Below the pieces are notes generated by a model. The model did not search any database, was not told the DNA's origin, and saw only the letters and a list, made by a program, of their open reading frames with translations. Made by a program: the position numbers and the translations under genes. This document shows positions 1 through 64,000 of a stretch of DNA of 64,000 nt, in pieces. Every line of letters starts with the position of its first letter. Position 1 is the first letter of the stretch. The stretch lies in assembly GCA_902826775.1 (NCBI GenBank), contig CADEHE010000007.1:124001-188000 (forward strand). Direction: 5' to 3'. This DNA comes from an uncultured Pseudomonadota bacterium (GTDB taxonomy: Bacteria > Pseudomonadota > Gammaproteobacteria > Burkholderiales > JALYOK01).

Positions 1-2221
1 CCAGCCGCGACTCCAACCGAATATTCGAGAAAGAGTGCACGCTGAGGCTATAGCCCACCCCGTGCGCCATGGCGCGACGAAGGCGCGCGGGATCGTTGTC
101 GAGTGTAGACAGCGCTTTCTTGAAATCCACCTCGTCTACCTCAAGTAGAGCGTGCCACAACCCGCCATGCGCACCCTTGCCAACTGGCGCTGGCAGGGCG
201 AACCGGTAGTAGCTTAGCGATTGGCCCCCTGCGAAGGTGCCACCGAAGCCTGTCACAATACTCGGATCGAGCACGTCGCCAGCCGGTGTCTCCAAGCGCA
301 TTCGAATCGCCGGTAGATCGTTAAGCAGGATCGGCGTGGTATCGATATCAGCTTCAGTTAGCCAAAATGGTAGGCGAAGCTTGTCGCCAGGAGCAACGAA
401 TCCGTTAGGGTCGAGCACGATGCTAGTGTTGGTTACCCCCGCCAGAATCTGAAGAAAGTATTTGGTCAGGCGGAAATGATCGTCTAAGCTTGCCGTCAAC
501 AAACCTGTGAGCAGTAAGTAGCCCTTGGTGCCGTTGGTCAGGGCTTTGAGCGCGGCGGTGTTAACCTGCGTTTCGCTACCCAGACCTACCGCAAAAGTGC
601 GATTGTCGATCGCACCCATTACGCTCGCAATGCTAGCGGGCTGGTTTTCCAGACCATCGGTAAAAGCGATGATCGCTTTTTGGTCGAAGCCTGTGACCGT
701 CGCAAGCGCGTCACGCGCGGCCTGTACGCCGTCGCCCACAGAAGTAGCACCATTGATGTTGGTCGCATGTGCAAGCACGGCGTTGCGCGCTTGGATGCGG
801 TTCGCATCAAACAGTCCGCCAGCGCCTATCTTCACGACAGGCAAGCCTGGGAATGGCCCGCCACTCACTGGGTATGCATCGCTATCGAAGCGTACTAGCC
901 CCACACCATTGTTTGGCTGTATTACGTCGACAAAATTTGCAGCCGCCTCACGCAGAACTTGAATGCGCCGCGCACCAGAGGTACCCGCCGGATCATCCAT
1001 ACTGCCCGATTGATCTAATGCCAGCATGACGGCGACGCTTGGACGCGCGATTGTGTTGCCTCTGAGCGTGAAGGTAAAGTTCTGATTGCTCTCAACACAG
1101 TGAATCACAAGCGTGCCAGGCGGCGCTACTGCGCCAGCAGTGGTGCCGGTGAACCCAATCCAGAACCGCGCCTCCTCAAAGGGGCGCGGATGGTGATGAA
1201 GAGTAAGCGCACCGCTCGGCGGAGAAAGCAAGCTGTAGGGCGCGCCTGGCTGCGTTGAGACCTGTAACGTCACGTCGCCGCAAGCGAAGACATGGAAAAC
1301 CGCCGCGCGTGCCGTCGTTTCACCCTCCGGCACGTCGTTGAAGTTGATCACACCAGATGGGTTTTCCACTTCCACCACCGCGAAGACGCTTGGCAGTGTG
1401 TCGTAGCACGGTGGCGCAATGATCGAGAGATCATTGTAGCGTTTGATCGCCTGCTGATCCTCCGGTGGTGCCCACGGCCGCAGTCCTTGGCCCCCAGACC
1501 AGGGTTCGACGTTATCGAGCAACGAACCGCTCGCCGCGTCGCTACCGTAGACTTGATTGGGGTCTAGGCGCCACGTTTGCCCAGGCTGGGTTTGCCACAT
1601 CGCGAATAGCCGATCCATGTTTGAATGCAGCAGAAATACAAACGGATCGTGAAACGAGAAGTGCGCATCGCCGATCGAGCCGCCAATATGTCCATGGACG
1701 GTGTTGTGAGCGCTTTGAAGCGCGCTGTTGAAGGCGTGAAACTGATCGGGCTGCAGCAGTCCATCGCTCGCATGGATAATGTCGTTATCTGAACTGATTG
1801 CGGGTGCGCCCGGCTGTACATCACGCCAGATGAACGGGTGGCCCGGCTCGGTGGATTCAAAGTTCTGGAACGGTGGGCCAGCCGGATTGCCCTTACCGCC
1901 CATGAAGGTCGAGGTAAACAGTGGAGTCGGATCGGTGGTCCAGTCCCAGTAATGAAGCGAAAGGTCAGGATCGACCTCTCGCAGCAAGCCTTCTAACCGG
2001 TTGACCAACTCGCGGTGCCAAGGAATAAAAGCAGGCCCAGCGCGCACGTCGGTTCCACCCGCGTGCCCGGACTTGTGGATATCCTCTTGCTTGTCCCAGT
2101 ACGATACGCCGTCCGGGAAGAATTTGGTTGTATCTAGCTTCAGGATTGCGGCTAAGAATCTGTCGCGCTCCGATTGAGAAATTGTCGCGACGTTACGACG
2201 AACACCGTCTCCGATTGCCAT
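1..2221 (-). CDS. Tyrosinase-like copper protein with von Willebrand factor A domain (C-terminus cut by window edge)
   Basis: The frame is open from ATG at 2221 to the window edge (about 740 codons, no stop seen). AGGAAGG lies 7 nt upstream of the ATG. Residues 1-215 look like the tyrosinase/hemocyanin type-3 copper fold: a CuA-type segment around FIPWHRELVNRLE (H69) with HYWDW at 90-94, and a CuB segment with H172, H176 and FLLHSNMDRLFAMW (H199). Around 403-407 there is a vWA MIDAS motif, DQSGS, followed later by the matching TDG motif. Family knowledge predicts binuclear copper oxidation of phenols. The vWA part is normally a metal-dependent protein-binding module. No signal peptide is evident. 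Substrate and partner are unknown. Confidence 0.8.
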   Translation of the reverse strand, partial: MAIGDGVRRNVATISQSERDRFLAAILKLDTTKFFPDGVSYWDKQEDIHKSGHAGGTDVRAGPAFIPWHRELVNRLEGLLREVDPDLSLHYWDWTTDPTPLFTSTFMGGKGNPAGPPFQNFESTEPGHPFIWRDVQPGAPAISSDNDIIHASDGLLQPDQFHAFNSALQSAHNTVHGHIGGSIGDAHFSFHDPFVFLLHSNMDRLFAMWQTQPGQTWRLDPNQVYGSDAASGSLLDNVEPWSGGQGLRPWAPPEDQQAIKRYNDLSIIAPPCYDTLPSVFAVVEVENPSGVINFNDVPEGETTARAAVFHVFACGDVTLQVSTQPGAPYSLLSPPSGALTLHHHPRPFEEARFWIGFTGTTAGAVAPPGTLVIHCVESNQNFTFTLRGNTIARPSVAVMLALDQSGSMDDPAGTSGARRIQVLREAAANFVDVIQPNNGVGLVRFDSDAYPVSGGPFPGLPVVKIGAGGLFDANRIQARNAVLAHATNINGATSVGDGVQAARDALATVTGFDQKAIIAFTDGLENQPASIASVMGAIDNRTFAVGLGSETQVNTAALKALTNGTKGYLLLTGLLTASLDDHFRLTKYFLQILAGVTNTSIVLDPNGFVAPGDKLRLPFWLTEADIDTTPILLNDLPAIRMRLETPAGDVLDPSIVTGFGGTFAGGQSLSYYRFALPAPVGKGAHGGLWHALLEVDEVDFKKALSTLDNDPARLRRAMAHGVGYSLSVHSFSNIRLESRL

Positions 2222-2975
2222 TGTCGTGCCTTCCTGCGGCGTCTACGCCGCTACATCTCACAAAGGTGCGAAGTCTCGCCTGTAGATCGAGAACTTCAGC
2301 GTTTTCCCCTGTTCTCCCTTCCGAGCATCAACTCGCGGCTGCATAAGCCCCTACCTGGGACTTTTGAGCAGGCAGCGATGTTGGCTGTAGTCCTCTCTAG
2401 AGCAATTGTGATGTAGCACATGTCATGCGGCTTCACATCGGGTCACAAGAGGTACATTCTGTTCACGGAAGCTACGCCATCGTCGTCGCGTACACAATAT
2501 GGCAAACGGCATAGGCCACTTGTGCTAGACGGCTGCTTCGGCGCGGCATAGTGTTCGAATCAGTCTTGCGCCTTGCGGGCACGTCGAACGGTGCGGTGAA
2601 AGCGCGTTTGAAGGGGGCATCGAGCGCAGAGCGCAGTTGTTAGGTGACTGCAGCCTTGTCGAGCCGCAGCGTAGGTTCCTCAAGGCCTGCAGTAATATGG
2701 AATGAGGCTCGGCGAATAAGGTTCGCCTGCCATTCGGCGCTCGATGCATTCGCGCAACTCGGCGCACGGCGCAACGAGAGCGGAGTCGAGCGAGACAAAC
2801 TGGACTCCTCGATCGCCTTGCCCTCCGATCACCCCTTCAAGAGGTAACCTGCGTGAGCGGATGGATGCTCGCCACCGATGCCTATTGGGGCGATGAGTAC
2901 GGGACGCAAGCGCAAGCGCTGGGCCCTGCGCCCTTTTCGGAGCCATAGATCTGCGCTCGCAGTATCAACCGACCT
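2222..2975. other. Intergenic region, no supportable gene
   Basis: Only short, mutually overlapping open frames without ribosome sites occur here. None has a recognisable family signature. It separates the minus-strand tyrosinase gene from the plus-strand SQR/RND operon, so both promoters should lie in it or at its right end. Confidence 0.5.
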
Positions 2976-2989
2976 TTGATCCCGATCAA
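2976..2989 (+). promoter_or_regulatory. FNR/ANR-type operator upstream of the MFP-SQR-RND operon
   Basis: TTGAT-CCCG-ATCAA matches the FNR/ANR consensus TTGAT-N4-ATCAA perfectly. It lies 60 bp before the ATG at 3050. A weak -10-like TACATT lies at 3017-3022. By analogy with CRP/FNR activators this suggests low-oxygen or redox control of the operon, which is an inference from the site alone. Confidence 0.6.
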
Positions 2990-3049
2990 TCTCCCCGCCA
3001 GCGCAACCGGCTAACCTACATTTATTGGGCGGACGCCGGATGAGCAAGG

Positions 3050-4126
3050 ATGCTGTCGATTCACAACGCACGACGTAGCGCCGTAGCAACATGCGCGTTC
3101 GCGCTGTTACTCCCGTTGACGAGCGCGCTCGCCCTAGCGCAATCCGCACTGAAGACGGCGCCAGCGACGCTGCGCGAAGTCGATCAGACTTACGTCGCCG
3201 AAGGTGTGGTCGAGGCAGTACGGCAATCGACCGTGGCGGCGCAGATCTCCGGGCGCATCGTGCAGATCAATTTCGACGTCGGCGACAGCGTGCGGCAGGG
3301 CGAAGTGATCGTGCGCATCGACGAGCGCGAAGTCAGTCAGGCGCTCGCCGGCACGCAGGCACAAGTCGCGCAGGCACAGGCCAATCTGGCGCAAGCCAAG
3401 GCCAACTACGAACGCCAGCGGCTGTTGCTGGCGCAGAAATTCATCTCTCAGGCAGCCATGGACAAGGCCGCCGCCGACTACAAGGCGGCGCAGGCGCAGG
3501 TGGCCGCGATGCTCGCCAGCGCCGGGCAAGCCGCTACCGCGAAGACCTATGCAGCGGTGGTCGCGCCGTACAGCGGCGTGGTATCCGCGCGCCATGTGGA
3601 ACTGGGCGAGACGGTAGCGCCAGGCACACCGCTGATGACCGGCTTCGATCCGGGCGGCTTGCGCGTGGTCGCCAACATCCCGCAATACAAGCTGGGCGCG
3701 ATCACGGACAAGAGCCAAGCCAGCGTCGAGTTGCCGGCGTTCAACCTGTGGACCAAAGCGAAGTCGGTCATCGTGTTGCCGATCTCCGATCCGCACACGC
3801 TCTCCACCAAGGCGCGGCTTGATTTGGCGGGAGATTTGCAGGGCATTGTCCCCGGCATGTTTGCGCGCGTGCATTTCGTGGTGGGTCGCGCGACCAAACT
3901 GGTGGTGCCGGCCGAAGCGATCGTGCGGCGCAGTGAGGTGACGGCGGTGTACGTGATTAACGCGCAGGGCGCGATCGGCTTGCGCCAAGTGCGCCTGGGG
4001 GACGCGGCGGGCAAAGATGGCGTCGAAGTCCTGGCAGGACTGAAACCCGGCGAGCAAGTGGCGCTAGAGCCGATCAAGGCCGGGATGATGCTGAAACAGC
4101 GTATGGAGTCAGGAGTATTGCTCTGA
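3050..4126 (+). CDS. RND efflux periplasmic adaptor (membrane fusion protein, HlyD/AcrA type)
   Basis: A 358-residue protein with an N-terminal signal peptide (about residues 1-30). A lipoyl-like half-motif around 55-90 (SGRIVQINFDVGDSV) is followed by an alpha-helical coiled-coil hairpin rich in Ala/Gln (about 92-150), the second lipoyl half (APYSGVVSARHVELGETV) and a beta-barrel/membrane-proximal region ending in AGLKPGEQVAL. Adaptors of this family bridge an inner-membrane RND pump to an outer-membrane channel. It is the first gene of an operon with the SQR-like flavoprotein, permease and DUF2892 gene. An ATG at 3041 is out of frame, so 3050 is the start. The ribosome site is weak. Confidence 0.85.
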   Translation: MLSIHNARRSAVATCAFALLLPLTSALALAQSALKTAPATLREVDQTYVAEGVVEAVRQSTVAAQISGRIVQINFDVGDSVRQGEVIVRIDEREVSQALAGTQAQVAQAQANLAQAKANYERQRLLLAQKFISQAAMDKAAADYKAAQAQVAAMLASAGQAATAKTYAAVVAPYSGVVSARHVELGETVAPGTPLMTGFDPGGLRVVANIPQYKLGAITDKSQASVELPAFNLWTKAKSVIVLPISDPHTLSTKARLDLAGDLQGIVPGMFARVHFVVGRATKLVVPAEAIVRRSEVTAVYVINAQGAIGLRQVRLGDAAGKDGVEVLAGLKPGEQVALEPIKAGMMLKQRMESGVLL

Positions 4127-4190
4127 CAATAAGACGCATAGTTAGTATCATAGCACTACTTCATGCAGTATACGGGATCGCGAGGGTGTC

Positions 4191-5480
4191 ATGACACACG
4201 TGGTTGTTGTAGGTGCGGGCATCGGCGGTATGCCGATGGCCTACGAAATGCGCGAGAAATTGGGTGCCAATGATGGGCTGACCGTGGTCGGCAACGGGCC
4301 GAATTTCCACTTTGTCCCGTCCAATCCGTGGGTCGCCGTGAACTGGCGCGAACGCGAAGATATCGAATTTCCGGTGGTGAAATATCTCGCGCAGCACAGC
4401 ATCGCGTTCAATCCCGCGGGTGCCAAGCGCGTATATCCAGAGCGCAACCAAATCGAGCTTGGGGACGGCAGCACGCTCGACTACGACTATCTGGTGATCG
4501 CCACCGGACCCAAGCTCGCATTCGAGGAAATCCCCGGTTTGGGGCCGCAGGGGCACACGCAATCGGTGTGCCACGTCGATCACGCGGTGCGCGCCAGTGA
4601 GGGGTGGGACAAGTTTGTCGCCCATCCCGGTCCGATCGTCGTGGGTGCGGTGCAGGGTGCTTCGTGCTTCGGCCCCGCCTATGAGTTCGCCTTCATCATG
4701 GAAACAGATTTGCGCCGGCGCAAGATTCGCGACCGCGTGCCGATGACGTTTGTGACTTCCGAGCCGTACATCGGCCACCTCGGCCTGGGCGGCGTCGGCG
4801 ATTCCAAGGGCATGCTGGAGTCGGCGCTGCGCGAGCGCAACATCAAATGGATCTGCAACGCGAAAGTCGATCGAGTTGAGGCCGGCAAGATGTTCGTAAC
4901 CGAGTTCGACGACGCCGGCAAGGAAAAGAAGCAGCACGAACTGCCGTTCGCCTACTCGATGATGATTCCCGCGTTCAAGGGCATTGACGCGGTGGCCGGC
5001 ATCGAAGGCTTGGTGAATCCGCGCGGCTTTGTTTTGATCGACGAGTTTCAGCGCAATCCCAAGTACCAAAACATCTACGCGGTGGGCGTGTGCGTCGCCA
5101 TCCCGCCGGTGGAAGCCACACCGGTGCCGACCGGCACACCGAAGACCGGCTACATGATCGAGTCCATGGTCAGCGCCGCGGTCAACAATATCCGCGACGC
5201 GATCGCGGGAAAGGCCCCCACAACCCGCGCCACCTGGAACGCGATTTGTCTGGCCGACATGGGTGATGTGGGCATTGCGTTCGTCGCCTTGCCGCAAATC
5301 CCACCGCGCAACGTTAACTGGTTTGGCGAAGGCCGCTGGGTACATTTGGCGAAGGTGGGTTTCGAGAAATACTTCATTCGCAAGATGAAGAAGGGCACGA
5401 GCGAGCCGATTTACGAAAAGTATGTTTTGTCCGCACTGGGCATCGAGAAACTGAAGAAGACCGAGAAAGTGGATGCGTGA
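4191..5480 (+). CDS. Sulfide:quinone oxidoreductase-like FAD-dependent oxidoreductase
   Basis: A 429-residue flavoprotein. The N-terminal Rossmann motif VVVGAGIGG (5-13) binds FAD, and the second dinucleotide segment has LVIATGPKL (101-109). Three cysteines sit in SQR-like contexts: C127 (SVCHVDHA), C159 (GASCFGPAYE) and C301 (YAVGVCVAIPP). In SQR enzymes these carry the sulfide-oxidation chemistry, passing electrons from sulfide to FAD and quinone at the membrane. The spacing C159-C301 is shorter than in the best-studied type I enzymes, so the exact SQR class, or a related sulfur/persulfide activity, is open. It sits between the adaptor and permease genes of an RND pump, in one operon. Confidence 0.75.
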   Translation: MTHVVVVGAGIGGMPMAYEMREKLGANDGLTVVGNGPNFHFVPSNPWVAVNWREREDIEFPVVKYLAQHSIAFNPAGAKRVYPERNQIELGDGSTLDYDYLVIATGPKLAFEEIPGLGPQGHTQSVCHVDHAVRASEGWDKFVAHPGPIVVGAVQGASCFGPAYEFAFIMETDLRRRKIRDRVPMTFVTSEPYIGHLGLGGVGDSKGMLESALRERNIKWICNAKVDRVEAGKMFVTEFDDAGKEKKQHELPFAYSMMIPAFKGIDAVAGIEGLVNPRGFVLIDEFQRNPKYQNIYAVGVCVAIPPVEATPVPTGTPKTGYMIESMVSAAVNNIRDAIAGKAPTTRATWNAICLADMGDVGIAFVALPQIPPRNVNWFGEGRWVHLAKVGFEKYFIRKMKKGTSEPIYEKYVLSALGIEKLKKTEKVDA

Positions 5481-5489
5481 TGTCCCGAA

Positions 5490-5550
5490 GTAGGGTGGGC
5501 ACTGCCCACGCGGATCGGACCGCAGCCTCGCCACGACGCGCTCACCCTAC
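5490..5550. repeat. Palindromic intergenic element
   Basis: A 61-bp stretch bounded by GTAGGGTG (5490-5497) and its exact inverse CACCCTAC (5543-5550). It also contains the hairpin GTGGGC-ACT-GCCCAC (5495-5509). The 'GTAGGGTGGGC' type of palindrome is a common REP-like intergenic repeat in proteobacteria. It fills the gap between the SQR-like gene and the permease gene and could modulate transcript stability. Confidence 0.5.
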
Positions 5551-5556
5551 ACGCTA

Positions 5557-8500
5557 ATGGGCATCTCTGGGCGCATCGCCAAGCTCTTTCTGCAGTCCCA
5601 ACTGACGCCGCTGCTGGCGCTGTTGGGTCTGCTGCTTGGTGCGTTCGCGGTACTGGTCACGCCGCGCGAAGAAGAGCCGCAGATCAATGTGACCATGGCC
5701 AATGTGTTCATCCCCTTTCCCGGCGCCTCGGCGAAAGAGGTGGAAAACCTGGTTACGACGCCGGCAGAGCAAGTGCTGTCGCAGTTGACCGGCATCGAGC
5801 ACGTCTACTCGGTCACCAAGCCGGGGCTGGCGATCCTGACGGTGCAGTTCAAAGTCGGAGAAGACCGCATCAGCGCGCTGGTGCGGTTGCACGACACCAT
5901 TCAAGCCAACCGCGATTGGGTGTCGCCTTACTTAGGCGTCGGCGAGCCGATTATCAAGCCCAAGGGCATCGATGATGTGCCGATCGTGGCGCTGACGCTG
6001 TGGAGCGCGGACGAAACGCGCGGCGCCTTCGAGTTGCAGCAGGTGGCGCACAGCATCGAAGTCGAACTCAAACGCGTGCCGGGCACGCGGGAGGTGTACA
6101 CGCTGGGCGGCCCGGAACACGTCGTGCGCGTGCTGCTCGATCCCGAGCGCTTGAATGCGCACCGCGTCTCCGCGCAGGAGGTGCGCAACGCCTTGCAGCT
6201 GGCGAACGCTTCACAGCCTTCCGGCAAGCTGTTCAAGGAGAACCGCGAGATCCTGGTGCAAACCGGCACCTATCTCGCCAGCAGCAGCGACGTGAAGCAA
6301 CTGGTGGTGGGCGTGCACAACGAGCGGCCGGTGTTCATCGCGGACGTCGCTGAAGTCGTCGACGGGCCGGATCAGCCGGTCCGCTACGCCTGGTTCGGCA
6401 GCGGCGCGGCGCACGCTGGACAAGGGCGCGGCGAATTTCCTGCCGTGACGGTGGCGATCTCCAAGAAGGCCGGCACCAATGCGTCGACAGTGGCACAGCA
6501 AGTGCTGGAGCGCGTCGAGCAACTCAAGGGTGCGGTCATCCCTGAGGGCGTCAACGTCGCGTTGACGCGCGACTACGGCGCGACGGCGAACGACAAAGCG
6601 ATGAAGCTGATGCAGAAGCTCATCTTCGCGACGATCTCTGTGGTGGCGCTGGTGTTCGCTACACTCGGCTGGCGCGAAGCGATCATCGTCGGACTGGCTG
6701 TGGTGCTGACGCTCGCAGTGACGCTCTTCGCCTCGTGGGCGTGGGGTTTCACGTTGAACCGCGTGTCGCTGTTCGCGTTGATTTTCTCGATCGGGATCTT
6801 GGTCGACGATGCGATCGTCGTGGTCGAGAACATTCACCGCCAGCGCGCGCTGAGCGAGCGGCCGCTGGCGCAGATCATTCCCGGCGCGGTGGACGAAGTC
6901 GGCGGGCCGACGATACTCGCGACGTTTACGGTCATCGCCGCACTGCTGCCAATGGCGTTTGTGAGCGGCCTAATGGGCCCGTACATGAGTCCGATCCCGA
7001 TCAATGCCAGCGCCGGCATGCTGCTCTCGCTCGCAATCGCCTTCATCGTCACGCCGTGGCTGGCGCTGAAACTGTTGCCGCGGCATGCGGCGCATCATGC
7101 GCCGGCGCAGCACGGCCGCTTGCAACGCATCTTCACCACCGTGCTGACGCCGTTTCTGCGCGGCGCGGCCGGGCGCTCGCGCCGCGCACTGCTGGGGCTT
7201 GGCGTGCTCGCCTTGCTGCTCATCGCTCTGCTGCTGCCGGCGCTGCAATGGGTCATCCTGAAAATGCTGCCGTTCGACAACAAGTCCGAATTCCAAGTAG
7301 TGGTGGACATGCCCGCCGGCACGCCGCTCGAGCACACCGCGGCGGTGCTGCGCGACATCGGTGCCTACTTGAAAAGCGTGCCTGAAGTCACCGACTATCA
7401 GGCCTACGCCGGCGCGGCGGCGCCGATCAATTTCAACGGATTGGTGCGGCAGTACTACCTGCGCGCCGATGCCAACATGGGCGATGTGCAAGTCAACTTG
7501 CTCGACAAGCACGCACGCAAGCGCAGCAGCCACGCGATCGCCGCGGCGGTGCGCGCGCCGATCGAGGCGATCGCCGCACGTCACAGCGCAAAGGTGAAAG
7601 TGGTCGAAGTGCCGCCGGGCCCGCCGGTGATGTCGCCAATCGTCGCGGAGATCTACGGCCCGGACTACGAGGGTCAGATGCGCGTGGCCAAAACGGTGCG
7701 CGCGGTGTTCGGCAGCACCACGGACATCGGCGGCGTTGACGACAGCGTGGACGACAGTGCGCCGAAGTTCGTGCTCAAAGTGCTGCAAGACAAGGCCGCG
7801 CTGGCTGGAGTGACAGCCAGAGACGTAGTGGAAACCATGCAGATGGGCTTAGCTGGGCTCGACGCGACGCCGGTGCATGGCGGCGCGGCGAAGTACGAGG
7901 TACCGGTGCGCATCGCGCTGCCGCCGAACCGGCAGTCCAGTTTGGACGAGTTTCTGAAGCTGAACGTGCGCGCCAGCGATGGCGACTTGGTGCCGATGTC
8001 AGAGCTGGTCAGCATCACACCGCTTGAGCGCGATAGGACCATCTATCACAAGGATCTGTTGCCCGTCGCCTACGTCGTCGCGGATATGGCCGGTAAGCTC
8101 GACAGTCCTCTCTACGGCATGTTCGCGCTGCGCGCCAAAATCGCCAACCAGACGCTCGCCGAGGGCGGCGTGCTGGGCGAGTACTTCATCCGGCAGCCGA
8201 GCGATCCATATGCGCAGTACGCTTTCAAGTGGGACGGCGAATGGCAGATCACCTACGAGACCTTTCGCGACATGGGTATCGCCTACGCCGTCGGCCTGAT
8301 TTTAATCTACGTATTGGTGGTGGCGCAGTTCCGCTCCTACCTGACACCGCTGATCATCATGGCGCCGATCCCGCTGACCATCGTCGGCGTCATGCCCGGC
8401 CACGCGCTGCTCGGAGCGCAGTTCACCGCCACTTCGATGATCGGCATGATCGCACTGGCGGGCATCATCGTGCGCAATTCGATCTTGCTGGTGGACTTCA

Positions 8501-8799
8501 TCAATCTGCGCGTCGCGCAAGGTGTTGCGTTCCAACAAGCCGTGATCGACGCCGGCAGCACGCGCGCCAAACCGATCGCATTGACCGGGCTTGCCGCTCT
8601 GCTGGGTGCTTTCTTTATTCTCGATGATCCGATCTTCAATGGTTTAGCGGTGTCCTTGATTTTCGGCATTCTGGTCTCCACTTTATTGACATTGGTAGTG
8701 ATACCGGTGTTGTACTACGCGGCGAATTATCGCCGCCATCAACGCGTGGAAACGCGAGGAGAGGCGGTCGTTGAGACTGCAGTGCAGGAAATTGTGTAA
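5557..8799 (+). CDS. RND efflux permease (HAE1/AcrB-like)
   Basis: A 1080-residue inner-membrane antiporter of usual RND length. It has TM1 near residues 15-35, two large periplasmic loops and two TM blocks. The TM4 proton-relay pair is D417-D418 (ILVDDAIVVVEN), the hydrophobe/organic-compound (HAE) pattern rather than the heavy-metal (HME) one. No clear Shine-Dalgarno precedes the ATG. The gene follows the SQR-like gene with a palindromic repeat between. No outer-membrane channel gene is in this operon, so a channel encoded elsewhere is expected. The substrate is unknown, though the neighbouring flavoprotein suggests a sulfur compound or redox metabolite. Confidence 0.9.
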   Translation: MGISGRIAKLFLQSQLTPLLALLGLLLGAFAVLVTPREEEPQINVTMANVFIPFPGASAKEVENLVTTPAEQVLSQLTGIEHVYSVTKPGLAILTVQFKVGEDRISALVRLHDTIQANRDWVSPYLGVGEPIIKPKGIDDVPIVALTLWSADETRGAFELQQVAHSIEVELKRVPGTREVYTLGGPEHVVRVLLDPERLNAHRVSAQEVRNALQLANASQPSGKLFKENREILVQTGTYLASSSDVKQLVVGVHNERPVFIADVAEVVDGPDQPVRYAWFGSGAAHAGQGRGEFPAVTVAISKKAGTNASTVAQQVLERVEQLKGAVIPEGVNVALTRDYGATANDKAMKLMQKLIFATISVVALVFATLGWREAIIVGLAVVLTLAVTLFASWAWGFTLNRVSLFALIFSIGILVDDAIVVVENIHRQRALSERPLAQIIPGAVDEVGGPTILATFTVIAALLPMAFVSGLMGPYMSPIPINASAGMLLSLAIAFIVTPWLALKLLPRHAAHHAPAQHGRLQRIFTTVLTPFLRGAAGRSRRALLGLGVLALLLIALLLPALQWVILKMLPFDNKSEFQVVVDMPAGTPLEHTAAVLRDIGAYLKSVPEVTDYQAYAGAAAPINFNGLVRQYYLRADANMGDVQVNLLDKHARKRSSHAIAAAVRAPIEAIAARHSAKVKVVEVPPGPPVMSPIVAEIYGPDYEGQMRVAKTVRAVFGSTTDIGGVDDSVDDSAPKFVLKVLQDKAALAGVTARDVVETMQMGLAGLDATPVHGGAAKYEVPVRIALPPNRQSSLDEFLKLNVRASDGDLVPMSELVSITPLERDRTIYHKDLLPVAYVVADMAGKLDSPLYGMFALRAKIANQTLAEGGVLGEYFIRQPSDPYAQYAFKWDGEWQITYETFRDMGIAYAVGLILIYVLVVAQFRSYLTPLIIMAPIPLTIVGVMPGHALLGAQFTATSMIGMIALAGIIVRNSILLVDFINLRVAQGVAFQQAVIDAGSTRAKPIALTGLAALLGAFFILDDPIFNGLAVSLIFGILVSTLLTLVVIPVLYYAANYRRHQRVETRGEAVVETAVQEIV

Positions 8800-8828
8800 G
8801 GCTCAGTAGTTGATCGAGGAGCATGTTC

Positions 8829-9035
8829 ATGACAGTGAATCGTTGGGTGCGAGTGTTCGCGGGCCTGTTTGTATTGGTTTCTTTGGTGTTGGGGGTGGAA
8901 GGCAGTCCACTCTTTGTCAGCAAGAACTGGCTCTGGTTTACGGGTTTTGTCGGGCTTAATCTGTTTCAGAGCGGGTTTACCAAGTTCTGTCCGTTGGAAA
9001 TCATATTGAAGCGTTTCGGCGCCAAGGCAGGCTGA
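8829..9035 (+). CDS. Small DUF2892-type membrane protein
   Basis: A 68-residue protein with two hydrophobic segments and the DUF2892-like features [22 protein letters not shown] and a single Cys. GAGGAG at 8816-8821 is spaced 7 nt from the ATG at 8829 but only 1 nt from the ATG at 8823, so 8829 is preferred. Proteins of this kind often accompany rhodanese or sulfur-transfer proteins, which fits the SQR-like gene in the same operon. It probably closes this operon. Its molecular function is unknown. Confidence 0.75.
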
Positions 9036-9168
9036 GATGGTTCTTGGGCGAGGCAGGGCGCGCCGCATCAACTGCGCGATGAAGTGAAGCGCGCGGGCCT
9101 GAGGGTATCTGTCCTTTTTGTGCCTAGAGTGTTTTCCTCGCCCACAGGAAAGATCTCGCCTGTTGGTG

Positions 9169-10477
9169 GTGTCAGGAATTCTGTGTGTAAGCGGGTTTGG
9201 GTTTGAGCAGTTAGTTAAGAATAAATCTGTCCTCGAACTGTAACGCGAACTGTGCTTTGGCGGCGTGCCACGTGATCGGTGGGGACTTCCACTTCTCGGT
9301 GATGTTACGCAGCACCAGCCAGATCAGCTTGGTTGCCGCTTCGTCATTCGGAAAGTGACCGCGCTGGCGCAGTGATTTTCGCACTTGGCTGTGCAAGCTT
9401 TCGATCGCGTTGGTGGTGTAGATAATCTTCCTGACTTCTGGGGCAAAGGCAAAGAACGGCGTGACCTGTTCCCAGTTGCGCCGCCAGCTCTGCGCGATCG
9501 CCGGATATTTCTTGCCCCAGGGGCTTTGCTCGAAGCCCTCCAAGTGCGTCAGCGCGATTTCGGCGCTCTCGGCCTTGTAGACGGGTTTGAGCGCTGCCAC
9601 GATGGCTTTGCGCTCTTTCCAGGAGGCGAATTGCAGCGAGTAACGGATCAGGTGCACGATGCAGCCCTGCACCAGCGTCTGCGGGAAGACCGCGGCAATG
9701 GCTTCCGGAAAGCCCTTTAGCCCGTCGACAACCGCGATCAGAATATCGTGGGCGCCGCGCGCTTTGATTTCCGTCATGACACGCAGCCAGAATTTCGCTC
9801 CTTCGGTTTGCTCGATCCAAAGGCCCAGTACTTCCTTGTGGCCGCTGCAGCGCACGCCGATGGCAAGATAGACCGCCTTGTTCTTGACTGTACCTTCGTC
9901 TCGAATTTTTACTCGCAGAGCGTCGAAGTAGACGATCGCGTAAGCGGGCTCCAGCGGCCGGGCCTGCCATTGCGCGACTTCGTCGAGCACGGCATCGGTG
10001 ACCGCCGAGACCAAATCCGGGCTGATCTCGATGCCGTAGAGCTCGCGCAAATGCGCTTGGATATCCCGCGTGGTCATGCCACGGGCGTAGAGGGCGACGA
10101 TCTTTTGATCGAAACCGGGAAAGCGCCGCTGGTACTTGGCGATAAGCTGTGGATCGAAGCGTCCGTGGCGATCGCGCGGGATCGACAACTCCAGCTTGCC
10201 GGTTTCGCTCAATACCGTCTTGGGACTCACACCGTTGCGGTGATTGCCGGCGGCTTGCTCATCTTCTTGGCTGAGATGATGATCCATCTCCGCGTTGAGC
10301 ACGCGCTGAGCGAGCGCTCTCTTCAGTTCATCGAGCAGCCCGTTGGACTCGAACACCGTCTTCGGGTCTCGACCGGCGAGCAGTTCGTCCAATACCTCGT
10401 TCTTGATTGCACTGGGTGTGGCCATACGAATTTCCTCCTTGTGGTCATCGTACGCCTACACACAAAAATTCCGACAC
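9169..10477 (-). mobile_element. IS256-family insertion sequence, apparently complete
   Basis: One transposase gene is flanked by imperfect terminal inverted repeats of about 25 bp: 9169-9193 against the complement of 10453-10477, 20 of 25 positions matching, both starting GTGTC and sharing TGTGTGTA. Total length is about 1.31 kb, typical of IS256. I could not find a convincing 8-9 bp target duplication at the borders. It lies between the SQR/RND operon and the Czc cluster. Confidence 0.8.
9211..10425 (-). CDS. IS256-family DDE transposase
   Basis: A 404-residue transposase in the mutator/IS256 family. An N-terminal DNA-binding region is followed by the catalytic core. The DDE residues are visible as D in AIVYFDALRVK, D in IAVVDGLKGFPEA and E in TTNAIESLHSQVRK. 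The family region around the second D is well preserved. The frame is intact from start to stop, so it may be active. AAGGAGG precedes the ATG (complement of 10431-10439 region). Confidence 0.92.
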   Translation of the reverse strand: MATPSAIKNEVLDELLAGRDPKTVFESNGLLDELKRALAQRVLNAEMDHHLSQEDEQAAGNHRNGVSPKTVLSETGKLELSIPRDRHGRFDPQLIAKYQRRFPGFDQKIVALYARGMTTRDIQAHLRELYGIEISPDLVSAVTDAVLDEVAQWQARPLEPAYAIVYFDALRVKIRDEGTVKNKAVYLAIGVRCSGHKEVLGLWIEQTEGAKFWLRVMTEIKARGAHDILIAVVDGLKGFPEAIAAVFPQTLVQGCIVHLIRYSLQFASWKERKAIVAALKPVYKAESAEIALTHLEGFEQSPWGKKYPAIAQSWRRNWEQVTPFFAFAPEVRKIIYTTNAIESLHSQVRKSLRQRGHFPNDEAATKLIWLVLRNITEKWKSPPITWHAAKAQFALQFEDRFILN

Positions 10478-10840
10478 TCTCCGCCCGTTTCGCCGCTTGG
10501 AGCGGCTTAATTCCGGCCACGCCCAGTCAGCTCTGCCAGTACCTACTATATCGCGCAGATTTGTGAAGCAGAGCGGCCTTGAAAGCCGGGATGAAATCCG
10601 GCCAACTATTCGGGGCACTCTCTGCGAACAGGACTTGCCACCAGCTCTGCGAAGGACGGAAAACCTTCCACAAGATCAAAGCTCAGACACGGCACAAATC
10701 CGACGTGACGTTGCTTAAGTACATCCGGGACGCCGAGCTGTTCGAAGATAACGCCGCTGATTCTGATGTAGATGGCCCTCGTTACACATGAAGCCTCGGA
10801 GTTGCTGTCTTTGTCAGACATTGGTACGATTCGAGTTGCT
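10478..10840. other. Intergenic region before the Czc cluster, no supportable gene
   Basis: Several short overlapping frames occur here without family signatures. It must carry the promoter for the downstream czc genes, but I see no operator I can name. Some of it may be a remnant gene cut by the IS256 insertion. Confidence 0.4.
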
Positions 10841-11191
10841 ATGCGACTCTTACGGCGATTGTTCGCCCGCTTTCTAGTCTTCACCCTGCTGCTTAACATG
10901 CTGACGTCGGTCGCCGCGGAAGCTGCGAACGGCGTGGTTGAGCCGCCAGAGGTGGCTGTGAGCGTTGACGCAAGTGGATCAGGCGATCAGCACGAGCGCA
11001 ACTACCACCAAGGCAGCTTCTGCGACCATAGCTGTCACTCGTCCGCCCACATGCTGGGCCTCGCATTCGCTTCCATTGACATTCCGATTCCCCCTCAGCG
11101 GCGCGTCGCATTGGCTGCGCTGTATCAAACGGCTCTTTATCAGGTACCGGACTCAAAGTTCCGTCCGCCTCGCCTGCGCACCCTCGCCTGA
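10841..11191 (+). CDS. CzcI-like small secreted protein with His/Cys-rich segment
   Basis: A 116-residue protein. The ATG at 10841 gives a good signal peptide (basic MRLLRR start, hydrophobic core, cleavage near AAEA). The frame extends 23 codons further upstream, but that extension lacks signal character. The mature part contains a putative metal-binding stretch with H, C and D (HERNYHQ, CDHSCHSSAH). Small proteins of this design lie ahead of czcCBA operons (CzcI and relatives) and are thought to be periplasmic metal-related accessory factors. The role here is inferred from position and composition. Confidence 0.65.
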   Translation: MRLLRRLFARFLVFTLLLNMLTSVAAEAANGVVEPPEVAVSVDASGSGDQHERNYHQGSFCDHSCHSSAHMLGLAFASIDIPIPPQRRVALAALYQTALYQVPDSKFRPPRLRTLA

Positions 11192-11268
11192 TAGCAACGT
11201 GTAGTCCCTAGTTGCGCGACCGGTCCCGGTCGCTGCGGCGTTGTTTGAATAAGCGAAGGAAATAATGA

Positions 11269-12591
11269 ATGGTGAAACGCCAGATAGTGCGCGCACGCGC
11301 GCTGACATGGCTATTGGCTTTCGGCTTCTATGGCATGCACGCTGTAGCATGGTCCGCGGAGCCGTTGTCGCTAGAGCAAGCCTGGCAACGCGCAGAGCAG
11401 GCTAGCCCGAAACTGCGTGCGGCCCGCGCGGAACTGATCGCCGCCGAAGGGCGGCGCGCCGACGCGCAAGCATGGCTTTGGAACAACCCGCAGGTATCTG
11501 CCGAGCTGCGCAGCCGGCACATTGCAGAGCCGGGCGCATCAGGAAGCAAAACCGAGGGCGGCCTCGGCATCACACAAACCTTTGAGATTGCCGGCCAGCA
11601 ACAGCTACGTCGTAGCGCTGCGGAGCAGAACGTTTCGGCCCTTTACGCATCCATCGCCGACGTACGCCGGCAGGTGCGCGCGGAAGTCGAGCAGCGTTTC
11701 GTAGGCGTTCTTAGCCTGCAGCAGCGCATCGAAACCGAAGCACAAGGCTTGAAGCTTATTGAAGAGGCTGCCGCTATGGTGCAAAAGCGTGTTAAGGCGG
11801 GCCAGGACAGCAAGCTCGACGGTAACTTGGCCAGCATCGAGGCGCAGCGTGCTCGCAACGAACTTGCCGTTCGAACGGAGCAACTCGTCGAATCGCGCGC
11901 GTTGCTGAGTGAGTCGCTGCAACTTCCGCCTGATAGCCTGCCCGAGGTGGTTGGCCGGTTGACTAGTGCGCGCAGCTACACCCTGGACTCGCTGCTGAAG
12001 AACATTGCCCAACGTCCGGCGTTGCGCGCCTTGGCGCAACGCGAGCGTGTGGCGCGCAGCCAGCTCGCTCTGGAGCGCGCGTCGGTTTATCCGGATGTGA
12101 CAATCGGCCTAAGCCAAGAGCGTGAACGAGGCCTGGAAGCACGCGACAACATCACTGCGCTGAGCGTATCCATTCCGTTGCCTGTATTTCGTAAGAACGC
12201 GACCGGCATCGGCCAGGCCAATGCCACACTAACCCAGGTTCAGATCGAACAGCAGACCGCGTTGCGCGACGCACAGGCACAGGTGCGCACGCTTTGGGCG
12301 CAGGCGCAAAGCCTTGGTGCGCGGGTGGCCAACATTGAGAACTCGATTCTACCGACCTTGGAAGAGAATCAGCGCCTGTCGATGAAGGCGCTGCGCGCGG
12401 GTGAGATCGGCCTGCCGCAGCTTTTGCTGGTCAATCGCCAAGTCGTCGACGGCAGGCGCGACCTATTGGATGCACAGACCGCTTTACGGCTCACCCAAGC
12501 CTCGCTCGAAGCTGCTGCCGGTTGGCCGCTGCTGCCCGAAGTATCAGCGCCCGCTAGTACGCCAGCGCCCGCCAAAGGAGTAAAGCAATGA
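11269..12591 (+). CDS. czcC: CzcC-like outer-membrane efflux channel (TolC family)
   Basis: A 440-residue protein with a signal peptide (to about residue 29, AWSA) and two outer-membrane-efflux-protein repeats made of long Ala/Gln-rich helices. AAGGAAA lies about 8 nt upstream of the ATG, and an ATG at 11264 is out of frame. It overlaps czcB by 4 nt (ATGA), so the genes are translationally coupled. It forms the trimeric outer-membrane exit of the Czc-type exporter. Confidence 0.88.
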   Translation: MVKRQIVRARALTWLLAFGFYGMHAVAWSAEPLSLEQAWQRAEQASPKLRAARAELIAAEGRRADAQAWLWNNPQVSAELRSRHIAEPGASGSKTEGGLGITQTFEIAGQQQLRRSAAEQNVSALYASIADVRRQVRAEVEQRFVGVLSLQQRIETEAQGLKLIEEAAAMVQKRVKAGQDSKLDGNLASIEAQRARNELAVRTEQLVESRALLSESLQLPPDSLPEVVGRLTSARSYTLDSLLKNIAQRPALRALAQRERVARSQLALERASVYPDVTIGLSQERERGLEARDNITALSVSIPLPVFRKNATGIGQANATLTQVQIEQQTALRDAQAQVRTLWAQAQSLGARVANIENSILPTLEENQRLSMKALRAGEIGLPQLLLVNRQVVDGRRDLLDAQTALRLTQASLEAAAGWPLLPEVSAPASTPAPAKGVKQ

Positions 12592-13838
12592 ACGCCTCTC
12601 GCACAACCACAGTCGCGATCTTGGCAACGGCGGTACTCGCCAGTTTGCTCGCGTGCAGCAAGGCCGACCAGCCCGGCAACGCTCAAGCCAAGGTTCAGCA
12701 GACTGACGGCAAGACCGCTGTGCCGCCGGGCAAGGACGAACACGGCCATGACGCCCACGCAGCGAAGGAAGGTGGGCAAGGCCATGACGAACACGAAGAA
12801 GGCGGCGCACTCAAACTCAGCCAAGACGAGATCAAGACGGCTGGCATTCGAGTGGAAGAGCTGACCGAACGCGAAGTAGGCGAAGAAATCCAACTTACCG
12901 GCACGATCCAGGTCAATCAGGACAAGCTGGTCCACATCAACCCGCGTGTCCCAGGCCGCGTCACCTCAGTGCGCGCCAACCTGGGCGATCTGGTCAAACC
13001 GGGGCAAGAGCTGGTGCTGCTGGACAGCTTGGAGTTGGGTGAAGCGCAGGCAGCCTTCGCGCAGGCGCAGAGCGAGGCAACGCTCGCGCGCACCAACTTC
13101 AAACGCATCGAGCAACTGCACGGTGAGGAGATCGTGCCGCAGAAGGACCTGCACGAAGCACGCAGCGCGCTGCAAAAGTCTGAAGCCACGCTCAAAGCCG
13201 CACGGGAGAAACTTAACCTACTGGGTGTGGCCCCAGGTGGGGGACGGCGCTCAAGCTTCGCGCTTACCGCCCCGTTTGCCGGCACCGTGATCGAGAAAGA
13301 TGCCGTGCTCGGTGAACTGGCGGAGCCGGATAAGTCCCTGTTCACCATCGCGGACTTATCGGTGCTCTGGATCGAAGCTAATCTCTTTGAGAAAGATCTC
13401 GCCAAAGTACGCCTTGGCAGTGATGTGCTCGTCACGGTGGCTGCCTACCCGAAGGACACCTTCAAAGGCAAACTCACCTACATCGGCAGCATGTTGGACA
13501 AGGAAACACGCACGCTGAAAGCGCGCATCGAAGTGCCGAACCCCGACGGCAAGCTCAAGTCCGAAATGTTTGCCAGCGTTGGCATCCGAAGCAGCGGACA
13601 GAGCAAGGTACTCAGCGTGCCGGAGAACGCGGTGGTGCTGGTGCAAGGCCAGCCGACGGTGTTCGTCGAGGACGCGGACGGCTTTGAATCCCGCACGGTT
13701 GAGTTGGGCGATAAGCTGCGCGGTCAAGTGGCGCTCAAGAACGGCGTTGCCGCAGGCGACTTGGTCGTGATGAGCGGTGCGTACGCACTTAAAGCGCGCA
13801 TGCTCAAGTCGCAAATGGGCGAAGGCCACGCGCACTGA
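12588..13838 (+). CDS. czcB: CzcB-like membrane fusion protein with His-rich N-terminus
   Basis: A 416-residue periplasmic adaptor. The N-terminus is lipoprotein-like (SLLAC at about residues 17-21). A His/Asp/Glu-rich metal-binding stretch follows (DEHGHDAHAAK, GHDEHEEG), then lipoyl, coiled-coil and barrel domains. The protein ends in GHAH. His-rich N-termini are typical of CzcB proteins and may capture divalent cations in the periplasm. GGAG overlaps the end of czcC just before the ATG. It links CzcA to CzcC. Confidence 0.88.
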   Translation: MNASRTTTVAILATAVLASLLACSKADQPGNAQAKVQQTDGKTAVPPGKDEHGHDAHAAKEGGQGHDEHEEGGALKLSQDEIKTAGIRVEELTEREVGEEIQLTGTIQVNQDKLVHINPRVPGRVTSVRANLGDLVKPGQELVLLDSLELGEAQAAFAQAQSEATLARTNFKRIEQLHGEEIVPQKDLHEARSALQKSEATLKAAREKLNLLGVAPGGGRRSSFALTAPFAGTVIEKDAVLGELAEPDKSLFTIADLSVLWIEANLFEKDLAKVRLGSDVLVTVAAYPKDTFKGKLTYIGSMLDKETRTLKARIEVPNPDGKLKSEMFASVGIRSSGQSKVLSVPENAVVLVQGQPTVFVEDADGFESRTVELGDKLRGQVALKNGVAAGDLVVMSGAYALKARMLKSQMGEGHAH

Positions 13839-13850
13839 CCGGAGCCCACC

Positions 13851-16800
13851 ATGCTTGAGCGAATTGTCGATCTGTCGTTGCGATACAAGCTGTTGGTGCT
13901 TATTGCTTTTGGTCTCGTGGTCTTCTTTGGCGTCAAAGCATTCATCGAAGTGCCGGTCGACGCGTTTCCCGACGTGACGCCAAACCAAGTCAACATCTAC
14001 ACCGAGTCGCCCGGCCTTGCTGCCGAGGATGTCGAAAAGCTGCTGACCGCGCCGATTGAAACTTCCATGGCTGGCTTGCCGGGGGTGGAGATTATCCGTT
14101 CGGTGTCGCTGTTCGGCCTGTCGTATGTCGGCGTGTACTTCAAGGATGACGTCGATATCTACTTCGCGCGCCGTCTGGTGAGCGAGAAGCTGCTGGAGGC
14201 GAAGGAACGCATTCCGCAAGGATTCGGCGAACCGGCGCTCGGGCCGAACAGTTCCGGCCTTGGCCAAGTGCTCTGGTACACGGTCGAATCGGCCGACCAG
14301 AAACTCTCCGCTATGGACTTGCGCACGCTGCACGATTGGACGGTGCGGGTCATGCTGCGCACCGCGCCGGGGGTAGACGACGTGACTTCCTGGGGCGGAT
14401 TCGAGAAGCAGTATCAAGTGCTGATCCAGCCGGAGAAGCTCATCAAATACGGCCTCACCTTCAAAGCCGTTATGCAAGCGCTCACCGCCAATAACCGGCA
14501 AGTCGGCGGGCAGTACGTCAATCTCGGCCAAGAGCAGTATCTGGTGCGCGGTCTCGGTATGGTCGCCAACAGCCACGAAATCGGCGAGATTGTGGTAGCC
14601 GAGCGCGGGGGCGTGCCGATCTACGTGCGCGACGTGGCGGAAGTGAAGGAAGGCCCGGGCTTGCGCTTCGGCGCGATCACACGCGACGGCAAGGAAGCCG
14701 TGCTCGGTATGTCGCTTGCGCGTATTAACGAGAACGCCAAGAACGTGGTCGATGCTTCGAAGGCAAAACTTAAGATCGCCCAAGAAGCGTTACCCAAGGG
14801 CGTGAAGATCGTGCCGGCCTACGACCGTACCGACATCGTCAAGAAAGCGTTGTCGACCGCGGAGCGCGCGCTCCTTGAGGGTTCGATCTTGGTTGCGATC
14901 GTGCTGTTCCTGTTCTTGGGCGAAATCCGCTCGGCCCTGGTCGTGATAGTCACCTTGCCGTTGGCGATGCTGATCGCCTTCATGTTGATGCAGCGCTACG
15001 GCTTGTCGGCGAATCTGATGTCGCTGGCGGGACTTGCCATCGGTATCGGCATGATGGTCGACGGCGCGGTGGTGATGGTGGAGAACAGCTTCCGCTTGCT
15101 GGCGCATCAAGCCGGAAAAGCCGTTAACAAGACGCACGTGATCCTAGAGGCGGCGCGCGAAGTCGTGAATCCGATCGCCTTCGCAATTCTCATCATCATC
15201 GTCGTATTTCTACCGCTTTTCTCGCTGACTGGTCTGGAAGCCAAGCTGTTCAAACCCATGGCGCTGACCATCACTTTCGCCATGGCCGGCTCGCTGTTAC
15301 TGACGATTACGCTGGTACCGGTCATTTCCTCTTTGCTGCTCAAGGCTAAGGAGGAAAAGGACACCTTCTTGCTGCGCGGCGCCAAACGAATCTATGTGCC
15401 GCTGCTTGAGTGGACGCTTAATCACAAGAAAACCGTTGTCACCGCCGCGCTGGCCCTCCTTGTAGGCTCGCTGACACTGTTTCCTTTCCTAGGCAAAGAA
15501 TTCATGCCGGAACTGCAAGAGGGAGCGATCATGTTCCGCGTCACCAGCATTCCCTCGACTTCGCTGGAAGAATCGATCCGCGTCTCCCAGCGCATCGACG
15601 CGTCGCTAAAGAAGAATTTCCCGCAGACAAAATCGGCGCTGGCCATGATCGGACGCGCTGAAAAAGGCGAGACTGCGGACGTCAATTACATGGAAATCCT
15701 GGTCGATGTCGGGCCGCCTGAGACCTGGCCGAAGAAGATGAGCATGCCTGAACTCTCCGACGCGATGCAGGACAAGCTGCAAGAAGACGTGCCCACCATC
15801 GTGATCGAGGCGACGCAGCCCATTCAGATGCGCGTGGAGGAGTTGATCTCCGGCGTGCGTGCCACGCTGGCGCTCAAAGTTTACGGCGATGACCTCACAA
15901 CCTTGGATCGACTGGGGGTGCAGATCAAACCCATCATCCAATCTGTGCCCGGTGTCGCCGATCTGTCATTGGAGGCGAACAAGGGCAAGCCGCAGTTAGT
16001 CGTGAAGGTCAACCGCGAGGAGGCCGCACGCTATGGCATCAACGCCGACGAAGTCTTGGAGGTCGTGCAAGCCGGCATCGGCGGCGAGGAAGTGAGCACG
16101 GTTATCGATGGAGTTAAGCGCTTCGACATCGTGGTGCGCCTCGCCGACCAGTACCGCGCCAGCGTGGACGCCATTAACAACATCCCGATTCGCACCGGAA
16201 GCGGCGCGTTGGTGCCGTTCTCGCGCGTGGCCAAGGTCGAGATGGATGAGGGTTACACCTTCGTGCGGCGCGAGGCTCTATCGCGCTACGCGGTGTTGCA
16301 GATGGACGTCAAGGGGCGCGACGTCGATAGCTTCGTCAAGGAGGCTAACGCCAAGATCAAGCAGCAACTGAAGCTGCCGGACGGCTATTGGCTCGAATGG
16401 GGCGGCGCATTCGAGAATCAGCAACGCGCGATGGCGCGGCTCGCTTTGATCGTGCCGCTGACCATCGGACTCATCTTTGTGTTGCTCTACACGGCGTTTA
16501 ACTCCCTCACCTATGCCACCTTGATCATCGCCAACGTGCCGTTCGCCATCATCGGCGGGGTGATCGGCTTGTTCGTGACCGGTCAGTACGTCTCGGTGCC
16601 CTCCGCGATTGGCTTCATCGCGGTTTTTGGCGTAGCGATGCTGAACGGCATCGTGCTGGTGTCGTTCTTGAACGATTTGCGCCGGCAGGGTTACTCGGTG
16701 CGCGACGCGGTGCGCCAAGGCGCCACATTGCGGCTGCGACCCGTACTCATGACCGCGTCGGTGGCCATCCTCGGGCTCGTGCCAATGCTGCTCTCGCACG

Positions 16801-17012
16801 GCGTCGGCGCGGAAACGCAGCGACCGCTCGCTACGGTGGTCGTGGGCGGATTGTTTACCTCGACCGCGCTGACTTTGCTGCTGCTGCCCCTGCTCTATGA
16901 ATGGGTCGAAGCCCGCCAGGAGGCAAAGCGGGCATTGCAACGCGGGGAACCTAAAGTGAGCGTGACCAGCGGCGCGCCCGCCCTGGATACACCTCGGGAG
17001 AAGGAGCGATGA
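13851..17012 (+). CDS. czcA: CzcA-like heavy-metal RND permease (HME family)
   Basis: A 1053-residue RND pump of the heavy-metal efflux family, with the usual two periplasmic loops and 12 predicted helices. The TM4 signature reads AIGIGMMVDGAVVMVEN, with D404 and the Glu of VEN kept. The position equal to D402 of the classical Zn/Co/Cd CzcA (the DFG motif) is Gly, and it is not the CusA pattern either. The cation is therefore uncertain among Zn, Cd, Co and Ni. It starts 12 nt after czcB and overlaps the PII-like gene by 4 nt. Confidence 0.9.
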   Translation: MLERIVDLSLRYKLLVLIAFGLVVFFGVKAFIEVPVDAFPDVTPNQVNIYTESPGLAAEDVEKLLTAPIETSMAGLPGVEIIRSVSLFGLSYVGVYFKDDVDIYFARRLVSEKLLEAKERIPQGFGEPALGPNSSGLGQVLWYTVESADQKLSAMDLRTLHDWTVRVMLRTAPGVDDVTSWGGFEKQYQVLIQPEKLIKYGLTFKAVMQALTANNRQVGGQYVNLGQEQYLVRGLGMVANSHEIGEIVVAERGGVPIYVRDVAEVKEGPGLRFGAITRDGKEAVLGMSLARINENAKNVVDASKAKLKIAQEALPKGVKIVPAYDRTDIVKKALSTAERALLEGSILVAIVLFLFLGEIRSALVVIVTLPLAMLIAFMLMQRYGLSANLMSLAGLAIGIGMMVDGAVVMVENSFRLLAHQAGKAVNKTHVILEAAREVVNPIAFAILIIIVVFLPLFSLTGLEAKLFKPMALTITFAMAGSLLLTITLVPVISSLLLKAKEEKDTFLLRGAKRIYVPLLEWTLNHKKTVVTAALALLVGSLTLFPFLGKEFMPELQEGAIMFRVTSIPSTSLEESIRVSQRIDASLKKNFPQTKSALAMIGRAEKGETADVNYMEILVDVGPPETWPKKMSMPELSDAMQDKLQEDVPTIVIEATQPIQMRVEELISGVRATLALKVYGDDLTTLDRLGVQIKPIIQSVPGVADLSLEANKGKPQLVVKVNREEAARYGINADEVLEVVQAGIGGEEVSTVIDGVKRFDIVVRLADQYRASVDAINNIPIRTGSGALVPFSRVAKVEMDEGYTFVRREALSRYAVLQMDVKGRDVDSFVKEANAKIKQQLKLPDGYWLEWGGAFENQQRAMARLALIVPLTIGLIFVLLYTAFNSLTYATLIIANVPFAIIGGVIGLFVTGQYVSVPSAIGFIAVFGVAMLNGIVLVSFLNDLRRQGYSVRDAVRQGATLRLRPVLMTASVAILGLVPMLLSHGVGAETQRPLATVVVGGLFTSTALTLLLLPLLYEWVEARQEAKRALQRGEPKVSVTSGAPALDTPREKER

Positions 17013-17374
17013 AAGAGATCAAAGCCTATCTGCACAAACATCGTGTTGCCGACGTCATTCAGGCGTTGACGGACGCTGGATTGTACGCCACGCCCAACGC
17101 GCCTGCTTGCCGCAACATTAGCATTGTGCCGGTCGAGAGTTTGCTAAAGCCGGTCGACAACGCAGAGCAACACTACTCGATGGATCTAGAACAACCGGTG
17201 ATCCATGAGGTTAAGCTCGAATTGCTATGCGACGAGCCCGTGGTCGATCAGGTTGTCGCCCTGATCGAGCGGCACGGTCGCACCGGACAAGAATTAGCGG
17301 GTTGGATCATTGTGGCCGATCTGATCCAAGCTATCTCCATTTCGGGGCCACTGCAGCCGCCGGCCGTGGGCTAG
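17009..17374 (+). CDS. PII-like protein (PII-NG type) coupled to the HME-RND pump
   Basis: A 121-residue protein beginning MKEIKAYLHKHRVADVIQAL, a ferredoxin-like PII fold start. It has VKLELLCDEPVVDQVVALI and a C-terminal ISISGP segment. It lacks the classical T-loop uridylylation tyrosine context of GlnB/GlnK. PII-like genes next to czcA/cusA genes form a recognised group (PII-NG). Their role is suspected to be sensing or tuning of the pump, but is not proven. The 4-nt overlap with czcA means translational coupling and supports a role with the pump. Confidence 0.75.
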   Translation: MKEIKAYLHKHRVADVIQALTDAGLYATPNAPACRNISIVPVESLLKPVDNAEQHYSMDLEQPVIHEVKLELLCDEPVVDQVVALIERHGRTGQELAGWIIVADLIQAISISGPLQPPAVG

Positions 17375-17404
17375 TACTCCACAGGCTCTTTGCCGGTCTG
17401 AGCT

Positions 17405-17818
17405 ATGAGGCGCTTCACAGAAATCTATACGTGGTTGTTCGTGATATTGCTTTTCAACCTGACCGGATGTGTCACGAGCCGGGTAATCGAGGACTCCGCG
17501 AGCGGGGTTCGGCTCGAGTCGCGCAGCGCGGTAGACATCCGCGTCGATCCTCAGCTTGCCAAGAAAGGCGATGAATGGGTTGTAACCGGCTACATCGTGC
17601 CTTTGTCGAATACCTTTGGATACGCCCTCGGGCATTTGCACGCGAGCGTCATCGATGGCCAGGGTCAAACGCAAGAATTCGCTCTTGTTCCCTATGCGCC
17701 GCAGCTGTTTCGTCTCAAAGGAGCGCGTTACTCGTCATTCTCTTGGCGGCCGCGTAGCGTTTTGACGTCCGGTTCAACTGTTCGGCTTGAGTACGCGACC
17801 GATCGACACGTGCAGTAG
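17405..17818 (+). CDS. Lipoprotein of unknown function, paralogue A
   Basis: A 137-residue protein with a lipobox (LTGC, Cys at about 22). The C-terminal half has ALGHLHASVIDGQG and ends GSTVRLEYATDRH. The same layout recurs in the lipoprotein at 24476-24904 (QAGHVHITVVDPQG, GSTVRVEYAEDRH), so the two are paralogues. The GHxH motif could bind metal. It follows the PII-like gene by 30 nt and probably belongs to the czc transcript. I do not recognise a named family. Confidence 0.7.
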   Translation: MRRFTEIYTWLFVILLFNLTGCVTSRVIEDSASGVRLESRSAVDIRVDPQLAKKGDEWVVTGYIVPLSNTFGYALGHLHASVIDGQGQTQEFALVPYAPQLFRLKGARYSSFSWRPRSVLTSGSTVRLEYATDRHVQ

Positions 17819-17978
17819 TCGAATGGATCAACGCAATGCAAAGGGGAGACTACTTAGGAGAAGCTATCGCGACCCGATGCCTAGATCGGCGACGCGATAT
17901 CGCGTCATCCCGGCACAGGGGAGATTCGCGAGCTCGATACACAGTGTGGCATCGGGCTTTGCCCTCCGAGGAGGTTGA

Positions 17979-18329
17979 ATGAAGCGCTTTATGGTTTACG
18001 CAACGGTGTTGGCAGTCTCGGGCAGCTTCGTCGCCACGCAGCACTGTTGGGCGCGCAATCGCGCTGGTCATTCCGGCCACGGCCTCGGTTTGCACCACAT
18101 AGGGCACGGCGCGGGAAGTCATCACCGCCACCATGCGTACCACGCACACGCTTTCTTTGGTATTGGGGGACTTTACCTTCCCGCGCCGAATTACTCGGAT
18201 TACTGCAATACCTGGTCCACAATTTATGACGCCGACAAATGTAGGCGGTACTCAGGCGATGCTTCGCAGCGCGAGCCGTCCTACGGCCGCGATAACCCGC
18301 TGCACCCACAGTACCAGCGCTCGCGGTGA
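17979..18329 (+). CDS. Small His-rich secreted protein
   Basis: A 116-residue protein with a signal peptide (to about residue 25). A strongly His/Gly-rich stretch follows (HSGHGLGLHHIGHGAGSHH). GAGGAGG stands directly upstream with good spacing, so the start is well supported. A His-rich periplasmic protein in a divalent-cation efflux cluster is a plausible metal buffer or chaperone. No family is recognised. Confidence 0.65.
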   Translation: MKRFMVYATVLAVSGSFVATQHCWARNRAGHSGHGLGLHHIGHGAGSHHRHHAYHAHAFFGIGGLYLPAPNYSDYCNTWSTIYDADKCRRYSGDASQREPSYGRDNPLHPQYQRSR

Positions 18330-18503
18330 TGTCGGCGCGCAACGCTTTCGTTATGGCTGATCGCCTAGAGAAGAAGCCAATTTTCCTGGTTCGCAAGGAC
18401 GTGACCTTATCTGACAGTCAATCTCCGATCGACAGCTCTTGGTCCAGCTGCTTCGCATTCTTTAGTAGTGCGTTGTCTCAATCAACCATGAAAGGAGTCA
18501 CCA

Positions 18504-18956
18504 ATGACCGCTTTAAGAACATTGACCGCTTTGGTGGTGTTGTTGTTCGCCACGGCCATCCTTGCCGCCGACGGACACAGAGACAAAGATGACGAGCATG
18601 GGCCTAATGGTGGCCAGCTCGTGGATAGCGGAAGCATGCATCTCGAACTCGCTGTGAAAGGCCAAGAGCTCATGTTGTGGGTCTTCGATCGCGCTAACAA
18701 GAAGATCACCAGCCAAGGCGCGAGCGCTACCGCGACTATTGTCGGGCAAAAAAGCAAGATTAACCTCGCGCCAGCCGGCGAGAACCTGTTAAAAGGCACC
18801 GGCACATTCGATGCGAAACCTCAGGGCAAAGTGCTCATTTCGCTGACTTTACCCGGACAACCCGCTCAGCAAGCGCGCTTCACGCCATGGCACAAGGATG
18901 ATCACGGCGAGCATGCTGGACACAAAGAAGGCGATGCGCACCCGAAAAAGAAGTGA
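18504..18956 (+). CDS. Periplasmic protein with HGxNGG-type metal-binding motif
   Basis: A 150-residue protein with a signal peptide (to about residue 21, ILAA). The mature start DGHRDKDDEHGPNGGQLV resembles the metal-binding N-terminal part of some CzcB/CusB adaptors. The end is His-rich (HKDDHGEHAGHKEGDAH). GGAG lies 8 nt before the ATG. It overlaps the next gene (a ZIP-type transporter) as GTGA, so the two are translationally coupled. It may deliver or buffer cations for that transporter. Confidence 0.68.
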   Translation: MTALRTLTALVVLLFATAILAADGHRDKDDEHGPNGGQLVDSGSMHLELAVKGQELMLWVFDRANKKITSQGASATATIVGQKSKINLAPAGENLLKGTGTFDAKPQGKVLISLTLPGQPAQQARFTPWHKDDHGEHAGHKEGDAHPKKK

Positions 18957-19726
18957 CGCGGTCGCTGGATCCGCTGAGACTTTGCAACGCATCCGCGCGC
19001 CAAATGACCGGAACGCCAAAGGTGTTGATTTTCGCCTTGGTGCCTGCCTTGGCCGTAGTTCTGGGCGGGGTCTTGGCCGCGTACCGGACGCCCGGGGCTG
19101 CGGCGCGCAGCGCGGTGCAACACTTCGCAGCCGGGATCCTGTTCTGTGCTCTTGCCACGGAAATGTGGCCAGACATTGTCCATCGTCGATTGCCAGCGGT
19201 TACGCTGGCAGGCTTTTCTCTGGGCATCGCAGCGATGCTCGCCATAAAGCGGTTCTCAGAATCAAGCCTGCAAAGAACCAATGTCAAGGCCGCGCAACCC
19301 ACCAGTCTATTGTTGACCCTCGGTGTCGATGTCGGGCTGGACGGTCTGCTGATTGGTGTGGGCTTTGCGGCGGGTCGCAAGCAAGGGCTGCTGCTCACCA
19401 TCGCTCTGACACTCGAAGTATTCTTTCTCGGAATGTCCGGCGCAGTTGCGCTCGCTGGGGTAGGTGCCTCCCGGGCAAAGATTGTCTATACGACGCTGGG
19501 ATTCGCGGGATTGCTTTTGGCTGGTGCCGCACTAGGTTCCCTGCTGCTGGCTTCAGCATCGGCGACGGTAGTGGACGCGGTGCTCTCTTTCGGACTTGCC
19601 GCTTTGTTATACTTAGTTACAGAAGAGTTACTGGTGGAAGCTCATGAAACCCCAGAAACCCCGTTTTTGACAACTATGTTTTTCGTCGGCTTCATCGTGT
19701 TGCTTACACTTGAACTGCTCTCGTGA
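18953..19726 (+). CDS. ZIP-family metal transporter
   Basis: A 257-residue polytopic membrane protein. ZIP-like features are HFAAGILFCALATEMWPD, DGLLIGVGFAAGRKQG and LTLEVFFLGMSG, which place H, E and D residues in TM helices as in ZIP metal channels. The frame can begin at GTG 18953, overlapping the stop of the upstream gene. ATG 19004 (residue 18) is an alternative. ZIP proteins move Zn and other divalent metals into the cytoplasm, or in some bacterial cases act as passive channels. The direction here is not known. Confidence 0.75.
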   Translation: MTRSLDPLRLCNASARQMTGTPKVLIFALVPALAVVLGGVLAAYRTPGAAARSAVQHFAAGILFCALATEMWPDIVHRRLPAVTLAGFSLGIAAMLAIKRFSESSLQRTNVKAAQPTSLLLTLGVDVGLDGLLIGVGFAAGRKQGLLLTIALTLEVFFLGMSGAVALAGVGASRAKIVYTTLGFAGLLLAGAALGSLLLASASATVVDAVLSFGLAALLYLVTEELLVEAHETPETPFLTTMFFVGFIVLLTLELLS

Positions 19727-19791
19727 AGGAGCCCTTGGAGCGAGCTCTTGGCTGCTGCCTAATCTTTTGAGTTTCCGTCTAGAGATTCGTT

Positions 19792-20415
19792 ATGCCCGAT
19801 GTTCGTCTTTTCGCAACACCCGTCTTCATGTACGAACTGCCCAACATGGACGAGATCAATAGGGACATTACAGCGCGCCTCATTAGCGAAGCGCATTCCG
19901 AGCCGTCGATCAAGCGCAGTAACGTCGGTGGTTGGCACTCGAGAGTTGATTTGCATGTTCGCCGCGAGTCTAGCTTTCGTACTCTTATTGACAGAATCGT
20001 GAGCAGCGTTCGCTCGTGCACTCAAACCCTTGCTTCGGACATGGGGCAACCGCAACCGCCCACTCAATGCAAGCCCCACGCCTGGGCGATGGTCATGCGA
20101 AACGGTCACTATACCCTCCCGCACGACCATTCGGAGGTGCATTGGGCGACGGTGTATTACGCCGATGCAGGGGATGCAGACGCGAATCAGTGCCCCGATT
20201 CCGGGTTGCTTGGTTTGGTTGATCCGCGTCATGGGGGAAGACCAATCCCAGGACTCGATCTCGTCGGCGGCACCTTCTACGTGCAACCGAAGGCAGGTCA
20301 GCTACTGATATTCCCCGGTTGGGTTCTACACTACGTTAACGCTTACCAAGGCCAGCGACCGCGCGTATCGATCTCATGCAACGTGACATTGGAAGTGACT
20401 GGGTACTCCCGTTGA
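19792..20415 (+). CDS. Putative 2OG-Fe(II) oxygenase (TIGR02466-like)
   Basis: A 207-residue soluble protein. The core pattern GHYTLPHDHSEVHWATVYYA (H111/H113 region), then FPGWVLHYVNAY (H180) and RPRVSIS (R191), resembles the double-stranded beta-helix iron/2-oxoglutarate site of the TIGR02466 family. The substrate is unknown. It follows the ZIP gene by 65 nt on the same strand and faces the MerR regulator convergently. Confidence 0.6.
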   Translation: MPDVRLFATPVFMYELPNMDEINRDITARLISEAHSEPSIKRSNVGGWHSRVDLHVRRESSFRTLIDRIVSSVRSCTQTLASDMGQPQPPTQCKPHAWAMVMRNGHYTLPHDHSEVHWATVYYADAGDADANQCPDSGLLGLVDPRHGGRPIPGLDLVGGTFYVQPKAGQLLIFPGWVLHYVNAYQGQRPRVSISCNVTLEVTGYSR

Positions 20416-20618
20416 ATTCTCAGGAGGCTATTGCGTATCGCCGGCGTCCGATGACGCTTACCCGAAGCAGCGCGCAGTTATTGGCACGTGTCAACCTGGA
20501 ATGTGAGATACAGCAACGTGGCACTCATCTTTATGACAAGTGATCCTAAACTGCGCGATGCCTGTTTCAGCGGGTGCGACGCAGAGCGCTCATTCGCGCT
20601 GCGGGTGTTTGTCACCAT

Positions 20619-21065
20619 CTACGCTGTTCGCGCTGACCTCTCGCGTGCGCTCTTCGACGTTCGCACGAGCTCATCCGCATGTGCAAGCTGGTTGAGAATA
20701 CGGCAGCGGGCTGCTTCCTTCGATCCCGTGCAGCGCGCTCGCAGTGTTTTGAGGTGGGTCTGTAGGGTTTGCAGAGTCTCGATGCGCGTTTTGACCTGCC
20801 TGATATGTGCGTCGAGCAAGCAACAAACCGTGCCGCAGTTTTGCGTGGGCGCGTCTTTGCAATGCAGTAGCTGTCGGATTTCAGTCAACCCCAAATCTAG
20901 TGCGCGGCAATGGCGGATGAAAGTCAAGCGTTCAGCGTGCGTTTGATCGTAAACGCGATAGTTGCCGCTGCTGCGCGCGGCCTTCGGCAAGAGGCCGACG
21001 CGTTCGTAGTAGCGGATCGTTTCGATTGCAGTGCCCGTGCATCTTGCGAGCGCCCCGATCTTCAT
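20619..21065 (-). CDS. MerR-family regulator of the CadR/PbrR type
   Basis: A 148-residue protein. The N-terminal MerR winged helix has MKIGALARCTGTAIETIRYY and GNYRVYD, followed by a dimerisation helix. Cysteines at 77, 112 and 121 match the metal-site cysteines (77, 112, 119-type) of CadR/PbrR, which sense Cd(II), Pb(II) or Zn(II). It is divergent from the CxxCH protein/P1B ATPase pair, with a MerR-style promoter between them. It probably activates that pair and represses itself. Confidence 0.88.
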   Translation of the reverse strand: MKIGALARCTGTAIETIRYYERVGLLPKAARSSGNYRVYDQTHAERLTFIRHCRALDLGLTEIRQLLHCKDAPTQNCGTVCCLLDAHIRQVKTRIETLQTLQTHLKTLRARCTGSKEAARCRILNQLAHADELVRTSKSARERSARTA

Positions 21066-21108
21066 GGTGAGTATGCAAGTGAAATGTGGCGGTCGACCTA
21101 TTATGCGC

Positions 21109-21139
21109 TTGACTCTGGAGTTGGTACAGACTTTCTACT
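21109..21139 (+). promoter_or_regulatory. MerR-type promoter with 19-bp spacer
   Basis: The -35 TTGACT is at 21109-21114 and a -10-like TCTACT is at 21134-21139, giving a 19-bp spacer. Overlong spacers are the hallmark of MerR-activated promoters. Between them is an imperfect dyad, ACTCTGGAGT / ACAGACT (21112-21132). Its left arm resembles known CadR/PbrR operators (ACTCTGTAGT type). Confidence 0.6.
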
Positions 21140-21252
21140 AGGTGGACTTCAAACTTGCCACGCTGGAAGTGCGACGCTTTCTGAACACCGTATCACCGCT
21201 TACGTCGTCGACAACGGTCCATGCTGGCGGCTGTGGACGAAGCGCGACTTTG

Positions 21253-22068
21253 ATGCGCGTAATCAGTGGCACCGCAGCTGCGGCCGCTCTCGTGCTGTGC
21301 GGTCACATAGATTCCGCGGAAATGCTTGAGATCGAGCCGCTTAAGCACCAGATAGAGGTAGTGGGTAAACGACTCAACACGCTGTGTTACGCCACCGGTA
21401 GCACCGGGCGCAAAACAGAGATGCAGGAGCATTGGGAGATGGTGCAGACTTACTTGCGGCGTGTTCAGTATACGGTCCGGATGATGCCTGATGCGGGCGC
21501 CGCGATGGTCATGAATCCGGGAACAATACGCAGGGGCTCTCACATCGACTGGGTGGCGGCTTGCCCAATGATGGGTGAATCCAGAAATCGGTCGTGGATC
21601 GATTCGGATGTGGAGTCTGGGCAATATTGTGTGAAGATGCGTGAGAATGTCGGGCGGATGCACGAGCAGGTAGCCAAGATCGCACAAACCGTGGAGCAGG
21701 CTGAGCAGCAAGAATTGATGCGCGCACACTGGCTTGATAGCTATCGCCGAGTACAGTCGATCCGCGGAAAGGATTGGATGTGGGGCGCAGACGCACGAAG
21801 CGAAAAAGCCCTGCCTGCGCCTTCGTCTCTAGGAGCCGGGTTTGCGACGCCGGCCTCGTCGGCTCCCAAGCTCATCAATCAGTATTGCACCCATTGCCAT
21901 GCAGCCCCTCGGCCTGAGTTGTTGACGTGGGAAGAATGGGATGCCGCAATGTCCCCTCTTGTTGCGAACCAGAAGATTTTCAGCACATATCACGGGCTCG
22001 GCGCAAAGGCACCGAGCGAGGCCGAGATAGGCGTTATCCTTGGTTACATGCGTAGGTTTGCCCAGTGA
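21253..22068 (+). CDS. Secreted protein with duplicated helical Met/His region and C-terminal CxxCH haem motif
   Basis: A 271-residue protein from ATG 21253, which gives a signal peptide. The frame runs back to GTG 21142 without signal character. Two similar helical units are seen: one with TEMQEHWEMVQTYLRR and one with QELMRAHWLDSYRRVQ ending near DWMWG. At 212-216 is CTHCH, followed by WEEWDAAM and a final amphipathic helix, a c-type cytochrome-like module. The same two modules occur as separate proteins at 38432 and 39309. It lies between the MerR-type promoter and the P1B ATPase, so co-induction by the CadR/PbrR-like regulator is likely. Confidence 0.65.
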   Translation: MRVISGTAAAAALVLCGHIDSAEMLEIEPLKHQIEVVGKRLNTLCYATGSTGRKTEMQEHWEMVQTYLRRVQYTVRMMPDAGAAMVMNPGTIRRGSHIDWVAACPMMGESRNRSWIDSDVESGQYCVKMRENVGRMHEQVAKIAQTVEQAEQQELMRAHWLDSYRRVQSIRGKDWMWGADARSEKALPAPSSLGAGFATPASSAPKLINQYCTHCHAAPRPELLTWEEWDAAMSPLVANQKIFSTYHGLGAKAPSEAEIGVILGYMRRFAQ

Positions 22069-22193
22069 GGCACAGGACAGACGATTCTCGGCCGCACAGG
22101 TTTTCGTTCAACGTTGGTCCTCTTGGGATCGGCGTGAGACTGGCCGCTTAATCGTTGGCAGCGAGCATTAGCACTACAATTCCCTCTTCCGCT

Positions 22194-24359
22194 ATGGTGA
22201 ATGCGACCGCAGTCTTCTACATCCAGGAAATGAACTGCCCGACCGAAGAGGCGCTGATCCGCGACCGGCTAAAAGGCATGGAAGGGATAGAGGGGTTGCG
22301 ATTCAATCTGATTGGCCGCGAGCTTACGGTTGAACACCGGATGGCATCTATCGAGCCGATTAGCGCTGCCCTAGCGTCGCTCGATATGGCGGCCACGGTG
22401 AGGTCAGACTCTTTGCGCAGTACTGTGCCCGCTGACCATCAACATGCGAGTCTGTCTGGTAGCTATGCGATTGCTCCCCGAACCTGGCTGCTAATGGGGA
22501 TATCCGGGCTTGCTGCCGTCAGCGCAGAAGTGCTGGCCTGGACGACCGGGCGCGAAGATCATTGGCCCGTGATCGTGCTGGCGTTGCTCGCAATTCTAAC
22601 CGGTGGACTGGATACGCTGAGGAAAGGCTGGATCGCGCTCAGACATTTTTCGCTCAACATGAACTTTCTCATGTCCATCGCCGTCATTGGCGCGGCGCTC
22701 ATTGGACAGTGGCCGGAGGCAGCGGTCGTGATCTTCCTCTTCGCGTTGGCGGAAATGATCGAAGCGCTCTCGTTGGAGCGGGCGCGCAATGCGATCAAGG
22801 GGTTACTGGCAATGACGCCCGAACTTGCCACCGTGCGAGATGACGGGGGCATTTGGCGCGAGATTGCGGCGCGCGAGGTTGCGGTTGGCGCGCGAGTGCG
22901 CGTGAAGCCGGGCGAGCGCATCCCGCTCGACGGTATTGTGTTGGAGGGCCAAACGACCGTCAACCAAGCGCCCATCACCGGGGAAAGCATCCCAGTTCCG
23001 AAGCAGCCGGGCGATCCGGTATTCGCCGGCACCGTCAACGAACGTGGTGCGTTCGACTATCAAACCACGGCTACCCAAAATCACTCAACCTTGGCGCGAA
23101 TCGTCGCCACTGTGCAGGAAGCGCAAGGGCAACGCGCGCCGACGCAGCGCTTCGTCGACCAGTTTGCGCGCTACTACATCCCCGCCGTGGTTGTTCTCGC
23201 GATTCTGGTTGCGGCGATTCCGCCGCTCTTTATGGGCGCGGCCCTTCAACCGTGGCTCTACAAAGCGTTGGTGTTGCTCGTGATCGCCTGCCCTTGCGCC
23301 CTGGTGATATCGACGCCGGTTACCGTTGTCAGCGGCTTAGCCGCTGCGGCCAAGCATGGGATCCTCATCAAGGGTGGCCTGCATCTGGAGCAAGGACGAA
23401 AGCTGCGAGCGCTCGCCCTGGACAAGACAGGCACCATTACGATTGGTAAGCCTTCAGTTACCGACACACTTCTGGTTGCCGAAGGCGATGGTGTCCAGCA
23501 TCTGCGATTGGCGGCAAGCTTGGCCAATCGCTCCGATCATCCCGTTTCAACTGCGGTGGTGAGCTATTGGCAAGCGCAGCATTCGACTGACCGCGCTATG
23601 GAAGTAACCGATTTCGAGGCCATCACTGGCCGCGGCGTTAAAGGTAGGATTGCCGGGGACACTTTCTATCTTGGCAACCATCGTCTGATTCACGAGTTGG
23701 GCGTGTGCGGTCCTGAGCTGGAGGCGAGGCTCGTGGCGCTCGAGCGGGATGGGAAAACCGCTGTTTCGCTCAGCACTGCTTCGACGCCACTTCTCGTTCT
23801 GGCGGTTGCGGACACGATCCGGGAAACCAGCGTCGACGCTGTACAACGGCTGAAGCAAGTGGGGGTAGTGGCCGTTATGCTAACTGGCGATAATGTGCAT
23901 ACGGCTCAGGCGATCGCCAGCAAAGTCGGCATCGCTGATGCGCGAGGTGACTTGCTGCCCGAGGACAAGCTAGAAGCTATCAACGGTCTCGTTTCCCAAT
24001 ACGGTCACGTTGGCATGGTCGGAGACGGCATCAACGACGCGCCAGCCCTCGCCAGAGCCGATATCGGCTTCGCCATGGGCGCAGCGGGCACCGACACCGC
24101 ATTGGAGACGGCGGATGTGGCGCTGATGGATGACGATCTTCGCAAGATCGCCGATTTCATCACCCTCAGCCGGAACACACACCGTGTCCTGACGCAAAAC
24201 ATCACCCTTGCGCTGGGCATCAAAGCCATATTCCTCGCACTGGCGCTGGCTGGAAAAGCGACGCTGTGGATGGCGGTGTTTGCCGATATGGGTGCAAGCC
24301 TGCTTGTTGTGCTCAACGGGCTACGCCTTATCCGCTCCTTCAATCACGCGAGCCGGTAG
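22194..24359 (+). CDS. P1B-type heavy-metal ATPase (CadA/PbrA/ZntA-like)
   Basis: About 721 residues from ATG 22194; a TTG at 22155 is an alternative start, and neither has a strong ribosome site. The N-terminal HMA-like domain has MNCPTEE, the variant seen in Cd/Pb/Zn pumps. The TM metal motif is CPC (nt 23289-23297). The phosphorylation motif DKTGT begins at nt 23421, and DHPVS and GDGINDAPALA follow. Predicted reaction: ATP-driven export of Zn(II), Cd(II) or Pb(II) to the periplasm. It sits under the CadR/PbrR-type promoter, like pbrA. Confidence 0.9.
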   Translation: MVNATAVFYIQEMNCPTEEALIRDRLKGMEGIEGLRFNLIGRELTVEHRMASIEPISAALASLDMAATVRSDSLRSTVPADHQHASLSGSYAIAPRTWLLMGISGLAAVSAEVLAWTTGREDHWPVIVLALLAILTGGLDTLRKGWIALRHFSLNMNFLMSIAVIGAALIGQWPEAAVVIFLFALAEMIEALSLERARNAIKGLLAMTPELATVRDDGGIWREIAAREVAVGARVRVKPGERIPLDGIVLEGQTTVNQAPITGESIPVPKQPGDPVFAGTVNERGAFDYQTTATQNHSTLARIVATVQEAQGQRAPTQRFVDQFARYYIPAVVVLAILVAAIPPLFMGAALQPWLYKALVLLVIACPCALVISTPVTVVSGLAAAAKHGILIKGGLHLEQGRKLRALALDKTGTITIGKPSVTDTLLVAEGDGVQHLRLAASLANRSDHPVSTAVVSYWQAQHSTDRAMEVTDFEAITGRGVKGRIAGDTFYLGNHRLIHELGVCGPELEARLVALERDGKTAVSLSTASTPLLVLAVADTIRETSVDAVQRLKQVGVVAVMLTGDNVHTAQAIASKVGIADARGDLLPEDKLEAINGLVSQYGHVGMVGDGINDAPALARADIGFAMGAAGTDTALETADVALMDDDLRKIADFITLSRNTHRVLTQNITLALGIKAIFLALALAGKATLWMAVFADMGASLLVVLNGLRLIRSFNHASR

Positions 24360-24475
24360 GACAAGTTGCTGACTACTTGTTTGTGTCGACGCTCACCGTA
24401 GCTTGGGCAATCGGGCGAGTCCTGGGGGCATCTAAATGTAACAGTGGATTCTCAACTCTGAGGAGTACTTTGGCA

Positions 24476-24904
24476 ATGAGGTTGAACAGATTGATTCGCT
24501 TTTCGTCCGTTTTCGCTGGATTGAGCGCGTTCACGCTCGCGGGATGCGCAACGACACATTCAGATCTTGATGGCACCAGTGGGCCGATTCGCGTCCATAC
24601 CGGATCGCCCCCCGGCATTCGAATCGAACCACATGTTTACCAAGAGGGTAGCGATTTTGTAGTTGCTGGCTTCGTCAAGCCGAGGGGGGTAAGCCTGGGG
24701 AGTCAGGCAGGTCATGTTCATATCACCGTGGTTGATCCGCAGGGGATGACAAGAGACTCAGTAATGGTGCGCTACATTCCGCAAGTCTTTCCTAGCAAAG
24801 GCCCACGGCGTTCGGCGTTTCACTGGCGTGCGGCAACAGTGCCGCCAACTGGATCGACGGTACGCGTAGAGTACGCCGAGGATCGGCACGAAGCCAAGCC
24901 ATGA
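24476..24904 (+). CDS. Lipoprotein of unknown function, paralogue B
   Basis: A 142-residue protein from ATG 24476, with AGGAG about 10 nt upstream. The lipobox is LAGC. The second half (QAGHVHITVVDPQG, then GSTVRVEYAEDRH) aligns with the lipoprotein at 17405-17818. One paralogue follows the Czc genes and the other follows the P1B ATPase, so the family tracks divalent-cation export. Function unknown. Confidence 0.7.
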   Translation: MRLNRLIRFSSVFAGLSAFTLAGCATTHSDLDGTSGPIRVHTGSPPGIRIEPHVYQEGSDFVVAGFVKPRGVSLGSQAGHVHITVVDPQGMTRDSVMVRYIPQVFPSKGPRRSAFHWRAATVPPTGSTVRVEYAEDRHEAKP

Positions 24905-25046
24905 GCGGTCTCGGCTAGACACGCGCGCGCCACTGCTCGACCGCGCACCCATGCGGTCTTGCGTAGTCTGACTCAACAGAGCGATTTCGGGCAGGGCACG
25001 CGTAGCTGCCGGCAGGCGAGGTGCATAGACCCGGGCCGCTTCCCTC

Positions 25047-25200
25047 TTGACCGCCTGGACGATCAGTGCACAGCACACTGGCCGCACTGACATCCCGCTT
25101 ACGGAGCCGGGCGAGGATGATGCGAAGGAACTGAGCGCGCAGCTGGGCGGCTGGAGCTTCGCCAAAGTGTTCACCCGCCCGCTGCAACGTGCGGGCTAGA
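25047..25200 (+). pseudogene. Fragment of a histidine phosphatase (phosphoglycerate-mutase-like) gene
   Basis: One frame reads AWTISAQHTGRTDIPLT, then GEDDAKELSAQLGG, then FAKVFTRPLQRAG and TAG at 25198. This matches the conserved segment after the catalytic RHG of histidine phosphatases (WSLSGQHTGRTD, FTSPLQRA). The RHG start and the C-terminal half are absent, so this is a remnant of about 50 codons. Confidence 0.55.
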
Positions 25201-25203
25201 ACA

Positions 25204-26196
25204 TCACCGGTGTTCGGTAAACTGGGCGTCGTGCCGTCTAATCTTAAGTTCGCTTTGCACTGTGGCGATCAATCTGCGTAGCGCCGGCAAGTTCTCACGC
25301 GCGGCTTCTTCCCCGGCACGAATCAACCACTCTCGATCATTGAAACCTAACTGCCCGGAAGTCTTGATCCGCGGCCGGATGACGAGATTTGCTAGCTCCA
25401 ACTCGTGTTCCTTGATGCGTTGCGTGGCGATGGTGAACGACTGAAACAACACGCTGAGTGTGTTGGAGAGCTCGGCGTGCTCGGGCGGAAAGGTCGCGTC
25501 CACGGCGATAACGAGGCGCGCGCCGAGCGCGCGCGCGATCGTCACTGGCACCGGGCTCGTGATCTGTCCGTCGGCAACGAGCGCATCGTCAATCCGCGGC
25601 GGGGCGAAGGCGCCGGGCACTGAACATGACGCGCGCACGGCCAGCCCGGTGTTGCCACGCGTGAAGACCTGCGGTTTACCGGTATGCAGATTGGTGGCGA
25701 CGATCGCGAGCCGTCTCGGTAAAAGCTCAATCGGACGTGCGCCGACGACACGATCGACAAATCGTTGCAAACGCTCGCCACGGATAAACCCCAAGTTGCC
25801 CCGCAAGAGGGGCAGGCCAAGATCGGGAATGGTGAAGTCCATCAGGATGGATTTGTCTACGGTCCGCGCAGTGTCAGTTAGTTGCCGCGCGTTTAACCCT
25901 GCGGCGTATGCCGCTGCTACGATGCTGCCCGCGCTGCTGCCGACGATCAGATCGGGCTCGATTCCGGCCTCTTCCAGTACACGAATAACACCGATATGCG
26001 CGAAGCCGCGTGCCGACCCGCTCGACAATACCAGTGCGATGCTGGGTCGAGAAGTGTCTAGCGCACGGATCGGACCGGTCTTGGGTTGCTCCGACACCGG
26101 GATGGGCTTTTGTACGCTCGCACACGCCGACAGCAATAGCAGCGTTAGGCTCACAGCAAATCGGGCCCACGACGGCCCGCGTCGACGGCTTAGCAT
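25204..26196 (-). CDS. Patatin-like phospholipase, predicted lipoprotein
   Basis: A 330-residue protein with a lipobox (LLSAC, Cys near 25). The patatin fold has SARGFAHIGVI (oxyanion region, with S-G replacing the usual GGG start), the nucleophile elbow GSSAG and the catalytic Asp in VADGQITSPVP. It should be an outer- or inner-membrane-anchored lipid hydrolase. It overlaps the methyltransferase gene by 7 nt and is the last gene of the cus transcript. Why a lipase belongs there is unknown. Confidence 0.82.
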   Translation of the reverse strand: MLSRRRGPSWARFAVSLTLLLLSACASVQKPIPVSEQPKTGPIRALDTSRPSIALVLSSGSARGFAHIGVIRVLEEAGIEPDLIVGSSAGSIVAAAYAAGLNARQLTDTARTVDKSILMDFTIPDLGLPLLRGNLGFIRGERLQRFVDRVVGARPIELLPRRLAIVATNLHTGKPQVFTRGNTGLAVRASCSVPGAFAPPRIDDALVADGQITSPVPVTIARALGARLVIAVDATFPPEHAELSNTLSVLFQSFTIATQRIKEHELELANLVIRPRIKTSGQLGFNDREWLIRAGEEAARENLPALRRLIATVQSELKIRRHDAQFTEHR

Positions 26197-26855
26197 GCTG
26201 ATCGCTCGTCAGCGACTGGGTTAGTGGAGACATGCCCCCAGCCGATGTAGCCCGTGCCGAGCAACGTCGAGCGCCATTGGAACTCCGGCACCCATTGGCG
26301 CAGGTAACTCCACGGTGCCTGCAAGCCCTCATAGGTCGTCAGGTAGTTTCGCGCCCGCCACATAGCGAACCAGGTTAACGGCGCAAGCCATGCATCTGCC
26401 TTCTTAAAGCCCGCTACCGCCACGCGTGCGTAGGGTCTCGCTTGAGCAAATAAGCGCGCCAACGCCTCCGGTTGCCGGAGCACATCGTGGGTGTAGTGAA
26501 ACAAGAGGGCATCAAACCGATGCTCGCGCAGATCTGCGCCCAAGACATCGCCCTCGATGACTTGCACGTTGTCCCAGCCATGGCGCTCGATCCGCGCACG
26601 CGCCTGGCGACCCATCTCTGGCGAGAGCTCCACACCTACCACCGAGCCATACCTACCGACACCGGCGCACAACTGTAGGAAACTCAATCCCGTGCCGCAG
26701 GCCACATCCAGCACGCAGTCACCGGAGCGCAAGCCCAACAGCGCAATCGTCTCCGATCTAATGCTGGAAACCCGCACACAACTTGCGTCATAGTTCAGCG
26801 CGATGGCGCGGTAGTTTTCGATCGCCTGGTTAGCATCGGGTTTGCCAAAGTTCAT
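26190..26855 (-). CDS. Class I SAM-dependent methyltransferase
   Basis: A 221-residue protein with motif [10 protein letters not shown], a second acidic strand end in [10 protein letters not shown], and [11 protein letters not shown]. These define a Rossmann-fold SAM binder. The substrate cannot be read from the sequence. It overlaps cusA by 4 nt (ATGA) and the patatin-like gene by 7 nt, so it is embedded in the copper/silver operon. Modification of a small molecule, lipid or metalloid are all possible. Confidence 0.8.
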
Positions 26856-29800
26856 GGACTACTCCTTGTGCTGCGCTGCGAAGCAACAGACTGAGCTTCT
26901 TTTCGCGTAGTCAGTTCGCGCGCTGCGGTGTCACCTGAAGGCGTCGGTGCTGGTGCAACGCGTTCTAAGGCCGAGCTAGCTGCGGGATGGGTACGCTCTA
27001 AGCGCAATTTCCGCGCGCGCGGCCGGCGCATGAGCAGATATCCGGCGGGGATGACGAACATTGAGAGCAGTGGCGCCGTTATCATGCCGCCGACCATCGG
27101 CGCCGCGATGCGCTGCATGACCTCCGATCCTGTGCCGCCGCCGAACATAATCGGCAGTAGCCCAGCCAGAATGACCGCCACCGTCATCGCTTTCGGCCGC
27201 ACCCGCAGTACTGCGCCTTCTCGGATCGCCGCGTGCACCTCGTCCATGGTGATCGGCGTACCTTGCTGTTGCCGCTTCTCGAGCGCGTGCTTCAAATACA
27301 GCAGCATAATCACGCCGAACTCCGCCGCCACCCCGCCGAGCGCGATAAAGCCGACGGCGGTCGCTACCGACATCGCATGCCCGAGCAGATACATCAGCCA
27401 AAATCCACCCACCAACGCAAACGGCAACGACGCCATGATTAGAAATGCCTCGTCAAAGCGGCGAAACGTTAGATAGAGCAGAACGAAGATGATGAGCAGA
27501 GTGAACGGCACCACCACTTTCAGCTTTGCGGTGGCGCGTTCCAGGAACTCGAACTGCCCGGACCATGCGATCGAATAGCCAGCGGGCACTTTGACTTCGC
27601 GCGCTACAGCTTGCTGCATGTCGTTGACCGCCGATCTGAGGTCACGGCCGCGGATATCGACATACACCCAACCCGACAAACGCGCGTTCTCGCTTCTGAG
27701 CATCGGCGGTCCATCGGTGATGCTGACCGTGGCCACAGCTGAAAGCGCAATCTGCGCGCCGCGCTCGGTCAGCACCGGCAGTTGGCGTAGCTTCTCGACC
27801 GAATCGCGCACTTCGCGCGGGTAGCGCACGCTGATCGGAAAGCGCTGCCGCCCCTCAACCGTCTCGCCGATGTTCTCGCCGCCGATGGCGGCGGAGACGA
27901 TGCTCTGCACGTCACTGATATTCAAACCGTAGCGCGACGCCTTGTCGCGATCGATTTGCACGTCGATGTAGCGCCCGCCGGTCAAGCGTTCCGCTAGCGC
28001 GGAACTGACGCCCGGTACGCTCTTGACAACGCGCTCGATCTCCCCGGTGATCCGATCGATGTCGGCCAGATCCGCACCCGCTACCTTGACGCCCACGGGG
28101 CTCTTAATGCCGGTCGCAAGCATGTCGATGCGGTTGCGAATGGGCGGCACCCAGATATTGGCGAGCCCGGGTAGCTTTACGGTGCGATCCAGCTCCTCAA
28201 CCAGCTTCTCGGACGTCATGCCAGGGCGCCACTCGGAGCGAGGCTTGAACTGAATCGTCGTCTCCACCATTTCAAGCGGGGCGGGATCGGTAGCCGTCTC
28301 CGCGCGGCCAATCTTGCCGAACACCTGCTTGACTTCCTGCACCTGCATGATCAGCTTGTTGGTTTGCTGCAGCACTTCGACCGCTTTACCTGCCGAGAGG
28401 CCGGGCAGCGCAGAGGGCATGTAGAGCAGATCACCTTCGTCCAGTGGCGGCATGAACTCGCCGCCGATTCTGGCGATGGGAATGACCGTCGCTGCCACAA
28501 CTCCGAGCGCCAGCACCAAGGTGGCACGCGGAAAGCGCAGCACGCCATTTAGCAGCGGCCGATACAGCGCGATCAGGGCTCGATTCAGCGGGTTCTTCGT
28601 TTCATCGGGAATCCTGCCTCGAATCAGATACCCCATGAGCACGGGGATCAAGGTCACCGACAAACCGGCGGCAGCGGCCATCGCATAGGTTTTGGTGTAG
28701 GCGAGCGGCGAGAACAAGCGGCCCTCTTGCGCTTCCAAGGTAAACACCGGGATAAACGACAGCGTGATGATCAGTAGGCTAAAAAACAGCGCCGGCCCGA
28801 CCTCAGCCGCCGCCGCGCCAATGACTTGCCATTGCTCGCTGCCGGCAAGCTTCTCGCCCGGGTGGGCGTGCCGCCACGCTTCGATATGCTTGTGCGCGTT
28901 CTCGATCATTACCACCGCAGCATCGACCATGGCGCCGACCGCGATCGCGATGCCGCCGAGCGACATGATGTTGGCGTTGACGCCCTGATAGCGCATGACG
29001 ATGAACGCGATCAGGACACCGAGCGGCAAGGAAACGATCGCGACAAACGCTGAACGTAAGTGGAACAGGAACACCAAACACACCAACGCGACGACGATGA
29101 ACTCCTCGATTAGCTTGCCGGTGAGATTGTCGACGGCGCGCTTGATTAACTCGGAGCGGTCGTAGGTCGTCACGATTTCAACGCCGGGCGGTAGACTTGC
29201 CTTAAGCTGTTGCAGTTTGGCTTTGACCGCCTCGATCGTTTCCAGCGCGTTCTTACCCGAGCGCATGACGATGACGCCGCCCGCAACTTCGCCCTCGCCG
29301 TTGAGTTCAGCGATGCCGCGGCGGATCTCCGGGCCGATTTGGATACGCGCCACATCGCCGAGCAGAACCGGCACGCCGGCTTCTGTTGTTAGCAGCGGAA
29401 TCTTGCGGAAGTCGTCCAGCGTCTTGAGATAGCCACTGGCGCGCACCATGTACTCTGCTTCGCCTAGTTCCAACACCGAACCGCCGCTTTCTTGGTTGGC
29501 GTTTTGCACCGCTTGGGTCACTTTGCTGTGCGCGATGTTGTAGGCGCGCAGCTTGTCCGGATCCAGCACGATCTGATACTGCCGCACGACGCCACCCACG
29601 CTCGCGACTTCGGCGACATTGGGTACCGCCTTCAGTTCATACTTGAGAAACCAATCCTGCAACGCCCGCAACTGCGACAGATCGTGCTGGCCGGAACGGT
29701 CGACCAATGCGTACTCATACACCCAGCCGACACCGGTTGCATCGGGCCCAAGTGAAGCCGTGGCCCCTTTGGGCAGGCGTGCCTGCACTTGATTGAGGTA

Positions 29801-30136
29801 CTCCAGCACGCGCGAGCGCGCCCAGTAGAGATCGGTGCCGTCCTCAAACAACACGTACACGAAGGAGTCGCCGAAGAACGAGTAGCCTCTTACCGTTTTC
29901 GCGCCAGGCACCGAGAGCATGGTGGTGGTGAGCGGATAGGTGATTTGATCTTCAACGATGCGCGGCGCTTGCCCCGCAAAGGTGGTGCGGATAATCACCT
30001 GTACGTCGGACAGATCGGGAATTGCATCGAGCGGCGTTCTGGCGAGCGACCACACACCCCACGCTGTCACCATCAGGCTCGTTAACAGCACCAGGAAACG
30101 ATTGGCGATCGACCAGTGGATGAGCCGGGCGATCAT
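26852..30136 (-). CDS. cusA: CusA Cu(I)/Ag(I) RND efflux permease
   Basis: 1094 residues. The TM4 motif [17 protein letters not shown] is the monovalent-cation (HME4) signature. The three substrate-binding methionines of E. coli CusA (M573, M623, M672) are all present at the same residue numbers: LLYM573P, PLEM623VETT and RIDM672LATG. The protein therefore should export Cu(I)/Ag(I). It overlaps cusB upstream and the methyltransferase downstream by 4 nt each. The C-terminal tail is longer than E. coli CusA by about 45 residues and is rich in Ala/Arg/Ser/Thr. Confidence 0.95.
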
Positions 30137-31704
30137 GGTTTCTTACCTTCGGCCGGGGCACTCGATCTGCTCGCCGCAGGTCTCATAGGCGTTATGGAGC
30201 TCAGTTCGAATCCGCCCTTTTGGCCGGCGTGAAATTCAAAGCTCACTTGATCGCCGTTGGTCAAGTTCTGCGGCAAGCCGGTTGCAGGGATGCGGAAGTC
30301 CATCGTCATCGGACCCCAATTGAGGCTGGGTACGGGGCCATGCGATATGGTCACGGCATCCTTGCCGATGTGTTCAAGCTTGCCTTCGGCGCGGTGGGTT
30401 TGGACTGACGGCGCCCCTGTCGGCTGTGCAGCGGCTGCGGGCATTGCTTCCATGCGCCTGGTCGTCGCCTTCAGGCTCGCCTCGGAATCGATCAAGAACT
30501 GACCGGAGACCACTACCTTTTGCCCTGCCGCGAGGCCTTTGCGGATTTCGGTTTGTCCCTCCGACTCCATACCGATTTCGACATCCGCCGGCTTGAACTT
30601 GCCTTCGCTTTCGGCGACGAGGACGACATTGCGTGTGCCGGTTTGAATCACCGCTTCGGTCGGTACTACGAGGAGGTCTATTTGTGACGTCGCGTCGAAA
30701 GAGATAGTTGCAAACATACCTGGAGAGAGTTTGCCCTGTGGATTGGCTAACTCAATACGTACCTTGAGCGTGCGGGTGGTGGGATTGACTTCAGGCAAGA
30801 TCGCAGCAACTTCGCCGCTGAACACCGTGCCTGGGTAGGCTTGCGCGCGCGCTTGCACCACGTTGCCGGGCGCCACCGCGCTCGCCTGCGCTTCCGGCAC
30901 TTCGGCGTTGACCCACACGCTCGCAAGATCGTTGATGCGGAACAAGGTCGTGCCTGGCATCACCGTCATGCCTTCACGGACGCCGAGCTCGGTAATGACA
31001 CCGTTGATGGGGGCGCGCAACGTAATTCGAGCTTGCACATTGCCGCTGCGTTCGATGCTGCGGATGTGCTCCTCGGTCATTCCCACGAGGAGCAGGCGCT
31101 GACGTGCGGCGCTGCGCAGATCCTCCATGTCCGCTGCTTGCATACGCCGCAGGGCAAGGTATTCTTCCTGCGCGGCTACCCATTCCGGTGCGAGAATCTC
31201 CACCAATGGCTGGCCCTTGCGCACTGGATCGAGCGGCGCACGGGCAAACAGCCGCTCGACGTAGCCGTTCGCCCGCGCTTGCACGACGGCGACATTGCGC
31301 TCGTTGTAGGCGACGCTGCCGACAGCAGAGACTTTTTGGGCAAGCGATCCTTTGATGACTTCGGTGGTGCGCACGCCCAGGTTCTGCACCACGCGTGGCG
31401 AAATACTAACTTTGCCTTCATCCGCACCGTCTTCGGCGTAGACCGGCACTAACTGCATATCCATAAACGGCGATTTGCCTGGCTTGTCGAACTTCTGTCC
31501 AGGCACCATCGGATCGTGCCAATACAATACTTTTCGACCGTCTTTTGACTCGACTGCGCTCGCGCTAGCGGTAGAGCTTGCGTTGCCCGCCACGGGCATG
31601 GACGTCATTGCCGACATCTGCCGCATGGCATACCAGTAGCCAACGCCGGCAGCAACGCTCGCCAGTACCAGCGCCACAAGCCCTAACAGAATTCCGCGTT
31701 TCAT
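30133..31704 (-). CDS. cusB: CusB adaptor fused to a CusF-like domain
   Basis: 523 residues. An N-terminal membrane anchor is followed by a short heavy-metal-binding segment ([12 protein letters not shown], then [10 protein letters not shown]), the lipoyl/coiled-coil/barrel core of a CusB adaptor, and a C-terminal CusF-like domain. The CusF site residues H, W, M, M are visible in [18 protein letters not shown]. CusF normally is a separate periplasmic Cu(I)/Ag(I) chaperone, so this fusion ties the chaperone to the pump. The gene overlaps both cusA and cusC by 4 nt. Confidence 0.9.
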
Positions 31705-33008
31705 TTCACTTCCTTCATGGCGCTGCCCTCCGGTACTAGGAAATTGAGCTGCGCCCAGGCACGCGCCAATTCCGCTTGCGTCTGCACATCTGCTAAGCGC
31801 GTATCGAGCACCGTCCGGCGCGCCTCGAGGGCAGTGGCTAAATTGCCACGCCCTGAGCGATACGCAGCCAGGGCTGCGGCAGCGGCTTCACGCGAGAGCG
31901 GAACCAACTCTTGCCAGTAGCGCTTGAGGCGCTCGCGCGCCGTTTCCCAATCGGCCAGCATTCGCTTGATCTCGGCCTCGTGCATGCGGCGCGCTTCCTC
32001 GCGCTCTGCTCGAACTTGTCGCAGCGCCTCGTTGCGCGCGGCGATGACGGGGTCCTGGCGTTGTTTGCTGAAGATCGGCAGATCGACCTTCGCTTGGATG
32101 CTCAGCATGTTGGAAAAGGACGAGCCCCTTTGCGCATACGCCAGTTCCAGACTCCAATCCGCTTGTTTGGCGGCCTGCGCCTGCGCGATGTCTGCGCGCG
32201 CCATCGCCTCCAGCGGCCGGTAGAGCAACAGCTGCGGGTGATGCTCCAGCACTTGCAGAAACTCATTCGGCGCATGTGGCAAGACGTTGAAGGACGGCGG
32301 CTTATCAAGCGGCCGTACTATTTCCTTTTCACCGACATAGCGCGCGAGCGATGCCTGCGCGCGTTTGAGGTCGCGCGCTATCTCTTGGATGCGGTCTTGG
32401 ACTTGCACGCGGGCGGTGCGGGCCAAGATGGGATCGGCAGGACTGCCCTTACCACCTGCTAGCGCAGCGCGCGCGGCTTCAGTTAGTAGTGCTGTCTCGC
32501 CCTCAAGCTCGCGTAGGACACGCAGGCGCTGCTCGAGGAAATAGCAATCCAGCCACGCCAGCGCGACTTCACGGCGCATCTCGGTGCGTGCGCCAATCAC
32601 TTTCGCGAGTTCGCGATCGCGCTCGGCCACCGCTTTGGCTTCGCGCGCTTGCAGTTTGGCTGTGCGAGTAAATTCCTGACTGATGCCAATTTTGCGCATG
32701 GTCATGAAGTCGCGCCCTAGGCTAAAGGCGTCGGGACCATCCACCGGCAGGTTATCAATCCCAACACCGAGTTGCGGATCGGGCCGTTGACCGGCGCTGA
32801 CGATAAGACTGTCAGCGGCGCTGATTGCCGCTGCTTGCGCGGCTAGCTGGGGCGAGCGCGCCTGCGCTAGCTTAAGAGCCTCTACTAGAGACAGCGGCGC
32901 AGGGTCTTGTGCGAAGCTCGCGAGCGGCGCGACGGCGGCTGCTACGAGTGAAGCGGGGAAAATCCACACGAATGCGTGGCGCATCCGAGTGCGTACTGAT
33001 AAGAACAT
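31701..33008 (-). CDS. cusC: CusC-like outer-membrane channel (TolC family)
   Basis: 435 residues with a signal peptide (cleavage near SFAQ, residue 33) and two efflux-protein repeats of long helices. Segments such as GIDNLPVDGPDAFSLGRDF resemble the channels that go with Cus-type pumps. It has no lipobox, unlike E. coli CusC. First gene of the cusCBA-methyltransferase-patatin run, 77 nt after the small Cys-containing gene at 33086. Confidence 0.88.
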   Translation of the reverse strand: MFLSVRTRMRHAFVWIFPASLVAAAVAPLASFAQDPAPLSLVEALKLAQARSPQLAAQAAAISAADSLIVSAGQRPDPQLGVGIDNLPVDGPDAFSLGRDFMTMRKIGISQEFTRTAKLQAREAKAVAERDRELAKVIGARTEMRREVALAWLDCYFLEQRLRVLRELEGETALLTEAARAALAGGKGSPADPILARTARVQVQDRIQEIARDLKRAQASLARYVGEKEIVRPLDKPPSFNVLPHAPNEFLQVLEHHPQLLLYRPLEAMARADIAQAQAAKQADWSLELAYAQRGSSFSNMLSIQAKVDLPIFSKQRQDPVIAARNEALRQVRAEREEARRMHEAEIKRMLADWETARERLKRYWQELVPLSREAAAAALAAYRSGRGNLATALEARRTVLDTRLADVQTQAELARAWAQLNFLVPEGSAMKEVK

Positions 33009-33085
33009 GAACGATCTCCATGCGAAATCCTACGCTCGCCAAGACCGATCGGTCCGGGCAAGTCCAAAACTCGCGTGGGAGCGCT

Positions 33086-33454
33086 CTAAATTAGTAAGCT
33101 ACAAAAGCGAATGGGAATGGGAGGATCGCTGGTGCGCGCAACGCGCACAGTCGGGAACAAGGAGTGCTTGGGCGGCTGGCTCGGTGAAACCACCAAGATT
33201 GGTAAGCATGGTGGCGCCAGGACAAGTTGGCTACCGGTGTCCAGCGATTGGTCATCGGCAGTGCAGTGTGCCAGACATAGGGCGCGGTTCATACCGCCTT
33301 CATCATCACATGCCGGTTTTTCCGCCGGAGCCATTGCCTTCGCCAGATCGGCGCCAGACATGAGACAACCGCTCACAGCAAATGCCGCTTGCGCAAAGAG
33401 CGATAGCAGCAACAGGAGCTGCGCAATTCGACGGCGAGTTTGGCTAGTGATCAT
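33086..33454 (-). CDS. CopL-like small secreted protein
   Basis: 122 residues with a signal peptide and cysteines in the pattern C-...-MNRALCLAHCTADDQS. Such short secreted CxxHC proteins often precede copper-resistance genes (CopL/DUF2946-like). Directly upstream of cusC on the same strand. The protein at 34579-34971 has the same design. Role inferred: periplasmic copper-associated accessory factor. Confidence 0.6.
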   Translation of the reverse strand: MITSQTRRRIAQLLLLLSLFAQAAFAVSGCLMSGADLAKAMAPAEKPACDDEGGMNRALCLAHCTADDQSLDTGSQLVLAPPCLPILVVSPSQPPKHSLFPTVRVARTSDPPIPIRFCSLLI

Positions 33455-33612
33455 TCTTTAGCTAGGATAGCGCTTGCGCCGCACGTTGTCCACGCTGAGC
33501 TTGTTGTGGGCGCCCTGCTACCCGAGCCCGGCTGCAAGCGAATGCGGGCGCTTCCCGTTTCAGGAAGACGTGGAATAACGATTTCGGCATCGAGCGCGCT
33601 CGCGCGAACCAA

Positions 33613-33831
33613 CTATCTCTCGGTGGCTTTTGTGGCATTCGATTGGCTCTCCATCAAGTGCCCGTGCGCTTGCCAGCACCGTTGCAGTTTTTCAAGCTCT
33701 GCTTGCGGCGCACGCTTTTGCGCCGCTGTCTTCTCGATCTGCAAGATGAGAAATGGATCTCGACCAGCATGAGCAAAGCTTGCGAAGAGTAGAACAGTCG
33801 TGGACAACAACAAGGCGAAAGTAGTCTTCAT
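33613..33831 (-). CDS. Small secreted protein, function unknown
   Basis: 72 residues with a clear signal peptide (ends SFAHA) and a short charged helical mature part with one Cys. GAGGAT lies 8 nt before the ATG, which supports the start. No family is recognised. It is placed upstream of the cus genes on the same strand. Confidence 0.5.
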   Translation of the reverse strand: MKTTFALLLSTTVLLFASFAHAGRDPFLILQIEKTAAQKRAPQAELEKLQRCWQAHGHLMESQSNATKATER

Positions 33832-34279
33832 AAAATATCCTCAGTATGCATTAAGCTCCCAGTTGCTGGGCGCCTACCGCAAGCAACCGGCAGGGCAACT
33901 GCAGTATTGCCTCCGGTTTTACCGCGGCCCTCACCAAGAGGTAAACTTTTTGTCACGCTGTGCGCTCACAGCTCACCGTGCTGGCGCAGCTGATGCGCTG
34001 AGCGGCATGACGGACGTAAGAAGTGGTGATTCATGGCAATCTCCCTTTCCAATTAGCTCCATGTCAGGCCCGAGAGCGGTTTCTCGCCAATCCGCTGAAC
34101 TGGGATGCAGCGGATTAGTGATCTCTGAAAATGGCGCGGCCATGGTTTTCGCCGTCGGCGCCCACACACGACCAGCCAAACCAGCCGCGTAGTAGAACTG
34201 ATTCAATAAACTAGAACGTGAGGTAACAAAAAAGCGACGCTTCGTACAAGGCCAGGCATTGCTGGGCCGCGCTCAAGCG

Positions 34280-34510
34280 CTACCTCCCACGCCTGACCGG
34301 CTTGCGGTCTCTGCCTGTTAGCACCGGCACGCCGGCTCTTCCCGCCATGACTGGCTTGGAAGTTACCGCTTCTGTGCCGACGAAGGTCGTGCCACTGGTC
34401 GCGGTCGGGACCTCAGCTGGACGATCTTGAGCTGACGCACGATTTCGCGCTGTGACGGCCGCGCACCCGCTTAGGGCGAACAGCAAAACTATGATGAGTA
34501 GCGTACGCAT
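34280..34510 (-). CDS. Small lipoprotein, function unknown
   Basis: 76 residues from ATG 34510. TTGGAG is spaced 8 nt before it, while an upstream in-frame start (34546) has none. Lipobox LSGC near residue 16. The mature part is low-complexity (Ala, Thr, Arg, Pro). No family recognised. Confidence 0.5.
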   Translation of the reverse strand: MRTLLIIVLLFALSGCAAVTARNRASAQDRPAEVPTATSGTTFVGTEAVTSKPVMAGRAGVPVLTGRDRKPVRRGR

Positions 34511-34578
34511 GGCGCATCTCCAAAAGACAATCAAACCCGCCGCCATGAGGGCGGCAACTGGGGAGACTGGCGCTGGCG

Positions 34579-34971
34579 CTAATTCAGAAAATGGCCGAAG
34601 CGGAGATACCGCGGGCGTTCCGCGAAGTTGAGGGGGGCAGAGAAATCACGCTGAGGTGAAGCTCGGGGGAGCTCGGGCAACGTCATGTGCAGCGGCCCGG
34701 CAGGATAGGTGTCCATCGTCAGCGGCACGACGGACAGCCTATCGCCTTGATCGGCTTGCGCGTCTTGCAGGCAATGAGGCAGGCAGGCAGTGCGATTAGC
34801 CGTGTCGTGCATACCATGGCTACCGCTCATCCGCGCGCTGCCAACGGCCGACGCAGCGCTTACTTCCGCTATCGCGCACGCCTGCGCGACATGCGAAAGC
34901 TGGGTAAACAACATCAGACCCAGCACCAACCTGGCGAAGGCCGTAATCGAATGCCGAAAGAGGCGAGTCAT
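34579..34971 (-). CDS. CopL-like small secreted protein, second copy of the design
   Basis: About 130 residues from ATG 34971, with a signal peptide ending near VAQA. The mature part has C, H and M residues (MSGSHGMHDT, then CLPHCLQD) and a Pro-rich tail. It resembles the 33086-33454 protein in layout. It is divergent from arsR1. ATG 34995 is an alternative start; neither has a clear ribosome site. Confidence 0.55.
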   Translation of the reverse strand: MTRLFRHSITAFARLVLGLMLFTQLSHVAQACAIAEVSAASAVGSARMSGSHGMHDTANRTACLPHCLQDAQADQGDRLSVVPLTMDTYPAGPLHMTLPELPRASPQRDFSAPLNFAERPRYLRFGHFLN

Positions 34972-35087
34972 GTCGAAACCGTACCCAGTGATCATGCGAC
35001 CAGTAATTGGTGAACTAGTTCCGGTTGGCATCTTTCCCGCCCGAAAGGGCGAGGATTCCCTCAGCAGGCGGTGTCGTCCAGCTGTGC

Positions 35088-35124
35088 TTGATAAGGGTTT
35101 ACAGTTGCGCTAAAGTGCAACTAT
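35088..35124 (+). promoter_or_regulatory. Promoter and ArsR-type operator A (arsR1-pbrT unit)
   Basis: -35 TTGATA (35088-35093), 17-bp spacer, -10 TAAAGT (35111-35116). The 24-bp inverted repeat ACAGTTGC - 8 nt - GCAACTAT (35101-35124) covers the -10. The repeat has one mismatch between arms. The same 8-8-8 architecture with the -10 at offset 10 recurs at 38322, 40341 and 46093. Confidence 0.75.
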
Positions 35125-35294
35125 ACATGCTCACGGTACCAAGGCTGCGTCTTCCTCGCGGCTCGGTTGGCCTCGGTTTCAAACTGTTCCATGTCACTAC
35201 ACGCTGTTTTATCGCAATTGTGCGCTGGCCATTGCAGCTGCACCGATGTCTAAATCGTGACACTCAACTTCTACTCCATCATTTTGGCTGCCCT

Positions 35295-35696
35295 ATGCAT
35301 TTAGTTACCGTCAAATCCGAAGAAGTCTTCCAGGCCCTTGCCGATCCCATTCGGCTTAGGATCCTGCGCCTCATGTCTCTGACCGGCGAGGAGTCCTGCC
35401 TTTGTGAGCTCGTCGATACATTGCACGAGCCCCAATACAAACTTTCCAAGCACCTAAAGATTTTGAAGCAGGCGGGGTTGCTCACTGCGGAAAAAGAGGG
35501 GCGCTTCATCTACCATCGCCTAGTCAAACAGCCCGCGTATCTCGAATCGATCTACGAAGCGATTCGGGCCCTGCCCGACCCAGATCGCATCTTCAAGAAC
35601 GATCTGAAGCGTTTTCGCGCGCGAATGTGCTTGCGCGAAGACGGGCGTTGCCGCGTGGGAATACAAACCCGCGAACTCGCAACCGCGAGCGAGTAA
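35295..35696 (+). CDS. ArsR/SmtB-family metal-responsive repressor, copy 1
   Basis: 133 residues. Winged helix with the recognition helix around YKLSKHLKILKQAGLL. Two cysteines in an ArsR-like alpha-3 position (C35, C37: ESCLCELV) and two near the C-terminus (C112, C119). These can form a Cd/Pb/As-type thiolate site. The 402-bp coding sequence is identical by eye to copy 3 (47721-48122). It has its own promoter with the operator at 35101. The ATPase start codon that follows overlaps its stop (TAATG). Confidence 0.9.
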   Translation: MHLVTVKSEEVFQALADPIRLRILRLMSLTGEESCLCELVDTLHEPQYKLSKHLKILKQAGLLTAEKEGRFIYHRLVKQPAYLESIYEAIRALPDPDRIFKNDLKRFRARMCLREDGRCRVGIQTRELATASE

Positions 35697-35970
35697 TGAC
35701 CGCCGCAAGCGCGGTGGCGGTCCGCGCTCCTGCGCCGCGTCCCTGGCGCGGTGCGCGTGTGGCCAGCGCGGCCTTCGCCGCATTGCTTCTCGTCGCGGGA
35801 TTAGTCGGGCGCGAGACCGCCGCGACTATTGTTCGGGGCTGCTGGGCTAGCAGTTGGGATCGGCGATCCTGGTTCTCGCTTTCTTCGATCTCGGAGGCAT
35901 TGGAGCAATTCACCTAAGACTGCGCTGGTTCGCCGCGATGAGCAGGAGCTTCGCGTCGCCGGTCGAGTCG
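35696..35970 (+). pseudogene. Decayed P1B ATPase remnant after arsR1
   Basis: The start and first about 40 codons (MTAASAVAVRAPAPRPW...) match the intact ATPase at 42449. After VAGLVG the sequence jumps about 145 bp ahead, to the part matching TTAAIVAGLLGQWLES, and is then frameshifted. Another jump leads to the stretch for KTALVRRDEQE, ending near 35970. All catalytic motifs are missing. Confidence 0.8.
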
Positions 35971-36001
35971 CCCAGAATCATCCTTGATTGAACTCGCAGG
36001 A

Positions 36002-37945
36002 ATGTCGCTCACACTTCATGTTCTAGCCATGGTGCTGCTTGGGGCCGGTGCGCCGCTGGGCGCGTCGGCCTCCGCACAGCCGCCAGCAGATACCGCCGCC
36101 AAGGCCAAGCAGGTTTGGCAGCTGCTTGACTACGTGGCCGTCGACTATGTTGGTGCAGTCTCGCAGGGGGCAGTGCTCAAGGAATCCGAGTACGCGGAGA
36201 TGCAGGAGTTCGCGGCCACTGCACGACGCCAGCTCGGGGAGCTTCCGAGGGGTGATGCCTCCGCCAGCCTGCAGCGCGAAGCCGCGCAACTGCAGGCCTC
36301 GGTCGCCGCCAAGGCCGATCCCGCCGTCGTGGTCAAACAGGCGCAGCAGCTCGCGGCGGATGTGCTGAAGGGCTATCCGTTTCCCGTCGCACCGAGCGCC
36401 GCTCCTGACCTCGCGAAGGGAGCGAGCCTGTTCCAGGCGCAATGCGTCGGCTGCCACGGCACCCGGGGACATGGCGATGGCCCGCTGGCCGCCACACTGG
36501 AACCGAAGCCCACGGCCTTGTCGGAGCCCGGCCGGGCGCGCGAGCGCACGCTGTTCGCGCTGCATCAAATCATCAGCAATGGTGTCAACGGCACGGCTAT
36601 GGCGAGCTTCGCCTCACTGCCCGAGCAGGATCGCTGGGCGCTCGCGTTCTTCGTCGGCACCCTGCCGTACTCGCAGGACGACAAGCTCGCCGGTGAGAAG
36701 CTGTGGCACTCCAATGCGGACCTTCGCCAGGCGATTCCCAGCCTCGATGCGCTGACCCAAACCTCCGAGCACGCGCTCGCCGAGCGCTCGGACGAGGCTT
36801 CCGCGAAGGCGGTGACCGCCTATCTGCGCAGCCATCCGCAGGCGCTTGGCGCCGCCACCATCGGCGGCACCGGTGTCGCCAAGGCCAAGCTAAAGGAGAG
36901 CCTGGCGCTCGTCGAACACGGCGACCGAATGGCGGCGAAGCAGCTCGCGCTGTCGGCCTACCTCGATGGCTTCGAGCCGGTGGAGCCGGCGCTGGCCACA
37001 CGTGACCGGGCGCTGTTCGAGAAGATTGAGGCCGGCATGGTGGCTTACCGCGCCGCCATCGGCAGCGCGAGCCTCGACGCGCTGCGCTCGTCGGAGCAGG
37101 GGCTGCAGAAGTTGCTCGACGAGGCCGACGCCGCACTCGCCCCGTCGGCAAACGATGCCGCCGCGGCCTTCGTTGGCGCGCTGACCATCTTGCTGCGCGA
37201 AGGCCTGGAGGCGCTGCTCGTACTGGTGGCGATGGTTGCATTCCTAAAGAAGGCCGAGCGGCGCGACGTGCTCGTCTATGTACACGCGGGCTGGATCCTT
37301 GCGCTGGCCGCCGGCGGCGTGACCTGGGCCGTGGCGACCTACCTGGTCGTCGTCAGCGGCGCGAGCCGCGAACTCACCGAAGCCTTCTCGTCGCTCTTCG
37401 CGGCGGTCGTACTGCTCGGCGTGGGCATGTGGATGCACCAGAAGAGCGTCGCCGGGCGCTGGCAGGTGTACCTGAAGGAGAAGCTGTCGGCGGCATTGAA
37501 CAAGCGCACCGCGTGGTTCCTGTTCTCGCTGGCCTTCATCGCGGTCTATCGCGAAGTCTTCGAGACGGTGCTGTTCTACGCGGCGTTGTGGACCGAAGGT
37601 AACGGGTGGCCACTGCTCGCCGGCTTGGGCACGGGGGTGGCGCTGCTGGGCATCCTCGCTATCGTGCTTGTACGCACCAGCACCCGGCTGCCGATCCGCC
37701 AATTCTTCGCGGCAAGCTCGCTGCTCGTCGCCGTGCTGGCCGTCGTGCTCGCGGGCAAGGGCATCGCCGGGCTTCAGGAGGCGGGCTTGCTCGCCACCAG
37801 CCCGATCGCCATCCCGCGCATCGACATCCTAGGTATTTACCCGTCCTGGCAGACGTTGTTGGGGCAAGTGTCGGTGCTGTTAGCGGTCGTGGTCGCGTTC
37901 GTGTTCAACATTCGCTCCGCACGGATTGCAACAAAGAACGCCTGA
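36002..37945 (+). CDS. PbrT-like FTR1-family permease with cytochrome c domain
   Basis: 647 residues from ATG 36002; the frame also allows TTG 35984. A signal sequence is followed by a periplasmic cytochrome c domain (C148-VGC-H152) and a long helical region. The FTR1 permease domain has both iron-permease motifs, REGLE (399-403) and REVFE (517-521). This architecture is that of PbrT, the Pb(II)-uptake permease of pbr operons, and of related Fe transporters. It lies on the arsR1 transcript after the ATPase remnant. Confidence 0.85.
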   Translation: MSLTLHVLAMVLLGAGAPLGASASAQPPADTAAKAKQVWQLLDYVAVDYVGAVSQGAVLKESEYAEMQEFAATARRQLGELPRGDASASLQREAAQLQASVAAKADPAVVVKQAQQLAADVLKGYPFPVAPSAAPDLAKGASLFQAQCVGCHGTRGHGDGPLAATLEPKPTALSEPGRARERTLFALHQIISNGVNGTAMASFASLPEQDRWALAFFVGTLPYSQDDKLAGEKLWHSNADLRQAIPSLDALTQTSEHALAERSDEASAKAVTAYLRSHPQALGAATIGGTGVAKAKLKESLALVEHGDRMAAKQLALSAYLDGFEPVEPALATRDRALFEKIEAGMVAYRAAIGSASLDALRSSEQGLQKLLDEADAALAPSANDAAAAFVGALTILLREGLEALLVLVAMVAFLKKAERRDVLVYVHAGWILALAAGGVTWAVATYLVVVSGASRELTEAFSSLFAAVVLLGVGMWMHQKSVAGRWQVYLKEKLSAALNKRTAWFLFSLAFIAVYREVFETVLFYAALWTEGNGWPLLAGLGTGVALLGILAIVLVRTSTRLPIRQFFAASSLLVAVLAVVLAGKGIAGLQEAGLLATSPIAIPRIDILGIYPSWQTLLGQVSVLLAVVVAFVFNIRSARIATKNA

Positions 37946-38294
37946 GAACACCTCATCGAGGATTCTCAAAGGCTGTAGCCGCCAATCGGGCACAAGCGAC
38001 ATTTGCCAGGGCATCGCCTAACTCGGCGGACCCTGTCCCCGGACTTCCGAGCTGTGGCGACTCGCCGAATTTCCGCAGGAGAATTCCATGCCGGCACAAA
38101 AGGCCGGTGCTGACCGGCAGCTTGCCGACGACGACCTGGCGCGGAAGCGCCGCTCGCGCGCAAGCAACGCGCGATGTCGCTGAAAGCGTTGGCGGCGCGA
38201 CGTGCCCCTGCAACTCTTCGAGCCACAGGCCCAATCCGCAAGGGTTCAGAGCGTCCGCCCGTCGCTTCTTCCTGCAGGGACGACTGCGGAGCTT
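37946..38294. other. Intergenic region between pbrT-like gene and promoter B
   Basis: No gene I can support. A 31-codon frame from ATG 38089 (MPAQKAGADRQLADDDLARK...) has CAGGAG spaced 8 nt upstream, but I recognise no family. It could be the truncated start of a former gene. Confidence 0.35.
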
Positions 38295-38308
38295 TTGATC
38301 TAGGTCAA
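38295..38308 (+). promoter_or_regulatory. FNR-like box at promoter B
   Basis: TTGAT-CTAG-GTCAA differs from the FNR consensus at one base. Its centre (38301.5) lies about 42 bp upstream of the start point expected from the -10 TATATT at 38332-38337, i.e. the class II activator position. Promoter B has no good -35 hexamer, as expected for an activator-dependent promoter. Confidence 0.5.
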
Positions 38309-38321
38309 TATCGGTGTATGC

Positions 38322-38345
38322 ATAGTAGCGCTATATTGCAACTGT
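38322..38345 (+). promoter_or_regulatory. ArsR-type operator B
   Basis: ATAGTAGC - GCTATATT - GCAACTGT, the 8-8-8 repeat with two arm mismatches relative to site C. The -10 TATATT is at offset 10 inside it. Precedes the cytochrome c lipoprotein/SHOCT/Met-rich transcription unit. Confidence 0.65.
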
Positions 38346-38431
38346 TGCATTTACCTTGATCTGAATCGTGGAGCGTCAAAGCGTTCGATGCGCCCGTTAG
38401 ATGTACAGCACGCCCGTATCACGGAGGAAAG

Positions 38432-38938
38432 ATGAGAGAAGCCTTTAGATTACTCGCCGGCATCATCGCGTTAATGCTCCTTTCCGCGTGCGCCTATGAC
38501 GCATCGTACTGGCGCGGGACTGCTCAGAGTTCCACGGGCGCAGCAGCCGCGTCAGCCGTTGGCTCACCGCCGGGAACCGGTCCAGGGCCGTGGCGCGGTG
38601 GTCAATGGGGCTGCGACTGGCGAATGGGAGACCACATGTATCCCGGATGGATGGAAGGGATGATGATGGGTGGGCCGATGCCTCCAGCAGCCGATCCGGC
38701 GCAGTTGCCGGAGCGCGAATCGGCTGGCGCTGCCCTAGTGGGCCAGTATTGCACGCAGTGTCATGGCCTGCCGAGCCCCGGCCAGCACACCTCTGACGGA
38801 TGGCCTGCCGTTGTGTCGCGCATGAACGCTCGCATGCAATGGATGGCTACGCACAGCGCCATGGGAACTAAAGCACCCACCGAACCCGAGCTTCGGACCA
38901 TTGTGGCTTATCTGCAGCAGCACGCGACGAAACCATGA
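38432..38938 (+). CDS. Cytochrome c-type lipoprotein
   Basis: 168 residues with a lipobox (LLSAC, C20). A Gly/Met/Trp-rich middle (HMYPGWMEGMMMGGPM) is followed by a single haem motif, C107TQCH111. The C-terminal helix is RTIVAYLQQHA. GGAGGAAAG directly precedes the ATG. It is related to the C-terminal module of the protein at 21253-22068. A membrane-anchored periplasmic electron carrier or metal-binding haem protein is likely. Confidence 0.75.
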   Translation: MREAFRLLAGIIALMLLSACAYDASYWRGTAQSSTGAAAASAVGSPPGTGPGPWRGGQWGCDWRMGDHMYPGWMEGMMMGGPMPPAADPAQLPERESAGAALVGQYCTQCHGLPSPGQHTSDGWPAVVSRMNARMQWMATHSAMGTKAPTEPELRTIVAYLQQHATKP

Positions 38939-38999
38939 CGCCCTTTTTCTGCCCTCGGTTTGCAGAATTGCGCAGGTATCAGTCGGAGCCAGATCGCGA

Positions 39000-39254
39000 A
39001 TGAACGGCTGTTGGGATTGGTCAGGTTGGGGTTGGCATTGGTGGTGGTTGATTGGAACGGCGGTGTTCTGGATCCTACTAATCATTGTGGCGGTGATCGC
39101 TTTCGGGTACCTCGTGCGAAAGGCGGCGCCATCCAGCACCATCCCGAAAGGTTCGGCCAAGACCGCCTTGGACTATTTGGAGGAGGTCTACGCCAAAGGA
39201 GAGATAGGCCGGGAAGAGTTCTTGCAAAAGCGCGAGGACTTAAAGCGCAACTGA
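39000..39254 (+). CDS. Small membrane protein with SHOCT domain
   Basis: 84 residues. A Trp-rich N-terminus is followed by one TM helix and a C-terminal SHOCT motif (ALDYLEEVYAKGEIGREEF). SHOCT domains are short oligomerisation or electrostatics-related C-terminal modules common in small membrane proteins. GGAG lies about 10 nt upstream of the ATG. Between the cytochrome lipoprotein and the Met-rich protein on one transcript. Confidence 0.72.
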   Translation: MNGCWDWSGWGWHWWWLIGTAVFWILLIIVAVIAFGYLVRKAAPSSTIPKGSAKTALDYLEEVYAKGEIGREEFLQKREDLKRN

Positions 39255-39308
39255 TCGGCTTTCCCGGGCTATCACAACGTGTGTTTGTAACCCTATAGGA
39301 GAAACGAC

Positions 39309-39812
39309 ATGAAAACGACGATCTTGACGGCCGCGTTGTCCACGGCTGTGTTTTTGGCCATGCCCGCTCTGGCCCAGCAAGCAACGCCCCCTGACAAAGG
39401 CGCCGAGGCCAAGTCGGCGGCGCCCAATGTCACCGAGTTCGACAAGCAGATGACACAAGCGCAGGAAAACATGAAGAAGATGCAGGAACAAATGGACAAG
39501 ATCCGCCAGACCCAGGATCCACAAGAGCGGCAAAGATTGCTGCAAGAACACTGGGCGAGCATGCAGAACAATATGCAAATGATGCACGGTATGTGGGGCC
39601 CGGGAATGATGGGCTGCTGCGGTGGCCCGATGATGGGAGGGCATATGATGGACGGGCCAATGATGGGCTGGCGCGGAATGAGCAGGCACTACTCCAAGCT
39701 CACGCCGGAGCAGATGAAACAGCACCAATACATGATGGATCAATACATGGGTATGCAGCAGATGATGATGGACCACATGATGCAGCACCAGCAGTACATG
39801 TGGGGGCGCTGA
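39309..39812 (+). CDS. Met-rich periplasmic protein, probable copper/metal binder
   Basis: 167 residues with a signal peptide (ends PALA). A coiled-coil stretch (TQAQENMKKMQEQMDKI) leads into QRLLQEHWASMQNNMQMMHG and a Met/Gly/Cys-rich zone (GMMGCCGGPMMGG), then a Met/His-rich tail. The EHW unit is the same as in the 21253 protein. AGGAG lies 8 nt before the ATG. Met/His clusters favour Cu(I)/Ag(I) but could bind other soft metals. Confidence 0.7.
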   Translation: MKTTILTAALSTAVFLAMPALAQQATPPDKGAEAKSAAPNVTEFDKQMTQAQENMKKMQEQMDKIRQTQDPQERQRLLQEHWASMQNNMQMMHGMWGPGMMGCCGGPMMGGHMMDGPMMGWRGMSRHYSKLTPEQMKQHQYMMDQYMGMQQMMMDHMMQHQQYMWGR

Positions 39813-39814
39813 GC

Positions 39815-40187
39815 TGGGGGTCGGATTGTCTTCTTGCCAGCTCCGTGCGCAACAGGTCGGCGGGACCTAGCAACATGCGCTTGTAGAATTTTGGTGTCTC
39901 GGTGACCACGGTTTGTTAGTGCTTCGCGACGTTGCGACGCGGCTGTAGGCATCGCGCACCTCGGAGCGCATGTCGATCGCAGCCGCTTCGAGCTTGCGCT
40001 CCGTTTAGCGCACCTGTGATGCCAGGCCCGCGATGGTGGGTGGTATGGAGGCCGCAGTAGTTTGCGGGTTGGCCGGATGGTTCGCCGCGAGCGGCGGAGC
40101 GGAAGTAGCAGAGGCAGCAGAGGCGCAGCCAACGATCACCGGCCGCATCAATAGCCGCAGCACTCGTTTTGATTACGCGTGCTTCAT
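39815..40187 (-). pseudogene. Decayed TolC-family outer-membrane protein gene
   Basis: AAAGGA precedes ATG 40187, but codon 5 is a stop. Downstream, a signal-peptide-like stretch and MRSEVRDAYSRVATSR resemble the helical repeat of TolC-type channels. After another stop and a shift of frame, FYKRMLLGPADLLRTELARRQ continues the family pattern. Large parts are missing. Confidence 0.45.
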
Positions 40188-40326
40188 GACAGTCCTTTCT
40201 CGTGAACGAGACTAGTCAGTCACAAGGTTGCTGCTAACCTGCCGAGTCTCCATGAGCGTCGGCGATGCGCGGCGATCGCCTCAAAACACGACAGGCCCCG
40301 CCGATGATGATGTCTAGCAAAGATGC

Positions 40327-40364
40327 TTGCATGGTAGTTTATAGTTGCGTTATAGTGCAACTAT
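40327..40364 (+). promoter_or_regulatory. Promoter and ArsR-type operator C (best match)
   Basis: -35 TTGCAT (40327-40332), 18-bp spacer, -10 TATAGT (40351-40356). The perfect inverted repeat ATAGTTGC - GTTATAGT - GCAACTAT spans 40341-40364 and encloses the -10. It drives the beta-propeller, cytochrome b561, arsR2 and ATPase genes. Confidence 0.78.
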
Positions 40365-40464
40365 GCATCAATATGGGTTGGGTGCGAGACAGTCTTCGCT
40401 TCTCTGTAAGCCGACCCACTATTTCATAGCAAGCGCGTTGCCACTTCATTTGAGGAGTATTTCC

Positions 40465-41418
40465 ATGCGCTGGTTAAAGTCGTCTTGGTTTCCCACTGCG
40501 TTGCTTAGCCTTTTTTCAGCGGTAGCAAGCGCAGCGACCCCGCTGGCTTATGTACCAAACGAGAAGAGCGGGACGATTTCAGTAATCGACACGGCGAAGG
40601 ATGAAGTCATTGCCCAGATAAAGGCGAGGGAGAAACCGAGAGGTCTTGCGGTCAGCAGGGATGGCAAGTATCTGTACGTCAGTAACCAACCAGATAATTC
40701 ATTGGGGATAATTGACCTTGAAAAGGGCGCTGTCACCGACAAAATTGCACTAGGAGAATCTCCCGAGGGTGTGAGCATTTCTCCCGACGGCAAATGGGTA
40801 GTTGCGGCAGTCGAGATCACCAATAGCGTTACGTTCATCGACACTAGCACCAACCGGCGGGAGTTTAGCGTAAGAGTGCAAGGCAAGAACCCCGAACACG
40901 CAGTGTTTAGCCCCGACGGCAAATGGCTGTATGTGAGCGCGGAAGAGGCTGAACAAGTAGACGTGATCGATGTGGAAAAACGAGAGCAGGTTGCATCGAT
41001 CCCGGTAGGTCGGCGGCCCCGCGGAATTGGCTTTCTGCCGGATGGTAGCCGTGCCTATGTCGCCTGCGAGCTTGCTAGCACAATTTACGCAATCGATGTT
41101 CAGCAGCAAAAGGTAATCGCGACGATTAAGGGTGGAAATTTCTCCAACGGCGTCGCCATTCGTTCCGACGGCAAGCGGGTGTATGTCTCAAATGGCAAGG
41201 ATGGCACGGTGCTGGCCATCGATACTGCGGACAACAAGGTGATCGCAACGATTCCAGTGGGGCAGCGCCCGTGGAATATGGCGATTACCCCTGACGGCAA
41301 AAAACTCTACGTGGCAAACGGACGGTCCAACTCGGTTTCGGTGATCGATACCGAAACGAACCAAAAACTAAGCGATGTGCCGGTAGGCGAACTACCCTGG
41401 GGCGTCGTTATCCGCTAA
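40465..41418 (+). CDS. Secreted YVTN-type beta-propeller protein
   Basis: 317 residues from ATG 40465, with GAGGAG spaced 8 nt upstream (the frame continues upstream without signal character). Signal peptide to about residue 23. Then about seven 40-residue repeats of the type SPDGKWLYVS / VIDVEKREQVASIPVGRRPRG. Periplasmic YVTN propellers are seen with nitrite/haem and metal systems. A function in binding or electron transfer is possible but unproven. Confidence 0.8.
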   Translation: MRWLKSSWFPTALLSLFSAVASAATPLAYVPNEKSGTISVIDTAKDEVIAQIKAREKPRGLAVSRDGKYLYVSNQPDNSLGIIDLEKGAVTDKIALGESPEGVSISPDGKWVVAAVEITNSVTFIDTSTNRREFSVRVQGKNPEHAVFSPDGKWLYVSAEEAEQVDVIDVEKREQVASIPVGRRPRGIGFLPDGSRAYVACELASTIYAIDVQQQKVIATIKGGNFSNGVAIRSDGKRVYVSNGKDGTVLAIDTADNKVIATIPVGQRPWNMAITPDGKKLYVANGRSNSVSVIDTETNQKLSDVPVGELPWGVVIR

Positions 41419-41447
41419 CCTCCGGACCACTCGGAACGCCGAGACCC

Positions 41448-41996
41448 ATGGACGCAATCGTTATACGTTCGCCCGCCCGCTACCAACGCCCCGCGGTGGT
41501 CCTACATTGGATCGTGGCGCTGCTGATCATCGTCTTGATAGCGAGCGGCTGGTACATGGTCGGCATTCCGAAGAATACTGCGCAACGCGCGCTCTTCTTC
41601 AACCTGCACAAGTCGTTCGGCATCGTCGCCGCGATCTTCATCGCGGCGCTCATTGTTTGGCGCATAAGGCATGAAGCACCACCGCTACCTTCCGCTATGC
41701 GCAGCTGGGAAAAGAAAGCGGCCATCCTAAACCACCGCCTGTTCTACGTCTTCATGGTGCTAATGACGCTCACCGGCTACCTTACTTCCTCCTTCAGCAA
41801 GTATGGCCCGAAGCTTTTCGGCATCGTGCTCCCGCATTGGGGATGGGAGGATGCCGTGCTACGGAGCAATCTTGCGGCGGTCCATCGAATGGCTGCTGTC
41901 GTTTTCGCGGTGCTGATCGCGATTCACGTCGCCGCGGCCGTGAAGCATCTGATCGTCGACAGAGATGGCGTCTTTCAACGCATGCTGCTCGGATAG
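41448..41996 (+). CDS. Cytochrome b561-family membrane protein
   Basis: 182 residues with four TM helices. Haem-ligand candidates are H20 (VVLHWIVALL), H54 (NLHKSFG) and the His residues in AVHRMAAVVF and AIHVAAAVKHL. The CybB family transfers electrons between quinol and periplasmic acceptors. It follows the beta-propeller by 29 nt and precedes arsR2 by 51 nt. No separate promoter is seen. Confidence 0.83.
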   Translation: MDAIVIRSPARYQRPAVVLHWIVALLIIVLIASGWYMVGIPKNTAQRALFFNLHKSFGIVAAIFIAALIVWRIRHEAPPLPSAMRSWEKKAAILNHRLFYVFMVLMTLTGYLTSSFSKYGPKLFGIVLPHWGWEDAVLRSNLAAVHRMAAVVFAVLIAIHVAAAVKHLIVDRDGVFQRMLLG

Positions 41997-42047
41997 CATC
42001 GTCATCCTGTCCTGAGTGCCCTTTGTCAATCCATTCGTGATCTCGCT

Positions 42048-42449
42048 ATGCATCTGGTTACCGTTGAACCCGAAGAAGTCTTCCAGGCCCTTGCCGATCC
42101 CATTCGGCTTAGAATCGTGCGCCTCATGTCTCTGACCGACGAGGAGTCCTGTCTTTGTGAACTCGTCGACACGTTGCACGAGCCGCAGTACAAGCTTTCT
42201 AAACACTTGAAGATACTAAAGCAGGCGGGATTGCTGAGCACGCAAAAAGAGGGGCGCTTCATCTACCATCGCCTAGTCAAACAGCCCGCGTATCTCGAAT
42301 CGATCTACGAAGCGATTCGGGCCCTGCCCGACCCAGATCGCATCTTCAAGAACGATCTGAAGCGTTTTCGCGCGCGAATGTGCTTGCGCGAAGACGGGCG
42401 TTGCCGCGTGGGAATACAAACCCGCGAACTCGCAACCGCGAGCGAGTAA
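42048..42449 (+). CDS. ArsR/SmtB-family repressor, copy 2
   Basis: 133 residues with the same C35/C37/C112/C119 set as copies 1 and 3. About 28 base differences from copy 1 fall in the first about 205 nt. From about 42244 to the stop and on to about 42502 it is identical to copy 1. No operator directly upstream, so it is likely driven from promoter C. Its stop overlaps the ATPase start (TAATG). Confidence 0.9.
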   Translation: MHLVTVEPEEVFQALADPIRLRIVRLMSLTDEESCLCELVDTLHEPQYKLSKHLKILKQAGLLSTQKEGRFIYHRLVKQPAYLESIYEAIRALPDPDRIFKNDLKRFRARMCLREDGRCRVGIQTRELATASE

Positions 42450-44359
42450 TGACCGCCGCAAGCGCGGTGGCGGTCCGCGCTCCTGCGCCGCGTCCCTGGC
42501 GCAATGCGCGTGTGGCCAGCGCGGCCTGCTCCGGTTTGCTCCTTCTCTCGGGATTTGTCGGCGCCGCAGCAGGTGCGCCGCTTTCGCTTGAGACCCCACT
42601 CTATATTCTCGCGGTCATCATCGGGGGTTATTTCTTCGCGCGGGAGGCGCTCGAAGCGCTCATCAGGGAGCACGAGGTCGGCATCGAGTTCCTGATGACT
42701 ACCGCAGCTATTGTTGCGGGGCTCCTGGGGCAGTGGCTGGAGTCCGCGATCCTCGTCTTCCTCTATTCGCTCTCCGAGGCAGCGGAGCAATACACTGGTG
42801 AACGCGCCCGGCTTGCGGTCCGCGCCCTTATGAAGCTAGCGCCCAAGACTGCGCTGGTTCGCCGCGATGAGCAGGAGTTTCGCGTCGCGGTCGAGCAGCT
42901 CCACATCGGCGACGTATTCATCGTGCTGCCTGGCGAGTCAGTCGCCACCGATGGAGAGGTGTTGGAAGGCCGATCTAGCGTTAATCAAGCGCCGGTCACG
43001 GGCGAGTCGATACCGGTGGAGAAACTGCCCGGGCAGAAAGTCTTTGCAGCAACGCTCAATGGCGAGGGCGCGCTCACGGTACGCGCCACTAAGACCTTTG
43101 CTGACAACACGCTTGCGCGCATCATCCACTTGGTCCAAGAAGCCCAAGCGAGCAAAGGGCAGAGCCAGCGCTTCATCGAGCGCTTCGGCAAGCGCTATAG
43201 CCCGATCGTGCTTGCCGTGGGTGGGTTGCTTGCGCTCATTGCGCCGCTGTTCGGATTGCCCTGGCAGGAGGGGCTCACGCGCGCGACCGTCTTCATTGTC
43301 GCCGCCGCGCCGTGCGCCCTCGTCATTTCTATTCCGATTACGCTCGTGGCTGCCTTGGGCACCGCCGGACGCTCTGGCGTGCTCATCAAGGGCGGAGTAC
43401 ATCTAGAAAACCTCGCCCGCATCAAAGTGGTTGCGCTCGACAAGACCGGAACGCTTACGATCGGAAAACCCAAGGTTACCCATGTCGTTCCCCTCTACGG
43501 GCACTCGGAGCGCCGGTTGCTTGCGGTGGCTGCCGCTCTAGAAGCAAGGTCGCAGCACCCGCTGGCTCACGCTATCGTGGATGAGGCAAAGGCGGCTGGA
43601 GTCGAGTTATTGCCGGTAGCGGACTTTGTGTCGCTGACGGGTGCCGGGGTTCAAGGGCGAATTGATCAGGCGCTCTTCTACATCGGGAGCCCCAAGCTCT
43701 TCGTCACCTTAGGACTGACCCCTCCCGACGCGACGCCGGTAGTCGCAGAGCTCCAAGAACAGGGAAATACCGTCGTGCTGGTGGGCAACAGGAGCGAGTA
43801 CCTGGGCCTGATCGCGATCGCCGATCCCTTGCGTCCGCAAGCCGCTGAGACCGTTGCTGAACTAAAGCGCGCCGGCATTGCTCATGTGATCATGCTAACG
43901 GGTGATAACCCTGCTACCGCAAACGCCATCGCGATAGCGGCCGGGATAGACGAAGTTCACGCTGGACTCTCGCCAGAGCAGAAGGCGAGCGCGGTGAAAG
44001 CACTCGAACCGCGTTACGGCAAAGTCGCAATGGTAGGCGATGGGGTAAACGATGCGCCTGCGCTTGCGGCAGCGCACGTCGGCGTGGCCATGGGTGCAGC
44101 CGGGACCGATGTGGCCTTGGAAACAGCAGATGTGGCGCTCATGGCTGACGATCTATCCCGCCTTGCGTTTCTCATTCGGTTCGCTCGGCGTACGCGGGGC
44201 GTGATTCTGCAAAACGTTGCATTGTCCGCGGTAGTCATCGGCATCCTGGTCGTCGGAGCAATCGGCGGCTATTTCACCTTAACCACCGCGATCATTGCCC
44301 ATGAGATCAGCGAGTTCATTGTTATTGCCAGCGGGCTGCGCATGCTTCGAACAGACTAG
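42449..44359 (+). CDS. P1B-type ATPase with APC motif and no N-terminal metal-binding domain
   Basis: 636 residues from ATG 42449. No HMA domain. TM metal motif is A287-P-C289 instead of CPC. D331KTGT phosphorylation site, QHPLA, GDGVNDAPALA all intact. Last TM has H618EISEF, similar to the HEG(S/G)-type signature of P1B-4 pumps (Co, Zn, Cd, Fe). Predicted metal export coupled to ATP. The cation is not certain. It is the only complete member of the three arsR-ATPase cassettes. Confidence 0.88.
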   Translation: MTAASAVAVRAPAPRPWRNARVASAACSGLLLLSGFVGAAAGAPLSLETPLYILAVIIGGYFFAREALEALIREHEVGIEFLMTTAAIVAGLLGQWLESAILVFLYSLSEAAEQYTGERARLAVRALMKLAPKTALVRRDEQEFRVAVEQLHIGDVFIVLPGESVATDGEVLEGRSSVNQAPVTGESIPVEKLPGQKVFAATLNGEGALTVRATKTFADNTLARIIHLVQEAQASKGQSQRFIERFGKRYSPIVLAVGGLLALIAPLFGLPWQEGLTRATVFIVAAAPCALVISIPITLVAALGTAGRSGVLIKGGVHLENLARIKVVALDKTGTLTIGKPKVTHVVPLYGHSERRLLAVAAALEARSQHPLAHAIVDEAKAAGVELLPVADFVSLTGAGVQGRIDQALFYIGSPKLFVTLGLTPPDATPVVAELQEQGNTVVLVGNRSEYLGLIAIADPLRPQAAETVAELKRAGIAHVIMLTGDNPATANAIAIAAGIDEVHAGLSPEQKASAVKALEPRYGKVAMVGDGVNDAPALAAAHVGVAMGAAGTDVALETADVALMADDLSRLAFLIRFARRTRGVILQNVALSAVVIGILVVGAIGGYFTLTTAIIAHEISEFIVIASGLRMLRTD

Positions 44360-44457
44360 CTCACCATGCGCTGCGGCAAACGCACAGGAGATCGTCGGCA
44401 ACTCCTGCATACCGACATCTGGTGTTGCCACAACTTTAGCGATTCGGAGGACAATCG

Positions 44458-44934
44458 ATGAGAATCTTCGCTGTAGTTCTCGTATGCATCTTGCCGCTTA
44501 GCATTAAAGCCGACTTTGAAGAAGGCGTACAAGCATACGCAGAAGGTCGGTATCGCGCTGCGATTGCCGAGTTCCAGCCGTTGGCCGAGCAAGGCCGTTC
44601 AGATGCGCAATACTTTATGGGGTTTTTGTACCACAACGGCTTTGGTGTCGCGCGTGACCAGGCGGTGGCGGCAAAGTGGTTCCACCTTGCCGCGGTGCAG
44701 GGCCATGCACTCTCGGAGTACTACCTCGGAGTGCTATATGCAAAAGGTGAAGGCGTAGAGCAAGACCTCGCTGTCGCGCATATGTGGTTGACCGTGTCAC
44801 TGACCAACTTTCCCAATCACCGCGATGCGCTCTACACCAAGGAAGAAATCGAGAAGCTTGAGCGGAAGATGTCTGACACCGAGATCGCGCGAGCGAGCGA
44901 GTTGGCGAGGAACTGGAAGCCGGAAAAGAAGTAA
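44458..44934 (+). CDS. Secreted Sel1-repeat protein
   Basis: 158 residues with a short signal peptide (to about residue 18). Sel1 repeats are seen as AAIAEFQPLAEQGRSDAQYF, AAKWFHLAAVQGHALSEYY and following. CGGAGG precedes the ATG. Sel1 proteins act as scaffolds for protein contacts. It lies 98 nt after the ATPase and may be on the same transcript. Confidence 0.75.
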   Translation: MRIFAVVLVCILPLSIKADFEEGVQAYAEGRYRAAIAEFQPLAEQGRSDAQYFMGFLYHNGFGVARDQAVAAKWFHLAAVQGHALSEYYLGVLYAKGEGVEQDLAVAHMWLTVSLTNFPNHRDALYTKEEIEKLERKMSDTEIARASELARNWKPEKK

Positions 44935-45039
44935 GCGGGGGAGCTAACTCCGCCACCGCTGCTGGCGAATCAGAACACTTACGAATTCACTCCATTCACC
45001 CGAACATGACGTGGCTGTCTCAATGCGACCTAACCGTGC

Positions 45040-45295
45040 TCGTAGGGCGCCCACGACACGCCTACCGCGCTTTTCCGAGATCGGAAAGCAACGGTCGGCT
45101 TGCGCGCCGCATCGAGCCTGGTCGGTGTCATCGAGCTTGCTGCCGCCAGGCCAGCCATCGTGCGTTTCCGTGTCAATCCAAGGCGACCATGACGTTGAAG
45201 AAGCACCGCGAGACCAAGCCGGTCTAACTTCCACACCTCCAATACCGCGTTTAGCGGCTGCAATGGCGGGGATCGCACCCGCAAAGTTTTGCACC
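45040..45295 (-). pseudogene. Remnant of a Tn3-type resolvase (serine recombinase)
   Basis: One minus-strand frame contains LNAVLEVWKLDRLG, which fits the resolvase block 'LVVWKLDRLGRSL'. Further on it contains RKRTMAGLAAA, which fits 'IRERTMAGLAAARARGR'. The sequence between is too short, and the N-terminal YxRVS part with the catalytic serine is missing. This is a decayed relic of a transposon. Confidence 0.5.
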
Positions 45296-45413
45296 CGTGC
45301 CAAGCTGCGAACTTTGGGGCACCCCAATACAGGCGACCACAACTCCTCACCTACCCGCTATTTGCATTGAAACAATCTTCCATGAATTGAACAGATAACC
45401 GCAGGCGGTCCAT

Positions 45414-45722
45414 TTAAAATGTAAACCCTCTGTTGCCCTCATCGACGGCTCGGCCTGCCGGTGATGATCGCTGCAGATCTTTCATGATCTGCTGCAATTG
45501 TCTTTGCATCTGGTCGATCTTCTGCTTCTGCACGTCGGAAGTTGCATCGGCACAGTGGCCAGTGCTTTGGGCCATTTGGCCCATCTTGTCTGACATTTCC
45601 GACATCAATTCTTGCAAGTACGCACATCCTTGGCGCTGCGCGAGCGCGGGCATGGAACTCACAGCAAACGCCAGGACCAGCATCCGGACAGGCTTAACAG
45701 TACTGGACCGTCGTGACTTCAT
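45414..45722 (-). CDS. Small secreted helical protein
   Basis: 102 residues with a signal peptide (ends PALA). Two Cys, then Met/Gln-rich amphipathic helices (LQELMSEMSDKMGQMAQ and QKIDQMQRQLQQIMKDLQ). The composition recalls the Met-rich protein at 39309. AGGAGAAAACG precedes the ATG. Only minus-strand gene in this part of the region. Function unknown. Confidence 0.6.
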   Translation of the reverse strand: MKSRRSSTVKPVRMLVLAFAVSSMPALAQRQGCAYLQELMSEMSDKMGQMAQSTGHCADATSDVQKQKIDQMQRQLQQIMKDLQRSSPAGRAVDEGNRGFTF

Positions 45723-45754
45723 CGTTTTCTCCTACCTAGTCTCACGTTAGCAAT

Positions 45755-46080
45755 AGTGGGAGGGCGCGAATCGATGCCGTTCAAGCGCTTGGCGTAACCC
45801 TCGCGACAAGTTGTGTCGACACTTCCCGATCATAGTGCACGCGCACACTCTTCATGTTTGTGTCCACAAATACAACTATTCGGGGTTCGCGAACGCACAT
45901 CGATGGCGCTTACCTGACTGTCGAATTCACAGGCGACATAGGCCCGACTGCAGTGGGGCAGAAACCCGATACCGCGCGGACGTTAGGCCACGTCCACGAA
46001 GGCGACCTGTTTTCTCTGTCAAAACGACGCGAATCGGAGTTGCGTCCAAAACCGCGTGAAAAGCTTCATGTGGATGGGAA
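45755..46080. other. Intergenic region upstream of promoter D, no supportable gene
   Basis: An 80-codon plus-strand frame (from 45854) lacks a ribosome site and any family signature. I treat the region as non-coding. Confidence 0.4.
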
Positions 46081-46081
46081 T

Positions 46082-46116
46082 TTGTCACATGCATAGTTGT
46101 ACTATAATGCAACTAT
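46082..46116 (+). promoter_or_regulatory. Promoter and ArsR-type operator D
   Basis: Possible -35 TTGTCA (46082-46087), short 15-bp spacer, -10 TATAAT (46103-46108). The repeat ATAGTTGT - ACTATAAT - GCAACTAT spans 46093-46116 with one arm mismatch and the -10 at the same offset as in A-C. It precedes the binding protein, arsR3 and the kinase genes. Confidence 0.72.
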
Positions 46117-46274
46117 GGCTATGTTGCAACGGGTGCTTTCGTGACAGCGATCGTCTCATGCCGGTTGTAACCCGCCTCCGAACCTAGGCACATTGCAAAG
46201 TGCTCGAGCCAAGGGTCATCAATTGACAACCGACGCCGATCCATAGCGATACCCATGAAGAACAGGAGCAGGCC

Positions 46275-47513
46275 ATGATAAAACCCTCCGCGGTTGAGTG
46301 CTGGCGATACGCGCTATGTGTCGTGATGATCACTTCTCTTGGCCTAGGTGCACGAGCATCTCTGGCTGCATCGAACGCCGAAACGATGGACCTCATCAAG
46401 ATTGGGGTCTTAACGGAACGCAGCGATGGAGAGGGCGGTGGCGCATCCCCCTCAGTGGTCGCCGCAGAAATGGCCATTGAGGAAGTTGGCGGCAACGTCG
46501 CGGGCAGAGCCGTTAGTCTCGTGGCCGCGGCGCACGGCAACGACGTTTCGGCGGCACAGACCATTGTCGAGACCTGGATTGACAAAGAGGGCGTGACGAT
46601 GATTACCGGTATCCCGCATTGGGGAGTCGCGTTGGAAGTTGCCGCCTTGGCCAAGCGCAAAGATCGGATTGCCATCGTTATCAATGCGCCGACCCAAGCC
46701 CTAACCAATGTTCAGTGCAATATGACTACGTTTCACTATGCGTATGACACCTACGCTTTGCATAAAGTCGTTGCTACTGCTGCGGTTAAGCAAGGTTATG
46801 AGACATGGTTCTTCTTAACACTTGAAAACTCTTTTGGTCGTCAACTTGAGAAGAGCGCCTCTGACTTCGTAGTCGCCGCCGGTGGACACGTAGTAGGTAC
46901 GGCAGCGATTCCCACTTCCGAGACCGACTTCTCGCGCTATATCGAGGCGGCTAAAGCCTCTTCCGCTAAGGTTATCGCAGTAGCAGCGGCCGATCGATTT
47001 GCTTTTCCGATTATTCTGGCATTGCTGAAATCCGGACTCCCTGAAAGTAAGAGACTGGCTGCATTGCTAATGTCTCCGGACGATGTCGAGAAGTTAGGGT
47101 TCGCGGCATTACCGAAAGTGTTACTTGCAGTGGGCTTTGATCCAACTCGCTCGGAGCAAGCGCGCGTATGGTCACGCCGCTTCGTCGAGAGAACAGGGCG
47201 TGTGCCGAGTGCAATCGACGCAGGGGTGTATTCTGCGGTAAGACACTATCTGGGAGCGGTTGCGGCGGCTGGAACAACGGAAGCTCAACCGGTGGCGGGC
47301 AAAATGAAGGAGCTGCCCATCAACGATAGCTTTACGTCTCAGGGGCGGATTCGCGAGGACGGCCGCATGGTGCACGAGATGTACCTGGCCGAGGTCAAAC
47401 CCGCATCCGAGTCTCGAGGGCCGGGCGACTTCTACCGCATCCTGGCGACGGTGCCGGGCGAAGAGGCATTTCAGCCTCTTGAAGAAAGTACGTGCCCATT
47501 GATCAAGAAATGA
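46275..47513 (+). CDS. ABC-type periplasmic binding protein (branched-chain amino acid/urea receptor family)
   Basis: 412 residues with a signal peptide (to about residue 32). The family pattern is seen in IKIGVLTERSDGEGGG, AAEMAIEEVGG, the central THHYAYDTYALHK-like region (TTFHYAYDTYALHKV) and the second lobe AAKASSAKVIAVAAADR. No permease or ATP-binding genes are near. GAGCAGG precedes the ATG. Its place behind an ArsR operator is unusual: it may act as a sensor or metal/ligand binder rather than a transporter part. Confidence 0.8.
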   Translation: MIKPSAVECWRYALCVVMITSLGLGARASLAASNAETMDLIKIGVLTERSDGEGGGASPSVVAAEMAIEEVGGNVAGRAVSLVAAAHGNDVSAAQTIVETWIDKEGVTMITGIPHWGVALEVAALAKRKDRIAIVINAPTQALTNVQCNMTTFHYAYDTYALHKVVATAAVKQGYETWFFLTLENSFGRQLEKSASDFVVAAGGHVVGTAAIPTSETDFSRYIEAAKASSAKVIAVAAADRFAFPIILALLKSGLPESKRLAALLMSPDDVEKLGFAALPKVLLAVGFDPTRSEQARVWSRRFVERTGRVPSAIDAGVYSAVRHYLGAVAAAGTTEAQPVAGKMKELPINDSFTSQGRIREDGRMVHEMYLAEVKPASESRGPGDFYRILATVPGEEAFQPLEESTCPLIKK

Positions 47514-47720
47514 AGAGTGCCCTTGCCTCGATTTGTACGTACACGAATCTACCTGCCGCGCAGTTCAGATCAGATCAGATTCGACCTGGCCATTTCGATG
47601 CGCTACTTTTGGTCTCGCTCTCGCGTTGGAGTGATTGGCCTGTTTCAACGATGGCTAACGCAGCTGCCCCGCTTGCCTAACTTTTGACGCTCGTCTTTCA
47701 ACCCTACTGATCCTCCCCCG

Positions 47721-48122
47721 ATGCATTTAGTTACCGTCAAATCCGAAGAAGTCTTCCAGGCCCTTGCCGATCCCATTCGGCTTAGGATCCTGCGCCTCAT
47801 GTCTCTGACCGGCGAGGAGTCCTGCCTTTGTGAGCTCGTCGATACATTGCACGAGCCCCAATACAAACTTTCCAAGCACCTAAAGATTTTGAAGCAGGCG
47901 GGGTTGCTCACTGCGGAAAAAGAGGGGCGCTTCATCTACCATCGCCTAGTCAAACAGCCCGCGTATCTCGAATCGATCTACGAAGCGATTCGGGCCCTGC
48001 CCGACCCAGATCGCATCTTCAAGAACGATCTGAAGCGTTTTCGCGCGCGAATGTGCTTGCGCGAAGACGGGCGTTGCCGCGTGGGAATACAAACCCGCGA
48101 ACTCGCAACCGCGAGCGAGTAA
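47721..48122 (+). CDS. ArsR/SmtB-family repressor, copy 3
   Basis: 133 residues. The 402-bp gene is identical by eye to copy 1 while the upstream flank differs right up to the ATG. No operator directly upstream, so it is probably transcribed from promoter D through the binding-protein gene. The following ATPase start overlaps its stop. Confidence 0.9.
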   Translation: MHLVTVKSEEVFQALADPIRLRILRLMSLTGEESCLCELVDTLHEPQYKLSKHLKILKQAGLLTAEKEGRFIYHRLVKQPAYLESIYEAIRALPDPDRIFKNDLKRFRARMCLREDGRCRVGIQTRELATASE

Positions 48123-48535
48123 TGACCGCCGCAAGCGCGGTGGCGGTGCGCGCTCCTGCGCCGCGTCCCTGGCGCAATGCGCGTGTGGCCAGTGCGGCCT
48201 TCTCCGCGTTGCTTCTCGTCGCGGGATTAGTCGGCGCCGCAGCGGAGCGAGTACCTGGGCCTGATCGCGATCACCGATCCCTTGCGTCCGCATGCTGCTG
48301 AGAGCGTTGCTGAGCTAAAGCGCGCCGGCATTGGTCATGTGATCATGCTAACGGGTGACAACTGTGCCACCGCAAACGCCATCGCGATAGCGGCCGGGAT
48401 AGACGAAGTTCACGCTGGACTTTCGCCAGAGCAGAAGGCGAGCGCGGTGAAAGCACTCGAACCGCGTTACGGCAAAGTCGCAATGGTAGGTGATGGGGTA
48501 AACGATGCGCCGACAGCGTCCGCACCGGTGTCGTT
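48122..48535 (+). pseudogene. P1B ATPase with large internal deletion (after arsR3)
   Basis: The first about 40 codons match the ATPase at 42449. After GLVGAAA the sequence jumps to the part for SEYLGLIAI (about residue 450 of the intact copy). It then follows the intact gene closely through MLTGDN and MVGDGVNDAP before diverging. The junction shifts the frame. The TM metal site and the DKTGT site are gone, so no pump can be made. Confidence 0.85.
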
Positions 48536-48552
48536 GCCATAAATAGGTCGTC

Positions 48553-49869
48553 ATGCCGCTGCGCTCACAAGTAAACCTGCTGATCGCGCTGCTGATGTTC
48601 GCTTTCGTCGTGGCACTCGGAGCGCTGGAGATCGATGCTGCGCGCCGCTCGATTCGGGAGAAGATGGAGGCGACAAACAGAGTGACAGTACAACTATTCG
48701 TCAGCGCGATCGAGAACGCGCAACGCGATGTGAGACCTGCCCTCACTCGCGCTTCTTTTGCGCGCTTCCTACAGCGCCTTGGTCGGGTGCGTGGTAACGA
48801 GATCACTCTGTACGGTCCTAATCGAAATCTTCTCTATAAGTCGCCCCTTTCTCGCTACCAGGTCGGACGCGCCGCGCCAGTTTGGTTCACACGCCTGGTC
48901 GTCGGAGAAACGAAGCCGATCATACTCCCCGTCGGCGATGGAGTGCTCGAGATTTCCCCAGAGCCGTCGCGCTCGGTGTTAGAAGTTTGGGACGAACTTG
49001 TAAGGCTGTTCTGGCTCTCGCTAGTGTTCTTTGCCATCGCAGACTTGTTGGTGTTCTGGTGTGTGGCCCGCGCACTTCACGCCGTCAGGGGCATCACCGA
49101 TGGGCTGAGAGAGATCGAGCGCGGTCACTTTCACGCGCGTTTGCAACGCTTCTCCTCGCGCGAGATGGCGGCGATCAGCGACACCTTCAATCGCATGGCG
49201 AAAGCGGTCGAAGAAAGCTTCGCCGCAAAGCAGCGGGCCGAGCAAGCCGACCACGAGCTGCAGGAGAACCGCCAGCTCGCGCAGCTAATTCAGCGCCACG
49301 TCGAAGACGAGCGGCGTAGTTTGGCGCGCGAACTACATGACGAGGTCGGCCAATCGGTGACGGCCGTGAGGACGATCGCCGCGGCTCTTGTGAATCGCAG
49401 CCGCGATAACCTCCCAGAGATCGAATCGGCGGCACGCATGATTGTCGACGTGTCGGGTGAGATGTACGACGCGATGCACCGCATGGTCCGGCGGCTGCGG
49501 CCGTTGGCGCTGGATCAACTGGGATTGCGCGAAGCGCTCCAGGAGCTCATGGAAGCGAGAAGAACGCGCCATCCGGATCTCGCGTTCAGGACCAGTATCG
49601 TGCGCCACGCCTGCGCTACCCGAGCGGAAGTTCGGATTACGCGTACCGGCGTGGGCGCCAACGACGATCTTACGATAGTTGTTTGCGACGACGGCAAAGG
49701 ACTGCAAGTCGATGCCGTGGCGCGAGAACAGCGGTTTGGGCTGCTCGGGGTGCGCGAACGCATTGAGGGCTTGGGCGGAATGTTTGTTGTGGCAAACCGT
49801 AGCTACAAAGGGGCCGTGGTAAAGCTCACCATTCCGCTCGGAGAGGTCACAGGCACGAGGACAAAGTGA
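48553..49869 (+). CDS. NarX/HisKA_3-type sensor kinase with damaged ATPase domain
   Basis: 438 residues. TM1 (about 8-27), periplasmic sensor of about 130 residues, TM2 (about 155-175), HAMP and a HisKA_3 domain with H262 (RSLARELHDEVGQ). In the HATPase domain the part before the N-box is missing: FR is joined directly to TSIVRHACATRAEVRI, where the family has about 30 more residues ending in EALTN. The N-box Asn is replaced by Ser. The G-boxes (DDGKGL, GLLGVRERIEGLGG) remain. No response regulator gene follows. ATP binding may be lost. Confidence 0.8.
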   Translation: MPLRSQVNLLIALLMFAFVVALGALEIDAARRSIREKMEATNRVTVQLFVSAIENAQRDVRPALTRASFARFLQRLGRVRGNEITLYGPNRNLLYKSPLSRYQVGRAAPVWFTRLVVGETKPIILPVGDGVLEISPEPSRSVLEVWDELVRLFWLSLVFFAIADLLVFWCVARALHAVRGITDGLREIERGHFHARLQRFSSREMAAISDTFNRMAKAVEESFAAKQRAEQADHELQENRQLAQLIQRHVEDERRSLARELHDEVGQSVTAVRTIAAALVNRSRDNLPEIESAARMIVDVSGEMYDAMHRMVRRLRPLALDQLGLREALQELMEARRTRHPDLAFRTSIVRHACATRAEVRITRTGVGANDDLTIVVCDDGKGLQVDAVAREQRFGLLGVRERIEGLGGMFVVANRSYKGAVVKLTIPLGEVTGTRTK

Positions 49870-49947
49870 ATGCGGGCCGTAGCCGGTGGGCGGGGTGTAC
49901 GAGCTGGGGCCATACTGCCGTTCAAGTCGCCGATAGGTGAGTGTGCG

Positions 49948-50124
49948 ATGGAGAGTCTTAACATCCAGCTCTTTATGCCGCTGAACGCAGGCGAGGGAGT
50001 ACGCCGCGAAACCATATATATCGTGACGGCCATCGCTGTCGAGCTTCTCGATTTTGTTCCATTGCCGGTCGCAGCGGCTTGGCTATGGTGGACGCCATGT
50101 AAGCGGAGACGCTCGCGTTGCTAA
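49948..50124 (+). pseudogene. Truncated PAP2 phosphatase, PbrB-like fragment
   Basis: 58 codons, MESLNIQLFMPLNAGEG and then a TM segment LLDFVPLPVAAAWLWW. This resembles the N-terminus of PAP2-type undecaprenyl pyrophosphate phosphatases such as PbrB. The family usually has about 200 residues with the catalytic KxxxxxxRP and SRxxxxxH motifs, none of which are present. AGGTGAG precedes the ATG. Confidence 0.5.
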
Positions 50125-50141
50125 ATGGTAGTGGCACACGC

Positions 50142-50702
50142 ATGCACTTGCTCGATATCCGCAAACCTAGGTCGTCACCAGGCGGCAACCGAAACCAAGA
50201 AGCCGGCGCGCAGCCAGGTGTCTTCGTTTGGCTTCTTCTTTCCCTCGCGATCGCGGCCGCAGACCAGGCAGCCAAGCGTCTTATGCTCGCGACATTTGAA
50301 TTCGGCGCCACAGTGGCCATTACGCCCTTTTTCAACCTCGTGCTCGGGTTGAACGAGGGAGCGGCCTTTGGCCTCTTGAGCGACGCCGGCGGTTGGCAGC
50401 GCTCCGTTCTTCTCGGGGTGGCGCTCGGCGCCTCGGTGCTACTTGCCTATCTCATCTATCGACCCGACTCGGAACGGCTGGCGCGCCTCAGTTACAGCCT
50501 CATTCTCGGAGGGGCGATCGGAAACGTCGTCGACCGCGTACTCCTGGGCGCCGTGGTCGACTTGCTCGACTTCCATCTTGGCGATCGGCACTGGCCAGCG
50601 TTCAACTTAGCGGACGCCGCAATCACGGGTGGCTGCGCCCTGCTTGCAGTCTCATTGCTGCTGGGCTGGACGAAGAACGAGAGCGGGAAAGGCCCGGGAT
50701 GA
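50142..50702 (+). CDS. PbrC-like prolipoprotein signal peptidase (LspA family)
   Basis: 186 residues from ATG 50142; TTG 50118 also possible. Four TM helices. LspA motifs: NEGAAFGLL, GNVVDR (first catalytic Asp) and WPAFNLADA (second catalytic Asp), with VVDLLDFH between. In pbr operons pbrC encodes such a peptidase, often together with pbrB. Here the truncated pbrB-like fragment stands directly ahead. Confidence 0.85.
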   Translation: MHLLDIRKPRSSPGGNRNQEAGAQPGVFVWLLLSLAIAAADQAAKRLMLATFEFGATVAITPFFNLVLGLNEGAAFGLLSDAGGWQRSVLLGVALGASVLLAYLIYRPDSERLARLSYSLILGGAIGNVVDRVLLGAVVDLLDFHLGDRHWPAFNLADAAITGGCALLAVSLLLGWTKNESGKGPG

Positions 50703-51078
50703 CGCTCTCCAGTCTCTGGCACGAAGGGGGGCGGGCTGAACGGGTGGCTCTCTTCGTGTTCGCGCAGAGGAAGTTTGGTTGGATGCGCCGCAACCTGCTC
50801 TCGGTCTTGCCTCGGCGGTGGCGGGGTTCGGCCGGGCGACTCTCTACGCCCAGGCGATCAGCAAGGCAAGATCGTGCGCTGCCGCACCGATGACGAGCAT
50901 CGAAAGCGCGATGTTCTGGTTCACGACCGAGCGGTTGCGCTGCGCAAGGAGTGCCTATGCCTGCGATTCGTTTCATGGTCGGTGCGATTGCAGGCGGTTG
51001 TTCGTTGCCCGTCGCGGTAAGCGCGAATGAATTCAGGGAATTTGGCGCGGCCGCGGCGCCAGCGGCGCGCGCTGTAGC
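50703..51078. other. Intergenic region, no supportable gene
   Basis: Overlapping short frames in all readings. I could not match any to a family. It may be the decayed end of the metal region. Confidence 0.4.
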
Positions 51079-51726
51079 CTACTTACCACGCGCCCGCTTC
51101 AGCGGATCATATGCAGGGTGCATGCTCCGGTACCTAGGACTAAGAAAGACGATTAGCTCGTGTGGAACGTCTGGACGGTATATGCCTACCCTAAGGTTAC
51201 ATAGATAGGGCTTACGGGTCGCACTTTTGAGCGTTCGGTCGATCCAAAAGTCTAGAGACACATGGGGTACCGGGCCAGAAATCTGATCCGCGTCGTTAAC
51301 AATCACGACGCCGCCGCCTTCGTTTATGGCGTCCAGCACTGCGCGATCAGTCGGATCGATCTCAGGGCGGTGCAGATCAACAAAGGTGCCAGATTGTCCT
51401 GCCTCGAGTGTGAACGTGCTTATCGCAGGACCATGAGCTACCGAAGGGCGGATGCCCAATGCATCGAATAAACACCGCAGTAGGAGTGAGGTATCTGCAT
51501 CGTGCCCCTGCAAGTAGTAGAGAGCTTTGTCACGTCGCTTCCCGCTTGGTTTGCGCGCGACCTTTCCAAGCTCGTTGCTCCACTTGGACGTGACAAAATC
51601 AGAAAGGACATCGCAGACGAAATGCAGCTCTGTCTCGTCTTTTAGTGTGAGGGTCGAAAGAGTCCTCCCATAGTCTTCGATTCCCGATCTCCATTCGGGC
51701 AGTTGGGCCTGCTGTTTTGACGACAT
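51079..51726 (-). CDS. Hypothetical protein, 215 residues
   Basis: GAGGAGATCC directly before the ATG strongly supports a real gene. The protein looks soluble, with predicted alpha/beta structure and no signal peptide or TM. Segments like GGGVVIVNDADQISGPVP and ELIVFLSPRYRS could be strand-loop units. I recognise no family. No obvious link to the neighbours. Confidence 0.6.
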   Translation of the reverse strand: MSSKQQAQLPEWRSGIEDYGRTLSTLTLKDETELHFVCDVLSDFVTSKWSNELGKVARKPSGKRRDKALYYLQGHDADTSLLLRCLFDALGIRPSVAHGPAISTFTLEAGQSGTFVDLHRPEIDPTDRAVLDAINEGGGVVIVNDADQISGPVPHVSLDFWIDRTLKSATRKPYLCNLRVGIYRPDVPHELIVFLSPRYRSMHPAYDPLKRARGK

Positions 51727-52573
51727 TGGATCTCCTCAACGTGCTACACACAACGTCTTAGATGACGCCGCAGCATAATCCGCACAGCACTGAATTTGGA
51801 TTCCCGCCATCGCTCGAAGCAAACAGGGCGACGGTGGCAAGCGGTTCAAATAAGGCGCCCGACATTTCGATTGCGCGCGTGCAAACGCCGCATCAGCTTA
51901 CAGAGGCGCTGGCGCAGGCTGCGGAGGGCACGGCAGCAACAAACGGCGTGCGCAACCTGCGGCGGCATCTCTCAACCAAGGCGCCAGCGGCGCGGCATAG
52001 TGGTAGCGGGCGTTGCACAACGCCACTATTACCAAACCTTTGCCGTGTGTGCGATGCCACGACGGCTTCTTCAACCGCGTTAGTCCTTTCGGCTTAATTG
52101 TATCGTACGTCAGACACGTCGTCCCGGGATCAAGAACCTGGGGTTTCCGGACACTCCGGATGAACTTGCACGAAAGGTAGCCAGCGTCCTGGGCATTCTT
52201 GCCCTGAGAACTCGTAGTGGATGCTTGGAAGGTCTCGGCGCGAATCGACTTTCCGGCTCAAATCTTTTGCTGACAGCCTTGAAACGCTTTATGTGTAACA
52301 CGCATCTGACGAGTCGGTCCGGTGTTTGCGCTTGCTGTTCAAGACCGGAGAACGCGTTGGCGTAGCGACCGCAGCGTTCAGTTTCGGTCCGATTGCCGCA
52401 CCCGCCTTGCCAATGCGCCCTCGCGACCCTCTCATGCACCGCACAACCCTTACGTCAAGTTCTAAGCCGAAGGCTGTCGTACGATCACCATCACAAATCT
52501 GCTATCGAGATCACTGCCTCCAGCGAACTCTCCGCGAACAGGCCAACTGTGTGGCGACGAACTGCGGTTCCGC
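51727..52573. other. Intergenic region of about 850 bp, no supportable gene
   Basis: It contains an open frame at 51762-52097 without ribosome site or family match and shadow frames further right. I see no RNA gene, repeat or mobile element. Confidence 0.4.
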
Positions 52574-54997
52574 TTACGTGTCTCTTGTAAAGACGGATTG
52601 GGTACCGGCGACGTGTGAGCCATCACTAAGACGAATAGCATCGTGCAACTGATCAAGGCTCATTGGACGAAAGAACAGGAATCCTTGGCCTTGCTGGCAA
52701 TTCAGCGAGCGCAACTTCGACGCCTGCGCTTCTGTCTCAATGCCTTCTGCGGTAGCAGATAGGCCCAGCGTGCGCGCTAGACTCAATATTGTTTCCACCA
52801 ACGCCGCGTCTTGGGCATTCTCACTTACACCTCGCACAAACGAGCGATCGATTTTCAAGACGTCAAGCGGTAGCTTTTTCAAGTAGGATAAAGAAGAATA
52901 GCCAGTCCCGAAGTCGTCCATTGCTATCTTGATGCCACGTTGCCTCAAAGCGCTCAGCGTAGCCACGCTATGCTGAAATTCCTTGACCACTACGCCTTCA
53001 GTTATCTCCAGTTTAAGGTGAGCAGGGTCAAAGCCAGTCACGGCCAATATGCGGTCTATGTCCTGCAATAGCGTCGGACTCTGAAATTGTCGTGGAGACA
53101 AATTGACGCTGAGTACTAGCACCCTGCCATCGGTATTTTCGTTTAAAGCATTGATGCTCAAGCATGCCTGTTCCAGCCCCCAAAGCCCGAGTTCGACGAT
53201 GTAGCCGGATTTTTCTGCAAGCGGAATGAACGTTGCCGGCGATATCGCGCCCCTTTCGGGATTGTTCCAACGCATCAACGCCTCAACCTCAACCACCGAG
53301 CCATCCGCAAGCGATACGATGGGTTGATAGACAACGCTCATGTGCCCAAGACGAATCGCTGAACGCAGATCGCGCTCAAGCGCGAGATGTTCGACGGCCG
53401 CGGCGCGCAGCTCTGGCTCGAAGAGTGCGAAGCGACCGCGCCCCTCCAACTTCGCTTTGTGCAGAGCGAGGTCTGCCTCGCGCAGCAAGTCGTCGTGAGT
53501 TTGCCCTTGGGCTCGCTGCGCAACGACACCTATGCTGCATCCGACATAGACAAGGCGATCAAATATCGTCATTGGCTCGGCGAGGCTATGCAGTATGCGA
53601 TCCGCGATGTTTACCGCAACAGCGGATTCATCGAGATCTTCCAGCAGAACAGTAAACTCGTCACCACCGAGGCGCGCAATGGTGTCACCGGGCCGCACGC
53701 AACTAGTTAGTCGTTCGGCCACTTGGATGAGCAATTGATCGCCCGCTGCGTGCCCCATTCCATCGTTGACCGCTTTGAAATTGTCCAGATCGACAAACAA
53801 CAACCCGATGTAGCGCCCGTTGCGTTTAGTACGAGCAAGCGACCGTTCGACCCGATCCTGAAACAGGGAACGATTCGGTAGCCCTGTCAGAGCGTCGTGG
53901 AATGCTTGGTGAGTTAGTTCGTGTTCTAGTGCTCGGCGCTCGGTGAAATCATGCAGTGTGACCACCAGGCCGCCGATCGCCGGGTCGAGCGAGAGATCTT
54001 GCAGCGCCATTTGGCTAACGCGTACAGTTCCGTCTGCGCGTCGTGCGCGGATTTCTAGCGATTGGCTTGACGAGTTCTGATGCACAAGCGCCCGCCAGGC
54101 CTGTTCGAGCTTTGGACCATCGTCAGGGTAGATTAGACTGGCCAATGGTTCCCCGATTAGCGCACCGGGCTGGTAGCCCCAGTGAGCGTGCAGCGCGTGG
54201 CTAGCAAAGCGCACGCGAGAATCTTGGTCGCATATTATGAAGACATCATTCGAATTCTCTATGAGCGCGCGCGTGCGCCGTTCGTTGAGCTTGGACGCCT
54301 CGAGCTGCTGTAGAGATTGAGTGCGTACTTTGTGCGCGTAGCTCCGCAACACTTTCCACAGGAGTGCCACTAACGCGCAACTCAAAACAATGCCTGCAAT
54401 TACCGCGATGAGGCCTCCATCGTGAGTGCGGCGCATCTTAGCGATGCCTTCGTGTGCTGCAAGGCGGTGCGCATCCGCAGCGGTAAACACTCGACTTTCT
54501 ATCACCTCAAATAAGGGATCGACTTCTTGTTCGTCAATCTTTAGAACTTGAGTGGAGTCACCTGCATCCACTGCAGCAAACATGCGTCTTATCGCAAGCA
54601 GATAGGCGTCTTGTCGCGCAAGAAGGTCGATGCTCATTGCCCTATCGGCCTGTTGTCCAAGCGATGCAATTTCGCGCGTTACTTGCCCGAAAGTCGCCGC
54701 AGTTTCTTGAAATTTTTTGCGAACAGACGTTGAGGGTTCCAAGCGGTACTTGCGCTCTAGCGATTCCTCTAGGATCACCGCGTTGCGCGCTTCCTCAAAG
54801 CGTTCGCTGAGCTGGATGTCTACGGTGGTTTGGCTAGTGACTGACCTTACATGTTGCTCGACGCTGAGACTGATCGCTGCCATCAAAAAGAGCACCAGCA
54901 GCAGGCCCACCGGGGCAAGGCGCTCCGCCGACAACAGCTTGCCTCCGGCGCTGTGCTGTGCCAATTCTGCTGGTTGGGTAAGGCTTCCGTTAGGCAT
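52574..54997 (-). CDS. Membrane-bound GGDEF-EAL (c-di-GMP) protein with PAS domain
   Basis: 807 residues. TM1 at about 30-48, a periplasmic helical sensor of about 150 residues (CHASE3-like), TM2 at about 197-217, a PAS domain (about 245-365), a GGDEF domain with intact GGDEF and an inhibitory RPGD site five residues before it, and an EAL domain with VEALMRW and DDFGTGYSSL. It can both make and degrade c-di-GMP by sequence. Stand-alone gene. Confidence 0.93.
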   Translation of the reverse strand: MPNGSLTQPAELAQHSAGGKLLSAERLAPVGLLLVLFLMAAISLSVEQHVRSVTSQTTVDIQLSERFEEARNAVILEESLERKYRLEPSTSVRKKFQETAATFGQVTREIASLGQQADRAMSIDLLARQDAYLLAIRRMFAAVDAGDSTQVLKIDEQEVDPLFEVIESRVFTAADAHRLAAHEGIAKMRRTHDGGLIAVIAGIVLSCALVALLWKVLRSYAHKVRTQSLQQLEASKLNERRTRALIENSNDVFIICDQDSRVRFASHALHAHWGYQPGALIGEPLASLIYPDDGPKLEQAWRALVHQNSSSQSLEIRARRADGTVRVSQMALQDLSLDPAIGGLVVTLHDFTERRALEHELTHQAFHDALTGLPNRSLFQDRVERSLARTKRNGRYIGLLFVDLDNFKAVNDGMGHAAGDQLLIQVAERLTSCVRPGDTIARLGGDEFTVLLEDLDESAVAVNIADRILHSLAEPMTIFDRLVYVGCSIGVVAQRAQGQTHDDLLREADLALHKAKLEGRGRFALFEPELRAAAVEHLALERDLRSAIRLGHMSVVYQPIVSLADGSVVEVEALMRWNNPERGAISPATFIPLAEKSGYIVELGLWGLEQACLSINALNENTDGRVLVLSVNLSPRQFQSPTLLQDIDRILAVTGFDPAHLKLEITEGVVVKEFQHSVATLSALRQRGIKIAMDDFGTGYSSLSYLKKLPLDVLKIDRSFVRGVSENAQDAALVETILSLARTLGLSATAEGIETEAQASKLRSLNCQQGQGFLFFRPMSLDQLHDAIRLSDGSHVAGTQSVFTRDT

Positions 54998-55654
54998 TGC
55001 TCAGAATCTGTTATCACCGGATCACAGTGATATCGGCGGGCCGGCGGCAAGCTTTAGGCGAAGGAGATGGCTTGGGCCCTAGCAAGTTCGGGCAAGTCGT
55101 TTTAGTGCCCGAAGGTCACCCTTTCCGAGCGGCCGTTCCACTCTCGCAGACAGTGGGATTCCAGCAGGCGAGTTGATTCGAGCCGCGGTACGAGGTGCTC
55201 GACAGCGTCGCGTTGCGTAGAGCTGATCGGCGGAAACTACCGCTTCAGTAGTGGGGATATACGTCTAGTCAGCCCACAAGCCATCTACTCTGCCCGCCCA
55301 AAGAGTGGCAACGCGCTCCCGTAGCGACGCGAAACCAGTTGCTGCGGACAGACGTTGCATCGTGGTGAGCAAGACTTCACTTCGGGGCGACGTTGACGGC
55401 TCTCTCGGCAGCGACTCGCGGCGTGTAACCTCGATGCCCGACAGCCGACGAACAGGAAGTCGGCTTCGCCCTAAAACCGCACTCTTGCAGCGCACCACTC
55501 TTTTCGGATCGGCGATGCGCCGGTCACGCACGCGAAAGGCAAACCACGCTCGTCGCCACGGCGGCTTTGCAGCGGAACTGTTCAACTCGTTGTGCGCCGC
55601 GTCATCCGGTGGCCCTTGGTCGCCGAAGTCCAGCACCCTGCGCGCGCATAGACA
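54998..55654. other. Intergenic region of about 650 bp
   Basis: Frames on both strands (55265-55636 minus, 55305-55658 plus) overlap each other and lack family signals. I cannot support a gene. Confidence 0.4.
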
Positions 55655-57049
55655 CTAGAACCGACTCCAAAAGGCGACCTTTCGCGAGTGCGCGTGGCGG
55701 ATCGAAGCTTCGAACGCTTCATGGGTCTCCAGCGCGCCGTAATCGAAGAGCTGGGTGTCCAGGCGCCGCAGCGTGCGCAAGTAGTCTGCCGCGTGTCCGT
55801 AAGCGCGCGCATATGCGCGCGCCAGAATGGCCAGGAGCAGCGCCCGGTAGCACACAATGGCGGCGCGCGGGCGCTGGTTCTCCAGCGCTTGCGCGAGTGG
55901 CACCAGGTGATAGTACGACTCACCGCGCACGCTCGCCCGGCGGGCAATGAGCACCTGCTCCGCTCCCGCATCATCGTTAAGCGCGAGTAACAGTCGGGCC
56001 GCGGCAACCGGATCGTCGAGCGCATGCGCGCGTGCGCGCGCAAGTTCTGTCGCGCTCGCCTGCTCGGCAGGGGCTAGACTGATCTTCCAGGCTTCGAAAT
56101 CGTCCAGCGAGCCGCTGCGCTCGAACAGCTCGCGGCGCACTTGGCGTAGGCGCTCGGTTTCGCCCAGGGCCGCATAAACCTCGGCGAGCAGGTGCCGGGA
56201 TACCTCTTCTGCGTGCATCCCATCCCTCTCAAGCCACGCCAGCGCCTCGCGTGGACGGCCGCGGCGCAGGTAGCGCTGCGCGAACTGCTCTCTCTGCCGC
56301 AGATCCGGGTCAGGATTGATGCGCAGTGCGGTCCGGGTCGACAAGTCCGGGTTGCCCAAGGCATCGGCGATGAGCTCAATCGCAGCCGCCGCCCGGAATG
56401 CCCCGTGTTCGCGCCGCCCAGCCTCGCGCGCAGCAAGCCCCTCATCAAGATCGGCTTCATAGCGCTGCGCCAAGGCACGCAGGCCGGGTTCCTCGAAGAG
56501 CAGCTCCGCGTGCTTCAGCAGCGCGTCGCGCGCACCGTATTGATCGGCAGCAACCAATGCATAGACACGCTCAACCCAGTGGGCGATGTGGCGATTACCC
56601 TGCGCCTTGGCGGCACGCAGCCACAGGCGGCAGGCCGCGCGGATGGCGTCGCCGATGGCTGCGTCCGAATCGTCGGCCTGCTCGAAGAACTCAGCATCGT
56701 TGCCCAGGAACGCCTCGACCAGTTGCAGCGCTTGCGCCGCATCCAAAGGCAACAGTTCGCGTTCGATCTCATCGAGCCAGGCTTGCAGCTCACGGCCAAA
56801 GTCTGCGGCGGCGCCGCGCCCGCGAAAGCGCTTGGGGTGTTTCCAGCCTTCCAGCCGCGTGCGAAAGACGTTGGCTAAGCCCGCCGGATCATGCGACAAG
56901 GCATGGCGCTCCAGGCGCTCGGAAGCTTCAGGATGGCTCTGGGCTAGCTCGGCGAGCAGATCGGCCAGGGTTTCCTTGGGCACCTGGCGCAGCGCCGCGG
57001 CCAAGCGTGTCCGCTGCGAATCGATAAGCGCGCTCTCCTTCTTAGCCAT
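55655..57049 (-). CDS. DUF6880-like helical repeat protein
   Basis: 464 residues, nearly all alpha-helical with TPR-like pairs (RYLRRGRPREALAWLERDG; HLLAEVYAALGETERLRQVRRELF). The ending SRKVAFWSRF is typical of the DUF6880 group, in which I place it from memory. No signal or TM. Probably a scaffold protein. 27 nt after the conserved gene at 57077-57508. Confidence 0.6.
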   Translation of the reverse strand: MAKKESALIDSQRTRLAAALRQVPKETLADLLAELAQSHPEASERLERHALSHDPAGLANVFRTRLEGWKHPKRFRGRGAAADFGRELQAWLDEIERELLPLDAAQALQLVEAFLGNDAEFFEQADDSDAAIGDAIRAACRLWLRAAKAQGNRHIAHWVERVYALVAADQYGARDALLKHAELLFEEPGLRALAQRYEADLDEGLAAREAGRREHGAFRAAAAIELIADALGNPDLSTRTALRINPDPDLRQREQFAQRYLRRGRPREALAWLERDGMHAEEVSRHLLAEVYAALGETERLRQVRRELFERSGSLDDFEAWKISLAPAEQASATELARARAHALDDPVAAARLLLALNDDAGAEQVLIARRASVRGESYYHLVPLAQALENQRPRAAIVCYRALLLAILARAYARAYGHAADYLRTLRRLDTQLFDYGALETHEAFEASIRHAHSRKVAFWSRF

Positions 57050-57076
57050 ACGGCAACCGCACGATGCGATGGGTTT

Positions 57077-57508
57077 CTAGGCGAAGTGCACCAATTCGCA
57101 CTTAAGCTCTCCCAGTGCCGCGGCAATCAGCGTTTTTTCAAGGGCCGGCGTGGGTTTCCAGCGTCCACCCCGCACGATAAAACGACTTGCGGCGTCCACG
57201 ACCACATCCTTCGCGCCGCGCTCGCCCAGCCCAATATCGATCGCGGCAGCCGTTTGTTGCATGAGTTGATCGGCTTGCGCCACGCCTGCGGCGTCGAACT
57301 CAAGCATGTAGAAAACAAGGCGCATAATTTGGGAGGGCAAGCGATCGACTAACTCAACCGTTGCCTCCGCTGCGCGCACGCGCTGTGACGCGAACGCTGG
57401 AATTCTGAGCGCCTGCGGCGACGACAGCATCTCGACATACCGCGCTGCCGGGAATCGGTAAAGACGGCCTTCGCGATCAAACACAAAGGTGCGAGTTGAC
57501 AATGTCAT
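57077..57508 (-). CDS. Conserved hypothetical protein
   Basis: 143 residues. N-terminus FVFDREGRLYRFPAARYVEM, then helical segments. No signal or TM. Same strand and close spacing to the DUF6880-like gene suggest a two-gene unit. No function can be assigned. Confidence 0.55.
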   Translation of the reverse strand: MTLSTRTFVFDREGRLYRFPAARYVEMLSSPQALRIPAFASQRVRAAEATVELVDRLPSQIMRLVFYMLEFDAAGVAQADQLMQQTAAAIDIGLGERGAKDVVVDAASRFIVRGGRWKPTPALEKTLIAAALGELKCELVHFA

Positions 57509-57658
57509 CGCGAGATTCTCGCCAACCGCTAGGGAGAGGTCAATGACGCCTCGTTGACGGCGGCCAAACGGCAGCGCTCGGGCTGCTTATTAAGCACGCT
57601 CCTAAAGCAATCTAGGATTTCGTGCAATTTGCATGCGCACGGCGTCGATGACGCACCG

Positions 57659-59992
57659 CTACGCTCCGACGTCACCCTTCTCGGTGTATAAGTCGATCTG
57701 CCGATCATCGCCGATCACGCGTTCGAAATCGATCCCCAAGATTTCTAACACGGTATCGGCAACCGGCTTAACTTGCTTTGCGACGTAGTGTTCGCGATCG
57801 AGAGCGTGCTGAACGTTGTCGACTGGCTCTGGCCCTGCGGTCGTGATGACATATGAAATCAGCCTGGAGGCTTGCTTCGATTTGCGCGCCGCGACCACGT
57901 GTTGCGGCGAGCTCGCGGTGTAATCCTCAGCCCCTTTGCGCAAGTTCTTACGGTAGACGAGCGTATCGTCGAGACTGCCGCGGCGCACATCCTGCACGAC
58001 GCCGGCGAGGTATCGATCGACGGCTTCGCCGGCGAAGAGGCGGCGATAGAGTTCGCGCTGCACCTGTTTGGCCAGCGCGGTCCAGTCGCGGCGCACGACC
58101 TCCATACCGACAAACTCGATCGCTTTGCCATCAACGAGACCCGCGTAGCGCTTGCGCGCGCCACCCACCCCGCCGCGAACGCGCGGAAGGAGAAGTTTCA
58201 GATAGAGCTTCTCGAACTCCAACTCCAACCGGCTCGGCAGACGCCAGCGTTCGTCGATATAGCGCGCCAGCGCATCGTTGAGCTGCGCCGCGAGCTGCGG
58301 CCCTGCGGCGCGCGCGGCATCGGTACTCATCGTGCCCGCGTGCACGAACAAGCTGTCCGTATCGCCGTAGAGCACACGAAAGCCTGCGGTCTCAAACCAT
58401 TGTTTGGACCACAGCAACAGCTCGCGTCCGAGCCCGGTGATCGCGTTCGGCAGCGCCGGGTTGTGAAAACGGCACGCCGGTGTACCAAGCACACCATAGA
58501 AGGAATTCATGAGGATCTTGATCGCGTTCGACGCCACTGTATCGCCGGCTTGTTTGGCGGCCTCGCGGCGCGGAAACAGCTCATCCAGCATGCTCGGCAA
58601 GATGGCGGGCTCGCGCCGAAATGCCCCGCCCGGTGTGGCAATCACATCAGCGCCCGGCGCCGGATTCGGTACGTAACCCAGCGGATCGATGTTGAACGTG
58701 CGGATGATACTTGGATACAGGCTCTTGAAGTCGAATACCCAGACGTTGGCGTGCAACCCCGTTACCGGTTCCAGCACATGACCGCCATGTTGAACCGCAT
58801 GCACGCGCGAATCGCTGCTGCGAACGCTCGGCGCAACGATCCCGCGCTTACCGAGTGCGCTCAAGTACAAGAAGTCGAAGGACGCGATGCTCGCGGCCAC
58901 GCGATCGGGCGTCATGCCGGTGAGTTGGCTGCGCGCGAAGGCGAGGTCGATCAAGTTCAACTTGTTGACAATATCCAACGCCAAACGGGCGTCGGTACGA
59001 GCGTAGTGCGCGAAGGCCGTCAGGTCGTGCCGATAGTTGTGTGCGATCTCGGCGCCGCGATCGTGCGCGGCGCCGGTGAGCGCTTTGCCCTCACCCAACA
59101 CTTCGCGGGCCACCGCGTCCAGGGAGTAATCCTCCATGCGCACAAACGCACCGCGCAGCAGATCGATTCCATCCAGCACCAAGCGCCCGGTGATGGTGGC
59201 GTGTGCACTGCCGAAGTAGCCTGCGGCCTCGCGCAGCTGCGGCGATCCGGGTTCGCGCCCAAGGTTTAGCGGATGGCGAACGCGAGCCGCGACTCGCTGC
59301 AGCACGCTCAAGTCGAAATCGATCACGTTCCAGCCTGTGAGGACGTCGGGATCGAGCTGCGCCACGCGGACGCAGAAGGCTTCCAACGCCGCGTACTCAG
59401 TGGCGCACCCTACCGCTCGCTCGGGCAAGGGTCGGCCGCTGCCGTCAACGATCAGGACTTCGTCAGCGCCGAGTCCGTAGAGGGCAATGGCTAACAGGCG
59501 CTGTGCTTTCGGATCGGTTTCAATGTCGAACGACAACACCCGCGGCTGGATCCGCACGTCCGAAGGGCGAAGCTCGGGATCGTCGAAAATCCACAGGCCG
59601 CTTGAATCGGCTTTCGCGTCGCCTTCAATCTCGCAGCCGCCCTGAATGCCGCGTTCGATCAGGTAGCGTGTGGCGAAGCGCACATCGGCTTCGAACGTAT
59701 CGATATCGGCAGCGTGCAGCCGGTCGCGTAGCGCTGCGACGTCGTTGGGAGCATCGGCGTCCACTCGGCTTACCGGCTCGCCGCGAAAGGTCCGCTTCTG
59801 CGTGTTGGCTAGCGCGCCGGCACGCGTGCCATCCTTGGAGCACACGTAGAGGTGCGGGCGCTGACGAAAATCGCGTACCAAAAAGCTTTGCCCGTTTTCG
59901 AGCCGGCCGTACAGGTGGACGACAGGCACGCGATTTTTCGCAACGGACATCATCCGGTAGCTCGCTTGCAACAGCACGCCACGAATTCTCAT
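57659..59992 (-). CDS. polB: DNA polymerase II (family B)
   Basis: 777 residues. 3'-5' exonuclease motifs: SFDIETD, WNVIDFDL and YARTD. Polymerase motifs: DFKSLYPSIIRTF (motif A), KILMNSFYGVLG (motif B) and YGDTDSLFV (motif C). Complete. In E. coli the enzyme is SOS-induced and helps replication restart and lesion bypass. It lies beside a broken SRAP gene, also a DNA-damage protein. Confidence 0.95.
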   Translation of the reverse strand: MRIRGVLLQASYRMMSVAKNRVPVVHLYGRLENGQSFLVRDFRQRPHLYVCSKDGTRAGALANTQKRTFRGEPVSRVDADAPNDVAALRDRLHAADIDTFEADVRFATRYLIERGIQGGCEIEGDAKADSSGLWIFDDPELRPSDVRIQPRVLSFDIETDPKAQRLLAIALYGLGADEVLIVDGSGRPLPERAVGCATEYAALEAFCVRVAQLDPDVLTGWNVIDFDLSVLQRVAARVRHPLNLGREPGSPQLREAAGYFGSAHATITGRLVLDGIDLLRGAFVRMEDYSLDAVAREVLGEGKALTGAAHDRGAEIAHNYRHDLTAFAHYARTDARLALDIVNKLNLIDLAFARSQLTGMTPDRVAASIASFDFLYLSALGKRGIVAPSVRSSDSRVHAVQHGGHVLEPVTGLHANVWVFDFKSLYPSIIRTFNIDPLGYVPNPAPGADVIATPGGAFRREPAILPSMLDELFPRREAAKQAGDTVASNAIKILMNSFYGVLGTPACRFHNPALPNAITGLGRELLLWSKQWFETAGFRVLYGDTDSLFVHAGTMSTDAARAAGPQLAAQLNDALARYIDERWRLPSRLELEFEKLYLKLLLPRVRGGVGGARKRYAGLVDGKAIEFVGMEVVRRDWTALAKQVQRELYRRLFAGEAVDRYLAGVVQDVRRGSLDDTLVYRKNLRKGAEDYTASSPQHVVAARKSKQASRLISYVITTAGPEPVDNVQHALDREHYVAKQVKPVADTVLEILGIDFERVIGDDRQIDLYTEKGDVGA

Positions 59993-60022
59993 GAGCGTGA
60001 AATCCGCCCTGCACTACCCGCG

Positions 60023-60738
60023 CTACTGCAGATCAATCGGCTCCACCAACTCGGGGCCTTCCGCTTTCGCACTGTTTACCAGGGTGCGCACAGGGAAGTG
60101 GACGAACTGCGTTTGCGCGTGCGCCAGCAGTTCCTCGCACGCCGGCGCACCCTGAAGCGCCGGATCCAGCCAAGCGCGCACGAGTTCATCCGGTAAGACG
60201 ATCGGCGCACGATCGTGAACCGATGATATGCTTGCGGGCGCCGCGCGCGTGAGAATCGCGCAAGTGCGCAGCGACGCACCCCCATCGGGCGGCGTCCACA
60301 ACGACTGCAGGCCTCCGAAGCAAAACGGCTGTGCATCGGCTCGGCGTAGCACGGACGGCTGTTTGTACGCCTTGACTTCGCCGGGGGCGCTGTCCACCCG
60401 CTCTTTTTTTTTGCTTGCCATTCGTACCAAGCGGTTGCCGGAATCGCGACGTGCCATTTGCCGCTTCGGTAAGCGTCACGCCACATCGGCTTCGCCGCCG
60501 CCTCCTCGCTGCGCGCATTGATCGACATCGCGGGCGCTTTGGCTTGCTTCCACCAGTGCGGCACGAACGACCAGCGCGCTTCGGCTAGCTCTAATCCATC
60601 CTCGGTGTGGCGCAGGATCGGAACAACGGAGGTGGGTGTCACGTTGTAGCGCAGCGCGAACGGCCCGCCGCTGCGTCGACCGATGGCCCAATAGCGTTCG
60701 ATGGCCGCAGTATCCGGATGTATGTAGCGTCCGCACAT
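60023..60738 (-). pseudogene. SRAP (SOS response-associated peptidase, YedK/HMCES family) with frameshift at poly-A
   Basis: Frame 1 from ATG 60738 has C2 (MCGRYI), the Asn of SINARSE and the Glu of WYEW. At a run of nine A (complement of about 60403-60411) the frame changes, and the second frame continues KKKERVDSAPGEVKAY... with SSVHDRAP (active-site His) to the stop at 60023. One base more would restore a full SRAP of about 238 residues. SRAP crosslinks to abasic sites in ssDNA. Confidence 0.8.
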
Positions 60739-60753
60739 GAGGACGCAGTTTAC

Positions 60754-61058
60754 CTAACTCATTGCGTGCAGCGAGTCTTCGGAATCGGACAGCATCCAAG
60801 TTTGCGCGAAGTCGCGGTCGTTGATGCATTCGAAGCCGCACAACACGATGCGCCGGTGATCGACGTAGAGCAGCGTTACGTCCTTGAGCGGGGGCACCAG
60901 ATCGTTGGATGGGCGCTCGCAATCCACGAACCGCGCGGTCCTGTGCGCCGGCGCAGTGTCGCATCGTCGCCATCGCGCACTTCCAACTCTCCCAGCAAGC
61001 CTTGCGCCCCGGCGATCTGCCAGCGCGGCCGCATACGTCCCTGACGTTGCAGCAGCAG
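60754..61058 (-). pseudogene. Hypothetical gene, apparently frameshifted and cut by the IS200/IS605 element
   Basis: The plausible protein reads GAQGLLGELEVRDGDDATLRR in one frame up to about 60925. It then continues FVDCERPSNDLVPPLKDV... in the next frame to the stop at 60754. At 61059 the tnpB element begins, so the 5' end is lost or displaced. Family not recognised. Confidence 0.35.
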
Positions 61059-61260
61059 TTGACATCCTCTTCCACCCAAGCGCGAGGCGCTATGGATGGA
61101 GATTCCCGGAGGGGCTCAGTTCCGAGATGGTTCCTGCCAACGGAATTCCTACTGACATTCCTTGAGCCGCTGAGTGCGGCCTTGAGCGCAGCGGCGGGTG
61201 CCACGCGCCCTCACAGGCATGAGTTTCCGCGTATCCCGCGGTACACGCCGGGCATCCGCC
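61059..61260 (-). ncRNA. Possible omega-RNA (reRNA) at the tnpB 3' end
   Basis: TnpB guide RNAs derive from the 3' part of tnpB and the right end of the element, with the guide just beyond the end. Here the GC-rich inverted segments at about 61070-61200 would form the scaffold. The guide would start at 61058 going left on the minus strand. This is inferred from family knowledge. Boundaries are approximate. Confidence 0.3.
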
Positions 61261-62409
61261 CGGCTGAGCTTCTTTGTTTGCGGACAACATCGCGTGTGCC
61301 GCAGCCAAGATATTCTTCGCCGCATTGCGGTCGGCGTGCTCTGCGTGGCCGCAGAGCGTGCATTTGAACAACTGTGCTTTGCGATTCTCCAATGCAACGT
61401 GGCCGCACGCGCTGCACCGCTGGCTCGTGTACGCCGGTGCCACTGCCACCAGCATCAAACCACGCCAGGTGCATTTGTACTCCAGCATCTGCCGCGTCAT
61501 CGACCAAGCGTTGCGCAGAATCGCGCGGTTCAACCCGCTTTTAGCCTTCACGTTCTTTCCGGGTTTGTCCAGCGTGCCGGCTGCCGAGACGCTCATGTGT
61601 TTGACCGCCAGATCCTCAATGGCGATCAGCCCATGGTTTCTGACGAGCTGCGTGGTGCGCTGATGCAGGAAGTCGCGGCGTATCGCCGCAATCCGGGCGT
61701 GGCACGCTGCTACGCGCTGGCGCGTCTTGACACGGTTGCGCGATCCCTTCTTCTTGCGGCTAAGCGATTGTTGGAGCCGTTTCATGCGCCGTTCGTATCG
61801 ACCGAGTTTCAAGGGCAACACGATAGGATCGCCGACACTTGGCATGATGGTCGTGGTGGCGCCGAAGTCCAATCCTACCGCCGAGGTCGCATTCGGAAGC
61901 GCTACGTCAAGTTCGCGTTCGGTTTGTAACGAAGCCAGCCATCGACCGCGCTCCTGGCGCAGCGTCACATTCTTCAACTCACCCAACGCCTCGCGGCTGT
62001 GCCGCAAGCGCACCGCGCCGAATTTGGGTAAGTGAACGACGCCAACTGTGCCATCGTAACGGCAGTCTTGCGGCAGGCGCAGTGTGTCGCCTTCACCGCG
62101 CTTTTTGAACCGCGGCGCACCGAAGCACGAGCTGTAGGTGCGCTCCCACGCGGTACATAGATCTTTGAGTGCTTGCTGGAGCGCTTGCGCGGGCGGTTCG
62201 CACAGCCATGGATGGTTTTGTTTGAGGGCGGGCAAGCGTGCACACAGCGCGGCATAGCCTGGCCGTCTGCGCCCTTCTGCCAGTTCGGACTTCTGGTGCG
62301 CGAGTGCTTCGTTGAAGACGAAGCGTCGGCAGCCGATCCAACGTCGCAACAGGGCCTGCTTGCGCGGCTTGAGGCGCAGAACGTATTGGAAGCCTTGTCG
62401 AATGAGCAT
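61090..62409 (-). CDS. tnpB: TnpB RNA-guided nuclease (IS605 OrfB)
   Basis: 439 residues from ATG 62409 (a GTG at 62421 is less likely). N-terminal helix-turn-helix domain. RuvC residues D (VGLDFGATTT), E (IAIEDLAVKH) and D (EHADRNAAKNI) are intact. Zinc ribbon with CSACGH and CTLCGH. C-terminal extension of about 65 residues runs into the element end. The nuclease therefore looks functional while the tnpA partner is not. Confidence 0.88.
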   Translation of the reverse strand: MLIRQGFQYVLRLKPRKQALLRRWIGCRRFVFNEALAHQKSELAEGRRRPGYAALCARLPALKQNHPWLCEPPAQALQQALKDLCTAWERTYSSCFGAPRFKKRGEGDTLRLPQDCRYDGTVGVVHLPKFGAVRLRHSREALGELKNVTLRQERGRWLASLQTERELDVALPNATSAVGLDFGATTTIMPSVGDPIVLPLKLGRYERRMKRLQQSLSRKKKGSRNRVKTRQRVAACHARIAAIRRDFLHQRTTQLVRNHGLIAIEDLAVKHMSVSAAGTLDKPGKNVKAKSGLNRAILRNAWSMTRQMLEYKCTWRGLMLVAVAPAYTSQRCSACGHVALENRKAQLFKCTLCGHAEHADRNAAKNILAAAHAMLSANKEAQPGGCPACTAGYAETHACEGAWHPPLRSRPHSAAQGMSVGIPLAGTISELSPSGNLHP

Positions 62410-62448
62410 TCGGCTGTACACTGTCTATTAATACAGTCTACCGAGCCG

Positions 62449-62631
62449 CCTGATGCGCGTCAACACTTCAAGAGCGTTACAAGCCGACTGCTGCGCAAGG
62501 AATTTCCAGCGCTTCGCGACAAGTACCGCAACCCCGTACTGTGGAGTCGCAGCTATTTCGTTGCTAGCGTCGGTGGCGCGCCCTTGTCGGTGGTCAAGCA
62601 GTACAATGTGCAGCAAGCAAGACCCTTGTGA
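62449..62631 (+). pseudogene. 3' fragment of IS200-type Y1 transposase gene (tnpA)
   Basis: 60 codons reading PDARQHFKSVTSRLLRKEFP, then NPVLWSRSYFVASVGGAPLS and VVKQYNVQQ to TGA. This matches the C-terminal half of IS200 TnpA. The tyrosine in VKQYNVQQ should be the catalytic one. The N-terminal half with the HUH motif is missing. Confidence 0.75.
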
Positions 62632-62678
62632 GGATGTTCCGGCAGGTTTTGATTTTCCGTCCGACTTCTAGCGGGGTG

Positions 62679-63680
62679 CTATTGCCAATCAACGCTGACT
62701 CTGATCGGGCAATGATCCGACAGCTCGGCGCGGTCGCGTCGGGGGAGTTTGGGCAGCGGCAGTTGCTCGAACGATTCGGCGCGCACGCGCGGGCGCATCG
62801 ATCCTTTGAAGATCACATGATCGATAAAGTGCCGGCTGCCTTCGCGGCACGCGTCGATCTGCTCGCGCCCCCAGGTGACCCGATACAGCTTGGCGCCGGG
62901 CGGCTCATTGTCGTTTAGCTCCGGAAAAATCGCGATCGTCTGGCCGGTTTCGTCGCGCGCGGTCTTGGATTTTTCGAGCGGTGCATCAAAGCGGCGGTTG
63001 AAGTCGCCGATGACCATCCAATCGTGCCCGTCCGCCGTGTGTTGATCGATCCATGCTTCAAGGGCGGGCACCTGTTGGCCGAGCACATGGCAGGTCTCGA
63101 TGCCCTCCTCCCGATCGCGTTTGGTGGCGTAGTCGTCGGTCAGCTTCTTGTCGAAGCAGCCGGACTTCAGGTGCACCGAGAGCAGGTAGAGCAGCCGCCC
63201 GTTGGACTGCTTGATTACCAGTTCGGCACCGCTGCGGGCGTGGTGCGGGAAGGCCTGCGCCAAGGCGGCATAGTCGTTGAACCCGACTACGTCAGCGCGG
63301 CCCTTGCGCACGGCAAAACCGGTACGCTGGATCCACGGACTTCGCGCATTGACGTAGAGATCGTATTCTTCGCTCGGGAATACCCGCCCCAGCGCTTCGT
63401 TGTCTTCGACTTCCTGCACGCTGATCACGTCCGCGGCGAGCTGCGCCGCGATCGTCTTCAGCTGCCTGTAGCGCGCGGTGTCGCGGCATACCCAGCGCAT
63501 GGGATGCAGCTCGTCGAGCTGCTCGCGCTGCTTGGGTTTGAGAGCGCGGCAGCTTTGATAGTCCGCGTCGCTGAGTGGTGCGCTGCGCAGCCAGGATAGG
63601 TTCCAACTCGCGAGCGTAAGCTCGGCGCCCGCCGCGCCGCCGCCGAAAAGCGCGATCGTGAGCGCGAACGCAGCGCGCAT
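62679..63680 (-). CDS. Secreted endonuclease/exonuclease/phosphatase-family protein
   Basis: 333 residues with a signal peptide (ends AGAE). EEP motifs: LASWNLSWL, VISVQEVED (metal-binding Glu), SVHLKSGC, IGDFNRR (Asp/Asn), DHVIF and LSDHCPI (catalytic Asp-His). Complete. Substrate could be DNA, RNA or a phosphoester in the periplasm. It starts 5 nt after the stop of the gene on its right. Confidence 0.88.
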   Translation of the reverse strand: MRAAFALTIALFGGGAAGAELTLASWNLSWLRSAPLSDADYQSCRALKPKQREQLDELHPMRWVCRDTARYRQLKTIAAQLAADVISVQEVEDNEALGRVFPSEEYDLYVNARSPWIQRTGFAVRKGRADVVGFNDYAALAQAFPHHARSGAELVIKQSNGRLLYLLSVHLKSGCFDKKLTDDYATKRDREEGIETCHVLGQQVPALEAWIDQHTADGHDWMVIGDFNRRFDAPLEKSKTARDETGQTIAIFPELNDNEPPGAKLYRVTWGREQIDACREGSRHFIDHVIFKGSMRPRVRAESFEQLPLPKLPRRDRAELSDHCPIRVSVDWQ

Positions 63681-63685
63681 GCCGC

Positions 63686-64000
63686 TTAAGCCGGCGCGTA
63701 ACCCTCCCCCTCGCGCTTGATTTCTTTGCTCCTACGCAATGTCTTGTACAAGTAGTTCATGTTGTTCGCCACATTCCCGCCGCCAAACTTAAACCCTGCT
63801 TTTTGGACGTCGTCGTAAAGCTGCTTTGCGCCGACCGGCTCTTTCTTGGCTTGACGGTACTGACCGAGTACGTGAAACAGCGCGCTGCTGAGTGTGATTT
63901 TGCCGGATCGCTTACCGGCGCGCTTCGCTGGCTTGCGAGGCGTAGCGGCCTTCTTCGTATTAGTCGGCTGCGCAACTTTGCCGCGCTTGCGCTTCTGGCG
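63686..64000 (-). CDS. 3' end of a gene cut by the window edge (basic protein with C-terminal wHTH-like part)
   Basis: Open from the right edge to TAA at 63686. The first part is Lys/Arg/Pro-rich (KRGKVAQPTNTKKAATPRK). The last about 60 residues (ALFHVLGQYRQAKKEP, then LYDDVQKAGFKFGGGNVANN) look like a small winged-helix domain. Start lies outside the window. Possibly nucleic-acid binding. Confidence 0.6.
   Translation of the reverse strand, partial: RQKRKRGKVAQPTNTKKAATPRKPAKRAGKRSGKITLSSALFHVLGQYRQAKKEPVGAKQLYDDVQKAGFKFGGGNVANNMNYLYKTLRRSKEIKREGEGYAPA

Follow-up and report, generated by a model that had tools for sequence, protein, structure and literature searches.

How is a promoter controlled that lies in a heavy-metal resistance cluster, combines an apparent FNR box with an apparent ArsR operator and lacks a recognizable -35 element? 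The promoter at position 38322 of the window (the whole 64,000-nucleotide stretch of DNA analysed here) raises this question. It precedes a set of three genes, and the relevant features are as follows.

38295..38308, plus strand: FNR/ANR box TTGATCTAGGTCAA, an exact match to TTGATNNNNRTCAA, centred at -42.5 from the predicted start
38322..38345, plus strand: ArsR operator, a 24-bp imperfect palindrome ATAGTAGCGCTATATTGCAACTGT over the -10 and the predicted start
38332..38337, plus strand: predicted -10 TATATT inside the operator, in the register of the central TATA hexamer of 13 sibling promoters
38356..38369, plus strand: second, imperfect FNR-like box TTGATCTGAATCGT with 2 mismatches, at about +19 from the predicted start
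38432..38938, plus strand: lipoprotein with a cytochrome c domain (lipobox LLSAC, haem motif CTQCH)
39000..39254, plus strand: SHOCT-type small membrane protein
39309..39812, plus strand: secreted Met-rich protein with a signal peptide

The segment 38293-38345, read directly, is TTTTGATCTAGGTCAATATCGGTGTATGCATAGTAGCGCTATATTGCAACTGT. The three genes are separated by gaps of about 60 and 54 bp and start 487 bp after the end of the FTR1 gene on the same strand, with a weak terminator-like hairpin (38272-38289) between the FTR1 and cytochrome c genes. The matches of the first two products to the Cytochrome_CBB3 (E 4e-5) and SHOCT (E 6e-4) profiles are both below the Pfam cut-offs.

The operator belongs to a small set of closely similar elements that accompany three arsR genes:

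35101..35124, plus strand: ArsR operator of the arsR1 transcript, with the -35 TTGATA
35295..35696, plus strand: arsR1 (HTH_5, E 5e-10; CxC and a C-terminal Cys)
40341..40364, plus strand: ArsR operator of the beta-propeller/b561/arsR2/ATPase transcript, with the -35 TTGCAT
42048..42449, plus strand: arsR2, upstream of an intact PIB-type ATPase gene
46093..46116, plus strand: ArsR operator, by motif match, upstream of a binding-protein gene and arsR3
47721..48122, plus strand: arsR3, identical to arsR1 at the DNA level

The sites at 38322, 35101, 40341 and 46093 share a 24-bp motif, ATAGTTGCGCTATAGTGCAACTAT. No other place in the genome matches it well, and the four lie within 11 kb of each other in this cluster. 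The 38322 site differs from the motif at three positions (21/24 kept), and no equally good match arose in 100 shuffles of the window. In each of the ten arsR orthologues checked, which come from other families of the class and show 56-68% identity, the same motif covers the promoter's own -10 and the start codon; this ties the palindrome to this ArsR subfamily. Judged by this conservation, the palindrome at 38322-38345 is the operator of the cluster's own ArsR. It is also the weakest of the 14 sites compared, scoring 29 bits where the 13 others score 36-44; two positions invariant in those others are changed (TTGC to TAGC, and a purine to T), and the right half-site TGCAAC is intact. Some basal leak is therefore expected, and repression at this operator may be leaky. 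The 46093 site adds an unexpected regulon member, a periplasmic binding protein gene (Peripla_BP_6) that follows the operator within 46093-47513, upstream of arsR3.

These repressors probably sense a divalent metal of soft or borderline character (Zn/Cd/Pb type), as suggested by the cotranscribed PIB ATPase and by the CDF, RND and FTR1 neighbours of orthologues. The orthologues are flanked by genes for PIB ATPases, DUF302 proteins, CDF transporters, FTR1 and an RND protein, which makes a divalent metal likely. All 12 aligned ArsR proteins contain CxC together with a C-terminal Cys in a GRC or GHC context. Arsenic is less likely, since the third cysteine of the As-site pattern in the alpha-3 motif is Val and divalent-cation transporters adjoin. 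The cluster's ArsR proteins did not reach the cut-offs of the NCBIfam equivalogs CmtR (31-32 of 150), BigR (31-37 of 155) or TsoR (36-39 of 115). ATPase sequence follows all three arsR copies, of which arsR2 is 93% identical to the other two. Only the copy behind arsR2 is intact; the piece at 48244-48511, 96% identical to 43791-44058, indicates that the module copies decayed. The intact ATPase (42449-44356) has APC in place of the usual CPC and no metal-binding domain at its N terminus, which makes its substrate class uncertain.

The core of the 38322 promoter sets it apart from its siblings, namely the promoters of the ten arsR orthologues and the three others of this cluster. In 13/13 of these, a TTG-starting -35 (3-5/6 to TTGACA) is located 15-18 bp upstream of the central TATA hexamer of the operator. 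At 38322, TATATT alone makes a good -10 at this spacing, which gives a predicted +1 at 38344, and no hexamer 15-19 bp upstream of it matches TTGACA at more than 2/6 positions. A search for a sigma-70-like promoter across 37900-40500 found none. Both the -10 and the predicted +1 fall inside 38322-38345, so the statement in the initial annotation that the ArsR palindrome covers the -10 holds, as does its remark that a good -35 is missing, which now applies to this promoter alone among the 14. This sole promoter without a -35 is the one with the FNR box, and we regard that coincidence of features as the strongest single argument for joint control by FNR and ArsR.

The box itself had been described as centred about 42 bp before the start, and the predicted +1 places its centre at -42.5, within the class II range of -41.5 +/- 4. 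In Escherichia coli, the box lies at -41.5 +/- 4 in 19 of the 23 promoters that FNR activates, and the FNR sites of ydhY and fnrS are at -42.5 (PMC3688515). The imperfect box at 38356-38369 may be a chance match. We took a census of boxes across the genome (5.4 Mb in 55 contigs) by pattern search and extracted stretches. The TTGATNNNNRTCAA pattern has 44 forward and 43 reverse matches, corresponding to 65 distinct places, and the reversed-pattern control has 2 and 4, which argues that most of these boxes are real. With a -10-like hexamer defined by A at position 2, T at position 6 and at least 4/6 identity to TATAAT, the 65 boxes with their flanks yield 12 hexamers at a gap of 21 bp, 15 at 22 bp, 3 at 23 bp (this site included), 5 at 24 bp and about 1.1 at other gaps. 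The peak at 21-22 bp is the class II FNR architecture of this genome. The gap at the 38295 box is 23 bp, one base beyond this mode and a spacing that is itself no more than weakly enriched.

Two of the encoded proteins have the CxxCx5C motif and distal Cys expected of an Fe-S FNR: L021 (C17, C20, C26, C119), which also matches solved FNR-type regulators, and L022 (C55, C58, C64, C156). Fnr is the best NCBIfam model for both (E 1e-57 and 1e-56), with scores below its cut-off. Other CRP/FNR paralogues, including L023, L024 and L025, lack the Fe-S cysteines.

Two other places with boxes were noted. About a dozen occur within a 50-kb stretch of contig C2 (L172-L174, G000:C2:28500-78300) among stress-type genes, an apparent anaerobic-stress island. 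Judged by eye, the genes around the boxes at 29-76 kb look like those for universal-stress proteins, Hsp20, a P-type ATPase and carbamate kinase, a setting that an anaerobic FNR/ANR regulon would be expected to have. In the window, a perfect box, TTGATCCCGATCAA, at 2976-2989 has TAACCT 22 bp downstream and precedes an HlyD/CusB-type membrane-fusion gene (3050-4126), possibly a second metal-efflux-type gene under FNR.

The box, the operator and the missing -35 together are best read as FNR activation combined with ArsR repression over the -10. Thus, as far as the sequence can tell, the genes for the cytochrome c lipoprotein, the SHOCT protein and the Met-rich protein are likely to have a class II promoter for FNR whose -10 is covered by an ArsR operator, giving AND-type output. 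At low oxygen, an Fe-S FNR dimer would recruit RNA polymerase and so stand in for the missing -35. As long as metal is absent, an ArsR dimer on the operator would block the -10, and binding of metal to the ArsR cysteines would free it, so that high output would be reached only when low oxygen and metal coincide. AND-type logic had been predicted for this promoter from the outset; the presence of both sites on one promoter now has strong comparative backing, and the AND output is what we infer as its most natural outcome.

Three other explanations have to be weighed. The arsR and ATPase genes were duplicated here and the ATPase copies decayed, and the operator, with two invariant positions lost and the lowest motif score of 14, might itself be a decayed copy that does not bind ArsR in vivo, leaving FNR in sole control of a promoter that descends from a duplicated arsR promoter. 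We consider this quite unlikely, given that 21/24 positions are kept, TGCAAC is intact and 100 shuffles produced no equal. The activator, in turn, might be a different CRP/FNR paralogue, such as a DNR- or FixK-like protein, and the first input would then be NO or some signal other than oxygen. The FNR box can also be recognized by DNR-type proteins, and two of the three paralogues L023, L024 and L025 have an E..SR recognition helix. However, the genome encodes two Fe-S FNR proteins, and the dozen or so boxes among universal-stress, Hsp20 and carbamate-kinase-like genes (again identified by eye) fit an anaerobic FNR/ANR regulon, which makes a different activator unlikely.

The FNR box, finally, might be coincidental, with the genes expressed from a weak ArsR-only promoter or by read-through from the arsR1-FTR1 transcript. 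The off-mode spacing between box and -10 would fit such a coincidence, and the position of the genes on the same strand behind FTR1 would permit read-through. But the weak terminator-like hairpin intervenes, the box falls at the sole promoter without a -35, and, by an estimate from the control density, only about 2e-5 exact boxes would be expected in a 5-position zone upstream of any of the four operators. We thus hold coincidence to be very unlikely and retain FNR activation with ArsR repression as the preferred reading.

Comparison with related loci suggests how the two controls came together. In a distant relative (G522, L161), a single operator is followed by arsR, ATPase, DUF302, cytochrome c and SHOCT genes and by a Met-rich gene unlike the one here. 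The cytochrome c frame of this relative is interrupted by an internal TAG and may be broken in the assembly. A Variovorax plasmid encodes a protein with partial similarity to the cytochrome c behind an FTR1 gene, next to cadR and together with a P-type ATPase. Relatives of the Met-rich protein occur on Cupriavidus, Thauera and Pseudomonas plasmids, the Thauera copy beside cadR and a P-type ATPase gene. The gene orders in G522 and Variovorax indicate that metal control of such genes has parallels. The plasmid relatives carry the Met-rich gene alone or a cytochrome c in MerR-type settings, and were set aside. Among 399 genomes of the order, the combination of FNR box and operator was found in one, the source genome itself, and in none of the 398 others; the set yielded no second, orthologous promoter that pairs the two sites, hence no phylogenetic footprint. 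The cytochrome c homologue loci L059-L064 (Thiobacillus and other MAGs) were rejected as a footprint, as the loci contained no FNR-type box at any position and the upstream sequences read contained no operator. An FNR-like TTGATAGAGATCAA in G638 (L160, 4389-4425) abuts the arsR operator; it was rejected as an FNR site because it overlaps the -35 (gap 9) and is absent from L170 of the same family, and is read as a -35 plus chance. By these comparisons, the predicted FNR control of the cytochrome c/SHOCT/Met-rich genes is a local addition. A plausible, if not quite probable, account is that a duplicated metal-resistance regulon was wired into the anaerobic network when an FNR class II box replaced the -35 of one ArsR promoter, creating an AND gate for the cytochrome c lipoprotein.

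On this account, a change at a single promoter could tie a metal-resistance regulon to respiration, and the sibling promoters of the same cluster are its natural controls. If the AND gate is true, the cytochrome c lipoprotein would be used only in metal-stressed, oxygen-limited cells, which suggests a role under these conditions for the poorly understood cytochrome c/SHOCT/Met-rich set. The ArsR operator is conserved in distant families of the class and so offers a means of mapping the regulon elsewhere.

Among known systems, feoABC of E. coli joins FNR activation at low oxygen to a metal-responsive repressor, Fur, as FNR and ArsR would be joined here, and its regulation by FNR is masked by Fur repression under iron-replete conditions (PMC3688515). 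The sign of the metal effect differs: Fur represses with metal present, whereas ArsR would release with metal, so that metal would induce. E. coli nikABCDE likewise combines activation by FNR with repression by NikR over the promoter; nickel is the corepressor and the genes serve uptake, unlike the metal induction proposed here. The arr arsenate-respiration operon of Shewanella sp. ANA-3, reportedly described by Murphy and Saltikov in 2009, is said to combine anaerobic expression with ArsR derepression by arsenite. With a different ArsR type and different genes, its likeness to the 38322 promoter is looser, and its anaerobic control reportedly involves cAMP-CRP rather than an FNR class II box. 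In gene content, the cluster resembles pbr/cad-type lead and cadmium clusters (PbrR/CadR, PbrT-like FTR1, P-type ATPase), in which FTR1, the ATPase and a cytochrome c-like protein occur together on the Variovorax plasmid and the Met-rich protein beside cadR on the Thauera plasmid; those clusters use a MerR-family activator, whereas the cluster described here has an ArsR repressor. Searches of the open literature turned up no metal-efflux promoter of the ArsR/SmtB type that also carries a class II site for FNR, which is weak evidence of absence. The pairing of FNR with a metal-responsive repressor is thus already known, and what is new is the combination of familiar parts at the 38322 promoter.
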